Source: Mesaphorura yosii (Eukaryota; Arthropoda; Collembola; Poduromorpha; Tullbergiidae). Taken from it: a stretch of DNA of 64,000 bases. Of the stretch, positions 1 to 64,000 are shown piece by piece. Under the pieces are notes generated by a model. The model saw only the letters and a list, made by a program, of their open reading frames with translations, ran no database searches and was not told where the DNA came from. How positions within the stretch are numbered: position 1 is the stretch's first letter; the number at the start of each line of letters is the position of its first letter. The stretch spans positions 1 to 64,000 of the forward strand of contig WIXG01000268.1 in the NCBI GenBank assembly GCA_009869945.1, written 5' to 3'. The translations under genes were made by a program, and so were the position numbers.

Positions 1-596
1 TGTCTAATACAGTTCGGGGGATCAAGTAGGACAAGAAAAGTACTGTGGTGTCACTGGTTTCAATTATCACCTCAAGTAGTACCCTTGTTAGCATGGCAGT
101 CACAACCCTGAATGTGTATCGTTTATTTACTCGGAAATTGGTTTATCACTTGCGGATTCGCAGGCACTTCACTTCTACCAGCTATGAGCAGTAATTTAAT
201 TGAATGGGTGAATTTTCAGTTCAGATTTTGATACAAGAATTGAATTTATACAATTATGAGGACACATCCTATTGTCGTAATTTTGCTTCGGATAAAATTG
301 GTATTAGTCACTGGACTGCACTCGAGTCGAGTCGACGTACTGGGTCGTAGTTTAAGTCACAAAGTCAACGACCAAGCTGGATATAGGATTTATATTACGT
401 GCATTAACTATAATGCACTAACCGTCAACACGAATGACGGATAATGTACAGGAATGGGAGCGCTGACGGGCGGAAGGAGAATACGAATTTGCATTTACAC
501 TTCACTCTGATTTACTGGTTTTACCCTACTCCACTGTACATTTTATTTCCATATGCGAAACAAAACGACAGTCTGACGATTTTAACTCGGCTTCAG
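1..596. other. Upstream non-coding stretch
   Basis: No gene is supported here. Short open frames exist, the longest from 444 running into the following promoter, but they show no domain and no splice logic. The right edge leads into the TATA box of the first VWA gene. Confidence 0.5.
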
Positions 597-603
597 TATA
601 AAT
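597..603 (+). promoter_or_regulatory. TATA box of the first VWA gene
   Basis: TATAAAT lies upstream of a likely first non-coding exon. That exon would start about 25-35 bases downstream and end at the donor AACTG|GTAAGT (intron from 756). The block just downstream (AGCTCG, then AAAGCGTTTTG at 622-632) recurs before the second VWA gene, which supports a real, duplicated promoter. Confidence 0.55.
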
Positions 604-869
604 TCAGGGAGCTCGACGCAGAAAGCGTTTTGTTATTCGCGAATCACTTTGGGGTCTATTGGTGGTTCCGCTCACGACCATCGACAAGGTTTGTGTTACA
701 GATTTTAGCGATACCAGTTTGTGGTTTATCAGCTGCTCGTTCCCAACTGTAACTGGTAAGTGGTAAGCTCGTTCAGTTCAGGTTAAGAAGATCATACTTT
801 TACTGATAGAGGAAGTATGACTGTTATTCTAATTATGAGAATTTTTGCAGAATCCAGCCACAACCCACA

Positions 870-1502
870 ATGAAGACTCTTATTGTCATCATCATGGATG
901 AATCCGGAAGTATGCAGAGCAAGAAGGGAGACGTGATTGGTGGCTTCAACGAATTCCTAAAAGAGCAAAAGGAGATCACCACCGACGTCGCGAATGCCAT
1001 ATTCATAAAGTTCAACACTACCGTGACCATTGTCAACGATTGCAAGCCGGTTGAGCAGGTGGCGTACCTGAATCAGTTAACCTTCAGGCCCGGAGGATGC
1101 ACCGCCCTTTACGATGCCATTTGGGAAGGAGTGCAGCTCGGGGAAAAGGTTGAGGCAGACGTGGATCGAGTCCTCTGCCTGATTATGACAGACGGCGAAG
1201 AGAATTCGTCACGCAAAATCACTGCGGTCGGCATCCGCGACCTGCTGAAGAAGAAGGAGGCCGATGGGAAGTGGACTTTTCTGTATATCGGCGAGAACCC
1301 GGAACGTTGGGCCAAAGAGACTGGAACGGCGGTCGGAAATGTGGCGCAGTTCAACCACATGATGCCACAAATGAGTTTCCAGTTGCAGCAGCAGGCTGTC
1401 AGGGCGTATCGGTATGATTCTGCAATCCAGCAGCAGTGCCTCACGGCCCAATTCATGCCTGGACCGGTGTCAGGGCCCGGAGCTGGGGACCCATCTCCAT
1501 AA
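870..1502 (+). CDS. Small von Willebrand A domain protein, copy 1
   Basis: A 210-residue soluble protein made almost entirely of one VWA domain. The metal-ion-dependent adhesion site (MIDAS) is intact: D-E-S-G-S at residues 10-14, the GGCTALYDAI loop with Thr78, and MTDGE with Asp108. There is no signal peptide or membrane segment, so it is probably intracellular. The frame opens almost directly with the first VWA strand (LIVIIMDESGSM), as in small free-standing VWA proteins of bacteria and phages. The coding region has no intron, but an intron (756-850, GTAAGT...TTTTTGCAG) appears to interrupt the 5' UTR just before the ATG. The C-terminal 45 residues are Gln/Pro/Gly-rich and unlike copy 2. 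The binding partner is unknown. An arthropod-specific VWA family cannot be excluded without a search. Confidence 0.8.
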   Translation: MKTLIVIIMDESGSMQSKKGDVIGGFNEFLKEQKEITTDVANAIFIKFNTTVTIVNDCKPVEQVAYLNQLTFRPGGCTALYDAIWEGVQLGEKVEADVDRVLCLIMTDGEENSSRKITAVGIRDLLKKKEADGKWTFLYIGENPERWAKETGTAVGNVAQFNHMMPQMSFQLQQQAVRAYRYDSAIQQQCLTAQFMPGPVSGPGAGDPSP

Positions 1503-1795
1503 ACCACCAGCGCCAGCTAATAATGTACTGGGCCAGACATTCCAACCTTGCCCACAAGAAGTATTGCGTTTTCTAAATGCTGTAGGCTGCAGGAGACGTG
1601 GTGGTTATGATGACCTTGATTAGTTAAAACGCATAATGCACAGTTTTTTCATCATAATTCGTGATTTTGTGTTTGTATTGTACGTGTGGTCTACACGCGG
1701 ATTGAACTTCTTCTGTAGCTTTATCTCTATTCACAGCCACAACATTCTTTTGTAACTTATGCTTTTGTATTCGTATATCGATACATCGATTAGAT

Positions 1796-1801
1796 AATAA
1801 A
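1796..1801 (+). terminator. Poly(A) signal for VWA copy 1
   Basis: AATAAA about 290 bases after the stop codon. It is the first canonical hexamer downstream. Confidence 0.5.
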
Positions 1802-2140
1802 ACAGCTCTCCATCGTTGTTCTGCTGCATGTTGTCGCAATATCCTGAGTTTTGTATAAGCCGCGGCTGGGCTGACTGGCTTCCGTGCTTCAGCACCCAAT
1901 GGGTGTATTGTCAACACGAGGCATAGGGATAAAGTGTCATTCAATAGAGGATTCATTCGATAGTGGTGAGTTGAAGGGCGATGCAATGGCGAGGCAATGA
2001 CTCATCACTCATCACCTACTGGTGACGGGTAATTCCCTTTAAAGCGTAGTTATCAGGTATTGGCTTACTTCAGCATCAAGTTTGATTTTCGCTGTAAACG
2101 GAACGGTAATGCTTGCTTGCTGCGTCATAGACGGCTGTCA

Positions 2141-2178
2141 AATAAATAAATTGAAGCTCGAAAGCGAAAAGCGTTTTG
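2141..2178 (+). promoter_or_regulatory. Core promoter of VWA copy 2
   Basis: An AT-rich TATA-like run (AATAAATAAA) is followed by AGCTCG and AAAAGCGTTTTG, in the same order and nearly the same spacing as before copy 1. A donor (ACAA|GTAAGT, intron from 2270) and an acceptor (CGAGCAG at 2357) frame an 88-nt 5'-UTR intron matching that of copy 1. Confidence 0.45.
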
Positions 2179-2371
2179 CACTGAAGACTCAACATAATAC
2201 TTAATTCCCGTCCTCCGCTGCGAATCGAACTCGAACCACACAACACTGAATTGGAACATTAAATTACAAGTAAGTTTGGAAAAACTCTTCAAAATACGTT
2301 TGATAAGTGTTCCCATCCATAAACGAGTAATTCATTCCTTCAATTACTGACGAGCAGAGTCCATCCTCACA

Positions 2372-3031
2372 ATGAAGAGCCTCATCGTAATTATCATGGA
2401 CGAGTCCGGAAGCATGGCTGACAAGAAAGCTGACGTCGTTGGTGGCTTCAACGAGTTTCTGAAGGAACAGAAAGAGCTCAAGGATGACACCGCCAACGCG
2501 ATCTTCATCAAATTCAATTCCACCATCACAATTGTCAACGAGTGCAAGCCAATTACGGAGGTCGCCGAGTTGAGATCGGATACATTCCGGCCGGGAGGCT
2601 CCACAGCTCTTTACGACGCGATTTGGGAGGGAGTGCAACTCGGAGAGAAGATCGAGCATGATGTGGACCGTGTTCTTTGCCTTATCATGACAGACGGAGA
2701 AGAAAATGCGTCGAGGAAGATAACTGCCGTCGGGATTGGCGACCTCATAAAGAAGAAAGAGAACACGGGCAAGTGGACTTTTCTGTATATCGGCGAGAAC
2801 CCGGAACGTTGGGCCAAAGAGACTGGAACATCGGCCGGGAATGTGGCGCAGTACGACCACAGTGCGCCAAGACAGAATTTTGAGATGCAACGAAGGGCTG
2901 TGACCCGGTTCCGACAGGAGAGAGAGACCCGGCAAGACCGGCTTTTGCTTCCTGAACCTGAGCCGGAAACACCAGCGCCTGCTGTACCCGCCAGAGCGCC
3001 GAATGATCCTCCACCACCGTACGCGCCTTAA
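2372..3031 (+). CDS. Small von Willebrand A domain protein, copy 2
   Basis: A tandem paralogue of the preceding gene, 219 residues and again intronless in the coding region. MIDAS residues D-E-S-G-S (10-14), the GGSTALYDAI loop and MTDGE are conserved. Most positions over the first ~165 residues match copy 1, with conservative changes. After that the proteins part: this one ends in a Pro/Glu-rich tail closing in PPPPYAP, which contains a PPxY motif (residues 214-217), the usual ligand of WW domains. Copy 1 lacks it. No signal peptide or TM segment is seen. The pair shares 5'-UTR intron position and promoter words, so the whole unit was duplicated, not just the coding sequence. The function is not known. 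Confidence 0.8.
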   Translation: MKSLIVIIMDESGSMADKKADVVGGFNEFLKEQKELKDDTANAIFIKFNSTITIVNECKPITEVAELRSDTFRPGGSTALYDAIWEGVQLGEKIEHDVDRVLCLIMTDGEENASRKITAVGIGDLIKKKENTGKWTFLYIGENPERWAKETGTSAGNVAQYDHSAPRQNFEMQRRAVTRFRQERETRQDRLLLPEPEPETPAPAVPARAPNDPPPPYAP

Positions 3032-3148
3032 GTGAATGCAAACAACAATGCCCATTATTATGAAATTGTGATTGATATCGCATTTTGGCCAATTGATAGT
3101 TTAACTAAAATCTAGCTCATATTGTAATTCATTAAGAGTTAATCTGAC

Positions 3149-3167
3149 AATAAAAGTCGTAAATAAA
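3149..3167 (+). terminator. Two poly(A) signals of VWA copy 2
   Basis: AATAAA at 3149-3154 and again at 3162-3167, about 120 bases after the stop codon. Confidence 0.6.
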
Positions 3168-3289
3168 ACTCTCAACGAACTGCGACTTCGAATTTTTTTT
3201 TAGCAGAACCACGAACAAAGTCAACGGAATCGGCATTTAGAAACAAATTGCATACAGTTGTTCCAAGCAAAGTGTGTCCGGAATTATTG

Positions 3290-3390
3290 CTGGGAAAATC
3301 GTTTCCAGAGAAATGTTTCAAGTAAATTCTTTCGAGACAATTTTTCCGAGTAAATTGTTCCCAGACAACTGATCCTAATAAATTGTTCAC
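3290..3390. repeat. Degenerate 14-bp tandem repeat
   Basis: On the minus strand the sequence reads as successive 14-base units close to GGAACAATTTACTC: GGAACAATTTACTC, GGAAAAATTGTCTC, GAAAGAATTTACTT, GAAACATTTCTCTG and so on. The same unit occurs again at 28759-28797. It keeps short frames open on the minus strand, which I do not take as coding. Confidence 0.5.
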
Positions 3391-3467
3391 TGTTGCGATA
3401 GTTCAGAATTGCCAGCTGTTCGAATATTGAGTTCTGTTGGTCTGAATGAGGAGTGCTATGCTGTCTG

Positions 3468-4632
3468 CTATCGGAGAAAGTATTCTGGAGGCATTTTGAT
3501 GTTGAGGAAGGAGTACTCCGCACAGTCGATGTAGGACCGATTGCCCACGTTTGACGGGATTTGATTGAACTCAGAGTAGAACGCACGCAAACCAGTGGAC
3601 TCCAGACGCTCCAGCCACGCAGCGAACAGCGCCACCATGGCGGGCAGGGGCAGTTGAAACATGTGCACCTCCACCAGCAACTGCCCCCAAGGCAACCTCA
3701 TAGGGAAGTCGCTCAGAATGCTGAGCAGTGCTTCAAACTCCGCGCCTTCTACGTCCACCTTCAGAATGTCCACAAAACTCTCGTTCAGGAGGGCCATGTC
3801 GGTTCGCAGTGAATGGCGATCACCAGGGCGCCTGATGTTTGTGCTGGCCACTCCCAGTCCCGTCCTCTGCAGCGACACGCGGCCCGGAAACTCCCACACG
3901 AGATCAGCGGCCGGGCCTTCGGAGATGCTGATGGTATCGTCGAATAGGTGCACGATGCAATGCGATCTCTCTAGCACTTCCCTTTCGAACGAGACCTCAC
4001 TCCCAACCCCGTACGAGTACACTATGCAGGGTTGTCCCCGGCTCCGATTCGAGAGATGTGTGAAGCCGCAAACCCATTTTCCTACGTCACCTACCCGCCC
4101 CAAACGCTCCACGGGGTGAGGGCAGTGAAAGCCCGGTGCGAAGAGGTCCCAGATGACTGTCAACTCGTGCACGCCCCAAGGCTCCTTGAGGAAAGAAGAG
4201 CCTAGTCGTTTCAGCGCACGCACTTTTTTGGTTTTGGAGGCGCGCCATACGACTTCGGCTTCCGCGAGGAAGCCGCGCATCCTGGTTTTAGCATCACCCT
4301 CGTCCTTGTCGCCTCCTCCTCGAGGCGGGGGGCTTCTTGTACGCAACACTGCAAAAGTCAAAAGCGCGCATCAGTGCATCAGACCCTAGAATATGCTGTC
4401 GCTGCCTGCACTGCGTCCGCGGCGGCCAAACACTTATAGGATCGAGACCTGAGCTTTGATTGACCCCGCTGTAGGCCAGGAGCAGAAGCCACACACAAAT
4501 CACAGCCAGCAAGGGAAGGACGTGCCTAAGACTCATCCCTTGTCCAACGGACGACGGCCGACTGAGGTTGTTGGATTGGATTACTTTTTCTCTTTCTGCG
4601 AGTGCGTACTTCGAGTTTGACTGGAGAATCAT
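3468..4632 (-). CDS. METTL24-like methyltransferase-domain membrane protein
   Basis: Two exons: 4632-4449 and 4348-3468. The 100-nt intron (CAG|GT...TTTTGCAG) is phase 1 and joins the frames exactly. The product is 354 aa from the ATG at 4632, which has a good ACC-ATG-A context. An in-frame ATG at 4725 would add 31 residues and one at 4536 would remove 32. A single hydrophobic segment (HVLPLLAVICVWLLLLAYSG) near the N terminus with no cleavage site suggests a type II Golgi or secretory-pathway membrane protein. The lumenal part carries the METTL24-type methyltransferase features: GDVGKWVCGF, CIVYSYGVGSEVSFE (SAM-site-like) and DILKVDVEGAEFEALL. The family is annotated from its fold; the substrate is unknown. 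FkbM-type assignment is the main alternative. Confidence 0.72.
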
Positions 4633-4725
4633 GGTATGGTTATTCGTGGAGTGGGCGATTAAATTCGAAAAAACGGAATTGGAATTGCGAATGTTTCCAA
4701 CTGTGCACACAGTACACAAAAACAT

Positions 4726-7366
4726 AATCTGGAGTCTGTCATGCCACTCAAACGGTAGATCATTAGCACCGTGCCCTCATTGTTCACAAATTCTGTAAAA
4801 AAAAAAGTAAACGACCAAATTTATGACAGTCTCACTAACCCATTTCCATTCTGATTCGCCCATTTCTGAGATTTGACCGTTTCACAGCCCGCCCAGCTCA
4901 GGCGTTCATCAAGCAAGCATACTTTCGGAATTCAGGAATTCACAATCAGCCTGCTTGCTGCGGCTTGTTTGCTGCAGCGGCTGCTTCGACGCTCTTGTAA
5001 AAACTTAAAAGTCGTACTCAAGTTTAACATTGAAGTAAAACGTTGTTAATGGCGGTGAAAACAAAAACCGCACACCGAATTTTAAACCTTTTTTCATGGG
5101 TTAATGGGTATGGGTTTTTAAGTTTTCACTAGTTTCAGCCCAGTCCCAGTTCCCTTTTTGGCCCAACATTTCTCATGCCATGTTCTCACCTTTCCACTTG
5201 TAAAGAACTGGAATGTGAGACGTGCTAAATGGTTAGTACTTTAGCACTTGCACCGACCGACCCTTTTCCTGGTCCAAGCCCAGTCCAAAGTGGTAGCAGG
5301 CATTTCCATTCCGCATTCTCCAGCCTTAGTCTAACCTTCTTCATTTCACATCTCCGATTACATTACAAAATATTTACGGAGAGAAATTACGTGTAATTGC
5401 TGCTTTTAAACCGAATGTTGTGTAGCTGTAGTGTTGGACGCCGAGATGATGCGAGTGCGGATGCTTGAAATTCGAGTTACGTCGTTGCGTTTAATGGCTT
5501 AATTCGTCACCCGCAACATATTATTATACAATTACGTAATGCAAGCAATGAAAAACGACCCAGGCAGGTAGGCACACCGAGCAAGTAAAGATTCGGAATC
5601 GTAGAGACTCCGATAAACACAAGTGAGGTCATCGAAAGCCAAACGAAGCAACGACCAAATGCAAGTGCAGGCTCACATTGTTGCATTTATCGCATAAATT
5701 CACGATTCGTGGCTCCCACGCCACGCCACGCCGGGAATGCAAGTAACAAAGTTGCATGGAGTTGCATTAATCACACAATAGCAGCAGGGCCCAGGCAGGC
5801 CAGGAATGCTACCGCTGTCGACGACGACACTTTTTTTTACTATGTCCAGCTTTTCATTGTTCGAGTGCGTGCAGTTTGAATGAATTCATTTTCTGTGGTC
5901 GTGGCTTTTTCTATTTTTCGTGTTTTTCAGCATAATACGGGAATTCAGAATGCATGACAAAAAGAGACCAAGACCAGGATCATGCTGAATATTGTAAAAT
6001 ACAACTAAAGAAATGAAAAGTATACGCAATACGCACGTTGGTCCAGGCAAGCTGATGAGAGGTGTGTGTCCCTGGAAAAAGGTCAAATCATGATCACCAT
6101 TGGCGAGGCATGCTTTTATAACAGCAGGAGGCTTGCTCGAGACCATTTCCTTACTACCAGTATAGAAAATGTGTCGAATTATGTCACAGTGTGAGAAATT
6201 CGAGTCCAGCTTCAGGACAGAACACTGAATTCAGCAGAAAAGCAGCAGAGTAGAGATCAAATGTGCAAGGACATTTAGACATCAGGCCCGGATTCGTTGC
6301 CTTGCCTGCGTTGACCGGCACGGCTGCGGCTGCGAACTAATTAATCGCAATATAAAATTGCTATATTGCTTAGCTAATAATTGCTTACTCTTGTTAATAG
6401 CTTAACACTAGCTACTCCTATTATCGCATTAGTTCGCTACTGATATCAGACTTCCTTTCTGCTCTGCTCTGTCCTGATCTGCTCTGTTCTTGGATACTTC
6501 GGCCCGCACAGCACGCAAGAAGGATGTAAGAAAGATGAATGAAACTCGTGAACTCGTGAAAAATTCAGACATAAAAATAAACATTATTATTGGGAGCCTA
6601 AAGAGTACAGGCACGGGTACAGATTCCGTAATAATAAACTCATTCATGTACTTCCTATTTCTGTACTGTATGCTGCTTTAAATCACATCCCTTTTGCCTT
6701 TGCCTCTTCCATGTACCTTCTACGGGTAAGCTAAAACTGAAGCTGAAGGTCTTGAAGCCGAAGAAGCTGCATGTCTTGAGACAAACCCAACTCCACGTTC
6801 AAGACATGACTGAAATGTGCGTACGAGTGGGATGATACGTGTTCCATTCTCAGTTTCAGTTTCGCTTCAGTCCCAGTTCAGTGCCACAATCAGCCGACAA
6901 GGCTGGCTGAGATCCGCGAGAGACGCGATTGAGGTTCTGGAGTCTGGCAACTGGCTGGCACAAACCGAAGAAGCAACAATCAACAATTGTGCGCACGCAT
7001 AATTAGAATTCGCTCAGCCCATTGCTTTACTTTAATCCTATTGCATCCGTCCGCGTGAAATTCTTAGATTATTCAAAATGTGAGCTTACATGCTCAAAGC
7101 AAGCCCAGCGAGTAGTTAAGTTTTGTTGGATAATCAGCTCAAATCTTGGCGAGAGCCAGTGAAGCTCTTCGCGTCCAGTGAAGTGAATGGTGAACTGCAA
7201 TCTGCAAGATCAGCAAAAGACACTCATGATCAACTGAACGGAGTTTCTTCGTCTTCGCACTCACATCTTTTGGATTTGAGAATTATGAATCAAAGTTCAG
7301 GTTGCAGCAGTCACCACCACCAAGTCTTCGTGTTTAAGTATTGAAGCTGTAGTTAAGTTAATTGCA
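4726..7366. other. Divergent intergenic region between METTL24-like and collagen IV genes
   Basis: About 2.6 kb with no supported gene. Small open frames (for example at 5886-6146 and 6429-6647) lack domains, good splice partners or coding bias. Presumably it holds both promoters, but I find no clear TATA box close to either start. Confidence 0.5.
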
Positions 7367-10300
7367 ATGGCCAGTGCGCACGGTTTTGTGCTCATTTTCG
7401 TGCTAATCATAAGCTGGAGTGCTGGACTCGGAGTGGATGCGGTAAGAAACGCTCAAATTCCAATAATTCATTGCCTAGCTTGCTATTATCAACGGGAAAA
7501 GTCTCCAGCCGGCCATAACAATACAAATGCAACAATGCTGGACGTCAATCTTTATTCATAATCTCTGAAAGAGCGATGGACGATGGATGATGGCCCATTT
7601 ATAGTCATGACAGAACAGACAGACGGGCATGATTAAGACATTAAGTCAGTGCGGTGCGTTTTTTTCCGCTTTCCATGCTCTTCTCTTCTCTGTGCTGTGT
7701 TGCATTGCACTAAACTATTCATACAAATGAGATGCAGCATCAATCAAAGATTAACCAGAGAGATTAGTAAACAGTCCAAGAAATTGAATACGAGCGAGAG
7801 CGATTCAAGCGAGACAGACGATATTCGGTCTTCAGTATTCGGTTCTGTCGTTCTTGAATCATAATTTTACAATCACTGGCACACGGCACGACCGGAGCGA
7901 AGACCGGAATGGAAACACAAAACACATGTCGACATGATTTTCATTTCGATGTGCCCGTCTTCCTTTACTTTACAGAAGAGGCGAGGGCTTAAAATTTTGT
8001 ACTGCGGGCATGTAAACATTCGAGACGAAATGTAAACAGTGGCGAGATGCAACGCAACTCGCATGGTTCGTGTAATGCCAGGTTAACGCGTAACGAATGA
8101 TTGCCTGATTTCTTCCTGATTCCTTGCACGGGGCTAAAAATAACTCCATGCAAAGCAAACTGACTGACTGAGTCGAGAACTCGAGACACGCTGGAAGCTC
8201 GAATTCGGATTCATTTTCGAATCATACGTGAATGAATAAACGCCAGATGCAAATCATTGAAAAATAAATCTGCACAAATGATTTTCAGGAATGTTATGGT
8301 CCAAATTGCGGGACACCTCCATGTAACTGTAAAGGAATCAAAGGGCAACCCGGTGAATGGGGAATTCCAGGCATGAGGGGACCGGAAGGGCATCCTGGTG
8401 ACACGGGCCCTGATGGTCCATTTGGTCCGTACGGGCAGAAGGGAGACGAAGGAGCCTTGGGAGCACTTGGAGAAAAGGGCTATCGGGTAACGTATACATG
8501 GGAATTGTGACATTGAGTCGCTAAAAGAATTTCTGCGCACTGATTGATCTCTTTTTCTTTTCTGTGACTTGGTTCTTGTGCTTGCGTTGCACTGCTTGTC
8601 TAATTATTAGGGTGATCCTGGATATCCAGGATTCGCTGGAGTGCCTGGCAGGTAACTTTTGCATCGTGTGCGAAATTGTAGTCAGCGACCCGCTTATTTG
8701 AGATTTATGAATTCATTTCAAGGCATGGAATGCCGGGTGTCGACGGGATTCCAGGAGAGGATGGAGTCGACGGTTGCAATGGAACAGACGGGATTCCTGG
8801 TATTCCTGGACTCCCATCCGGACCAAGAGGGCCTGATGGCCCTCCTGGTCATCCAGGTACAGTCGTATTGTAAAACTTCTATTCTTTCTTTCTGCTATTT
8901 TCCGAGTATCAGGTCATCATTGTCCATTGCCACTCCTGTGTTTTAGGGCCACCTGGAGAAGCTGGCGAGGGAGGAAGCAATTCTCCAGGCGTAAAAGGAG
9001 AGCGCGGTGACTCAGGACGCGATGGACCAATTGTACATAATTGTCTTAATTTTCAGTTCATGGCATCGTAGCCTAATTTTTTACGACATTCTACAAATTC
9101 TTCTGCAGGGATATCCAGGATTTCCGGGCACAAGCGGCATCCCTGGGCTTGGAGGAGAACGAGGAGATGATGTTAGCCCTTTAACTCATCAATGTTCTCC
9201 ACGAAACTAAAAGACTCTGACTAAAAGCATTAATTTCAATGAATGCAGGGCAGACCAGGCTTCCCGGGTCTCGACGGAATAAAGGGCGATCCGGGTGAAG
9301 TAAAATGGAGTCCGCCTGGAATGAAGGGAGATCAGGGAAACGTCGGGGAACCTGGACCTCCGGGCGGTGGGACCTCAGGTGAGGGGCCGCCGACTGTCAC
9401 TACACAGAAGGGAGCCAAGGGCGATGTTGGAATCAAAGGCGAGAAGGGGGGTGCTGGCGACTTTGGGCCTTCAGGCCGCCCGGGGTTCGTTTCATCGTTT
9501 CATTGTGCTAGGTTGACCTAGAAATTCAACTTCACTTGATTTTGCTTACGTACTTAGACTGCTAGGAATTGACGGATTTCCAGGAGACAAGGGCCCGCCT
9601 GGCGAACGCGGGATGGAGGGACAACGAGGAAAGCAAGGACGGGAAGGACTATCTGGTCCTCCAGGTAATACATATCGTCTGTTTTAATCATATCTCTACA
9701 ATAGGCTGTACGATTCATGAGTCTATCCTTCTGACAGGTCCCAAGGGCACAAAAGGCGCTCCAGGATATGAAGGCCAGCCCGGACACGACGGTTTCAAGG
9801 TAAAGTCTTAATTTTATGACAAATTCTATCGCGTGTATACGAACCAATTCTATAAGCAAACCTATTCTATTACGACAGGGTGATGAAGGCGAGCCTGGAT
9901 TGAGAGGAATTCCTGGAGATCAGGGTTGGGCTGGCCCGCCAGGCAACTTCAAGGACGAAGATGGAATCGGATCTCCTGGAGTGCAAGGTGAATGATTAAT
10001 CTGAAGCCTCGTTTGGTAAGAAGTCTACGAAGATTTGACATTTCAGGCCGTCAAGGACCGATCGGTTATCAGGGACCAAAGGGAGAGCGCGGATTCCCTG
10101 GATTTGACGGGGTCATTGGATTAAGAGGTTAAATAATAATTCTGTTTGATTTTATTGCTTTTTTATTTTCGTTAAGCTTAACTACAGGTCTGTAATTCAT
10201 TGAATGCAGGTCCCGCCGGGCCACCGGGACCTGAGGGATACCCTGGTCATAGAGGTCCGCAGGGAACTTCCATTAAAGGAGAAGATGGCGATCCCGGATT

Positions 10301-13300
10301 TCAAGGTATGTTTAAACTTAACTTAAATTGTGATACTTCGATTTGTCTGCAAAACTCCTACTAACCGGTGTCTCAATTTTGTAGGGTTTCATGGCCCACC
10401 AGGTTAGAAAACTTACAAGCCAAACAAACTCATCTCATGCGTGAGAACCTCTACAACTTGCTTGTAATTCATGTTGATTAGGACCGCCTGGACGACCGGG
10501 TCCAATGGGCGCTGAGGGAGAGCGAGGGTAAGACCATAAAAACACACCATCCGCTGTGGTCCAAACGTGGGTATTTTGGAGTCTTGATATTTGATTTTGA
10601 CCGTTCAGACTGCCAGGATTGACAATCTTGGGACCAGCTGGAGTCGATGGCTTATCCGGTCGAGATGGCAAGTTTCCACTGTCCAAAAATCCTTGGCCTT
10701 CTATGCAGATTTTGTTAACCTCACATTTTGCACAGGATTCCCTGGATTCAAGGGCGAGCGTGGAGACTTTGGCCCAGAAGGTCCAAAAGGCTATCCTGGC
10801 ACTGGGCAAGACAAAATCGGACCACCTGGTCCTCCAGGATTACCGGTAATGCATTAGAATTCATTCCCGTCGCAACATTGCCCGTTCTAATCAATGGGTT
10901 TCTGCAGGGTTTGGATGGAGATCCTGGAATTCCTGGAATGGATGGCCTGGACGGGCCAATGGGAGCGAAAGGAAAAGGGGGCGATGATTGTCCCAAGTGC
11001 TTCGATGGGTTTCCCGGCATGAAAGGTGAACGTGGCCCAGCTGGACTTTCGGGGCTGCCTGGACCAGTTGGCCCGCGTGGGTATCCCGGCCCCAGAGGAC
11101 TGAAAGGAGAACCTGGGCAGAGCTTCGCTGGATTTCCAGGTTTGTTTGTCACGCACAACAGAATAGATACGGAACACAGCAATTCTTAGTTCATGCTTGG
11201 CTGCTTGCTGCCTTCCAGCAGTACGCCGTTTACTTTTTTTTAACGGATATACGCTTTCGTGAAATGAAAAGTTGTTAATTGTTTTCTCTGTTTGCAGGCG
11301 CGCCGGGTCGAAATGGATTGTTTGGACTTGCTGGATTTCCGGTATGAAGATAGAAATCACAATTCACATTTACAACCATGCAACGGGGAATAAACCATGA
11401 AGCCATATACTAGTTGAGTTATGAATTTGACTCTTTTCTTCTAGGGAGATAAAGGCGATCCTGGAGAAGTGATTTTGCCAGATGTTGGGCTTATCTCTGG
11501 ACTAAAAGGAATCCAAGGAGATCCAGGATATCCTGGCCCAGATGGACCCAGAGGACCAGTTGGTATGTCATGCTTCATTCGAGCGTCATTGCTTCGAGCC
11601 ACTTTCGTCTCACTAAATTTTTACGCGTTTCAGGCCCACCCGGACGTGGAGGTGATCAAGGACCTCAAGGCCCAAAAGGAGAGAAAGGTGGACGAGCAAT
11701 AGTGCAATAAAATTTGACGAGTCAGATTCATCACTGCATATTTTATTTACAGGAGCGATCGGCGAATTTGGAGATCCTGGCAGAGATGGTCAAGACGGGC
11801 CTCCTGGACTTGATGGCAAGAAAGGTCAACCTGCAGACTTCTACGGAGACAGAGAACTGCTTCGTGGTGATCCAGGACTGCCAGGATTCAGGTTTTACAA
11901 CTGTAATTATTTTTTAGAAGCAAATTAGACTTAACCTCATTGACATGTGGTTTCAGAGGCCCTCAAGGTGAGAGTGGAGACAAAGGACCAGATGGCGAAC
12001 CCGGCGACAGCGGAGCTGAATTAACTCGTGGAGAGCCAGGGCCAACCGGTGAAGAAGGAGTCAGAGGTGAGGCGGAATCGAATTTGTGCAGTTCTAGTTC
12101 TGGACTCCATCCTCCAGACCTTAATTTTCTTCCTTGACCGCAGGAGTAAGAGGTTCGCCAGGCTTTCCAGGCGACCCAGTAAGTAAACTTGGCCTTCCCT
12201 CAAAGTTTTCGGAGATCGCTGAATAAGCAGCTATTTTCTCGTCTTGCAGGGACTTGATGGCTGGCCCGGAGAAAAAGGACCTCCCGGTGACTCGTACCCC
12301 GGTCCACCAGGTCCCGATGGATTTAAGGGCTACCCCGGAATCGTCGGTGACCATGGATGGAGAGGACCCCCTGGTCTGCCGGGCATTCCAGGAATACCAG
12401 GCGAGGATGTACGAACGAAACCAAGTCTCAACGATTCACTGAACATCGAGAAGAAACTAATTCAAGCTGCGATTTGGCTTTGCAGGGTCGCCCTGGTCTC
12501 AAAGGACCTCCTGGGCTCGACCTGCTTAGTGGAGATTTCGGCCTTCCTGGTTTGAGAGGTGAAAAGGGTGAGCCAGGTCTTTCTGGGCCTCCTGGAGCTG
12601 CAGGTATCGAAGGATTCTACGGCCTGAAAGGAGCCAAAGGCGCGCCTGGAGAAGTTGGTGCGCCAGGTGTGAAGGTCGGCGCAAATTCTCAAAATATTCC
12701 ATTTCTAATCTCAATTCGAAGACACGCAGATGTGACATTTATATTTATATCTCATGCCTGATTCTAGGGAGAACAAGGAGACATAGTTCGTGGCCTGCCT
12801 GGATTGAACGGACTGCCAGGCGATCCAGGTTCTCAAATTGCAGACTTCAAACGCGCCATTTGCATTTTGGCCTTGTTGTCAGCACTGTTTTGTTCCCAGG
12901 ACCTTTTGGCTTGCCCGGAATCTTTGGATCGCCCGGTTCCACTGGACCTCCAGGTAATAACAGCAAGCACGCAGTCGTTTCTAGGATTTTAATAGCTGCG
13001 AATTGCGATTACGATGGCTAAAAACGAAAGATGAGAACGAATCTTCTGTTACAATTTCATCTCGTAGAATATGCCATTGAATCTATTTTCTGACAGCAAT
13101 GAAACCGAAACACCCTTTTATACAGTTTTTTCGTCCTGATATGAGTGAATTGTTTCTCTCAAATCTCTTAATTTCAATTTTTTTTGCTAGGCATGCCCGG
13201 AATCCCTGGTCTGCCTGGCTCCAAGGGAGACCGAGGACGAGATGGCCTGCAGGGGCTTGACGGGGACTCTGGACTGGATGGTGGACCTGGCCGTCAAGGA

Positions 13301-16300
13301 AGAGATGGATTTCCTGGTCCTTTCGGTCAGAAAGGAATAAGAGGAGATCCTGGTGGCCAAGGTAAAAAATTGCGCCTAGCCTTTTTGAATGCAAAATAAT
13401 GATACCACTCTGGTAACAGGGTATGAGGGTTTGAAGGGCTACGCGGGCTTGGATGGGTTTAAGGGACGAAAGGGTGAGCGAGGAGACTTTGGTCCTCCTG
13501 GTCCGTACGGAATTGAGGGTTCAAAAGTAATACTCACACTCTTACACTCTCAATGCATGCAATTACGAGTATTTTGATTACATCGTCCTCTGACCTTGTT
13601 AAGGGCCCAGTCGGTGACGCAGGATACCCCGGATTTGTTGGCGAGCCTGGTGAAGCCAATGCATTCGGAGTCAAAGGAGAACCTGGAGAGGTAAATATTT
13701 CCAAACTTCTAAATTAGAAAGAAATTCTAGGCATTATGTATCCTATGTTCCCTTTTTTTAGCCCGGCTTTCCTGGCCCGCCCGGACGATTTGGGTTCAAT
13801 GGATTCAAGGGTGAGCCTGGAGACTCCATTCCAGGACCACCTGGTGAGTAGAGCTCAAATATTCAACTGACGCCCGAATAACAAGGGAACTGACGCTTCT
13901 GGTGTTACGTAGGACTCGCGGGGCCTGTCGGCGACGACGGATACCCTGGAATAAACGGATTCCCTGGCATCAAGGGCATGAGCGGTGATATGGGAGTGGA
14001 AGGACCGAAAGGAATTGAAGGTGCGGGCTCTTTGGAACTCAAAGCAGATTTTTCTCACCTGTATGAACCCTATGTAATTCGTGGTAATGCGATTATGTAG
14101 GCGATCCTGGGCTTCCGGGAAGGCATGGCGGGCGAGGTTTCCGTGGTCCGTTCGGGCCGCCCGGAATTGAAGGCATTCCCGGCCCAAAAGGAATGGATGG
14201 CGATCCTGGACTGTTTGGTCGTCCAGGTACGAAGTCTTAAACTTTCTGAACTTTTAGCTTCTAATTGACCTAATGCCGTGCAGGGATTCCTGGACAAATT
14301 GGCGATTCTGGGCTTCGTGGACCGCCAGGAACTCCTGGCCCCGTCGGCGACGTTGGTGACGCAGGATTCGCAGCTGCTGGTTGGGAGGGACCGCCAGGTT
14401 CGATACTATTTGCCTTACATTGATAAGCCTTCTTTTACTAACGGAACTATTAATCTTTTAAATTGTAAGGACTTCCGGGGCTTGGTGGAGAGCCTGGAAT
14501 TAATGGACTGCCCGGGACGAAAGGGATGAATGGCGATCCTGGTCCTGCTGGATTTGATGGCCTGTGGGGTCCCCCGGGCCCAGACGGCGATGCGGGTGAC
14601 CCAGCACCGATTATTCGTAAGGCATTCTAGTAAATGAGCTTCACAACTGTATTAATTAAGACATTTCTACACAGCTCCTTCGAGAATTGAGCATGGGGAC
14701 CCTGGAGAGCCTGGCCCCCCGGGCAAAACAGGCCGCTCTGGTTGGCCCGGACAAAAGGGCGGTCCGGGTGATTACGGGTTCAATGGACTGAGAGGAATGA
14801 AGGGTGAACCGGGTGAAGGAGTTCTTGGAAGGAAAGGACAGCCTGGGGACTTTGGTAATCAGAATTTAAATCGAGAACTCAAAAGACGAATGAGAATTCA
14901 TTTCAGAAGCATTTTCTTCACACAGGGCCTTCTGGACCACCTGGCATGCCGGGATTGGATGGAACGAGAGGGTTGGATGGTCCACCAGGTCGTCCTGGAG
15001 CCAGAGGTGATCCTGGCGAGTCAGGAAGACTGTAAGTTTATCTCAGCTGCAAATATTCAGCTTTCAACATAATCATTTGTCTCTGTTATTCATTTCAGAG
15101 CGTTTGGAACGAGAGGAGACCCTGGACCACCGGGTGACCCCGGATTCGATGGGTTGAAAGGATTTCCGGGTGATTTTGGACGCAACGGATGGCCTGGACG
15201 ATCTGGTAAGGGAAAGTTTACAGTCATTGCTTGCAATTCCGTTTTCAGTCTTAATAGTCGGAAAGTACATCACACGCCATTTGTTCTCTTTCATTTTGAC
15301 AAACTTACATACTAGGCGAAAGCATGTTCTGATGGTGGTACAATGGTTCAGTGTTGCGTAATGAAATCTCTTACTATTTCCAGGGCCGAAAGGCCAGCCC
15401 GGTATTCCAGGCCTGGAAGGAATTGGAGGACCTCCAGGGTTAGATGGGCTGAAGGTACCTTCAATAATACATGCGTAATTTCATGCTTATGCTAGTTCGC
15501 GATTTCGAATTCACGTTTCCTACTTGCTGGCGACAGGGCGACAAAGGCGAGCGTGGAGAATACGGGTACGCTCCGCCCAACGCAATTGGCGAGGTGGGCG
15601 ACAGAGGCTTCCCTGGCCAAGAAGGGTTTCCTGGGCGGGCGGGACTGCCTGGGCCCGTTGGATTCCCGGTAAGAACTTGCAGCCTGGCGTACTTCGTGTG
15701 ATTGTGTGCTTAATTTGTTGTAATTTTTAGGGTTTCAGAGGCGACGACGGATTCCCGGGCTCAAATGGTCTTCCTGGCCTCTCTGGAATGAAGGGGACTC
15801 AGGGTGAGCCGGGATTCGAGGGCCTGCCAGGCGTAGCTGGCCTTCCCGGAAGAGGAGGCCTAGATGGCGACCCTGCACTACCAGGTATTAATGCGTTCGT
15901 AAATTACATTAAATTCCTTACTCCCGTTGGAATTACACTCAGACGGGCTTTATTCGTTTGGATGTTTTCAGGACCTCCTCCGAAGTCCAGAGGTTACTTT
16001 TTCACACGACACTCCCAAACCACATTCGATCCAGACTGTCCCGGCGGAAGTACGAAGCTTTGGTCTGGATTTTCACTTCTGCACTTGACTGGAGATGGCA
16101 AAGCACGTGGTCAAGATTTAGGTGAATGAGGGGCACTGGCAATAAGCATGAATTCCCGCCTCGAGGAGCATAAGCCTTAAATCTATTTTGGATTTCAGGA
16201 GCTCCTGGCAGTTGTCTCTTGAAATTCTCGACGATGCCGTTCCTGTTTTGCAATCTCAACAACGTGTGCAACTACGCGTCCCGGAACGACTACAGTTACT

Positions 16301-16884
16301 GGCTCAGCTCCTTCGAGCCGCTGCCCATGATGATGACCCCGATCACGGGGCAGGATATTAGAAAGTACATTTCAAGGTGTTCCGTCTGCGAAGCGCCCAC
16401 GCATGTGATAGCGGTCCACAGCCAGACGGATGAGACTCCGACCTGCCCAGTCGGGTGGTTTTCACTCTGGCAGGGATTCAGTTTTATGATGGTAAGCCGC
16501 CCGAAATTGTGCCAATTTCATGACAGAGTCTAATTTACTAATTTACCTAACCTTATTCTGCAGCATACTGACGCCGGTGCAGAAGGCGGCGGCCAGCCAC
16601 TCGCTTCTCCAGGCTCCTGTTTGGAGAAATTCAAGCCGCTTCCATTCATCGAGTGCGTCGGCCAAGGCCGCTGCAACCTGTTCAGCTCTGCCTTTTCCTA
16701 CTGGCTGGCGACGGTGCCTGAGAGCACCCAGTTTATGCGACCACAACAAGAAACGTTGAAGGCTGGAAGCCACGAGCGAAGAATCAGCCGGTGTTCCGTC
16801 TGCGCACGGCGAAGACCCGACCAGCGACCAGACTCGCCCGACTACGAACTGCCTGGAATACCGGACCTCGGCGAATGGGGATAA
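7367..16884 (+). CDS. Collagen IV alpha chain (alpha-1-like), 44 exons
   Basis: Basement-membrane network collagen, 1723 aa, complete. Exon 1 (7367-7441) encodes a 25-residue signal peptide. After an 847-nt intron, exon 2 (8289-8486) starts with a short Cys-rich 7S-like part ([15 protein letters not shown]). Exons 3-41 encode Gly-X-Y repeats with interruptions and several RGD triplets. The NC1 domain is in exons 42-44 (15972-16121, 16199-16491, 16564-16884). NC1 has all 12 cysteines, the FTRHSQT start, [11 protein letters not shown], and both C4 halves. Met in LPMMMTP and Lys in TLKAGS match the residues that form the peroxidasin-made sulfilimine bond. NNVCN and HTDAGAEG favour an alpha-1-type chain. 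Every junction keeps phase and total coding length is 5172 nt. One intron is GC-AG (10668-10735) and exon 13 is only 18 nt. After the last NC1 cysteine there is an unusual ~26-residue Arg/Pro/Asp-rich tail. Confidence 0.95.
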
Positions 16885-16890
16885 ATGTAG

Positions 16891-16896
16891 AATAAA
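16891..16896 (+). terminator. Proximal poly(A) signal of collagen IV
   Basis: AATAAA seven bases after the stop codon. A second AATAAA at 17220-17225 is the likely distal signal. It ends about 40 bases before the cuticle gene's own signal on the other strand. Confidence 0.55.
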
Positions 16897-17219
16897 GCAT
16901 ATTAAAATTAGAGTATACAAATTCTAATCACTTACAATTAGTCACTGTCGTAATGTTAAATGAAATATTCGCATGCATTTCTGTGAACTTTACTGCCATT
17001 TTCATTTTTCACTGCCAAGCGCCAATTTGAATAGAAATTGTAACTTGAAAAATTCAATCATTTTCAAATTGCTAGTCACGGATCTGAAAGATGATTTACG
17101 TAACCACACTTAATTAACTTGACAAGCAAGCTTTAATGTTCCTAACTGCGAATTGCACACTGCCGTCACGATTTTTAATAACAACTGCCAATTTGTGACC
17201 TTTTACGATTTTTTAATAG

Positions 17220-17225
17220 AATAAA
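17220..17225 (+). terminator. Distal poly(A) signal of collagen IV
   Basis: A second AATAAA about 335 bases after the stop codon, facing the convergent cuticle gene. Confidence 0.5.
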
Positions 17226-17267
17226 GCACACTCGAAATTTTGGAAAGATGAAACGTGTGGAGTTGTT

Positions 17268-17273
17268 TTTATT
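17268..17273 (-). terminator. Poly(A) signal of the cuticle protein gene
   Basis: TTTATT on the plus strand reads AATAAA on the minus strand, about 190 bases past the stop codon at 17459. Confidence 0.55.
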
Positions 17274-17458
17274 CAACAAAAACAAGGCAAGTTGTTTCCA
17301 TTTGCATCTTTGAAAATATTTGTACAATTGTACAGAAGATATGACAGTCAAGTTAAGGAAGTTAGGAAGCGTTTGTGTTGTGAAGTTGTTCGATTTGCCT
17401 GTCCAATCGTCTTGAGTTTTGACCGTTGATCGAATTGATTGTCGATTGATTGATTTGC

Positions 17459-20400
17459 TTAAAAGTTGTGGAAGTCGTCGTCGTTATCAATGAGCGTTGC
17501 GGATCTTTGGATAGAAAGCGTGCTTGCGCCACTGCCGATTCCATGTCCGGTATGGCCGGTGCTGCTGCCGAAGCTGGACTGGCCTGATCGGACAACGGTT
17601 CCACTGCCGAATCCAGACGACCCAGAATTGAAGCTGTTACCGCCGCTGCTGAATCCGGAGCCGCTGACTCCAGAGCTGAAGCTGCTGCCAGTCCTCAATC
17701 CAGACTGACGATTGAAAGTGTTGCTGTTGCTGTTGCCAAATCCTGAACCAACTGTCGAGCCGCCGTGACCAAAGCCAACTGATCCGCTTCCGGTTCTGAC
17801 TCCGCTGTTGAATCCTGAGCCCCCGGTTGTCGTTGTTCGCACTCCGCTGCTGAAGGCAGTCCCAGTCGAGCCGGAGCCGAATCCTGAACCTGAACCCGCA
17901 AAGTTCGAGCCTGAGCTTCCACGGTTGTAGCTGCCATGGCCATGGGTTCTGGTGTTAGCGTTCGCGTCGCCAACGGTGATCTGAGGAATTTGTGGAAGAT
18001 GAGCGCCTTGAGGCTGGTATCCATTTTCGTCCGCGATGTACGAGACGGAATACACTTGACCATCGTCACCAGTGTATGAGTACGAACCCTCTTTCACGGC
18101 GGCTGCGTCTTCACTGCCAGTATTCTTCAGAATGGTGCGTTCTTCGACTTTGGTGCCGTCGGCTGTCTCATATGCGTAGTGAGCGCCATCGACGTTGACC
18201 TCCTGCTCTTGCCGGAGGATCGCGACGTTGGCACCGCTGTGGGCGTGGGTGTTGGTGTTGTAGTTTGAGCCGCCTGAGCCTGAAGAGTAGGATCCCGATC
18301 CGCTGGAGCCATGGCCATAACCTGTCCGCACGCCTACGCCTGAGGAATAAGAACCTTGGTTATTGTAGACTTTGTTGGTATTGGTGTTGACGTTGGTTCG
18401 GACTCCGACTTCAGCGCCCTGATACACGTTGGCGTTACCCGAGCTGTAACCGATTCCGCCAATTCCAGACTGCGACTGCGCTCCGCTGATGCGATTTAAT
18501 CCGCTGCCGGTGTTGTGGCTGACGACTCCGGATCCGACGCCGAAAACGTTGCTTGATGTTCCGAACGTGCTCGTGCTCTGCCCAGTCCTGACTCCAGAAG
18601 AGTGTACGGATCCAGTGCCGAAGCTGCTGACTCCGCTCTGGCGATTGAAAGAGTTGGTGTTGCTGCCCACGCCTGAGCTTGATCCGACGGTGTTGAAAGA
18701 TGAGCCACTGCTCCCGAATCCGCGTCTGACTCCGGTCACATCACGTCCGAAGCTGCTGCTGGTTGAGCCTAAGGAGCTGACTCCTGAGCCTTGAACGTGG
18801 CTGTGACTGCGCTGACCAACAACGCCGAAACCTGATCCTGACGAGCCGAAGGAGGAGCCTGATGAGCCGAATCCAGATCGAACGTTGCTACCGCTGATAC
18901 CGGATTGGAAGGTGCCTGTGGAGACAACATTGCCAGATCCGAAGCTTGATCCACTACCACTGCCGCTGCTGAAACCGGCTCCAGTCTGGCGATTGAATGA
19001 ATTGTCGTGAACTCTGGAAGTGGCCAAGTTGTTGTTTCCGAATGAGGAGGACCCGCTGCCGAATGAAGACGAGCCAGTGCCGAAGGAAGACGAACCACTT
19101 CCTCTGCTGAAACCGGATCTTGTCAATCCTGAACCTGAGCCCGAGCTTGATCCGAAGTTGGATGTTGAGCCAGTGCCGAAAGATGAGCCGGTCCCAAGAG
19201 AGGACGAGCCGCTACCGCTGCTGAATCCGGATCTGCTCAGACCTGAGCCTGATCCGAAGCTGGACCCGGTACCGGTAACGCCGAAAGAGGTGGTCTTGCT
19301 GCTTCCTGTTAGGATTATTTACAATGTAATTTACAAAGAAATACTCAAAGATTTATAGCAAACATTAAATTTTTAACCTTACCCAAGTGAGATGAGCCGC
19401 TGGAGAAATCACCAGCCTTAGCATGGAGGTCGAAGTCAGATAGTCCCGAACGAGAACTTAATGATGAAGATCCAGAACTGAATCCGCTGCTCCCAGAACC
19501 GAATGATGATCTTGAGTTTCCTGAACTAAAACCGGTGTTACCAGAACCGAATGATGAACCTGAGTGGCCTGAGCCGAAGCTGCTGGTGCGGGAAGAGAAT
19601 CCAGATCCGCTGCTGTGGCCGGTAGTGCCTGAGCCGAGTGACGATCCTGAGTTAAAACCGGTGTTGCCAGAGCCGAATGATGATCCTGAACCGAAGTTGC
19701 TGGTGCGAGACGACAATCCCGACCCCGAGCTGAATCCAGTGTTGCCTGAGCCAAAAGTTGACCCTGAACCTGACCCGAAGTTGCTGGTACGGGAAGAGAA
19801 CCCAGATCCGCTGGTGTGTCCGGTGTTGCCAGAGCCGAAAGATGAACCTGACCCGAAGTTGCTGGTACGGGAAGAGAATCCAGATCCGCTGCTGTGGCCG
19901 GTAGTGCCTGAGCCGAAACTGCCCGTGCGGGATGAGAATCCAGATCCACTGCTGTGGCCGGTAGTGCCTGAGCCGAAAGATGAGCCTGAGCCGAAGCTGC
20001 CCGTGCGGGATGAGAATCCAGATCCACTGCTGTGACCTTGACCAGCGTGGTTCAAGGTGACTCTGTTATTGATGTGGGAATCTTCTTCGTCGTCTGCGTT
20101 CAAGTTGGAGGTGAAGAGGGTTCTAGAGCTTGAGTCACGGTTGCTGAATCCAGATCCGGAGCCGAAGTTGCTGTTTCCGCTACTGAAACCTGACCCGGAG
20201 GTGAATCCGCTACCGGTCGAGGTGCTGGAAGCGCCAAGAGGCAATTTACGTGCAGTAACTGAACCAGAGCCGAATCCCGAGCTAGAAGATCCAGTCAAAG
20301 TTTTGCTACTGAATCCGGAAGATCCAAATCCACTGCCACCGCTGGCGAACCCGGAGTTGCTGGTCCCGAATCCACTGCCACTGCCAGTGCTGTGTCCAAC

Positions 20401-20821
20401 GGTGTTAAAGTGAGTGCGCTGGTCATCGCGTTCGTCATCGAACAAGCTATCACTGTCATGATGACGGTGGGTTGTTCTGATCACGGTGACCTGGTTCGGG
20501 TCTGGCACCGTAATGTGGGAGGAGTGAGTGAGAGCGACCGGTGCGGACTGGAATTCACGCTTCTCGGAGGTCAAGGTCAACTGTCCAGAACCGCCGGTGT
20601 GGCTGTGGCTGTGACTGTGGCCTGGCAAGTGTCCATGCTCGTCGAGGTGGACGACGTCAGCGCGTGTAGCGGACGCAACCAAAAGAATGAGAATCACCTG
20701 CGACAAGAATTAATTAGATTCGATAATAATTAAATTCCAAACCAAATGTGCCCGATGAAAGAAAGAAGCAAGACGTTGAGCGAGACTTTTTAGAGTCAAA
20801 GTCACTTACTTGTTTCATCAT
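17459..20821 (-). CDS. Large Gly/Ser-rich cuticle protein with RR-1 chitin-binding domain
   Basis: Three exons: 20821-20810 (MMKQ), 20697-19383 and 19305-17459. Both introns keep phase and total length is 3174 nt, giving 1057 aa. The signal peptide is split after MMKQ and continues VILILLVASATRA, followed by a His-rich stretch. A Rebers-Riddiford chitin-binding domain lies near residues 800-885: EVNVDGAHYAYETADGT, then GSYSYTGDDGQVYSVSYIADENGYQPQGAHLP, which fits the RR-1 (soft cuticle) form. The rest is low complexity, SGSGF/SFGSG/SSRT repeats, including about six or seven repeats of roughly 25-30 residues in exon 2. Such flanks are expected to be disordered and possibly elastic. It is secreted into chitinous matrix. 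Short first coding exons of this kind are typical of CPR genes. Because Ser/Gly codons dominate, the antisense strand is also open over long stretches. Confidence 0.9.
19500..20040 (-). repeat. Coding tandem repeats in the cuticle protein
   Basis: Six to seven imperfect units, each near GHSSGSGFSSRTGSFGSG followed by a variable SFGSGTT/NT spacer, in exon 2 of the cuticle gene. Nucleotide similarity between units is high, so copy number may vary between alleles. Confidence 0.8.
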
Positions 20822-20933
20822 TCTGAATCAAAGTGATTTAAGAAAAAAGTTTCTGATAGAATCTACTGTGAGAAAGAAGAGATGGAAAGAGAATCTGAAT
20901 GGGGAATAAAATGAGCTCGGGGCTCGTCAGTCG

Positions 20934-20940
20934 TATTTAT
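20934..20940 (-). promoter_or_regulatory. TATA-like box of the cuticle gene
   Basis: ATAAATA on the minus strand, about 113 bases upstream of the ATG at 20821. This distance fits a short 5' UTR. TATA boxes are common in cuticle genes. Confidence 0.45.
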
Positions 20941-20941
20941 G

Positions 20942-23062
20942 AGCTTTTGACCGCCGAGGTTAATTCGAGACAGCTAATTGTCATTATGTCATTGTGTGGC
21001 TGTGGTTTGGCTTGGAGGTGTGAGTGTGATGGCAGGGCAGTTTGCAGTTGGTAGTATGCAAATTCGAAAAGGCAAATTACAATTAGCTAATAAAATAAAG
21101 AACAGAAACAAGAACATGAGAAAAGAAGATGCACCTTAACCTTGACAAATCAACTCGACATCGCCATCAAGAAGAAGATTCACTTGTTGCAAAGTTAATT
21201 GAGGTAAGAACTTATTTATGGCACCGGCATGACCTTCACCTTTGCACGTCAACCAAAAACACGTTTGCAGGGTAGTGAAAAAGTGAATCTCTCTCGCTGC
21301 CTCGCTGGGTGGTGATTAATGTCAATTGTGATTGTGAGCGGTGACATAATACGAGAGTGAGAAGGAAAACGACCCATCTTTCTGCTGTTAATCGTATTAA
21401 AAGAATTAAAATGTTTTCCCCGAAGTGCCAATGGTTTTATTATCTGAGAACCAGTTTGCTGTAATGATTTTTTGCAAGTGAAGCATGAAAGGAGCATCTT
21501 CATCTTGATAAGGCAAGAAAACTAGATCTTCATCATCTTCTTGACGTACGCGTACTTCCACGACTGCACGAGGCCTAATTTTTAATTGTGATTTTGATTA
21601 TGACAGGTGTGAACGTGGAATTGGACCGCCGGCCAGATGCGGCGGTTTATCAACGAAGACGAAGCTGCTGCAGGCACAAATTCGAGAACAAGTCGTCCTT
21701 CGCGATTCCCGAACCTGCAATCTACAAAAAAGTACGAGCCAAGCAGGGATGGTTGCAGGAATTTTCTTCGAGCCTCCATTTTGGGGATTTGGCAGGTCGG
21801 CAGATGAATCTGCATTCTACGAGGCCGTCGAGGCGAGTTGAAGCTTACAATCACAACATTTTAAGAGATCAAAACAAGTTCAATTCATGTTAATTTAATG
21901 TTTCCCCCAGATCAAATCAAAATCTTGATGGAGATTGAGAACGCGCGTTGTTGGAGTCCGTAATCAGTATTTGCCCATATTTAGAGATTTCCCAACGTGA
22001 TTACCGAAGATTCACAAAGTTGTAGGTCGTAAAATAATTCGACAACTGACAATGCTACAATTATGTAACCGGAGCCAAAGATTGCATAATCCTGCAAAAC
22101 TGCAAAAAACGTCTGCACGTCTGAATTGAGGCTGATAAGGAGTGGATTGACGATTGACACACTTTCAGCGTGTGATTCTCCAGAAATCTGGAAAAACTGG
22201 TCTCTGCCCGAATCAGTTTCGTGTTTCACGTGCCCCATGCGCTGAGCAGGTGGACAGCGGACAGTGCAGTGGAAAGCGTCTATCCGAAAGCCAAGCTGGG
22301 CTGCTCTGCACAGTCTGCAGACTGGTGACAAAACCATTATGCAAGATCGCACGAGCGATAAGTGACATGCCACGTCGGAATTTGCATTTACAAGTCGACG
22401 TGTCGTCGTTCGCGACGACGACATTGACGCTTTGCAATTAAAGACACGAAATGACTCGAGCAAAGTACAAAAAAGGTCACGCTTCAAATTTTGCATAAAA
22501 ATGCATGCCGGATCTGGTGACTCAAGAATTAACACCTTCATTCCAGCATTTGGACCGAATAACGAGCATTAGCATTCAGCATCTTAAATTCAAACACACG
22601 CATTCCGGCTGACTGCGCGTTGCATTGTACATTTCTCCTAGCGCTGGTCGATGCCAATGGCAATTTGAAAAAAGATAACTAAAAATAGACTAAATTTTAC
22701 ATTTCATGAACATATACATCCGAACCATGCGTTACATGCGAGATGCGATTAGAAAGGCAACCCAACGGAAGGATTTCACACTGGCTTATGACTTTGGAAA
22801 TGCAACTCAAAAGGCATAATAAAAGAATTTATAGAGAATTTATTAGTTCGCTTGCAGCTTCTGGTACTCTAACTTGCGTGAAGACCTTGTAATTGTAATA
22901 ACTGCATAAATCTAATTATGAATTTAGCTCAGTTTCATTAGTTAGCATTCAACGAGAAAAATTAAGCGTTACAGATTCATGAATCACTCTTCATTGTCTC
23001 ATTGTCACCAAATTTAGTGCTCCAGCCGCCAGCTCACTGAAACCGTCTCTAATCAAGTCAGC
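20942..23062. other. Intergenic region upstream of the cuticle and Star-like genes
   Basis: About 2.1 kb between divergently transcribed genes. The longest open frame is on the minus strand at 21981-22541 (186 codons) but it has no recognisable domain. I see no RNA gene or repeat of note. Confidence 0.45.
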
Positions 23063-24158
23063 ATGCATCTAAGGCCAGTGTCACACTTCCTCCGCTGCTG
23101 CGTCAGGAGCTCCTTCTTCGTCGCGCCTGCTCTCGCCCTCATTCTGCTGACGACTATCATGTACTACAGCTCCAATGGACAACTAATCTCCAGATCAAAC
23201 TGGTTATCTTTATCGACGCCCGAATTCAACATGAACGACCTGCTAGAAGGAACAGCAACCACAATCGTGCAAGACGACAACAGACTGGTTGGATACGTGG
23301 CGACGACTGGCGTCATTTTGCCACCATCTCCTTCAACTACGGCAGGCGCGGGCTACGATTTGAAAGACCCGGACAAGGATCCCAGCTTTGGGCAGTCGAA
23401 GGCCGTGCTCAAAATACTCAAGAATATGGTCAGTAAATGTTGATAATATTCGTATTGATTATTAGGATTGGCTTTTTCCTGGCATTGTACTACTGTACTG
23501 GCTCGTTATTTTTTTTTCACTACAGACTGGCGGTTTCTTCATCGAATGCGGTGCGTTGGATGGCGAGACTCGATCCAACACCCTGTACATGGAGAAGGAG
23601 CTTGGCTGGAATGGGCTGCTCGTGGAAGCCGACCCGTCCAACTTCCAAATGCTGCTGCAGAAGAGAAGAAGAGCGTACGCGGCAAACGTGTGCCTTGCAA
23701 CGAAACGCCATCCTCATGCGGTCATGTTTCGCCAGGCTTACAATGTTGGGAAGATCGTATCGGATGGCATTGACGATGGCAACTCAAAGCAAAAGCCAAA
23801 GCCAAAGCCAAAGCCAAAGTCTTCTTCGTCTGATGCCAAGGCCAACGTCAAACCCATTCGCGTCCAGTGCATTCCAGTTTACACTCTTCTGCTCGCGCTC
23901 AACGTGACGACGGTGGACTACTTCAGCCTAGACGTCGAAGGCAACGAATTCGACGTGCTCAAAACGATCCCGTTCGACAAGCTGCGGATTCGCGTCCTCA
24001 GCGTCGAGTACGTGCATGACAAGGTGCCGGGGGTGGCCATCATCGGATACATGGCGAGATACGGGTACAGAATGGAGACAGAAGTGCGCGACAAGTCTGG
24101 CATGGGCTGGGCCCATGATTACATATTTGTTCATGAGTCGATACCAAGAGATAATTAA
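23063..24158 (+). CDS. Star-like FkbM-domain type II membrane protein
   Basis: Two exons, 23063-23428 and 23526-24158, with a phase-0 intron (ATG|GTCAGT...CACTACAG); 332 aa. A short cytoplasmic N terminus is followed by one TM segment (SSFFVAPALALILLTTIMYYSS), about 75 linker residues, and an FkbM methyltransferase-like domain. The domain shows GGFFIECGALDGETRSNTLY, GWNGLLVEADPSNF and YFSLDVEGNEFDVLKTIPFDKL, the pattern of Drosophila Star and related arthropod proteins. Star acts in ER-to-Golgi trafficking of EGF-receptor ligands; whether this copy does so is inference, since arthropods carry many Star-like paralogues. A (KP)n-type insert near residues 210-220 comes from an AAAGCC microsatellite. 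Enzymatic activity is not established for the family. Confidence 0.8.
23792..23815 (+). repeat. AAAGCC microsatellite inside the Star-like gene
   Basis: Four exact AAAGCC units plus a partial one, translated as alternating Lys-Pro. The same kind of AAAGCC run is seen in non-coding DNA near 50610-50630. Confidence 0.85.
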
Positions 24159-24188
24159 CAAGAAACTGTTTTAGTATGTTCGAATTGT

Positions 24189-24194
24189 AATAAA
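24189..24194 (+). terminator. Poly(A) signal of the Star-like gene
   Basis: AATAAA 31 bases after the stop codon. Confidence 0.6.
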
Positions 24195-24460
24195 ATCCAT
24201 TACGAAGCTTCCAAGCTTCAGGAGTCAATTTCTTTGTTGAGTTGGTGCACTTTGAGTATGTAATTAATTTTTGTACCTAGTTAAGATGGAAGTGGACACT
24301 ATTTACACTGACAGGCAGGAAAAATGTATATAATTGCTTTCTTTAAACTGAAATCCTGAAAATTTTGATAATTATAACTCTGGGCATGCTTTCTTGAATA
24401 AAACGTTTTAAAGACAGAAATATGACTTAACTTATCCAATTTAGCTGTCAGCAGCTCTTT

Positions 24461-25705
24461 TTAGAAATTGATAAGTAAATAAATGGTCGCTTCTGTTGTT
24501 CCCATTAACGTCTTTAGCGTCAAGGTCCGATCCATGTAATACAGGGTGGCGACCTCATTCTTAAGCTTACGACAAGAATTCTTCAGGCGGATTGTCCACC
24601 GTCGCGATTCTCCATCCGCACTCTCCCGAGCCTTGCCTGGTGTAGCCAACGCCTTCTTGAACTCTTCAGATTTCGAGTACAATGGGGCAAGGAGTATGAC
24701 AGGCATGATCGAGGCGAGGAGGCAGCTCAGAGCCATGATGGGCACAAGCAAATTGAGGGGCTCCGACAAAAATCGTCCACTGAGGCGGAACGTGGTGAAG
24801 ATCAGAATCGGCCCCAGCATGTCGGCGAATTTCATTGCTGGGATGAACGCCATCCCAAACGTCGAATTGAAGAGGGAGTTGATGATTGTGAGCCATCTGT
24901 AACGCCTCACGATAGCTTCCGGTCGACGTCTTTGCGGGCTTTGGGTTTGGGTGCATTCTTCAGTCAGGCCATCTACGATGGAGTTTGTCGATTTGCCGTA
25001 CGTAAAGCCGACGCACATCGCAAATACGGTGTAATTATTTGCTTGGACCATTGTGAGGGTGTGAACGCCCCAGGACACGGTGAAGGTCAGCAGATTCCGG
25101 TGACGAGGCGGGAGGATCGAGTCCAGCTGAAATCGCCCGTTGTACTTGTAAATGCAGGCGAGGGACGCCCCAACCGCTGAGGCCTCGATGCTGAGCACGA
25201 TGACTCGAAGTATGAATTCCTGGATTCGTTGCCCGAGACCGACGGCGACATTTTTTCTCCCTAAATTCGAAAAAGTGGGAATTATGAATAGTGAATTCTG
25301 TCAATTCGTCTGCAGGAATTTACCTTTCGTTCTATTCACCTTGATTAGATCGAGGTTCAGTTTGTAGAGTTCGTTCGTGAACGTGATCAGCTCCTCATGG
25401 TGACCGTTGATCCGAGTCCCAATTGTGAAGCCGTATGAGTGTGCAAAGATGTAGAGGAGGTGCAGGGAGAGCTCGAGGGAGACGTGTGACCGCTCGGCGC
25501 TAGAGTAGACTGCAAACCTCGCGATGAGGAACACGGCCACCACGAATTGGACTATGGAAAGCACCTTGTAGACCCATTTCTTCAGGCGGGACTTTGTCAG
25601 GATCAGTTTCTTCGCGCCGTCGTTCCAGTCGAATGAAAATGTGCAGGCGCGCGTCGTGAGTCGGACGCTGTGCTGGAACAGCTTCCATTGCACGTCGGTC
25701 AGCAT
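24461..25705 (-). CDS. Gustatory-receptor-like seven-transmembrane protein
   Basis: Two exons, 25705-25324 and 25260-24461, with a 63-nt phase-1 intron (AAAG|GTAAAT...TTTAG); 393 aa from the ATG at 25705. There are about six to seven hydrophobic segments: WVYKVLSIVQFVVAVFLIARF, LHLLYIFAHSYGFTIG, IQEFILRVIVLSIEASAVGAS, LLTFTVSWGVHTLTMV, FADMLGPILIFTTF, LLVPIMALSCLLASIMPVILL, and a C-terminal segment ending TEATIYLLINF. This last matches the place and rough shape of the insect gustatory-receptor signature TYxxxxxQF, though Gln is Asn and the first Thr-Tyr spacing differs. Length and the late conserved intron fit the 7tm_7 (gustatory receptor) family. It is a divergent member, so another arthropod 7TM family is possible. 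The N terminus could extend further upstream. Confidence 0.55.
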
Positions 25706-26606
25706 TTTGATGCCTGAGCTCGAGAATTTTCTCCAGAACCAATCGCAGCTGGAACTGCAGCTCGAATAAATGACGCCACTTTTTTTTCGTGTTATACGTC
25801 TCCAATTTCAACTTCAAACAACCAAAATAGCTAGCATTTCACGAGCTGGGGCGGGACATTTTTGGGCTAAGGCTAATATTTACTTCCCTGACTGACATGG
25901 GTGGCCCTGGCTTAACTCTAACTCTGTGAACTTGGCAGGTTTCCTCCACGGAACTGGATAATTATCCGCGAAATTCTTTGCTGGTTATAATCATTTCAGT
26001 GAAAAATTGTTTAATTGCATACTGTACGGGGCCTTTTTCTTGTACTTTCCCTGAAGCACGCAAATATGTGATTAGGACTGTCAGGCGCAAACGCGCAAAG
26101 CGTTTGTAATTACGTCACGTAACTGCTTGTGCTTGCTGGATGAATGCAGTTCAGGAAAGGCTTGGTTTGGAAATGGAAGCTGTAGTCAAAGAATGATCTT
26201 GAGGCGGCGCGTGGCGCGCCATTTTGTCATTTTGCAGGTGTTGTGGGATCAATGTAATGGTTGCAGGCAGCTGAATTGATTAAAACAAATGACTTTTGAC
26301 ATTTTTAACGTGGGAAACCCTCAGTTGGATTCCAGGAACAAGCAACGAAACCTGTCCCTTCGATTTGGTCCAAAACTGGAAGTGGCCGCATAATTGCAGA
26401 AGATTGCTGATAGAATCAATAATTAGAGCCTCTTGAATTGAGGTTCAGGGCCAGGGCCGAAAGTGTTTGCCAAAATGCATTTCTTGTTCCAACATTTATT
26501 TCGGATTTGACATTTTTTCAACTTATTGGTCACATTTAGTATTGATTAAATGCAAAGTGCATTTATGGACCTAAACGCCCCAATAGAACTAACACACTTC
26601 AGTTCG
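25706..26606. other. Intergenic region between the gustatory-like and MsrB genes
   Basis: Presumed promoter and 5' UTR of the gustatory-like gene, then the 3' flank of MsrB. An overlapping frame at 25500-25817 (-) reaches into the first exon but is out of frame with it, and I do not regard it as coding. Confidence 0.4.
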
Positions 26607-26612
26607 TTTATT
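26607..26612 (-). terminator. Poly(A) signal of MsrB
   Basis: TTTATT on the plus strand gives AATAAA on the minus strand, about 145 bases past the stop codon. Confidence 0.5.
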
Positions 26613-26754
26613 ACATTAACCATGAGGCTCACAACTTAAAATAGCAAATAGCACCACCAACTGAGATAATAGCCGATTACAACCACCTCTCCCGCGTCGT
26701 GCGTCAATGAAATTAAATTGGCCTGAGGCCAAGAAGTTGGACCATCAGACATGG

Positions 26755-28060
26755 TCACATCTTCCTCGGTTGGAACTTCAGTGCTGCTGAGTTTATACAG
26801 TATCGCTCTTTCGTTTCTGTGGGTCCATCATCAAAGACATGGCCAAGATGCGCATTACACTGAAAATTAAATCAAAGCACAGTTCACAGAACCTTCTCAC
26901 TCGATATAATTAACAGTTTTGAGTCTTAGCACAAAGGTCGCTTACATTTTTACATATGCATTCGATCCTAACCATGCCTTGACTCATATCGTTTCGTTTA
27001 AGAATTCCGGTCTCTTCTCCATCAACTTCGGCTTGCTTCAGTGTTTCGGAAAATGAAGGCCAGCCGCAGCCTGAGTCATATTTTGCTTTGGAGCTAAACA
27101 ATGCTGCTCCACAGCAGACGCATGTGTAAATTCCGTCTTGTTCATACTTGTAATATTTTCCAGTGAAAGGCTAAATTAAGAACAAGATTATTATAGTTCG
27201 TTAGTTTATATGTTTTACTATTTTGATGAAACTGATGATACGTCGTTCATACTCACAGCTTCTGTCCCTGCTTCTCTCGTCACGTAGTACTGTTCTGCGG
27301 TCAATCTCTTGGCCCAGTCTTCATCAGTCATCGTTTTCACAGCTTGCTTAGTTAAAGGTTTATTACTTGAATTCGGGTCTTGGTGGTCTGACATGGAGCA
27401 ACCTGCAAGTAAACAAAAACAAGTACCTAATAAGAAATGTCAACGAAGGATAGCCGATAACCCAGCCAAGCCAGTATTAATCGCAATATACTTAAAAATA
27501 AATTTTCTTCTGGTATTTACTAGACTAATCATCAATGAGTCTCGTCTCATTTCAATGACCTAGGCGTCACATCACGCTACACACTACGATGAATACGATT
27601 AAGAATGTTCAACATAAAAAGCATGGGCAGTGATAACCTCATTTGCCCCTTGTGGGATGGAAAATTACAAAAATTGACGGCAACTGGAAATAACCAGTTT
27701 CGTTGAATCACCTATTACAGTTCCAGTAATGTTGTAACTGTTAATTAACTCTCGTATGTGAGTGACTATACAAAATCGAATCAATATCCTCCGGTTCGCG
27801 TCAACAGCGGGTAGAAGCACCCAGCTGGTAGTTGTTCACGAAATGAACAAAATAACTAAAAGCTCAAATGGCGGATACGAGCTCTAAGATTAGTAATGTG
27901 ATAATGTGAAAGTACCGAGATGTATTCTCCGTATCCTCGTCCTGCTACCGCTGTGATTGTGACCAGAAGTCAGCTGCTGACCAGCGGCAATTGGATACTT
28001 TGAGCAATGTCGACCAGCACCGATTTTACGTACTACCGCACTTAATAAACTCGCTGACAT
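26755..28060 (-). CDS. msrB: Methionine-R-sulfoxide reductase B, apparent mitochondrial form
   Basis: Four exons: 28060-27916, 27402-27257, 27170-26946 and 26859-26755. Phases match at every junction and the total of 621 nt gives 206 aa. It reduces methionine-R-sulfoxide in proteins, with thioredoxin as the usual reductant. SelR-domain features: PFTGKYY, zinc cysteines CVCC and CKNC (two CxxC pairs), [20 protein letters not shown] and RYCINSAAL. The catalytic residue is Cys (codon TGT at 26799-26797), not selenocysteine, so no SECIS element is needed. The first exon encodes about 48 residues without acidic side chains and rich in Arg, Ser and His, which looks like a mitochondrial presequence. 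An in-frame ATG in exon 2 (MSDHQDP) directly precedes the domain and could start a cytosolic form. Confidence 0.88.
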
Positions 28061-29467
28061 GATATTAATGATGAAATATGGCAATTTAACTAGGTTCTTG
28101 ATTTTTGGCTTCACAGTCTGCCTGACTAATAGTTAGCTTTACCTCACTGCCTGGCCTGAAGTTTGTTTAATCCACACTGAGTTAACAGTTAACTTGGTTA
28201 GGCTGAAAGCGGCGAAGATGAGTTGAGTGAGTCTACCAGCACTTCAAATAGAGAACTGGCCACTGGAGATTTCCTGACTGAGCTGCTCGTGTTCAGCTTC
28301 ACGTAAATGATCTCACTGCACTGGAGATATAGAAAGATTTACTTAGAAACTGTATCAATGAAAAGCGAAGTCTGAATCAGTACATAACTGTACTTATTAA
28401 TGGAATTGTACACACTCGGCATATCATCTGCAGCATCAAGCTCTTGCTTTGTCTGGCAGCAGTAACAGCAACTAAATGATCCCGTTTAAAGGCCACCACC
28501 CTGGAGCTAGTTCAACTTCGATTTTCTAACGCACTAACGCCTAAAACAAATAACTACAATTAAGTAAGTCTCAAGTTCAGTGTTCAACATTCGAATATTT
28601 TTAATTTTTACTCGTTTCGCACCTTCTCACTTCACCGCATGCTGGGAACGCAAGGCAGACAGACGTACCTGTACTCAACAAAGTTTCTTTGTTTCGCGAG
28701 AAAACCTTCTTTTTAACGGCGTCTCCTTATCATATTGCATTCAATAATCCTTAAATGCTGGAACAATTGTTTCCAGGCAAATTGTTCCGAAATTGTTGAT
28801 TGATCATTGATCATGTTTTCGACAGTGAAACCGATGCATTGGATGCTTTGCAGCATTTTGAGACCAGAATATTTTGCAAGGTCATTCGTTATCCCTTTTT
28901 CCTTTGGACAACGCCCGTGATGCGATTACTGCGGCGTGAGTTATGAGCCCGATCGAGAAATTCCAGCTGTACTGCGTTTTTAATCAAATTCTCACAAGCC
29001 AATAAAACTAATGACTCCGTAGCTAGTAATTTCTACTTGTCACGAAACGGGCACCAGCCCTTGTTTACCATCATATCGCTTGCTCGCAAATACTCAAATG
29101 CCCATATCCAATGAAACTTCCACTAATTAAACTTTCATAACGATGATGGCTAAAGAATTCATGTAACATAATTAGTTCGATGAAACTAATTTCGGCCCGC
29201 GCAGTGGAAATATGCCTCACACACTGAAGACTAGAGATCAATAAATTCCGGCCTAGTTTCCGCAAAGTGGTGTAAATCGTAAATGAGCGGTCATGCTCAT
29301 GACAGTCAGGAGGCATCCATCCTTCATCGCCCGAGGTAATAAAAACAGTATGAATTAAATTTGGCTTCCAACTGTTCTAACATTACACAAACTGTGAATT
29401 TCCGTATACAGAGAAGTATTTAAGAACTTGACTTTGAATTTCGTTGGCCCAGTTCCCTTTTTGTGTT
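28061..29467. other. Divergent intergenic region between MsrB and the Cys-loop channel
   Basis: About 1.4 kb without a supported gene. It contains a small copy of the 14-bp repeat at 28759-28797 and a weak TATA-like GTATTTAAG near 29415, about 50 bases upstream of the channel ATG. Confidence 0.45.
28759..28797. repeat. Second copy of the 14-bp repeat unit
   Basis: Read on the minus strand it contains GGAACAATTTGCCT followed by GGAAACAATTGTTCC, the same unit as the array at 3290-3390. The sharing over 25 kb suggests a dispersed family. Confidence 0.4.
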
Positions 29468-31906
29468 ATGTCTTCAGAAGATTCGAAAGGACAACACGGG
29501 CATCGAAGGCAAGCGGAAAACCAACCGGAAATGAAGCAGAAATTTAATGTTATGGACCTCCTACTCGTTTTGATCTTCTTCGGTGTGGGCTTGGGATTCA
29601 GGTAAGCTTACTCGAATAGGTTTATGGAATAACTGGAATTAGAAATCATTAAATACTCGATTGATTTTTTTCGGCAGAGCACACGCGGCCACAATTCCTG
29701 GTGTTACGAAACCAAAGTCAAAACCGTCAGTAGAATGTCTGTCAGATTTGGCTGCATCGCGATTTAAGCGTAGCTTTGTGGATCCAACTCACTCTCAGAC
29801 TTTGGATGGGGAAGTACTCGAAGTAGTAAACGAAGACGAGAACAGCACGGACCCGGCGGACCTGCCGACAGATTCCCCGCCTCCATTGAAAGATTTCGAT
29901 AGAACAGTGGAGGCCGTCGACAGCGTTGGATACATCGCTCCATCCAGAATAATTGATTTCCTCGAGGAGCATGACACTTACCTCCCGGAAAGATACAATA
30001 AGTTGGAAATTCCAAAACCTGAAGGTTTGCCGGACTTCATCAATGACTCTGTGCTGCCTGTGTTAATATCTGACTCTGAGTTACGACTTGGCAGGAGCTC
30101 CCTCCGTCTTTGGAGTTTGGGTTTCGCTTAACATAATGTCGGTTCTTGAAATTAACGAACTGAAGGAGGTGGGCCAATTACATAATTTATTAGTATCACG
30201 TTAAATTCTAATTCTGCTTATTGTTTAAATTCTCTACGCTGACTCTGTCTATCGAATCGAGCAGACAATTCATTTGCAAATGGAGTCGACCGTTTCCTGG
30301 TATGATGGGAAAATTGCAGACAAAAATCGAGATCGGTACGAGTACAATGTCACGAAATCCCTCGATCTTGTGTACCTCGACCGTATTTGGCATCCGGACT
30401 TGTACATGGAGAACCTAGTAGCAATGGCGACTCCAAACTTCATTGGGGCCCCGGTCTCATTGCGATTCCGCCCGATTTGGGGTGAAATGTTCTACAAGGC
30501 TCGGTAAGCGATTGATTTTCGTGCGAACGCGAACATTTTTATTTCATGTCATACTCACAGAGTGTCGCCGGTTGTGAAATGCCATTTCACATTCGTCTAC
30601 TATCCAGCGGATACCCAAAAATGTCATTTTGTCCTTCGAAGCTGTAAGTCTATACATCATGATGGATTTCGGGTTGATTTCGTTACACTTTGATTCGTTC
30701 GGATTGTTTAGATTCATACCAGAGCCAAGAGCTGAAACTATACTGGCTTCGAGATGTCAATATGAGCGAGCTTATCGTGGCGAATTTTGAGCTATTCATT
30801 GCCACCTTCAAAAGTCACAACGTTACCGAGAAGTTCGACGTACTTGGTACGACATGGTTAAACTTTTCACTTTTCATCTTCTTTCTGTGTTGTACCGCAT
30901 GACTTGACCTTAGCTAAATATTTTGGGATCTGTAGACGTTACGTACGACACGCTGAAATTCACACTAACTGCGCGCAGAAAACTGAGCTACCACCTGATC
31001 CAGACTTATCTTCCAAGCAGCCTCTTCATAATCATCACATGGTTCTGCTTTCTCTTACCTCCCAGCATGCTGGAAGCGAGAATGGGAATTTCAATGACCA
31101 CGCTGCTGACATTGACGGCCATGTTTGCGTCTGTTCGGTATGACTGCTTTGATCAGTTGTCTGTTTTGTATCTCAAGTATTTGAATGTTTTTGCTTTTAC
31201 TTGTCTTCTTGGGTAGGAGCAACGCCCCAGTCGTTAGCTACGTGAAGGCCATTGATATCTGGATGGTTGGGTGCATATTCTTTGTGTTCTTCACCCTGGC
31301 AGAATTCGCGACAATGATTTGGTGAGACGATAAGTGTATTGAAGCTGTCAAAACTCTCGGGCAATTGTGATTGGCTAACCAACCTATTGCAAATATTAAA
31401 TATGAATTTCTTGGAATTGAATTGGGGCTTTGGCTTTACTGACAGGATTCGGCACAGATACGAGACACTTCAACGAAATACATCTGCAGAGCAGAAAGAT
31501 GTCGAGACAAAGGCGTTAATTGTGAGTCGAATTTTTCATCATTCCTACCTCTTTTCCATTGCCAAGAATATTCTTTTTGCTTTAACCGAAGGAGTCCAAT
31601 GAGAGCAAAAGAGGCACTGATCAGCGAAAACCACCGCCCTTGTACGTTGTCATTGGAAAAGTCATTGACAAGTACGCAATTATCGCGTACTCTCTGGCCT
31701 TTATCACATTCACCGCCTTGTACTGGGCCTGGCTGTTGATTTACGCTGAGTATTTCTCGTTCATGACAAGTACGTCCGAGATAGCAGAGCAGTACGACTT
31801 TTCACCAAACACCTGGTTTCCTGGAGCTGTGGAAGTAGAAGTCACGGAGAATGACACGTTGGTTCCAGAAATGGTCAACGCCAGCGACAGGCTTACAATA
31901 ATTTAA
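29468..31906 (+). CDS. Cys-loop ligand-gated ion channel subunit
   Basis: Ten exons: 29468-29601, 29678-30024, 30095-30168, 30265-30503, 30561-30643, 30712-30846, 30936-31137, 31217-31321, 31446-31521, 31592-31906. Phase holds throughout (1710 nt, 569 aa). A signal-like segment (MDLLLVLIFFGVGLGF) is followed by an unusually long acidic/Pro-rich N-terminal stretch, then the ligand-binding domain. The Cys-loop is canonical: two cysteines 13 residues apart (CHFTFVYYPADTQKC). No second disulfide typical of glycine or glutamate receptors is seen. TM1 is YLPSSLFIIITWFCFLLPP, TM2 MGISMTTLLTLTAMFASVR, TM3 IDIWMVGCIFFVFFTLAEF, TM4 AIIAYSLAFITFTALYWAW. Architecture is that of the arthropod anion (GABA/pHCl-like) group, but the residue before TM2 is EAR instead of PAR, so ion selectivity is uncertain. 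The ligand is unknown. The TM3-TM4 loop is short. Confidence 0.88.
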
Positions 31907-31978
31907 GGAGAAAGGCTGGAAAACGAATGCCGCCCGCATGAATTGGCTTGACTCTTATTATTCGAGGTATGATTAGTT

Positions 31979-31984
31979 TTTATT
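31979..31984 (-). terminator. Candidate poly(A) signal of the CLCA gene
   Basis: TTTATT on the plus strand gives AATAAA on the minus strand, 545 bases past the CLCA stop codon. It lies just 73 bases beyond the channel stop codon, so the two 3' UTRs may overlap. I find no canonical hexamer for the channel itself. Confidence 0.35.
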
Positions 31985-32528
31985 CACATGTTCATTCTAA
32001 TTTTAAAGAATACGCTGTCAATGTCAAGCTTATAATTCGGAATATATTGAATGCATTTAGAAAATTAAGTACATTACGCTTTAAAAAGTATTTACAATTA
32101 GAAGTTATTTACACACAAATCTACAGCACGACGGTCAAACAAATAGGAACATAAGTAACAAACAATTGTCATCTAGTTCTAAATCTAGTCCTAAATTACT
32201 AGCACTAAAATTAAGTACTTTAAAGTAGTTAAGTTTGTGAAATTTTAAAGAATTTTGGACAAGCACAAAACTGAATGAATCTTCGGGACAGTCCTTTCCT
32301 TTTCTCGTTTCTGATTTATCTTTGCTTTTCGTGTGCTGAAGCTTTTGCTTTGCAAGCAGCAGACTAGTTAAGCGGAACACAAAAATATTTGGCACACATG
32401 CATACATACGCGGGCGGGACGACGGGGATTGACGATTGAGGACGTTGACGTTTACCGTTCAAATCTGAAGTACTTTGGATTTGATAGAATATTAATTAAG
32501 ACTTAGCACTTAAGATAAAGAGTTCGCT
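31985..32528. other. Convergent 3' flank of the channel and CLCA genes
   Basis: AT-rich sequence with no open frame of note. It is most simply read as 3' UTR of CLCA (minus) and possibly of the channel (plus). Confidence 0.4.
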
Positions 32529-35500
32529 CTACACCATCGTAATATTCCTTCTTTTACTATTCACCGAGGTGAGAGAACCCTGATGATGATTCATTGATGA
32601 GGTATTTGTGGAGTTGTCGTACTGGGGCATTTGTGGCATTAAGTGACTGGGAGCATTACTCGGAATCATTCTACCGTTCATGCCTTGATGGGGCATGTAG
32701 CCTCCATTCATCATCATCCGCTGCTGCTGTTGATGCTGGTAAGCTGGCGGTGGGATTTGCATCGTGTAACTATCCATATCCATTGTTCGGTAGTTCTCTT
32801 GATCACTCTCGCTACAACTATTATAGTCTGTCGCACCTTTTATGGACTTCACTGTCGGGTCGCTGGAACAGCTCTCGTAGTCGGTGAGCGTCGTGGTCCG
32901 GATGCGACCACCGCCAGAACTAGAGTCGAGACTCGTTTTACGCGCTGCGGCAGCAGCAGCGTCGCTGATTGACTGGAATGAGCGCGTGGAGGAGCCCGGC
33001 GAGATGTTGTGGTGGCCATGGCCCTCTCCCGCTGGCTGCAGCTGGTGTGGGTGGTACTGCTGCGGGTTTTGCGGGTACATGTGCAGGTTGGGGTTCTGGT
33101 ACGCAGTGTAGTGCGGATGCTGCTGCGGCTGCTGTCCGCCGTAAATACTTTGTCTTTTCTCGTGCTCCTGAAGCAACTCCGAAGCTGACCAGTGAATCGG
33201 TGCTTTCGTTTGATCGGATGAGATGGTAGAAATGTGAGTGTCTGTGGACCCCATACCTTTCTGGTTTCTCCTTGAGCAGCACACACAAATCAGGATGATG
33301 GCCACAACCAGAACGATGAAGGCTACCACGCCGAGGATTATTGCGATGATTTCTCCTGTGCTTAACGACTTCTTCGAGCTTGACTCCGACGACTCGTCCT
33401 GCCCATCGGCATCATCGCCATTGCTCAGATTCCCGTGCGAGCCGCCATGTGAGCCATCGTTCGTTGGTGGTGGTACAAGATGGACTTCAACGATGTTCGA
33501 GAAGTCCCCTTTACGTCCTTCCCGGTCAATCGCGACGACTGACAAGTAGTAAATTCGGTAGGATGGAAAATTCAGTGTGAAGTTAACCGGAGCGCCAGCC
33601 TGCGAAGTTTCTACAATCGTTTCCTTGAGCACGAGTCTTCCTTTCCTGGATTTCTCTGTCCAGTAGATTTGGTACTCCTTCGGCAGCCCCAAATCGTAGT
33701 CTTCGCCGGGCGACGTGAATCCGAGAATGGCTGCTTGGTTGTACGAGTTAATGAGTTTCAGGTTGCCAATGCGCGAGGGCGGGTAGGTTCCAGGGTCCTT
33801 AGAGTTGAGAACCTTGACGGTGTACGAGTAAATGACTCGTTCGTTGTAAGGCATAGTGCGCAGGGGGAGAATAGACGACGACGGCGAGGAGGTAAGCGGA
33901 AGCATGGCTGTCACTTGCGGCAGAAACGAAGATCCACAGCACGTCGGCGGGTTCGGGGAGCTGAGCATTGCAGGCGGTGGGGCAGACGTTCCATCACGAG
34001 TGTAGTATTTGGAGCGGTACGGCGAAGTGGTCACTTTGACAGTGATGTCCAGGATGGTCATGTGGGATGCTGCGTTCGGGATGATGTACTTGGAGTAGAT
34101 TCCATCTCCTTGAGTGATGTCGGGATCTGGAACGAAGACAAGACAAGAGAAATGATTTCATCTCACGCCTGATTTCACGCGGAACGCCGAGTCTCCAAAG
34201 TGAATTGAAGTGAATAATTGGCGCACAAGAAGATTGCAGGCGCTTACAAGCAGTTTCGTAGTTTGCAGTTTTCTGCTGACATGAGGTTGACAATTTTGCA
34301 AACGAGATTTCGATTTTATGTATCACACAACATTTCACAATAACTTTGCGTAGGAGTCAGTCAATCAAAGCGAAAGACAATCAAATCAGGGCGACAAGAT
34401 GAAACTCTAGTCTGCTCGGTCCTGAATTGCATTACGCGATGGAATCCGGGTCGAAAACAAAAGTTTAACCTCCAGAAACGAAAAGACCGACCAAAGTAGT
34501 TCACCCATATACGCCCTTCACTCAATATCGAATAAACGTCGTGTCCTCGTCTCGTTGACGCTGTCGCGTCGTTGGCTAAATGATCAACCGAAAAGTTGCT
34601 CTGGTCCTAAACCTTAAACAATGAACAACGGCAAAGAGGCAAAGCGCGCCCGACAAGAAAAGTAGTAGAATAGAATAGTAAACTCAACTTTTACGAAAGT
34701 GAAAGCGCTTTTGGATGGATTACGACTTGACTTGGAGAAAACGAAAACTTTGGCGCAAGAAATCTAGAACAAAGACGACAAAAGGTTACGACAAAGTCTT
34801 CTCGGAAAAGTTTTGATAAAGCTCACATATCTTTATCATCGTGGCGATCATCTGCGAGAATGGAGCTTAAAAGTATTTATCCGCCCGTCAATTTTCATTT
34901 GAGCCGGGCTTCCGCCAAGTACAGCGACAGCGACTCAAGTTGAGGAAAATGGAAAATTAGGAAACAAACGGTTACGGGCGGCAGGGCAGGAAAATTGATT
35001 TCCAATTCACATTCGCATTCACAAACGCAAAAAATGGCTGAATTGAATTTATGCAGATTATCCGAAATTTCGATATCCAAAGGCTTCAATTTAAATTATA
35101 AAAGTTTCAATGGTGTTTGTGAGTCGGTAAAGTCGCAAATCCCTGACAGCAAATTTTCTGCGTGGGAAGCCACATTGCTCTGGCTTCTATGCTTCTTACC
35201 TCCGTTTCCATTGTCAAGCAGGCTGACACTCCATTTTCCGTTGATGAGGGCAACGACGTCGGCACCAATTACGGGTGAGCCTCCGCGTTTCACGTCGGCG
35301 TACAGAATGAGCGGCTGCTGCTCCATGTTGACGACCCGCGTGTCTTCGACGTTGGAGAAGATGCGCACGTTCAGGTCGTCCGTGGCTGAACTTGAGGAGC
35401 CTCCGCCAGCCGTCACGACTTGCACAAAGTGGGATTGGTGCGAGTCACCTACAAGGACAGAAGAAAATAGTTTTATAGGGTTGGCCAGTGGAGAAAGAAG

Positions 35501-38500
35501 AACCGAGAGAGCATCTTCTTTGTATTCACGGATGAATAAACAACTTCAATGTAAAGTCCAGAAAAGTTTCATACGCTGAGCTCATTTCGTACTCAGGCCC
35601 CGTACACTTTACTTACCAAGTCTCTGAATTCGGTACCGCCAGATTCCGGGCTGATCAATTGTCGCATCAATTTTGATTATGTTGATGTCGTGGAGCTTGG
35701 AAACTTTGTCCGTGTACTTTGAGCCGGACGGGCTTATGAGTTCGACTTGGTTTACTTTCGGATCAATTGGGTTCGGGACGTAGATGAAGAACTCGCCAGG
35801 TGCTTGTGAGGAGTCGTAGCTGAAGGAGGACTCAATGAAGGACGGAGCGTCGCCTTTGAATTCCTCCTGATGGATCTGCGGAAGGATAAACGAACAAGCG
35901 AGGAATTTAGTCATTAGTTTAAGTAAGTAATCCACGCCAGCACCGCACAGCACTTAATTAAGGAGCTTAATTATGAGTACACGGTCAAAATTGAATTCGC
36001 GACAGCACAGCTCGACTCGCCTCGTTTCGACACGCCTGTCTTAATTCTCGTGCTTCAGGGCGCAAAGTAATCGCGCATCTCATCATCATCACCATAAAAA
36101 ATAGTGCTTATTCATTTCGCGTATTTTTATCGCCGTTTTAATGAAAAGTGTGCTAATTAATTACGCGCTTATATCATTACGGCTACAACGTGTTCTAATT
36201 ATAATCCATTTAATTATATGCTCGCATTGTTACGAAGAAAAGAACGGCGAATGGAGAAAGTTCGTTCCCTCCTCATCAAACTCTAATCTACTCCCACTCT
36301 TGCATGGTGCAGTAATTAAATATTCATAATTAATCCGGAGCGAGGGGGCTTAAGACTTAAGTACTTAAAGCTCCCTGGCTTGGGTTGGCCTGGCGTGGGC
36401 TGGCAATATGAAATTTATGGCGGCTCCGCTCTAATTTTCTCTTCTTTGGGAGTTTCCTTTTGTTTTTCCTTGCATTTTGCCATTGCCATTTTGCTGGTTG
36501 CTCGTTCAGATCTTTCATGATTCACAAAATGCACTCGAAATGAATGCAAATGCGCCTCGGAAAGCCTGCAGGAGCTTAGAAAAGACTTCCACAGGCACAT
36601 AACAGCGTGCGTGCGTGCGCACTCCCCCCGCCGACATTATTTTAATTCTACCAATTCCAAATTTTCTCAGAATCGAACTTGGATTCATTGCAAAGTTCGG
36701 CGGCCGTCGCCGCGTCGCGTCGCGGCCAGCTCAGAGTAACATAACGAGTCTGTAACGAAAGTTGGTATGGTTTGGTAGTTGAACAAAAGTTTTTCCTGCT
36801 TTTTTATATTCTTTCATTTCCGCTTGAATTATTAAATAGTCTAATGAACAAATGAGCGGAGCAGCAATTCAGTCGGCTTTGCCTGGCTGCAGTGAAAGTC
36901 AAAGACGCGACGCGACTAGCTTTTGTTGAGTTAAATGAACTTACTGACTTGACTTTGAATAAAAGTCAAGGCAAATCACAGACGTTCGCTCAAAACCTCG
37001 CCATCGCCATTCACATCGCCTACACTGCGTAGCAAGGCGTTGGGCAAGTGATTTAGGGCGCAAGGCCAATTCCAGGCGGCAGGCCAGGGGAATAATGAAC
37101 CTCTGAATCTGAACACAGAATGAACCCGTCTTCGTCTTGTATGAAGATTTACATTTGCCTTGCAGCAACAGCAGAGCAGACAAAGATATTCTGGGCGAAA
37201 GCAAAACTTTATGTCCCGTCTCCTTAATTTTCGCGAGCTCTCGCAAATTAAAGCTGCATCGCGCTGGAATTCAACATAATTTAACTCCTCCGCAATTATG
37301 AAATGCGAAAGGCGAAACGCTTGTCTGTAGTCTTCAAGTCAGGCTTTGCTTTGCTTGTGCCACTGCTCTAAATTCTGCCTTGCTTTAGAATTCCGCTCGG
37401 CGAATACGAATTCTGTTCACATGTGAAGATAATTATGTTTACACGGCCGCTCGGCCAAGCCATACCGAAGAGTGGAACAGAAAAAAGAAATTATTAAACT
37501 TTTGTAATTTTATGATTACAGCGGGCAACGGCAGCGGCGACGGCGGCCCGGTTGAATTGTGAAATTGGATCACTCCGTGCGTCTCGTCTAATTACATCTC
37601 GAACCATATAAAGTGAGACCACGTTCGTGTGAGAGTCATTTGCCATTGCCATTTGCTTGCTTTGCTCTTCTGTGCTTTCTTCATCAATTACGGGCAGGGC
37701 ATATAGCATATTTAAGCGCAAGAAAAGATAACGCGGACGCGAACGCGATGGCATGCGTATTTAAAGTGATGCGGTGGCGATGCGTGAGACGAGGCAAAAT
37801 GCGTATAATTTGAATGTAATTACACAAACACAAACTCAGTTAGTCAGTTCTCCGTCTAAGTCTCAGCTGCTGTCTAATGCGAATGTGAGTCAATGGAACA
37901 GCCGCAGCAGCAGCAGTCCAACAGGCATTTCGCAAGAGAAAAGAATAGGACGAATGCTTTTCTTGGAATGCTGAATGAAATGAGTGAATTTGGTTCATAT
38001 CTTACCAAGATTGGCCATTTGAGTCCAATTCCCCGGCTAAAGTACCGCTGAATGTCTGTCATTGCGTTCACAAGTTGAATATAAGTTGACACTGAAATAG
38101 GCCAAGCACAAGAGAATAAGTCGGGATAAGCAAGGGAAGGCACGGCTAGGCAACGCATGAAATGAGAATAATGTCATCATGTGGGGCCATATGAATTTAA
38201 TCATCCGGAAAATGATAAAAGTTAATACTCCCAAGTAGTAACAAGTAACTGTGTAATCCCTGCAAGCAGCAGCACTTACTGTGTGACATCGGTCCAACGC
38301 CCGTCTCACGAATTGTAAAATGCGGGCTGTTTGTGCCATGCGAGAGCGACGCAATCTTCCCGTCTCCAGCCGATGGATACTCAATCGTCGCGATCGCCAC
38401 CTCTTCTTGCCGGAGGAGCTGTAGCGAGGCTTCAAAGTCAATTGATGAAATGGTACCCTGACTAATCAGAATAATGACGGAGCCTGGCACACGTTGCCCG

Positions 38501-41500
38501 TTCAGTTTCAGCATCTGAGGATGAAAAAGAAAAATTCTATCATAAGACATAAATTCCAGTCGCGCCGTCGTCGTAGTCGTGGGTCGTGAGTCTCTTCATT
38601 CGCTGAGCGCGAGCGGCACGTTAAAATCACATTCGAATTCAAGTCTCACACTCACTCAGCGACTCACATCGGCCGAAATTAATCAATGAATCAAATACAT
38701 AATTTTGAAGGGTCAGCCCAGCGCAGCAGCGAGCGCAGAGAAACATTGAAACATATTCCCATCACTCTTCTTAAAAATAGTTATTATTACAGTCAGACTG
38801 CCGGCCGTGCCATCGCATTCGCCGTTTCGTCCCCTCGCAGATTTCTCCGGCTCGCAGTGCAGCAGTGCAAAGATGATGAAATGAAATTGAAACAACGAGG
38901 AAGAGGGCCGACGACTCTGAGACGAGAAATGTACACAAGGGAGAAACTCGGTCTGACTGGAGAAAGTAAATTGTGAAATTGTACTTCCAAACGCCACACG
39001 GCACAAGCAGAAAAGAGTCGACAGTCTGTTTATACTCACTACTCACTGAAATGACAATAATAATAGTTACAGTAATCGCGATGGCGATGGCAGTGGCAAT
39101 AATAAAATTGAGCTCACTTCATGAATCATAGGCATTGGCTTCACGTCGTGTTGCACTTTCCCCGACGCTCTTCTACTCTGTTCTCCTGCTATTTTTACCC
39201 TCAAAAATAAATATTGCCTTCTTGCCTTGCCTCGGCGTGCCACGCCATAAAGTATCAAAGCCAAGCCACTTTAGGCACTGCGATGGCTCACTCCTCCACA
39301 ACCATTTGTATTACATTCTCCAGGCTGGCAGACAGGCAGGCATTTTTATTTGTTTAGTAGATTAACTTGTGGGCTCAGAAGAAATATAAATTAAATTCAA
39401 AATAAATAAATACTAAAGCAGTCTAGGCTAGGCTTGAGCTTGACCTGATGCTGTGTGGGCACGGGCCAGAATCAAATTAGTACGAAGCAGGACGCGGACT
39501 GGACGCGTTTTAATGTAATAAACGAAGAGGCCGGACCCTGGCTCCCTTCCTGATGATGCAGGCGAAGTCTTAACCACAAACATCAATTATAATTTGTGAG
39601 GCCCGGAATTGCTTGAATACACGCTGGAGACAGAAACAAACGACGTAAATTGGATTGCATCGCTGCAGTGAAGGTCCGAGCTCTGGGGCCGCATTTCGCA
39701 TTCTGCTACGACGCCCAAGAACCTACCGCAACGTTAGGTTAGGTGCAGTAAACGTTAATTCTTTGAGCACACACAAAACAATAACGCTCATTAGTAAGCT
39801 GATACGACGATGTGACTCATGGAGCAAATAGTAAACAGTAAACAGGGAGGCCCAAATCCCAAACAAAGTCTCATTGCCTGCATGCATGCGCGCGTTGCAT
39901 ACGTAATTATTTACGGTGCGATGGGTGCAGCGCAATATGTACAAGAATGAATGAACCTTCGACATGACGGAAGGAAGAAGACTCGTCGCCGTTGACGCGT
40001 CGCATCCTCATCCTGATTCCTGTGTGTGCGTGCGCGTGAAGAAAGCATTTTCCCGTGTGCCGTGAGTTTATGGCCTACGCGGTGTATGGCGATGACGGTG
40101 ACTCGTAATTGCACAGGGAACTCGAACAAATGAGAACGGAAGGATATTAAAAGATTTGTCCAGCCGTGCCGTGTGATGCCGTGCCGGAGTGTCGGTGGAG
40201 TCGAAAAATTGCATCGAACACAAATAAATTGAACAACATGAATCTTGTCGATTTCAGACCCAAACCAAACCAAGTCGGAGACCGAGTCCGAGGTCGAGAC
40301 AGGTTACACTCTATTAGTCTCAATGAACCTGACAGCTCATCCCATTCGCTTTCTCTCAACTCTACGCTGGCCACGCACGGCAAGGCAAGACTCTTGGCTC
40401 GGCGTGAGATTTCTTTTTCTGAGTGTGTGTGTGGCATGGCACATATTGGCTTAAAACTGCTTTTAACTCCATATGTGTCGCGTTATTATTGTGTTGTGTA
40501 CACACGAAATGTGAAATGAGTACACAAATCCTGAAAAGTCCTCGCGCTCGCCTTCTCCGTTCCCGATGATGAGGTTAAGGAAGAGGAAGAATGAAAAGCA
40601 ACTGTTGTGATCTTCGCCTTCGCCTTCTCACACTCGTCTCGAACAAGACTGTTGACAAAGTGTCTCTTTCTTCCATTCTTCTCTCACTCTCACCGCCGAG
40701 CTCGCACCGCACCGCACCGTGTCACATTATTAGAAAAGTACACAATGCGGCAAAATACGGGGCCAAGCACAAGAAATCAGAGGCTCGAATTCGAATTTGG
40801 AGAGGGTACAAGTAACAAGCCGCAGTAGTAACAAGATTAACGAGTAGACACGGATAAAAAGACTGGCAAAGGTTTGAATTACATTGATTGCCTGAGCGAT
40901 TCCTTTCCGCAGCGAGAGTCCGCTTCCACCGCCGCTGCTGCTGCTGCTCGACACGACGTGGATATTCGACCCGCTTCCTCCGCCCCCCACACCGGCCGAG
41001 CCCGGTCCGTGTCCGCTGCCGCTGCTCGCGCTGATGGAGTCTAGATTTGGGTACGGAGGCAGTTTCTCGGCGAGGGTCGCCCGTAGATTCTCGTCGAGAG
41101 TCGTCATGTTGGCGAGGATCTGCACGTGCTGGCTCACGGTGATCAGGCCAATCTGCGTGGCTGGTGCTAAATCATACTTGATAAATTTCCGGATGGCCAG
41201 TTTCAGATACTTCCAGACGTCCTGAGTAAACAGAGTAAAGAAAACGTGAGTTGAGTAACATTTACGCCTTACGCACTTGGCGCACATGCGTTTATGTACA
41301 CAAGAGCTTATTGTCGTGTATCGTCAATCAATGTCGGGTCGGGCGAGTGATTGTGATTAGGAGCAAGAGTACGAGATGTACGTTTATGGTCATTGCCTTG
41401 CATTGCCAATTGATTGAAAAGAGACTGAAAGTGACATATTACAAACACTACACATGTTTCTGCCCTCCTCGTGCAAGCAAATGTCTTAAACAGGCATTAA

Positions 41501-44500
41501 TTTTATGGTGACCAAAGGAGCCGCCACCACCTGCATGGACAATGCAGAAAACCTGTTTTTGAAGTCTCAACAGGTTGAACTTGCACTTGCAACTCGCGAC
41601 TGGGCATTGTTACACTTAATTGAATCGTACGCGGTCTACAATTACAATTCACAACACGATAGAGAAAGAAAAAGTGATCTCATTCCGCCCTGCTCTGCGA
41701 GTAATGAAAGACGGCATTAAATAATATCGCGCTAATGCGCTGTAATTTGTCGGTTTTTATTGCATACATGCAAATGCAATGCAAATGAGCCCACATTTTG
41801 TCAATTGTTGACTTTCAAAGGCGTTCATGTGTTTCAGAATTCGCGCATTTGTTCTGGAAGGAGTTGCTGATGTTAATTGCTCAATTCAGCGGCATTTCAA
41901 TGCAGCTGGAGGCTATTTAAAAACTCTCTCGTGTCGTGAATTTAATATTGAAATGGAATCGGAAACGGAAACAAATATTATTATGCCGTGCCATTTAAAC
42001 CAAGCTCCGTGAAGTGTGGTGGTCTATAGTGCGGATGTTTTATTGTAGTATACATATACGGGTTACGTATTTATATTTACCCGTAGATTCATATTTCCTG
42101 TCTCTTCTATAAGCAGGACATAGCGTGGTTGGGTGAGTTGCTTGATGACAAATTCCGGTGTGGTGGACCCAAATCCAGCGGCAGACGCGGTCCGCTCGTC
42201 GTCAGCATCGAATCTGTGAAGGGAATAAAAAAGAGCGTAGCGTATTAAAATCATGGACAGGTAGGGCATAAATTACGCCGCGCCACCGCGTCGCGCCGTG
42301 TGTACATAGCAATTAAAGCGTGATGACAGTGGCATGGACATTATATTTCATTTCCTGTGCTGAAACTTTTTATTTATCGCATTGTATTGCATTTGCTATT
42401 TGCATCTCGCTGTCCCTAAATTGAATCAAGAGCATCATGCTCACGCCGAAATTAAACCTTGGAGCATGGCAGACATGAGTGGCAGTGGGACAACAATTTT
42501 AAACTTTTTATCGCCATCGCCAAATGCGTAACGTAACGCGTTATGCGTTCCACGCACCGCACAGGAAGGAAGGAAGGAAGCCGCATCGCATCATCATGAC
42601 GGCTTGGCTTGGCTTAGCTTGGCTGCTCACTTTGTCAAAACTTTGCCTTGCCTCTGCTTCTAAACTTGCAGTAATTATGCAGTTGGACAATGCGACAATG
42701 CAGGCAGTCTGGCAGTCAGTTGCTGAATGTATGGCACTAATTCACTTTCATTCCAAACAAAAGGATTTAGATTAAAGGACTGAGTGAGTGCTGGCTATGC
42801 CATGCAGTCATGCTGGCTGACTGGGGCTAGACTGGACTGGAAAGTGGAAGTGAGGAAGTTGGAGGTATGCATAACACTTTTTTACACTCTACTTTACAAC
42901 TTCCAGTTGTGATACCCAACAAGCCGTACCGTGGCTGATGGCTCGGCTTTATTCAGGTGCTACGCTGCTGTGCAGTGCGGGCGGCGCGGGTGGGTTGCAT
43001 GCTCAGGAACCATAAAATCCAATCCTGTCTGCCATACCGTGCCGTGCAGGCCCGAACATTGAGACTTGAATGGAGAGGAGATTATTTTTTGTCGTAACAA
43101 TTTGCATGCATTGTTTTCCTTTCTACTCGCGCTACGCTGTCGACTGGTGCTTGTCGCTTGTACTTTAGTTTCCTACTTTCTTTCATCAAATCTAATTAGA
43201 GAACAATCAACACACTTAAACCAAGCTGTTCGCATTCACGACTGCGGGGAAGGAAGCAAGAATTGTCCATTAAAGGCGTATAAAACCCGGTACGGCATGG
43301 GCTTTGATTCGGGAATAGAGTTTAATGCACTTAAATGTCGATTCTCTCAGTACGGGTTGGCTTCCTCCTGAACGACCATAATAAGGAAACCAAATACCAA
43401 TATTTGATGATACAGAATCCAATAAAACTGAAAGAGCACACTTAAATTATAAAATTCTTTGCTTTTGCCTTTGCGCATCGTCAATTTATTGAACCCGAAT
43501 AAAAGTAGACGCAAAGGATAAGAAGGAAATTCCTGCACTCAGAAGCCAACACGCAACGTGAAGCAATTTGCGAATTGATGGCCTACTTAACGGCCACCGC
43601 CACTTTCGTCTCTGTTGTCGTTTTTAGTTTTTACCTGAGCGGGTGAGCAAAACGGCAAAAAGTGAAACCTGAATAGGAGCGTAATTCTTGACGCACACGC
43701 CGTTATGGATTCTTATGTTCCGTTCTCAATATGTCAATAACAAAAACTGCAGGCAGCCAATACGCGTCATGCAGCGTGCTGATGAGTGTTCCGCGTGTAT
43801 TACACCAGTCATTAATTAAATAGAGTGCAATTATACTAAATCAAAGTAATTGCTAGTTTTCAGACGCAGGACGCTGGCTTTAAAGAGGCGAAACGTGAAA
43901 CTATCAAAAATATAGCGATGGCGAAATACACGCGCGGGCTAGTCCAAATCGAGACTGAAGAATAGGTGCAATTAAGAATATCATAGGCGGTGGGCGCTCA
44001 CGTAGCGCTGGGCACAAGAGTTGGAAGAAAAAGAGACGATGCGAGACGGGAAACATACTTAAAACATGATTATGGTCTTTTCACACGTTTAGTTAATTAA
44101 CACATTGTAGATTCACATCGTCCTCGTCAATGGAGGGAAGGAAAGTGAGCAAACAGTCATAATAAAGAAAATCGACCAAATATTGACTCAGGGCGCACGC
44201 AAAGCGCAACGCAGACACTCACCTTGATGTGATGTTATAAAAGTCCGGGTGCGAGAGCATTACTTCTTGAATTGATTTCTGTTTGCACATGAAATTCTGC
44301 TTCGTCGGAGCTCCGCTGTTGTGATTTGTGCCATCGCAAAATTTCTTGACCGACGGGAGCTGGACGTTGGACATGAGCGACGACTGCACGTCTTCGTTGT
44401 TGCTCGCAAAGTCCTGGCCGGTGGCGGGCGTGAAGGCGCAGTCGGAGCCGAGGCTCGAGTCGGTGCAGGCGCCTGACCTATAAAAGTTAATGGAAGATGA

Positions 44501-47500
44501 AACAAAGGGAAAGAATTGGGCTGGGCGCGTTGGTATTTGGTATTTAGGCTAAGAAAGACAAATGATGATTCGCAGTTGCTATTATGAAATTATGATTCTG
44601 ATTGATGAGGCTCTTAGTCAGGCTCTTGTCTTTCATCGTCGTGCGAGTCAAAGGGCAAGAGACATTTGCAGTAAAATGCAGTGCAGCGTAGCTGTTCCAA
44701 TGCGTTATTAATTACTATTATAATCTAATCAAAGACGTCTGACTCCACTCCGCGTCGAGTCGAGATTCCAGCAGAAGAAAGTGGACCAGACCAGAGAGAT
44801 GAAAGAAAAGAGAGCAGCAGCGTGCGGGTTAAAAGATCTTTTGGGGCTCCGCAGCTTAAACTTACTTTTGCTTTACTTTAAACTGAAACTCAACTTTCTG
44901 TCCTGTCAGTGCCCATGTACTCGACTTGTATTTATGCACTAAGACATGAGACTTGGATGGAGCGAGCACTCATTAAATATCCATAATCACACTTCTGAGA
45001 CCCACACTCTGTACATTACTCATGCAGTGGAAGTGGAAAGCGATTTAAACTCAAAACAAGAGAAAACGGGCCCATGACCGCCAGGACGATGGAAAGGAAT
45101 GATCTTCCATATATCTTGCCCTTTGCTTCTTTGCATTGGCTGGCGGTGAAACTAAAATACTGAAAGACTGAGACTGAGACTGAGACTGCTGTTAATTTGT
45201 ACTCTAGAAGTCATTAGTTATTTTGGAAAACAAGTTTACGTAATAATTAAAGGACGAACAAGAACCAGAAATTCTCCTTAGCTCTTGCTCCGCTCCGTGA
45301 GAGAGCTGAGAACAAAAGGATTTCTTCGTACTGCCCGAGAAATTAAATTACCAAAAAGTAAAAGTAAGTTAATGTCTTGTGGAATTGCTATTACGTAGCC
45401 AGGCTGCGCTGCGATGGCTGAGGCGCGCCAAACCTGTGCACTGTGCTCTGAATGAATGATTAACTTACCAGGTTCCTTTCAGAGGTCTGTTGGTGCACGC
45501 CGTTGGTAGCCGCTCCGAGTGGCCATTACTCTCCAAATGATAGGCGACCGGATAAATTGGATCGTTTGGGTAGCCATTCTCCTCAAAGACACCATAACGG
45601 AGTTTGGCCCATTCATGAATAATTGCGCGGTCTGTAAACGCAAACAGAGAAAATTACGGGACAGGTTAAAGTTGGTTAAGTTAACTAAGCCGCAACGACA
45701 GCCAGGCTGGACTTCGGCCGGATTAATAATATTTAAATCATACACTCAGCGATTCAGCAGTGGCAAGTCGGGTCTAAAGTCTCATTATTCTGTAAATTAA
45801 CTCCAATCCAGCGTGATTATGCTAAATATTTAACCTAAAGCAGGTTAATTTCAGTCAGCCGTGAAATTGAACAATTTAGGCGTGGGCTCACTTAATATGC
45901 AAGAGAATTGCTGTGACCCGAGTTAATCTCGTAGTTATTAAAGGAAAAGTGCCAGAACGCCGAATTCATTAACATTAAGAAAAAATTAAGCAACAGGCAC
46001 AGCAAACGCCAATAAAATTAAAAATTAACCTGGAAGGAAGGAAACCGGGCGCGGACACCTAAAAAAGCCAATAACACGAGCCTCAGTTCCTCACGGTTTC
46101 ACTGCCCGTCCTTAATGTGTCATTTCTTATTCCAGACATTTGACAGTACTTAACGAAGTGAAGTGCCAACACGGTACACGGCTGGGCTCCGTCGTGGCGT
46201 GCCCCTCAGCGTGAGCAAATTTATGCTTTATGGAGTTTTAAGAACAGGAAGGAACGAAAACCTACCCGAAGGCAGCATTGCCATTTGCCATGCATCGCAT
46301 TACTTTACTGACAGACTGACTCACAATGTGAATTGCTATTGCTGTTTCTGCCCTGCTGCAGTAAGTTTTTATTTCTTAACTAGTGCTCATTCAGTTGCTC
46401 ATTCCGGCAATGGCGACGGCAACGCAAGACGTCGTCATTAAATTCTATGACGCCTAATATAGTTTAATGAGGAACCCTAAGCGGACAGCGCAGAGCAATG
46501 CGGGCAATGTGCAAGCAAACAACGAAACGAAACAACGATAAAGCAATAGGAAATAGGAATACGCATAAAATCTTAAGATGGACTTCCTCATTTGTTTGGA
46601 TGAACCCGCATTGCCGTTCGCCGGGCGTTCAATGCAGAGAAAAGCAATGGCGGCGTCTATTAAATTAAATAGTGAAGGCTGACGAACTTTTGTTCTGCTT
46701 AAGCAAATGGTGCGAGTACGAATACGAATTCTAACCCGAATTAGGATTGGGAAGGTGCATCATGTATCTGTAAGAAGTATAGAGCTTTCTCCACCCCATG
46801 CCAATTGTCATTTTGCGAGGCATCTCTCCTAATGGGTTCATTTGTGCACAAATCTACATCGTGCATCTTGAGTTTCTGCTTCCTGCCTCCTGACTTTTGT
46901 ATTTTGCTCCTTTGCAGTGGTTCCTGAGTCCTGAGATGCTGATCCCAGGAAGGAAACGCGAAATGACCTCAGAGAGATGTTGAACCGGGAATCTCTTCTG
47001 TTATGTAAATTGTTATTGTATTTATACACCTTTCCATTGAATACTGAATACAAATACTGCGATACGAGTGAGCAACGCGAAATAAATGGTGAAAGTTTAA
47101 ACTTTTCCTTATTTTTTCCATTTCATTCCAGAAAAATAAGGTTAAAAGTCCTCCAGAGTCCCAGAGAGCGTGAATTGTGAATAGAAGAATAGCAAAGAGA
47201 TCTATTTCGGCTCTGGCGATGCGACTGGGAAATAACCTACGAGCCTATGCTGAGCCTACCGGCTGCCTTGCTGAATGCTATTTACTTATAATAATAAATT
47301 TTAATTTTAAAGTTGGTTCGTTTATCCATACGCACTACGCAACTACGCATTGTCATCATAGCCAAAGCCGTCGTTCTCATTACCTGGTGCCAAACTCATT
47401 TGTGCCGACGATCTTGTCCTGTACTCGCTTCCTCCACCGCCGCCACCACCACCACGCCCGACGAAGTAGTGAGCATTTGCAGCCGATTCATTGTACTGCA

Positions 47501-47774
47501 TAATAAATTGATGCCCGACGGAGATGTAGTCACCTGCCTTGCCACATCCTTGAGACTGCTGCGTGAATGGGAAGTGACCAAAGACGGGGTGCTCGGTCCC
47601 GATGCGGAAATCGGCCGTTTCGGTGGACGCGGTGCTCGTGAACGTAGACGTTGGCAGGAGCTTATCGCAGGCACGGCGATCCCAGTTCGCTGGCAGCACA
47701 ATGGTGACACGATGGAAGTACACCTTGCCGTTGGTGGCTTCGTTCAGGAATTGGGATGCTGAGGTGAAGATTGC
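32529..47774 (-). CDS. CLCA-family protein (calcium-activated chloride channel regulator type), 5' end incomplete
   Basis: Ten assigned exons: 47774-47384, 45631-45469, 44477-44223, 42213-42081, 41221-40883, 38514-38280, 38091-38006, 35875-35617, 35448-35200, 34126-32529. They join in phase to 1235 codons. Order: CLCA N-terminal domain (GKVYFHRVTIVLPANWD, GCGKAGDYI), protease motif region (IIHEWAKLRYGVF), Cys-rich CSPC-type part (SVKKFCDGTNHNSGAP...MCKQKS), VWA domain, beta-sandwich (LLDNGNGDPDITQGDGIYSKY), fibronectin-III-like region, one TM helix (IIAIILGVVAFIVLVVAIILICVCC) and a ~240-residue tail. CLCA proteins normally self-cleave via HExxH and bind metal in the VWA MIDAS. Here both motifs are degraded (HEWAK; EETGN). 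The tail has PPAY and ends ITMV, a class I PDZ-ligand pattern. The N-terminal signal exon is not identified with confidence. Confidence 0.88.
35876..38005. other. CLCA intron, 2.1 kb
   Basis: Non-coding by my reading. Like the other long introns of this gene (38515-40882, 41222-42080, 42214-44222, 44478-45468, 45632-47383, 34127-35199) it holds only short open frames and simple words such as ATGC/GGCA runs. No nested gene is supported. Confidence 0.5.
42564..42579. repeat. GGAA microsatellite
   Basis: Four exact GGAA units in a CLCA intron. Confidence 0.8.
45165..45188. repeat. AGACTG hexamer repeat
   Basis: Four exact AGACTG units in a CLCA intron. Confidence 0.85.
47432..47455 (-). repeat. 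Coding poly-glycine repeat in CLCA
   Basis: CCN triplets on the plus strand encode a run of eight glycines in the first assigned CLCA exon, shortly before the protease motif. It lies in a segment that differs from the compact form usual in the family, so it is probably a surface loop. Confidence 0.75.
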
Positions 47775-50201
47775 CTGCAAGACAGAAATAAAGACACGCT
47801 CGAGATTAGATAAGAAGACCCAAATTGATTACAATTTACAATGCACCGTGGTAAGATGATATTAAATGGTTCACTTCCTTATAAGCAGACAAGTTACGGT
47901 ATTTGGTACCAAGAATAGCTTCACTTAACGTTAACTCGGCTTCACTTGACTAGCAGCAGGAGACAATAAATTGTGCTTGCATGAGTGGCAAAAATGCGGC
48001 AATGCAACAAGTGCGATAAGAATCACTGGTCACAAAATCACAATTCAGTTACTCGGAAATCGGGTTTTCGCAATCTACAATCTTGTACTAACCACATGAC
48101 GTATCAGTGGACGTGAGTTAGAGATTCGAGACATGACAGCAACGGCGACGAACAATTCGCAATAACATTGTATCGTAATGTAGTGCTTATCTCCGAGCAG
48201 CATCAATCCATGAATGATCAACTCATAGTCTGCACTTCTACTACGCCGGGCTGACATGCGTGAGAAAACAGTCAAATCATCCTTCAGATTCATTCTTTGA
48301 ATCTTTGCTAGTGCGGTGATCATAATTCAGGATTTGATTGATAAGCTCCCAATAATCGCAGCGCAGCGGCAACAGCAGTGGCGTTTGTTCACGTTTGCCA
48401 AAATATTTGCGGCCCATTGCTGCCAGACCAGCTCATAGCTTTGCATTGCATGGGCAGAGCATTTGGCGTTGGCACGCATTTATTCGCAATTAGGCACGAA
48501 TCTTTTGTGACGTAAACGATGGCGATTATGAGCAGAGCAGGACAAATTATGTCGATTGCATGCCTGCCCGCCTGAAAATATGCCAATTGGTCAATTGTGC
48601 CATTATAAAATGTAAATACAAATACACGACCACGGCACGGCTTGAGTGAGGCACGCAATAAATGCATTTTGAATTCTTGGCGTCGTGTGATTAAAAACGG
48701 ACACCTTTTTTGGATTTTGTGGTTCTTGATTAAAATTACATGCTACAAACGCAAACATGCACGCTACGCGCATTTAGCAGCGGTTGGCTTGTTCTAATTC
48801 TTGCCCTGGCCGCTCTAATTACGAGAATTGTGAATTCAATCGAGTCGATCGGCGGCGGCTCGCCCAACGCAATGTATCGCAATTCACGTACGCGTACGCA
48901 TTGAAAGGGACAAGCGAGTTTTGATTTCTAAAGCCCTGAAGTGTCAAAGCAATTAATTATGCCCACTTTTATCTACAATTATTCAAACCCACTGCACCGG
49001 CCATCGGCCATTAGTCAAGAGTACGCGTAAGCGAACGCTTACGTGTCCGTGGAATGCAAATGCAAATGAGTATCACCAATCATAATTTATGGCTCTTGCC
49101 CCAGAATCGGAATGGATTCATAAATTCCAATTTCACGCCACGCCACGCTCGGATTCAGCATCAGCTCGCAGTGATTATGCGAGCCCATTTCGTAGTCTGT
49201 AAATCTGAGATCAACGACTCGCGCTTCGCCGTCTCGGATGAATATTTACGGAGTAGATTATTAAACTGTTTAATACGCCATAAATTCATATAATTTTTAT
49301 GTCTAATTCCCGTCGTAGTCGCATATCTGAGACCGTGGCCGTGGTTCAGCCGCATGCATGCATCACATCATCATTATTCTGGGTATATTTTATTATCATC
49401 GCCTTAATCACGGACGAGATGGACAGACGGACCAGACCCGGCCAGGCCACAAATCTTGCTCATAAACATCATGCATGCACTCATGCATACGCGTCAGCGT
49501 CAGCCGCAAGTACTCATAAGGCACTTGCTAGGTTTTGTTTTGAGTCGAAAAAGTGGGCTGGAAATTATTATTAAAGAGAGAAATGACTACAGAACTCGAC
49601 TCGAACTTAAAGTTTTGATGGATTGTTGGCTTCAAGCCCCTTTCAGACTAGAATTATTATTTTTTAAGGCTATAAAATGTTAGAAATTACGCCGTGCACA
49701 GATCGCATGAGAAATTACGCTCCAGTACGAGAAAGTATGAAGCAAGGCAGGCAATGGCATTTTCATACTCGCAACTCGCATTGCGTACATTTTAAAATTA
49801 TAGTATAGCACAAATCTTTATTTTCCCACCTTTTGCCCTTTCTTTTTTATATTTATGATTTTCGAAGAATTTCTCAAGTCTCAGGGTTCGAATCCAAGCC
49901 AGAGCCAGAGTCTCATCTCAACCTGCACTGCGCCTGGGATAAATTATACAGTTCAATGCTGTGGTAATGAGAAATTTCCATTTGTGGAGTTGGACGGAGC
50001 GAAGGATTCATTTTACTTTGCATTTTACTGTTCTGCTTTACGATTCATTTCATTACTTCGGCTCGCATCGTAGCCTGGCTATAATCTTAAAATAAATTAT
50101 ATTTATGCCCGTGTTGAGTGCTGGCTTCAATTTCTTGGCCTGCCTAATCACGCCACGCTGCGCAGCTGAGGAGCTAGGACGCAGCAGGCTGCTTTCTCAG
50201 A

Positions 50202-50241
50202 TTTGCAATTTGCTGTTTGCAATTTGCTGTTTGCAATTTGC
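50202..50241. repeat. 14-bp tandem repeat TTTGCAATTTGCTG
   Basis: Two exact units (50202-50215, 50216-50229) and most of a third. Confidence 0.8.
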
Positions 50242-52382
50242 ATTTTGCTGTGTTCGGTGCTTCTGCTGAGTTGATGCGTAATGCCTTTTCTGGGTCACTT
50301 GTAACGCGTTTGGCCTGTGCGTAAGGCTCAGGCATATTTTAGCCCGCCTGCCTGGTTTGGCGTAGCGGATTTGAATGCGAGCAGATTTTTTGCGTCTAAA
50401 ATTTTTCTCATAACGATAATAATGGACGGACGGGGAAAGGCAACGCATTCGCATATCTGCAAAGAAGATGCGAAACTCGAAACAGACGCAGACGTATGAA
50501 ATAATATTATTATAGCCGTGCGCCAGCCGTAAAAGGCTGGAAAGCCAAAAAGATCAGCAAAGGCTTTAAAATGGGTGGCGTGGCAAAAGAATTCACTTCA
50601 GCGTGGCAAAGCCAAAGCCAAAGCCAAAGCAGCAGAACAACAACAAAAGACAATAATTCCGTAAAATGAAATAAAATCCATTCTTCTATTTCGAGAGTCC
50701 TCGTTTCGAATTCGTACTTATATTGGAATTTAAATGGAAAGATGAAATCTTTGCAATGCCTTTGCATTGCGTTGCAATAACTTTATCAAGAAATCATAAT
50801 ATTATAAACGTAATAAGGCGAAGGAGGGCAGACGCAGAATACAATAAAATAAAAGACAAGGCAGGGCAAAGCAAAAGTTTTCCATTGTTTTGCATTCGGA
50901 TTCAATTTTATATGCCTTTGTTCTTCGCTGAGTCGGGCTCGAGTCGATTGAGCGCCCGCCGAGCGGGAGAGCTTCACACCGTGACTCAAAATTCGATCCT
51001 GGACTTGTTGACGAGCGATTGATGACGATGACTTTCACATACCTGCATTTAGAAACTGAAGTGAACTCCAAATTCCAAAAAGGTAATTAAGAAAATGAGA
51101 TCCTGAAGTACTTTTAATCGCCTTTCTCACCTCTGGACTCATTACACAGTGAAAAGGTATTCATAATCCTTTTGTGTACTTGCTTTTGGCTATTAATAAC
51201 GCTTTGTGTACTTAACGTCTAATGACTTTACCCTTTTTTGTCGCCATCGCCCGCGTATTCGTCTTGGCCTTGGACGCATTCTGCACAGACTCTTGAGGAG
51301 ATCAAAAGATAAGAATCTCTCACCGAGACAAAACAGAGCACAACAAAAGTGTTGTTGTTACACGAAAAAAATTACTTGGCTCATTATCTCTCACTTGAGC
51401 CTTTTTTGCGTTTGCCTCCTTTTCATTTATTTACATAACAATAACAAAAGAGGATCAGTGATCCTTTGCTTGCCTTGTCTTGCCTTGCTTTCTAGCGTGG
51501 CATGACACGACTCGACTCGGTTTCGTTCCATCAAGAGAAAGGCCTCAACATGTACAGACTGAGGCACTTTTGTCCACGTGCTCATTAAGGAATCTATTAA
51601 AAGAGGCTCAAGTCACAGAAACAAAAGCGAAGGAATGCAACAAAACTCAAAACGTGATCTCAGTCGCAGCGCAGTGAGTCACAGTACGCGGGCGGCGCAA
51701 TAATAAATCATGAATTGATTGATACACTTTTATTTTAAATTGAGCCCAGTAAATGGTAAATGGGAATGAATTGGAATGACTAGACTCGTACAAAGACGCG
51801 GACGCGGGATGATGATGCGGAAAAGTTACAGCTACGACATAGAAATCCAATCCAATATGTGGTCCACTTCTCAGTCAGTCAGAACGGGAATGGCAATGGC
51901 GAAGCAGTTGGAGATTTCTCGACTCGAATCCGTTTTGACGTCGAGTTTTGATCAAGTTATCTCAATTATCGATCTCGAATTGCATTGCGGGGCTTGCATT
52001 GAATTGGAATACAATCGTAATCAAAGCAGTACGAGAGGAGAGTGGTAATAATAATTTTTTGATCCAGATTCGAGATACGGGAAGCAGAAGATCCTCAAAT
52101 ACCCCAAGCAGTGGTCAAATACAAGAAAAGGAAGCCTCGGACGCTTTTTGATCTATATCACTTTCCATCACTCTGTGTGTTTGTGTTGTGTATAAAGTGG
52201 AGAATTCGAATTTCTTCGTAGAAATGCATCCCTTCAAGGGTAATTCCTGATTATAATGATTCGAGCGCATCCCCGGCCCAAATGAACCGTACGATTGCTA
52301 ATGATAACATAGGAAGGCCAGGCAAAGGGTTAAACCACAACTCGAGATTCGAGATTCCCAATTTATGAATAATAATTTACTT

Positions 52383-52402
52383 TGCCTGCCTGCCTGCCTG
52401 CC
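52383..52402. repeat. TGCC microsatellite
   Basis: Five exact TGCC units. Confidence 0.85.
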
Positions 52403-55400
52403 TGGCTGCCACGCAATGGCATGCCATGCCATGTGAACCGGACCATCTGCTGGCTCGCAGACTCACATCACACCGGGAAAGGCGAAAGTCATAGCAGAGC
52501 AGAGTAGAGCCCCGTTCTTACTTCTATTCCACGTACCAGTGTGTGTGGATTGTGGAAATGACAATAATGAATTATGTCAGTCAAAATGATATTCTCTCAT
52601 TATTCGGTGCTGTTGTGGTTGTGAGTCATTATTTTTAATATATGAATGGGACATACTACAGAGCAGCCTAGCACAGAGCTCCTCCACGCCAGGCCACGCC
52701 ACACCACAGCAACTGCGCTCCATACCACAAAAATCAATAGACACTTGATTATGTAGTATGAATGATCGTTTGTTCCCAGTGCACTGCACATTGCACTGTG
52801 CGAAGGCTCAAGACATAAGAAAAACTTGCTCCACATTATTAATAATCAATCATAGTCACTACGATTAGTCAAGTCACTGTTCTTGTTCTTGGTTCTTGAG
52901 CTTGGGTTAGAAAAACCGGATTTTTGAGACAAAATCAAACCGAACCAAGCCATCGAGCATGCGAGCGCGAGCATGTATGCATGAGATTGAACGACTCCAG
53001 CGCGTAGCGTTATTGGATCCGACAAGGCAACAATCATGCTGGCCTGCTTGCCATGAAACCGCAGCCTTAACAGGCGGAGAAAACAAAAATTTCAGTTTAA
53101 GATTACATAATAATTTATCATGTTAAACACAACATGCGACAATGTAAATACTCGCTGACGCGAGTACGGTGGCTGGCTGGTTTCTCCTCCTGCACGAAAG
53201 AACCGAGTAATAATGCAGTAATTGAGCACTGAACCAGAAAATTTAAACCAAATCCATGAAAACCCAATTTTCTTAATCGGTTCAGCAGAAGCAGAAAAGA
53301 CGTCGTCGTCGTGGGCGGACGTGCATAACAATTCGTAATTCGGTAAAGTGGGTTCGGTTCAAAAATCGAAGGCAAAGCATAAATTCAGTACGCACGCATG
53401 TGAATTTTCAATTAAAATGCTTACTTTCCCATCGCTGTCTCGACCGCGCAGCTCAACGCGCGATTAATGCGATGAGCCGGAAAATATGGCACTGCATTGC
53501 TCATGAGCACGGATTTAATTAAACGCAATGAGCAATGATCTCAACCGGGCCGGCCGTGCAAGAAAAATACCGAAGCGAAAGCAAACTGGCTAACTCGCCA
53601 CTGGCCGTAGCGCTGTTTTAAGCGTACGAAGTACGATGCTGCTGATGCTGGAGGGGTCACTCGAGTTGAAATTCTTGATAGGCTACGTTTCCATCTGCTC
53701 TGCCGTGCCGAGATGCACTTGTGCCCGTGTCTTTTGGGTGTGGAATTACATTTTACATGAAAAAATCCACGACTAACTTACAAACAGGATTTTCTTTATG
53801 TTACGTTGTGCAGAGTTGTGTGCGTAGCACATAAATTACAAATACAATCACACACTTGTACGATCAGCTTACAAGCTACAAGAGAACAAGCTACACGCGT
53901 TATTAACGCTCATGTCTGCGATGCCTTTGCTTCACGAGGATACACAACACATTATTAAGTCTTGCTGTATGATTACTCTTCTCTGAAGTGAAGGAGATGC
54001 GAGTTTGCTTTTGTCTCACATCATCGTGGCAATAAAATCATTACCGGTTGAGTTCCAATCTTTTGACATTTTATAACTTTTACCGTCACGACTTGGCTCG
54101 GCCGGCCAGTTATTATTTGCATTGTGCAATCGTTGCGTTGCGAGTTGCGACTCGTCATTCATTTCGCCATCGCCATCTCCATCTACATTTCGCGTAGGGT
54201 TAAATATAATACGCGTCCACGTCTCGTCCATGTACAAAGTCACTAATCAAACATGCATAAATTAACTTGCCAGGCCAAGTCAGAGCAAGATTCGAGATTC
54301 CTTCGTGTTCGCGTACCTCTACACGAATTTAAGGTATAAAAATTGTACAAAAGTGGGAAAGGGAAGGAGGAATTTATGGTGCTCAATTTCAACATTCACT
54401 CTTTACTTTGATGGATGAAAGCGAGCGCAGACCAACTCGTAATCACGAACCAAAGCGTAAGCGTACGCGTACCTTTGCCTCACCTTTGCACTTTCCGTAG
54501 GTGGAATTTAAAGACAAGGACAAGAATTAGGAAAATACAAAATGTACAATTATTAATTACAGCATGTCTTGGCTTGGCACTGGCACACGCATCGCATTGA
54601 AATGTCAAGCCAAGCCCAGGCCGCTAATGCGAATATGAACTCGAAACCACGCATTAACGTAATTAAAGGCACCCACCAAAAGCGCCCGTGGACACTTGAG
54701 GTCAAATCGACCTATTTTATTGCACAATGGCTGCTCTGTGATTAAAATTACGAACAACGATTGCGATTGCAATCACATTCCTAGTCGTAATTACCGAGGC
54801 GGACTGCAAATATTTATCTCTCACACGACCACGAGTTACGTAGAAAGAGCGAATGCGAATGAGAATAAGAACATAAATTTTCTTTATACGATTTCAGAGC
54901 AGAAATGTGAAGAGAAAAAAGTGAGATTAAAATATGTAAAATGCAAAATGAGCCACAAAGCCCTAAAGGGCATTGGGCATGACATACGTGCGAGTCGCGA
55001 GTTCACGTCTCCGACCCGGCCTGGGCTGGCCGGGCTTAAAACACTTACGCGATACGACAAGCCAAGTGATATTTACTTTGAATTAGTAAACCACGTAATA
55101 AAATAAAATAAAAGCGAGTTTGATGTGTGATGAAAGTGAATACTTTTGTCTCGACTCATCGCACAACAAGAAAAGTACATTTGCGTTTGGCGTTTTCTTG
55201 GATTTGGGAATTTGATATTTCGCATTTTACATTTTGCATTTTGCAAGATTTTTACAAAAATGCAGCTGCCTGCCTGCCAACTCAGCCAGGCCAGTCATAA
55301 ACTTATATGTGGGCAGCTCGGCTCAGGTACCACTGCAATTTGTCATTCTTACAATCACGAAGTAAGTACAAATCTACAAATTCTACACTTTACAATCTTG

Positions 55401-55933
55401 TACCTTTGACTCTGCCTTTGCCAGTGACTCATAATAAAATTCTGTAATTTTGTTTACTGTGCTCGGCTTCGATAATTTTATGGTGTTTGTTATTTGATCA
55501 GTGTTTTGTGTTTGGCAGGCTGTAGCTGAGGCTGGGATGTGTACGTGATTACTTTAATATGATTAACAATGCATCCACGCATTAGCCTGTTGTTTGTAAT
55601 GTAAATTGACTCTTGTTCTTGTCAATCCAGCAAGTAAAGCATTAGCAGCGTAGCAGGTCATGTCCTTTGTAATATTTTTCAGTTCATTACAAAAACCAAG
55701 ACAAGCCAAAAACTTTCGCTGTCTTGCCAAGTCAAGCCAAGCCAAACCAGCAAATGAGAAAAGTAAACACGATACGAATTACGAGTTGCGGGTTTACGGG
55801 CAGGCCGGGCAGGCATCATAAAATTATATAATTGCTAATGGACATTGGATAAATGCTGGGCATGAATGCATGCATGCTTGCTTGCATGTTCCGACTTATA
55901 CGGGCAGGGCCGGTCGATCCATGGAGCCGTGCA

Positions 55934-55953
55934 GCAATGCAATGCAATGCAAT
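55934..55953. repeat. GCAAT pentamer repeat
   Basis: Four exact GCAAT units, followed by degenerate GGCAAT and AATAAT words. Confidence 0.8.
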
Positions 55954-58618
55954 CGGCAATGGCAATAATAATAATGTAATCATAATCATCGTATAATCAT
56001 AATGGTCAACAACCTTGTTTTTTTTCGTTGATTCCATTGTGCTGGCTGAGAACATGTCTTGGATAAATAATAAACAAACCAGCGAGCAGCGAATCTTTGT
56101 GGACCGTAAAACGTTTAGCGTGTTAAACGAGTTTCCGAGCTTGTTCACTTGTTAGCCATTTGCTTGTAAATTCAAATTCAATCGGCTTTTAATGCGTTGA
56201 GGGGCTTGTAATGAATGCTTGCTGCCCTGCCTGCGCCGGGCGCGCCTGTACCACGCCATGCCGGTAAGCGCTGCCTAAAAGCGCGAAATTCTAATTCGAC
56301 CCGATTCATCTTCGCGTTTGTTCATAATATTTAGACATTTAAACTACACTTCTTCCGAGAATAGCAACAACAATACGGTGTCCATCCATCCATAAATTAT
56401 TACCATTTATCACTCTGGCTGACATTCTCATTCAATTACAGAAAAGTGCAGGCATTTGCAATGTCTTTTGCATTTTCGCAGTGGTAGCGGTCAACTGCCA
56501 TCAACTTGACGCGATTCCAAGTGGGTCTGTTGTGTGGCACGACAATGACAAGTGCGACACGAACACGACACAACACGCTAAATGCTAAATACTGAAATGC
56601 GAAATGCGATTTACTGTAATCTGACTGCCATGCCGTGCCGTGGCATGACTGATCAACGGTTTCTACAGCAGAATAACAATTACGCGTACTTATTCAAATG
56701 CGCGCAGTCGTCGCGCACTGGCTGACAGATTCATTGGAGAGAATGATTATGATTAAGATTAAAAAGATTACTATTAATAAGCGAGGAGGAAGGCAACGGG
56801 AGAAGAAAAGCTTTTAAGAAAGATGAAAAGTTCACGAAGAAGTCGTGGATAAAGTGGACTCAGTGGACCATAATGCACGAGGACGATACAAATAGGAGTC
56901 AAGTCAAGTTGATGTAGAGACAGAGGAAGAAAATAATAATACGCACAAAATGAGGAAAAGATGCAAAACGCAATACGCAACGCAACACAGCAAAAAATGA
57001 GTTTCTGAGGAGATGCGCTGCGCGATGATGAAATTGTACTTAGTCCATGGAAGCCACGCTGCAGTGCAGTGCGGAGAAGAATATTTATTTTATGAAATGA
57101 GTGACATTACACAAAAGAAGAAACCAGCAAAGCCACGGCCACGCAAAAGTCTGAAACTTCTTCTATCCGAGTCGGACGGCTTCAGAGTCAAGTCAAGTCA
57201 AAAAGAAGTCAAGTCTACGAGTCTTCATCTTGTCTTGTCTGCCTGAATTCAAATAAATCATCCTTTTCTGTACTCTTTGCTGCTGTTTCTCAGTTCCTCG
57301 TTTCTGCCTCCACTCAAATCTTAAATGCATATTTCATATACTGGCAGTCGTGGAAATTGTTTATCCAACGCGAGAAAGGAAAGCAAAGTCAAAGCCAAAG
57401 CCCAGCAAACGCGAACAGGAAAGCACAACTTCAAAGTTAATAGTCAAAGTTGAAAGTTCAGCGCTTAGGGTTCAGAAGAATTCGTACGCTCACGCACAAA
57501 ATGAAGACGTTCGGAAATTTTATAATGAAATGTAAAGAAAGTCGCACGCAGAAAAAATGCATTTGTATTTGTGGTTTGGTTTTGTGATTTTGTGGGCTTT
57601 CTTCCAGAGAAACGAATGCAATTGCAAATGCAACGTGCGTACATCGCAAATTGCATCGCATTTTGGGGCACGTTGAGACTAAAAAAAGCTGAGACTGCAA
57701 CGCGTCTCAAGACAGGCAGTCGAGAAATAGATTAATTACAAGAGGAAGATCATAAATCATCCTCGTCTTCATCTTCAGCTGTTCCTGGCGTGTCTGGCAA
57801 TTGTGGCTACCGCCAACAAAGCAATTCCGCTTCTACCTGAGACATGAGACGATTCTTCCCATTTAAATGCTCAATGCTCGATGCGCCACAAGCAAACATG
57901 TCACGCCAAAGCTAAAGCGAAAATCCTGGTAATTATGACATTGACATTGCACTTGAATTGAATGTGGACATGAGACGATAAAATGAATCGAATCCACTGC
58001 ACTGCTACTGTCGTGATCGCTTAATGAGTGCTTCTGCTCATGTGCTCATGGCTCATGCTTACTGCATTCAAATTATGCATTGCACATGATGCGATGCGGT
58101 GATGAGATTTTCTGAACTGATAATTCGTCCATTTGCCGTTTCTCACAATTTACATTCACAGCGCAGCGATCAGATAATCTGCATTACAGTAATCTAAATT
58201 ATGGCCTGCGAGTATGGCGTTACGTTGTTACGTAAGAATTGTAGTGTGCGTGTATGGGAAATGTCAAAGTCAAAGAACTGCTCCTTAAATCTGTGTCTGT
58301 GTGAATTGCGCTAGGAAAAGATGTGATTTGAGATTTGCAGATTGCTTCCTCGTAATTTGCCGAATTCGCGTTTTCAATTCACATACGCAAAATTGAATTA
58401 TGCTCATTTGCTCATGTGTTCATTGTGAATGCGTATGCGTTTGCGGGTCAACCGCAAGATGCGCATGATTATTAGCATTACGGACGTGCACCACGATTCG
58501 ATTGTCATGGTCTTGGCTTAGCTTGGTCGTGGTCGTGGCCACAAATTCCATACACGTCCCTATTTTGCTTGTGATTCGAATTCTGTCATTTCATGCTTGT
58601 GTTATGCATAAACATTCA

Positions 58619-58642
58619 ATTACGATTACGATTACGATTACG
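58619..58642. repeat. ATTACG hexamer repeat
   Basis: Four exact ATTACG units. Confidence 0.85.
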
Positions 58643-61439
58643 AATTTCGCGTGATTACGACGTGGATTTGAATGCCTGACCACAAAATCCCGTATGTCAC
58701 TTTGTAATAACATAATTGGCCCGAACCGTAAGTTGGTTTTGAGCCTGTCGTTTTTGTGGCAGGCAGTAGCAGCCATTCATAATAAACTCATTATTGCGAG
58801 AGCATAAATGACGAGTAACTGTTCACGTTCATGCTGATGCTTATGAGTATGCAGATGAAATACGTGTCAATAAGAAGGCGAATACGAACGCGTAAGCGTA
58901 ATCATAACAAATAACAAAAGCAGTGCAGCATAAATTAAAATTCGATCTGCTCATCTCGGATCTTGAATCTCATTCTCGTCAATGTTTGTTTAATGCTCGA
59001 ATCGTCCAAGAATAACAATGCCAAGTGGCAATATTGTACGACAACAATACTCAGCATGTGCACGGCACTAATATTACAGATTTGTTGGCTCCTGCTGGTG
59101 CGCCATGCCAGTTTTCTCATAAAACGAAGCAGCAGGGTCCAAGACAAGGCTCAAGCTTCAAGTTGGTCTTGCGCTTGAGTTTACGCAGTACAGCACAGCC
59201 ACAGCCACTTAACTGAAATTAAATTGCAATAACCGAGCAGTCGTGGTCATGTTGACTGTGCATTGCGTTGCGTTCGAGATTCTCAATCACAATGATAAAA
59301 ATGATTTGTACTGCGTGCGCGTAAGAAAAAGAAAGAAGATAAGCCGTCGATTGTGGATGTGGATTTCGACTGGTCATCGTGAATATGCAAAAAGTGCACG
59401 CACTCGCATCGCCTTGTGGCATGTGGCTTGACTTGGGTCGTCGGATAATAAAAATAAAACGGCATGAAATTTTTAAATGGCCAGATTATCAGCTTCGTCT
59501 CCTGATTGTTATTGTTATTACAGAGCTACATATTTGATAATGAAAAGTTCACTGATCACTGAAAACTTCTGAGGCAGCGTGAACCGTGAGCAGAGTCTTA
59601 ACGTCTTAAGAGTCAAGGTTATGCCTGCCTCGTGCACTTCTGCACTTGTACCCGAATAAATAAATACCTACGCCGCGCAGCCGCGTTCTTGTAAGCCGAA
59701 AAGATGAGCAGTCATTAAGAGCACGACACGAGTCATGACGTGCAGACTGCAGACGCAAACAGCACGGCACGGCACAGAAAAATGAAGTCTCGTCATAAAT
59801 TGTCGACTTATCGCGTCTTCAGGTCCTCGAGTGTCGACTCGCATCGCTTCCTTATCAATTTAGAGTTGTTAACCGCCGATTTTCAGAAACTGCACAAATA
59901 TTTGCTTAACGTTAACGGCTATGTAACTACTCTGCCCATCGCCTTCTTCAAATTAGCCTGCCATTCACCATTCGCATTCGCATTCTGAGGTTAAGTGTCT
60001 TGTTGAATTTAAATTGTTTTGACGTGTGCTCAGCTCAGCTCAGCTACGACCTTTTGAGGCTTTTCTCACTTGTAAAGTGCAGGAATTTGAATTTACTCGC
60101 ACCTGCACTATTACAGCACGGGTACAAGACACGATCGCCGTGTAATGCCTAATAAAAAGTGACAATGACAAGCTGCGAGTACGCGACTCGACGTGCTGTG
60201 CTGTTATTTGCATACTTCTACTTCTACTAATTGTCGTCATAATTTTTCACCTCCTGACTTCCACGCAGCGCAGCGCGAACTCCTGCCAGGCACATTTGCA
60301 ATATTCTGTCGTGTCCTGCCGGCCGTGTCGCGTCGAGTCGGACGAGTTACGAGCATGAATGAATGAACTGCGCCGAGCGATGGTCATTCAGCTATTCTGT
60401 AGCCTACCAGTGCATTGCAGTGCAGTAAAAGTAACCCACACCCAAAGTGCAGCTCAATTTGCAAAGTGTCACATTGGGCCATGAACCATAATCATTTATA
60501 ATCCCCACTTAGCAAGCATGGCATAACAGCCATTTAAATACCCATAACAATAAATGGCCGACCACGGACTGCGGTGGGTGCAGATACAGTCCAAATATGG
60601 AACATAGCTGCATGGCAGGACCAGGCAGGGCACGGCACGGCACAATGGAAGTGTGTAAGTGTGACTAATTCACCACGGCGGCAGGCTGGACTCATGCAGA
60701 TTTTATGAGTCGGGTCAGTCAGGCTGCTTAAATACATGGAAAGTGATAGCATTGACGGAGAGCCACACAGCCGTCGTCTTAAATTGAATTTCCAGTTCAA
60801 TACTCCGAAGATTCGCTTAAAGACGCTGCTGGTTTAAACAAAATCGGTGATTTATTCAGGACAACATAAAACTACTTACAGCTTACTATTTGTAATGAGC
60901 TTTGACTCGATTTGGCTTTGCTTGGCTTAAATGAGATTTTAATAACGCAGTTCCAAGCAAAGTCCTGCGATTCCTCGCAGAGTGGAACCAATTCATTAAT
61001 ACACTCCCTGTGTTATGGTTGAGCCTCCCTGACTTCATTTTTTGTATAATAAATGGCCAACGGTATAAGCATTACTTTTACTGGTGTAATCTGTACTTAA
61101 CTTACATGCCTAAGACGAAAGAGCAAGTCGCAAGTGTGAAGTGAAATTCGTACAAGAATGTGAACATACTCGCATTTTCTCATCTCATAAAAAACAAAAG
61201 CTCAGGTTTCCTTAAAGCACGACGCACGAGTAATCCCTTAAATCAAATACTACTTCGAGTCGACCACGAGCGAGAATGGGCCACTTTCTCGCGCCAGAGA
61301 GCATCTTCCTCGGTCTTGGAATTCTTACTTTGCCTTGCGTGTTGCGTTGCGTGTCTGGACCACATCTCTTGCAACGGTCAACTCCCAGGCCGAAACACCT
61401 CATTATTAAAAGTGTGTTAACTAAGCCATTATCTTGTAC

Positions 61440-61573
61440 CTGAACATGAAACAAAGACTTTTCTTGTCTTGTAGCACTTGATTCGAGAAAGATTACAGAT
61501 TTGTCCATCACCGTTCTCGCCTGCCTAATCTCTTGACTCATCTTGGCATACAAGTCGTTGTGTCTCGCTTTAT
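61440..61573 (-). CDS. Candidate internal coding exon, possibly the 5' CLCA exon
   Basis: A 134-nt open segment on the minus strand bounded by an acceptor (TTTGTACTGTCAG) and a donor (TTCAG|GTACAAG). It encodes 44 residues starting KARHNDLYAKMSQ and ending EKSLFHVQ. It enters in phase 1 and leaves in phase 0, and phase 0 is what the first assigned CLCA exon at 47774 needs. Its last ~20 residues (VIFLESSATRQEKSLFHVQ) have the length and hydrophobic pattern of the strand-turn-helix that precedes the conserved TxASxxLxxAT region in CLCA proteins. Against this, the expected Asn-Gly-Tyr motif is missing and the intron would be 13.7 kb. It may instead be an exon of an unknown gene, or chance. Confidence 0.3.
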
Positions 61574-64000
61574 CTGACAGTACAAATCAGAGCTCATCTC
61601 AGACGTATCAGAACTTTAGACTTCAGCTCTGATTGCCTTCGCAATGGCCTACAACGATGAACGACGCGGACACGATAAAGTTTATGATTCGTTATTTTGT
61701 CAACTTGATTATGAAAGTAAATGAGCAAGGCAGTCCAGCTCAGTTCATTCGACTCTCGACTCGGAGAAACAGAGCAGTAATAAAATGACCGGACTGGACA
61801 AAGATTTTAATAAGAACATGAGCAAGTCCATAAAATTATAATTCCAGTTTCATCTCCGTAGCTTTAACTTTGGGCTTTTAGTCTACGCTGCTTGGCAGCC
61901 TGGCATGTTATCTTGAGAGGAGATCACGAGTCCAGTCCATCCAAGTGAAAGATGTTTGTCTTTTTGTGGCATTTCTCAACTTGTGTCTTGTCCTGAGCAC
62001 TAAAGCCCTTTTAAGTGTTGCTCTTTACACGCCTCACCTGCAAAGTGCGTGGCACTGCAATGCACTTCACTCGGATGTTGGGAAACGATTGTGATTGTGA
62101 AAAGTAGGTTTTTAAGATTCCAGCCAGATTCTCGACTTTTAACTTTTGGGGATTGTGAAGCAAACAACGGCAATGCACGAGGAAAATTAACTCCGGCGCA
62201 GCGGAGAAGGAAACCCAGAAGATGCGGTGTAGTGCAGGGAATTTGTAATGAGTTCAGAAACTGTGTTTGTGTCTCAGCATCTCAGCATCTGAATTTGAGT
62301 ACCTCGTATTCAGTCTTCACCTTTGCCACTCGCTCGCTTGTTTTCTTGCTCATTGACTAAATTATTATTTAAAATGCGTTACAGTGCAGAGATTTTTTGT
62401 GATTCGGCTGAATTCTTGAGATTTTTACTTTTCCCCAGCACGTTTACGGTACACAAGCCAATTAACACAATTCGGGGGCTAGAAACCCACAAATCAGTCG
62501 CGCCGAGCATAAATTCACTCGCTACTGTTCCGTCGAGATTAGCATGGCCATGGCGTGTTCATTGACGTCGACACGTAAATCTCTTGTAAATTGCAATATG
62601 CGGCGTGGCGTGGCGTGGCATGTGGCTGGTTTTGTTTTGCCTTTGAAATTTGAGATGAATTACGGGAACTCAGCAAAATAATTCCCAAAATAAGGAACAA
62701 GAACAGTGCAACGGCAACGGCACAGGTGAAGTATGAGAAAAGGTGTGAAATTACACAGTCATAATCATAAACCCAGCTAGGATGGGGGCAAATAAGGAAT
62801 GAACATGCTGAGCCAGTGCACAAGCACAGGTATTTGAAATCTGTGACCAAATTCGTTCTCGTACTAAAACGAAACCACAGCCACAATAATTCAGCGTCTT
62901 GCCTGGCGATCGTAAAACACTTGCACACATGAAAGGCAAAACAGCACGGCAAAAGAAACCTGTGCCTCTGTGCAGATTGTGGATTTATGTCTTCGTGTAA
63001 TTCATACGTATCAACACAACATCAGAGCCTTGGTTGGTCTACTTTATTGTTGCGGCGTAATTTTAATAGCAAAACACAGGAATTCAAGAATATGAATAAT
63101 CATCACAGCCAATCTCAAACTCGCGCTTTGTTTTTGTTTTTTGTGTCTTGCTTTGTGTAATTTCGAGTTCTAAGCAACACTTTTCACCTTTTTCATGACT
63201 AATCTCGAGTTTATGGCCTGCCTGCCTGCTAAGTCAAGGCTCAAGCGTAATCCGAGCCACTGAAAATGGGGCACGTATTTAGCCACGGCACGGTCGTTCA
63301 GCGTTAAGTGCAAAGTGGTTTTGATAAGTCAGTGTCAAAAGTCAAGTTAATGTTTAATGCTGTGTATAAACGAGTTTACTGAACTGCTACACGTTTGCTC
63401 AAGCCAGACCAGGCGGGAAATGAAAGGTAAATATTATTAGATTTTGGTAATAAATAAGATTAGATCCATAACGCATAGCACGTACGACGAGTAGTGTGAA
63501 TCTATTTTTAAGCGTGTGATGTTTATGCGTACGCGGATGCTTTGCGTGCGTGCTCGGCGATAAAATTTAAGTAGCTACTTGCTATTGCTCATGACTTGCA
63601 CTGTACTGCACTTGAAAAGTCTCAAGATTCAAGAAGCTGCCGTGCGGCACAGCACAGGCAAAAGAACCGACGGCCGACAAGAAATCTCGAGTTCATGATC
63701 ACGAACTAAGAACCCTCGTTCAAGTACATGTTAGAATGTATTACAAATGTAAAGAAGGACGCTGGAGTCAAGTCAAGCCAAGTCAGAGTCGAGTCAAAGA
63801 TGATACCATTACCTGCTGAACTCGGGACGTGAACCTGATGGCATGGCATGAAGACGAGGAACTTCCACAAGCCAAGCCAAGTCGGTCGTTATTCCGTTAT
63901 CTTCATCTTTATGTGCTGTAAAGTGAATTGTAACGTAACACTTCCAGCACAGTCTGGGTCTCCTGATGTAACTTACGGGTAATGTCACGTTAAAGTGTTG
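61574..64000. other. Right-end stretch without a supported gene
   Basis: Short frames only. A donor-like CAGCAG|GTAATGG on the minus strand near 63815 could end an upstream exon, but no convincing coding exon precedes it. Confidence 0.4.

Follow-up and report, generated by a model that had tools for sequence, protein, structure and literature searches.

Near the left end of a 111,235-bp contig of the springtail Mesaphorura yosii, the first 64,000 nucleotides of which form the window analyzed here, we identify two tandem genes encoding small VWA proteins. It is fairly likely that they arose by an ancient tandem duplication within a stand-alone VWA family of phages, bacteria, and archaea, that a springtail ancestor acquired the gene laterally, and that the products serve as peptide-binding adaptors. 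VWA1 (positions 870 to 1502, forward strand) encodes 210 amino acids and VWA2 (2372 to 3031, forward strand) encodes 219, each comprising a single VWA domain, with the tail of VWA1 beginning after about residue 185 and that of VWA2 forming a Pro-rich C terminus. The initial annotation had described the coding regions as intronless, and both frames are indeed uninterrupted from ATG to stop. It had also placed a single VWA domain with an intact MIDAS near the initiator Met, which agrees with a Pfam PF00092 match from residue 5 and with retention of the MIDAS residues D10, S14, T78, and D108 in both copies. Searched at the protein level, the 93-Mb genome gives at least two places, those of VWA1 and VWA2.

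The bacterial/phage type proposed earlier for these proteins is borne out by the phrog_7371 profile, which matches VWA1 at an E value of 1.5e-36 (residues 2 to 189) and VWA2 at 3.2e-36 (residues 3 to 184), covering the whole domain in both copies, and by relatives in phages, plasmids, bacteria, and archaea. With VWA1 as the query, tblastn finds matches in 162 of 50,697 records from phages and in 22 of the 72,556 from plasmids, all below 60% identity. Of 230 candidate viral stretches, 221 encode relatives according to an alignment-based scan, and so do at least 575 of 594 candidate bacterial/archaeal ones; scans of viral contigs with VWA1 or VWA2 as a single protein yielded no relative. The relatives retained are the best 80 of 221 viral and the best 80 of 575 bacterial/archaeal ones, a biased sample since they were gathered through one peptide pattern and taken from the top rows, and among them the best identity reaches 43% (viral) and 41% (prokaryotic genome). 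Of 17 positions invariant in a set of 61 relatives, 15 are present in both copies (D10, S14, M15, F48, T78, D82, T107, D108, G109, E111, N112, S114, W135, F137, and N143), as is S12, found in 59 of the 61. The two exceptions, A142 and D145 of the GANQD motif (61/61 relatives), are replaced by E142 and E145 in both copies. On sequence grounds the pair is a divergent member of the PHROG 7371-type family, membership being defined by the profile and not by A142/D145. The PF00092 scores (20.4 bits for VWA1 and 19.4 for VWA2) lie below the curated cutoff of 23.8 bits; the fold of VWA1 and the MIDAS are those of a VWA domain. NCBIfam yields nothing beyond weak hits to a cobaltochelatase model, at 19.8 and 24.8 bits against a cutoff of 779.45.

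A search of PDB sequences gave one chance-level row (E value of 0.79). Among viral proteins, the top fold match is an unnamed 231-amino-acid protein (TM 0.82), and ranks 3 and 4 are phage VWFA proteins. Giant-virus VWA proteins have the same fold, which would suit an acquisition through a protist or a large DNA virus of arthropods, a route that partly overlaps direct transfer from phages or bacteria. A VWA gene in a Daphnia iridovirus (PMC5873915) adds to its plausibility, as does the precedent of a bdelloid rotifer VWA gene flagged as horizontally transferred, whose best hit is in a ciliate (PMC12220480), so that the pair may have relatives, or its donor, among protists. However, giant-virus proteins rank below the phage ones, at TM 0.69 or less and 11 to 20% identity among the best 50 of 721 fold matches, and the Daphnia iridovirus protein has another architecture, VIT+VWA (PMC5873915). 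We regard this indirect route as unlikely.

Profile scores set the pair clearly apart from the genome's native VWAs. A profile built from 61 relatives, leaving out the window copies, gives 155.6 bits for VWA1 and 160.6 bits for VWA2 and 12.1 bits or less for 13 native VWA places; a hold-out version of the family profile gives 161.2 and 164.0 bits versus 13.0 or less for native VWAs. Among 136 held-out relatives the lowest score is 141.5 bits and the 5th percentile 200 bits, and both copies fall short of the latter. When eight native VWA domains were scanned against PHROG, five had some match at an E value of up to 1, and none of the eight matched phrog_7371. These scores also tell against vertical descent, in which the pair would belong to an old eukaryotic or early metazoan/protist VWA lineage that is the sister group of the prokaryotic family and has been lost, or has escaped notice, in other organisms. 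Such a lineage would fit the low identity of the pair to its relatives, and the rotifer gene, with its best hit in Tetrahymena, indicates that other eukaryotes may hold similar proteins (PMC12220480).

The trees bear on the same question. In an unrooted tree the pair joins eight viral rows with support of 97/95, and in another it groups with 10 viral rows (SH-aLRT 95). Its stem is very long (2.0 to 2.2 changes per column), a feature also expected of an old vertical lineage. Adding six native VWAs removes the support for the grouping with viral rows, and a tree constrained to keep the pair and the natives on the same side is likelier than the free-search tree by 30.7 log units (AU p 0.847). However, end branches of 4.0 to 7.2 changes per column lead to four of the six natives, which makes the rooting prone to a long-branch artifact and the native-rooted tree weak evidence in either direction, whereas the pair joins some of the viral rows when the natives are left out. 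Vertical descent thereby keeps some weight but appears improbable to us. The transfer scenario is supported in part, by the family type and the non-native profile scores; of the nesting within a bacterial/phage clade that had been predicted for the pair, the trees show the unrooted grouping with viral rows. Lateral acquisition is probably the best reading of the sequence comparisons, with donor and direction unproven because the eukaryotic genomes compared with the pair consist of the springtail's own.

The surroundings of the genes look eukaryotic. A TATA-box-like TATAAA, a consensus match only, lies upstream of VWA1 at 597 to 602, and the two 5' untranslated region (UTR) introns claimed previously hold up as predictions, with good GT-AG splice sites just upstream of each ATG: positions 756 to 850 (GTAAGT...TTGCAG) for VWA1 and 2270 to 2357 (GTAAGT...GAGCAG) for VWA2, all on the forward strand. 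GTAAGT occurs 12 times on this strand of the window, which corresponds to a chance of about 2% per 120 bp. The predicted introns occupy the corresponding place in both copies, which fits an intron gained first and a duplication second. No ATG is present from 597 to 755, and the ATGs at 817 and 835 both fall inside the predicted VWA1 intron, so that predicted splicing would leave ATG 870 as the first start if the transcript begins near 597. Poly(A)-signal-like AATAAA sequences, likewise consensus matches, follow VWA1 at 1796 to 1801 and VWA2 at 3162 to 3167 on the forward strand; another is found at 3149, and there are six such places in the first 3,400 bases. GC3 is 0.66 in VWA1 and 0.62 in VWA2 versus 0.56 to 0.70 in six neighboring open reading frames (ORFs). 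An insect-type cuticle protein gene is encoded at 17.5 to 19.3 kb of the same contig and physically links the pair to a native gene, though on just one flank, since the stretch 0.9 to 3.0 kb from the left end is where the pair itself lies. Taken together, the neighbor-like GC3, the poly(A)-type signals, the predicted UTR introns, and the cuticle gene on the contig make the pair look domesticated.

The position at a contig end could also point to contaminating DNA of a bacterium or phage, or to a chimeric contig terminus, and a mite assembly contaminated by bacterial DNA with a phage sequence is described in PMC12507336. Against this, GC3 is like that of neighboring ORFs, UTR introns are predicted and AATAAA signals present, bacterial promoter-like and terminator-like sites are near shuffle level (5 versus a mean of 3.8, and 2 versus a mean of 2.3, respectively), and the pair is without a close relative among the rows kept. 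Contamination is in our view highly improbable.

VWA1 and VWA2 are 74% identical over 188 amino acids. Between the copies, dS is about 1.6 to 1.7 and dN/dS about 0.1 (over codons 1 to 160, dS is 1.58 and dN 0.13); as judged from these rates, the tandem duplication is old and the copies are kept under purifying selection. A 59-bp tract of VWA1 (1269 to 1327, forward strand) is identical to positions 2771 to 2829 of VWA2 (forward strand), a length reached in 0 of 20,000 codon permutations, and is best read as a putative gene conversion. The VWA2 tail contains PPPPY (3008 to 3022, forward strand), a motif match that includes PPxY, which binds WW domains. Neither VWA1 nor the open frames of any of 169 relatives contain PPxY (0/169).

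The gene neighborhoods of the relatives offer a hint at function. Macro genes neighbor 12 of 90 relatives but only 1 of the 71 control ORFs, which are more distant (Fisher p 0.0044), ADP_ribosyl_GH lies beside 3 of 90 (controls being listed for 25 of 55 families), and a PARP gene is located directly upstream of the relative in Xanthomonas phage XacN1. The prokaryotic neighbors behind this ADP-ribose link are mutually nonindependent. A vWA protein beside ADP-ribose systems is described as an Mg2+-dependent peptide-binding chaperone in PMC9503650, and the excess of Macro genes suggests an Mg2+-dependent peptide-binding adaptor here as well. As for an adjacent MoxR-type AAA+ ATPase, which marks MoxR-vWA chaperone pairs, an AAA family was not seen among the 25 of 62 neighbor families listed for relatives; a plasmid relative, on Selenomonas pSRC2, is nevertheless followed directly by a gene annotated as an AAA-family ATPase.

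Under lateral acquisition, the history may have run as follows. A springtail ancestor would have gained a PHROG 7371-type VWA gene, which then acquired a promoter and a 5' UTR intron; tandem duplication would have come next, and the tails of the two copies would have diverged. Each protein may act as a soluble Mg2+-dependent peptide-binding adaptor, the MIDAS metal being completed by an acidic residue from the client peptide. The domain would have been retained in the animal and the tails recruited to new partners, which for VWA2 are plausibly WW-domain proteins bound through PPxY, as its motif indicates. In a more elaborate version, which we consider quite doubtful, a phage ADP-ribose-associated VWA adaptor was domesticated in springtails as a conversion-coupled two-gene module, in which the newly evolved PPxY tail of VWA2 would connect Nedd4-type ubiquitin ligases with MIDAS clients, perhaps in antimicrobial defense or under stress.

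Horizontal gene transfer (HGT) is known from springtails, with 809 acquired genes in Folsomia candida and the ACVS/IPNS beta-lactam genes (PMC5490193), and the VWA pair is a probable further case of this known kind. The terms "Willebrand", "VWA", and "phage" are absent from the main text of PMC5490193, Willebrand and VWA are unmentioned in the main text of a metazoan HGT compendium (PMC13342648), and among the papers listed by our literature search there was no account of a PHROG 7371-type VWA transfer into arthropods. If the transfer is true, a non-enzymatic phage-type protein joins the lateral genes of basal hexapods, a single locus lets the steps of domestication be read (UTR intron, duplication, gene conversion, and new tail motif), and the function of this widespread family of phage VWAs becomes testable in an animal.

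Other loci of the same genome were also observed. An NRPS/IPNS-like cluster lies on contig C420, where the designation ACVS is based on three condensation domains and their neighbors; NCBIfam places only general NRPS/adenylation models at the NRPS start and leaves two dioxygenase pieces unnamed, which tells against the ACVS designation. Odorant-binding-protein matches exceed the cutoff at seven places, one with internal stops, no insect odorant receptor exceeds it in the genome, and there are three globin places. Together with the NRPS/IPNS-like cluster, these loci favored a springtail over a branchiopod as the likely host. A tardigrade telomere repeat had 0 matches, and COX1 gave none either.

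Among known systems, the small VWA proteins of phages in PHROG 7371, such as ORF413 of Xanthomonas phage XacN1 and AUZ95446.1 of Agrobacterium phage Atu_ph07, share with the pair the MIDAS, the GGFN and TDGxEN motifs, and a similar length, as do bacterial/archaeal "vWA domain-containing proteins" of about 200 amino acids. In contrast, the springtail copies are at most 43% identical to PHROG 7371-type relatives, carry E142/E145, and display a eukaryotic-looking gene structure and divergent tails. Integrin I, ANTXR/CMG2, and ITIH proteins are secreted or membrane bound; their domains resemble the pair in fold and MIDAS (TM 0.50 to 0.65 in the PDB matches listed) but differ in sequence, animal VWA/I domains being 11 to 19% identical to it among the best 50 fold matches listed. 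The MoxR-vWA and NAD/ADP-ribose conflict-system co-chaperones likewise contain a MIDAS vWA, proposed in PMC7159879 and PMC9503650 as an Mg2+-dependent peptide-binding chaperone, also beside ADP-ribose enzymes; the springtail pair is without an operon partner. Finally, like the acquired genes of springtails such as Folsomia candida (PMC5490193), the VWA pair is of foreign type and linked to native genes.

Two tandem genes near the left end of the window, VWA1 (870-1502, + strand, 210 aa) and VWA2 (2372-3031, + strand, 219 aa), each run from ATG to stop and encode proteins sharing 74% identity across 188 aa. When VWA1 was searched against the 93-Mb genome, the two loci of the pair were the sole places recovered, a count that is a lower bound. 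Both proteins contain one VWA domain, starting at residue 5, and retain all five MIDAS residues (D10, S12, S14, T78, and D108), as the initial annotation had described: tandem genes with an intact MIDAS and a single domain beginning almost at the initiator Met. The AlphaFold2 model of VWA1 has a mean pLDDT of 90.3, with the region past residue 180 less certain. The same annotation had proposed one 5' UTR intron per gene, and predicted introns with a GTAAGT donor and a CAG acceptor lie just before both start codons on the + strand, at 756-850 (ending 19 bases before the ATG) and 2270-2357 (ending 14 bases before it). ATGs 817 and 835 fall within the predicted intron of copy 1, so that, if it is spliced out of a transcript that begins at approximately 597, no ATG would precede the one at 870.

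Both copies match the PHROG 7371 profile (E values of 1.5e-36 for VWA1 and 3.2e-36 for VWA2), while their scores of 20.4 and 19.4 bits, respectively, do not reach the Pfam VWA cut-off of 23.8 bits. With VWA1 as tblastn query, matches came from 162 of the 50,697 records for phages and 22 of the 72,556 for plasmids, all at <60% identity, and alignment-based scans recovered 221 relatives on viral contigs and at least 575 bacterial or archaeal ones. The pair is thus bacterial or phage in type, as first proposed, with a top identity of 43% to any relative among the best 80 of the 221 viral and best 80 of the at least 575 bacterial/archaeal sequences retained. A profile of 61 relatives, window copies left out, gave 155.6 bits for VWA1 and 160.6 for VWA2, versus at most 12.1 for the 13 native VWA places of the genome. 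In a ten-fold hold-out, 136 relatives scored 141.5 to 273.5 bits (median, 236; 5th percentile, 200), VWA1 161.2, VWA2 164.0, and native VWAs at most 13.0. On these profile scores, the pair is a divergent member of the PHROG 7371-type family, clearly distinct from the native VWAs. The predicted fold agrees with this placement: among 50 of 721 viral matches listed, an unnamed 231-aa protein ranks first (TM 0.82), phage VWFA proteins occupy ranks 3 and 4, and giant-virus proteins rank lower. Among the 50 solved-structure matches listed, generic VWA/I domains appear at 11 to 19% identity.

The pair had also been expected to nest within a bacterial/phage clade. It grouped with ten viral rows in a quick unrooted tree of 138 rows (SH-aLRT 95), and with eight, including Sinorhizobium phage Phosso (L011) and Agrobacterium phage Atu_ph07 (L052), in a careful unrooted tree (97/95, bootstrap not fully settled) for which eight long or oddly composed rows were removed and the remainder thinned to 75. 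The stem of the pair measures 2.0 to 2.2 changes per column. However, when six native VWAs were added (81 rows, quick tree), the pair and viral rows were no longer a starred set, and the best tree with the pair and natives on one side was 30.7 log units likelier than the free-search tree (p-AU 0.847). This would fit the pair being sister to the whole prokaryotic family rather than nested within it, yet for four of the six natives the terminal branch measures 4.0 to 7.2 changes per column, a length at which false joining is possible. On these trees, the pair could be nested in a donor clade or could be sister to that whole family.

Judged from codon comparisons, the tandem duplication is old and the VWA domain is under purifying selection, with dS 1.58 and dN 0.13 over codons 1-160 and dS 1.73 and dN 0.21 over all aligned codons; the rate of change is higher across residues 161-200 (dN 0.56 and 0.57 in the two 20-codon windows). 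Despite saturated synonymous sites elsewhere, a 59-bp tract is fully identical between the copies (1269-1327 and 2771-2829). When the 186 aligned codon columns were permuted 20,000 times, the longest identical run was 53 and a run of 59 bp never arose, which makes gene conversion the simplest reading. The predicted UTR introns occupy equivalent positions in both copies, which suggests that the intron is older than the duplication and fits the originally claimed order of intron gain followed by tandem duplication. Base composition is host-like, GC3 being 0.66 in VWA1 and 0.62 in VWA2 versus 0.56 to 0.70 in six neighboring ORFs.

VWA2 ends in PPPPYAP, containing a PPxY motif, which is bound by WW domains; VWA1 lacks the motif, as do the open frames of 169 relatives, and the tail suggests WW-domain partners in the animal. 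In the portions of the literature consulted, no published description of the function of this family was found. Among genes directly adjoining relatives (90 of 127 listed), Macro domains are encoded by 12 and ADP-ribosylglycohydrolase domains by 3. The control, available for the Macro comparison only and drawn from ORFs farther off in the same loci (25 of 55 families listed), contained 1 Macro domain in 71 (Fisher p = 0.0044, the loci not being independent). An annotated PARP gene lies immediately upstream of the VWA relative in Xanthomonas phage XacN1. The Selenomonas plasmid pSRC2 carries a macro-domain gene near its relative and an annotated AAA-family ATPase immediately downstream, an arrangement that would be compatible with a chaperone-type partnership. 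An ORF of ~300 to 380 aa, perhaps the source of the Macro hits, directly precedes the VWA gene in 11 bacterial relatives (L104, L107, L108, L128, L135, L139, L140, L149, L161, L164, and L171). One survey characterizes vWA proteins next to ADP-ribose-processing systems as Mg2+-dependent peptide-binding chaperones (PMC9503650), a role that a related survey assigns to vWA domains accompanying MoxR ATPases (PMC7159879). Given such neighbors and this published role, the VWA protein may be an adaptor gripping an extended peptide via the MIDAS metal.

On the same contig as the pair (C268; 111,235 bp), an ORF for an insect-type cuticle protein (PF00379) lies at 17459-19318. Two FkbM/Methyltransf_22-type methyltransferase ORFs also lie in the window (3468-4280, - strand, and 23466-24158, + strand), the former directly adjoining the pair. 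The genome holds seven odorant-binding-protein places above the cut-off and no odorant receptor above it. Another contig carries a beta-lactam-type cluster (C420:5001-32400; L195-L199). It includes ABC-transporter-like ORFs and a single 3156-aa frame that contains three condensation domains of NRPS type and lies next to three DIOX_N places. A piece at one DIOX_N place matches isopenicillin N synthase (IPNS; E 2.2e-28), and NCBIfam named neither of the two dioxygenase pieces tried. The NRPS frame is putatively ACVS, a label inferred from its condensation domains and neighbors; for its start, NCBIfam gives only general NRPS/adenylation models. The genome's top DIOX_N match (L192; C759:14869-15240) lies in an uninterrupted 335-aa 2-oxoglutarate-dioxygenase-type ORF, which could be a further lateral gene or a bacterial contaminant. 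Two other matches (C651:13145-13489 and C1065:1532-1822) have one internal stop apiece and are possibly pseudogene copies or frames crossing introns. Further NRPS condensation domains occur at C394:29898-31250 and C1089:6083-6622, the latter with an internal stop.

ACVS and IPNS are reported in several Collembola, in no other hexapods analyzed so far, and in a plectid nematode (PMC10531068), and many springtails are without them (PMC8138834). The C420 cluster serves here to place the host, which is probably a springtail. At least one springtail, Folsomia candida, is rich in lateral genes, with 809 reported in a paper whose main text contains neither "VWA" nor "Willebrand" (PMC5490193). VWA genes in animals can be flagged as transfers, since a bdelloid rotifer study flags one with a best hit in Tetrahymena (PMC12220480), a likeness drawn at the level of the VWA domain. 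The locus described here is probably a further case of this already known type of event, lateral acquisition, with a pair that is old and well domesticated.
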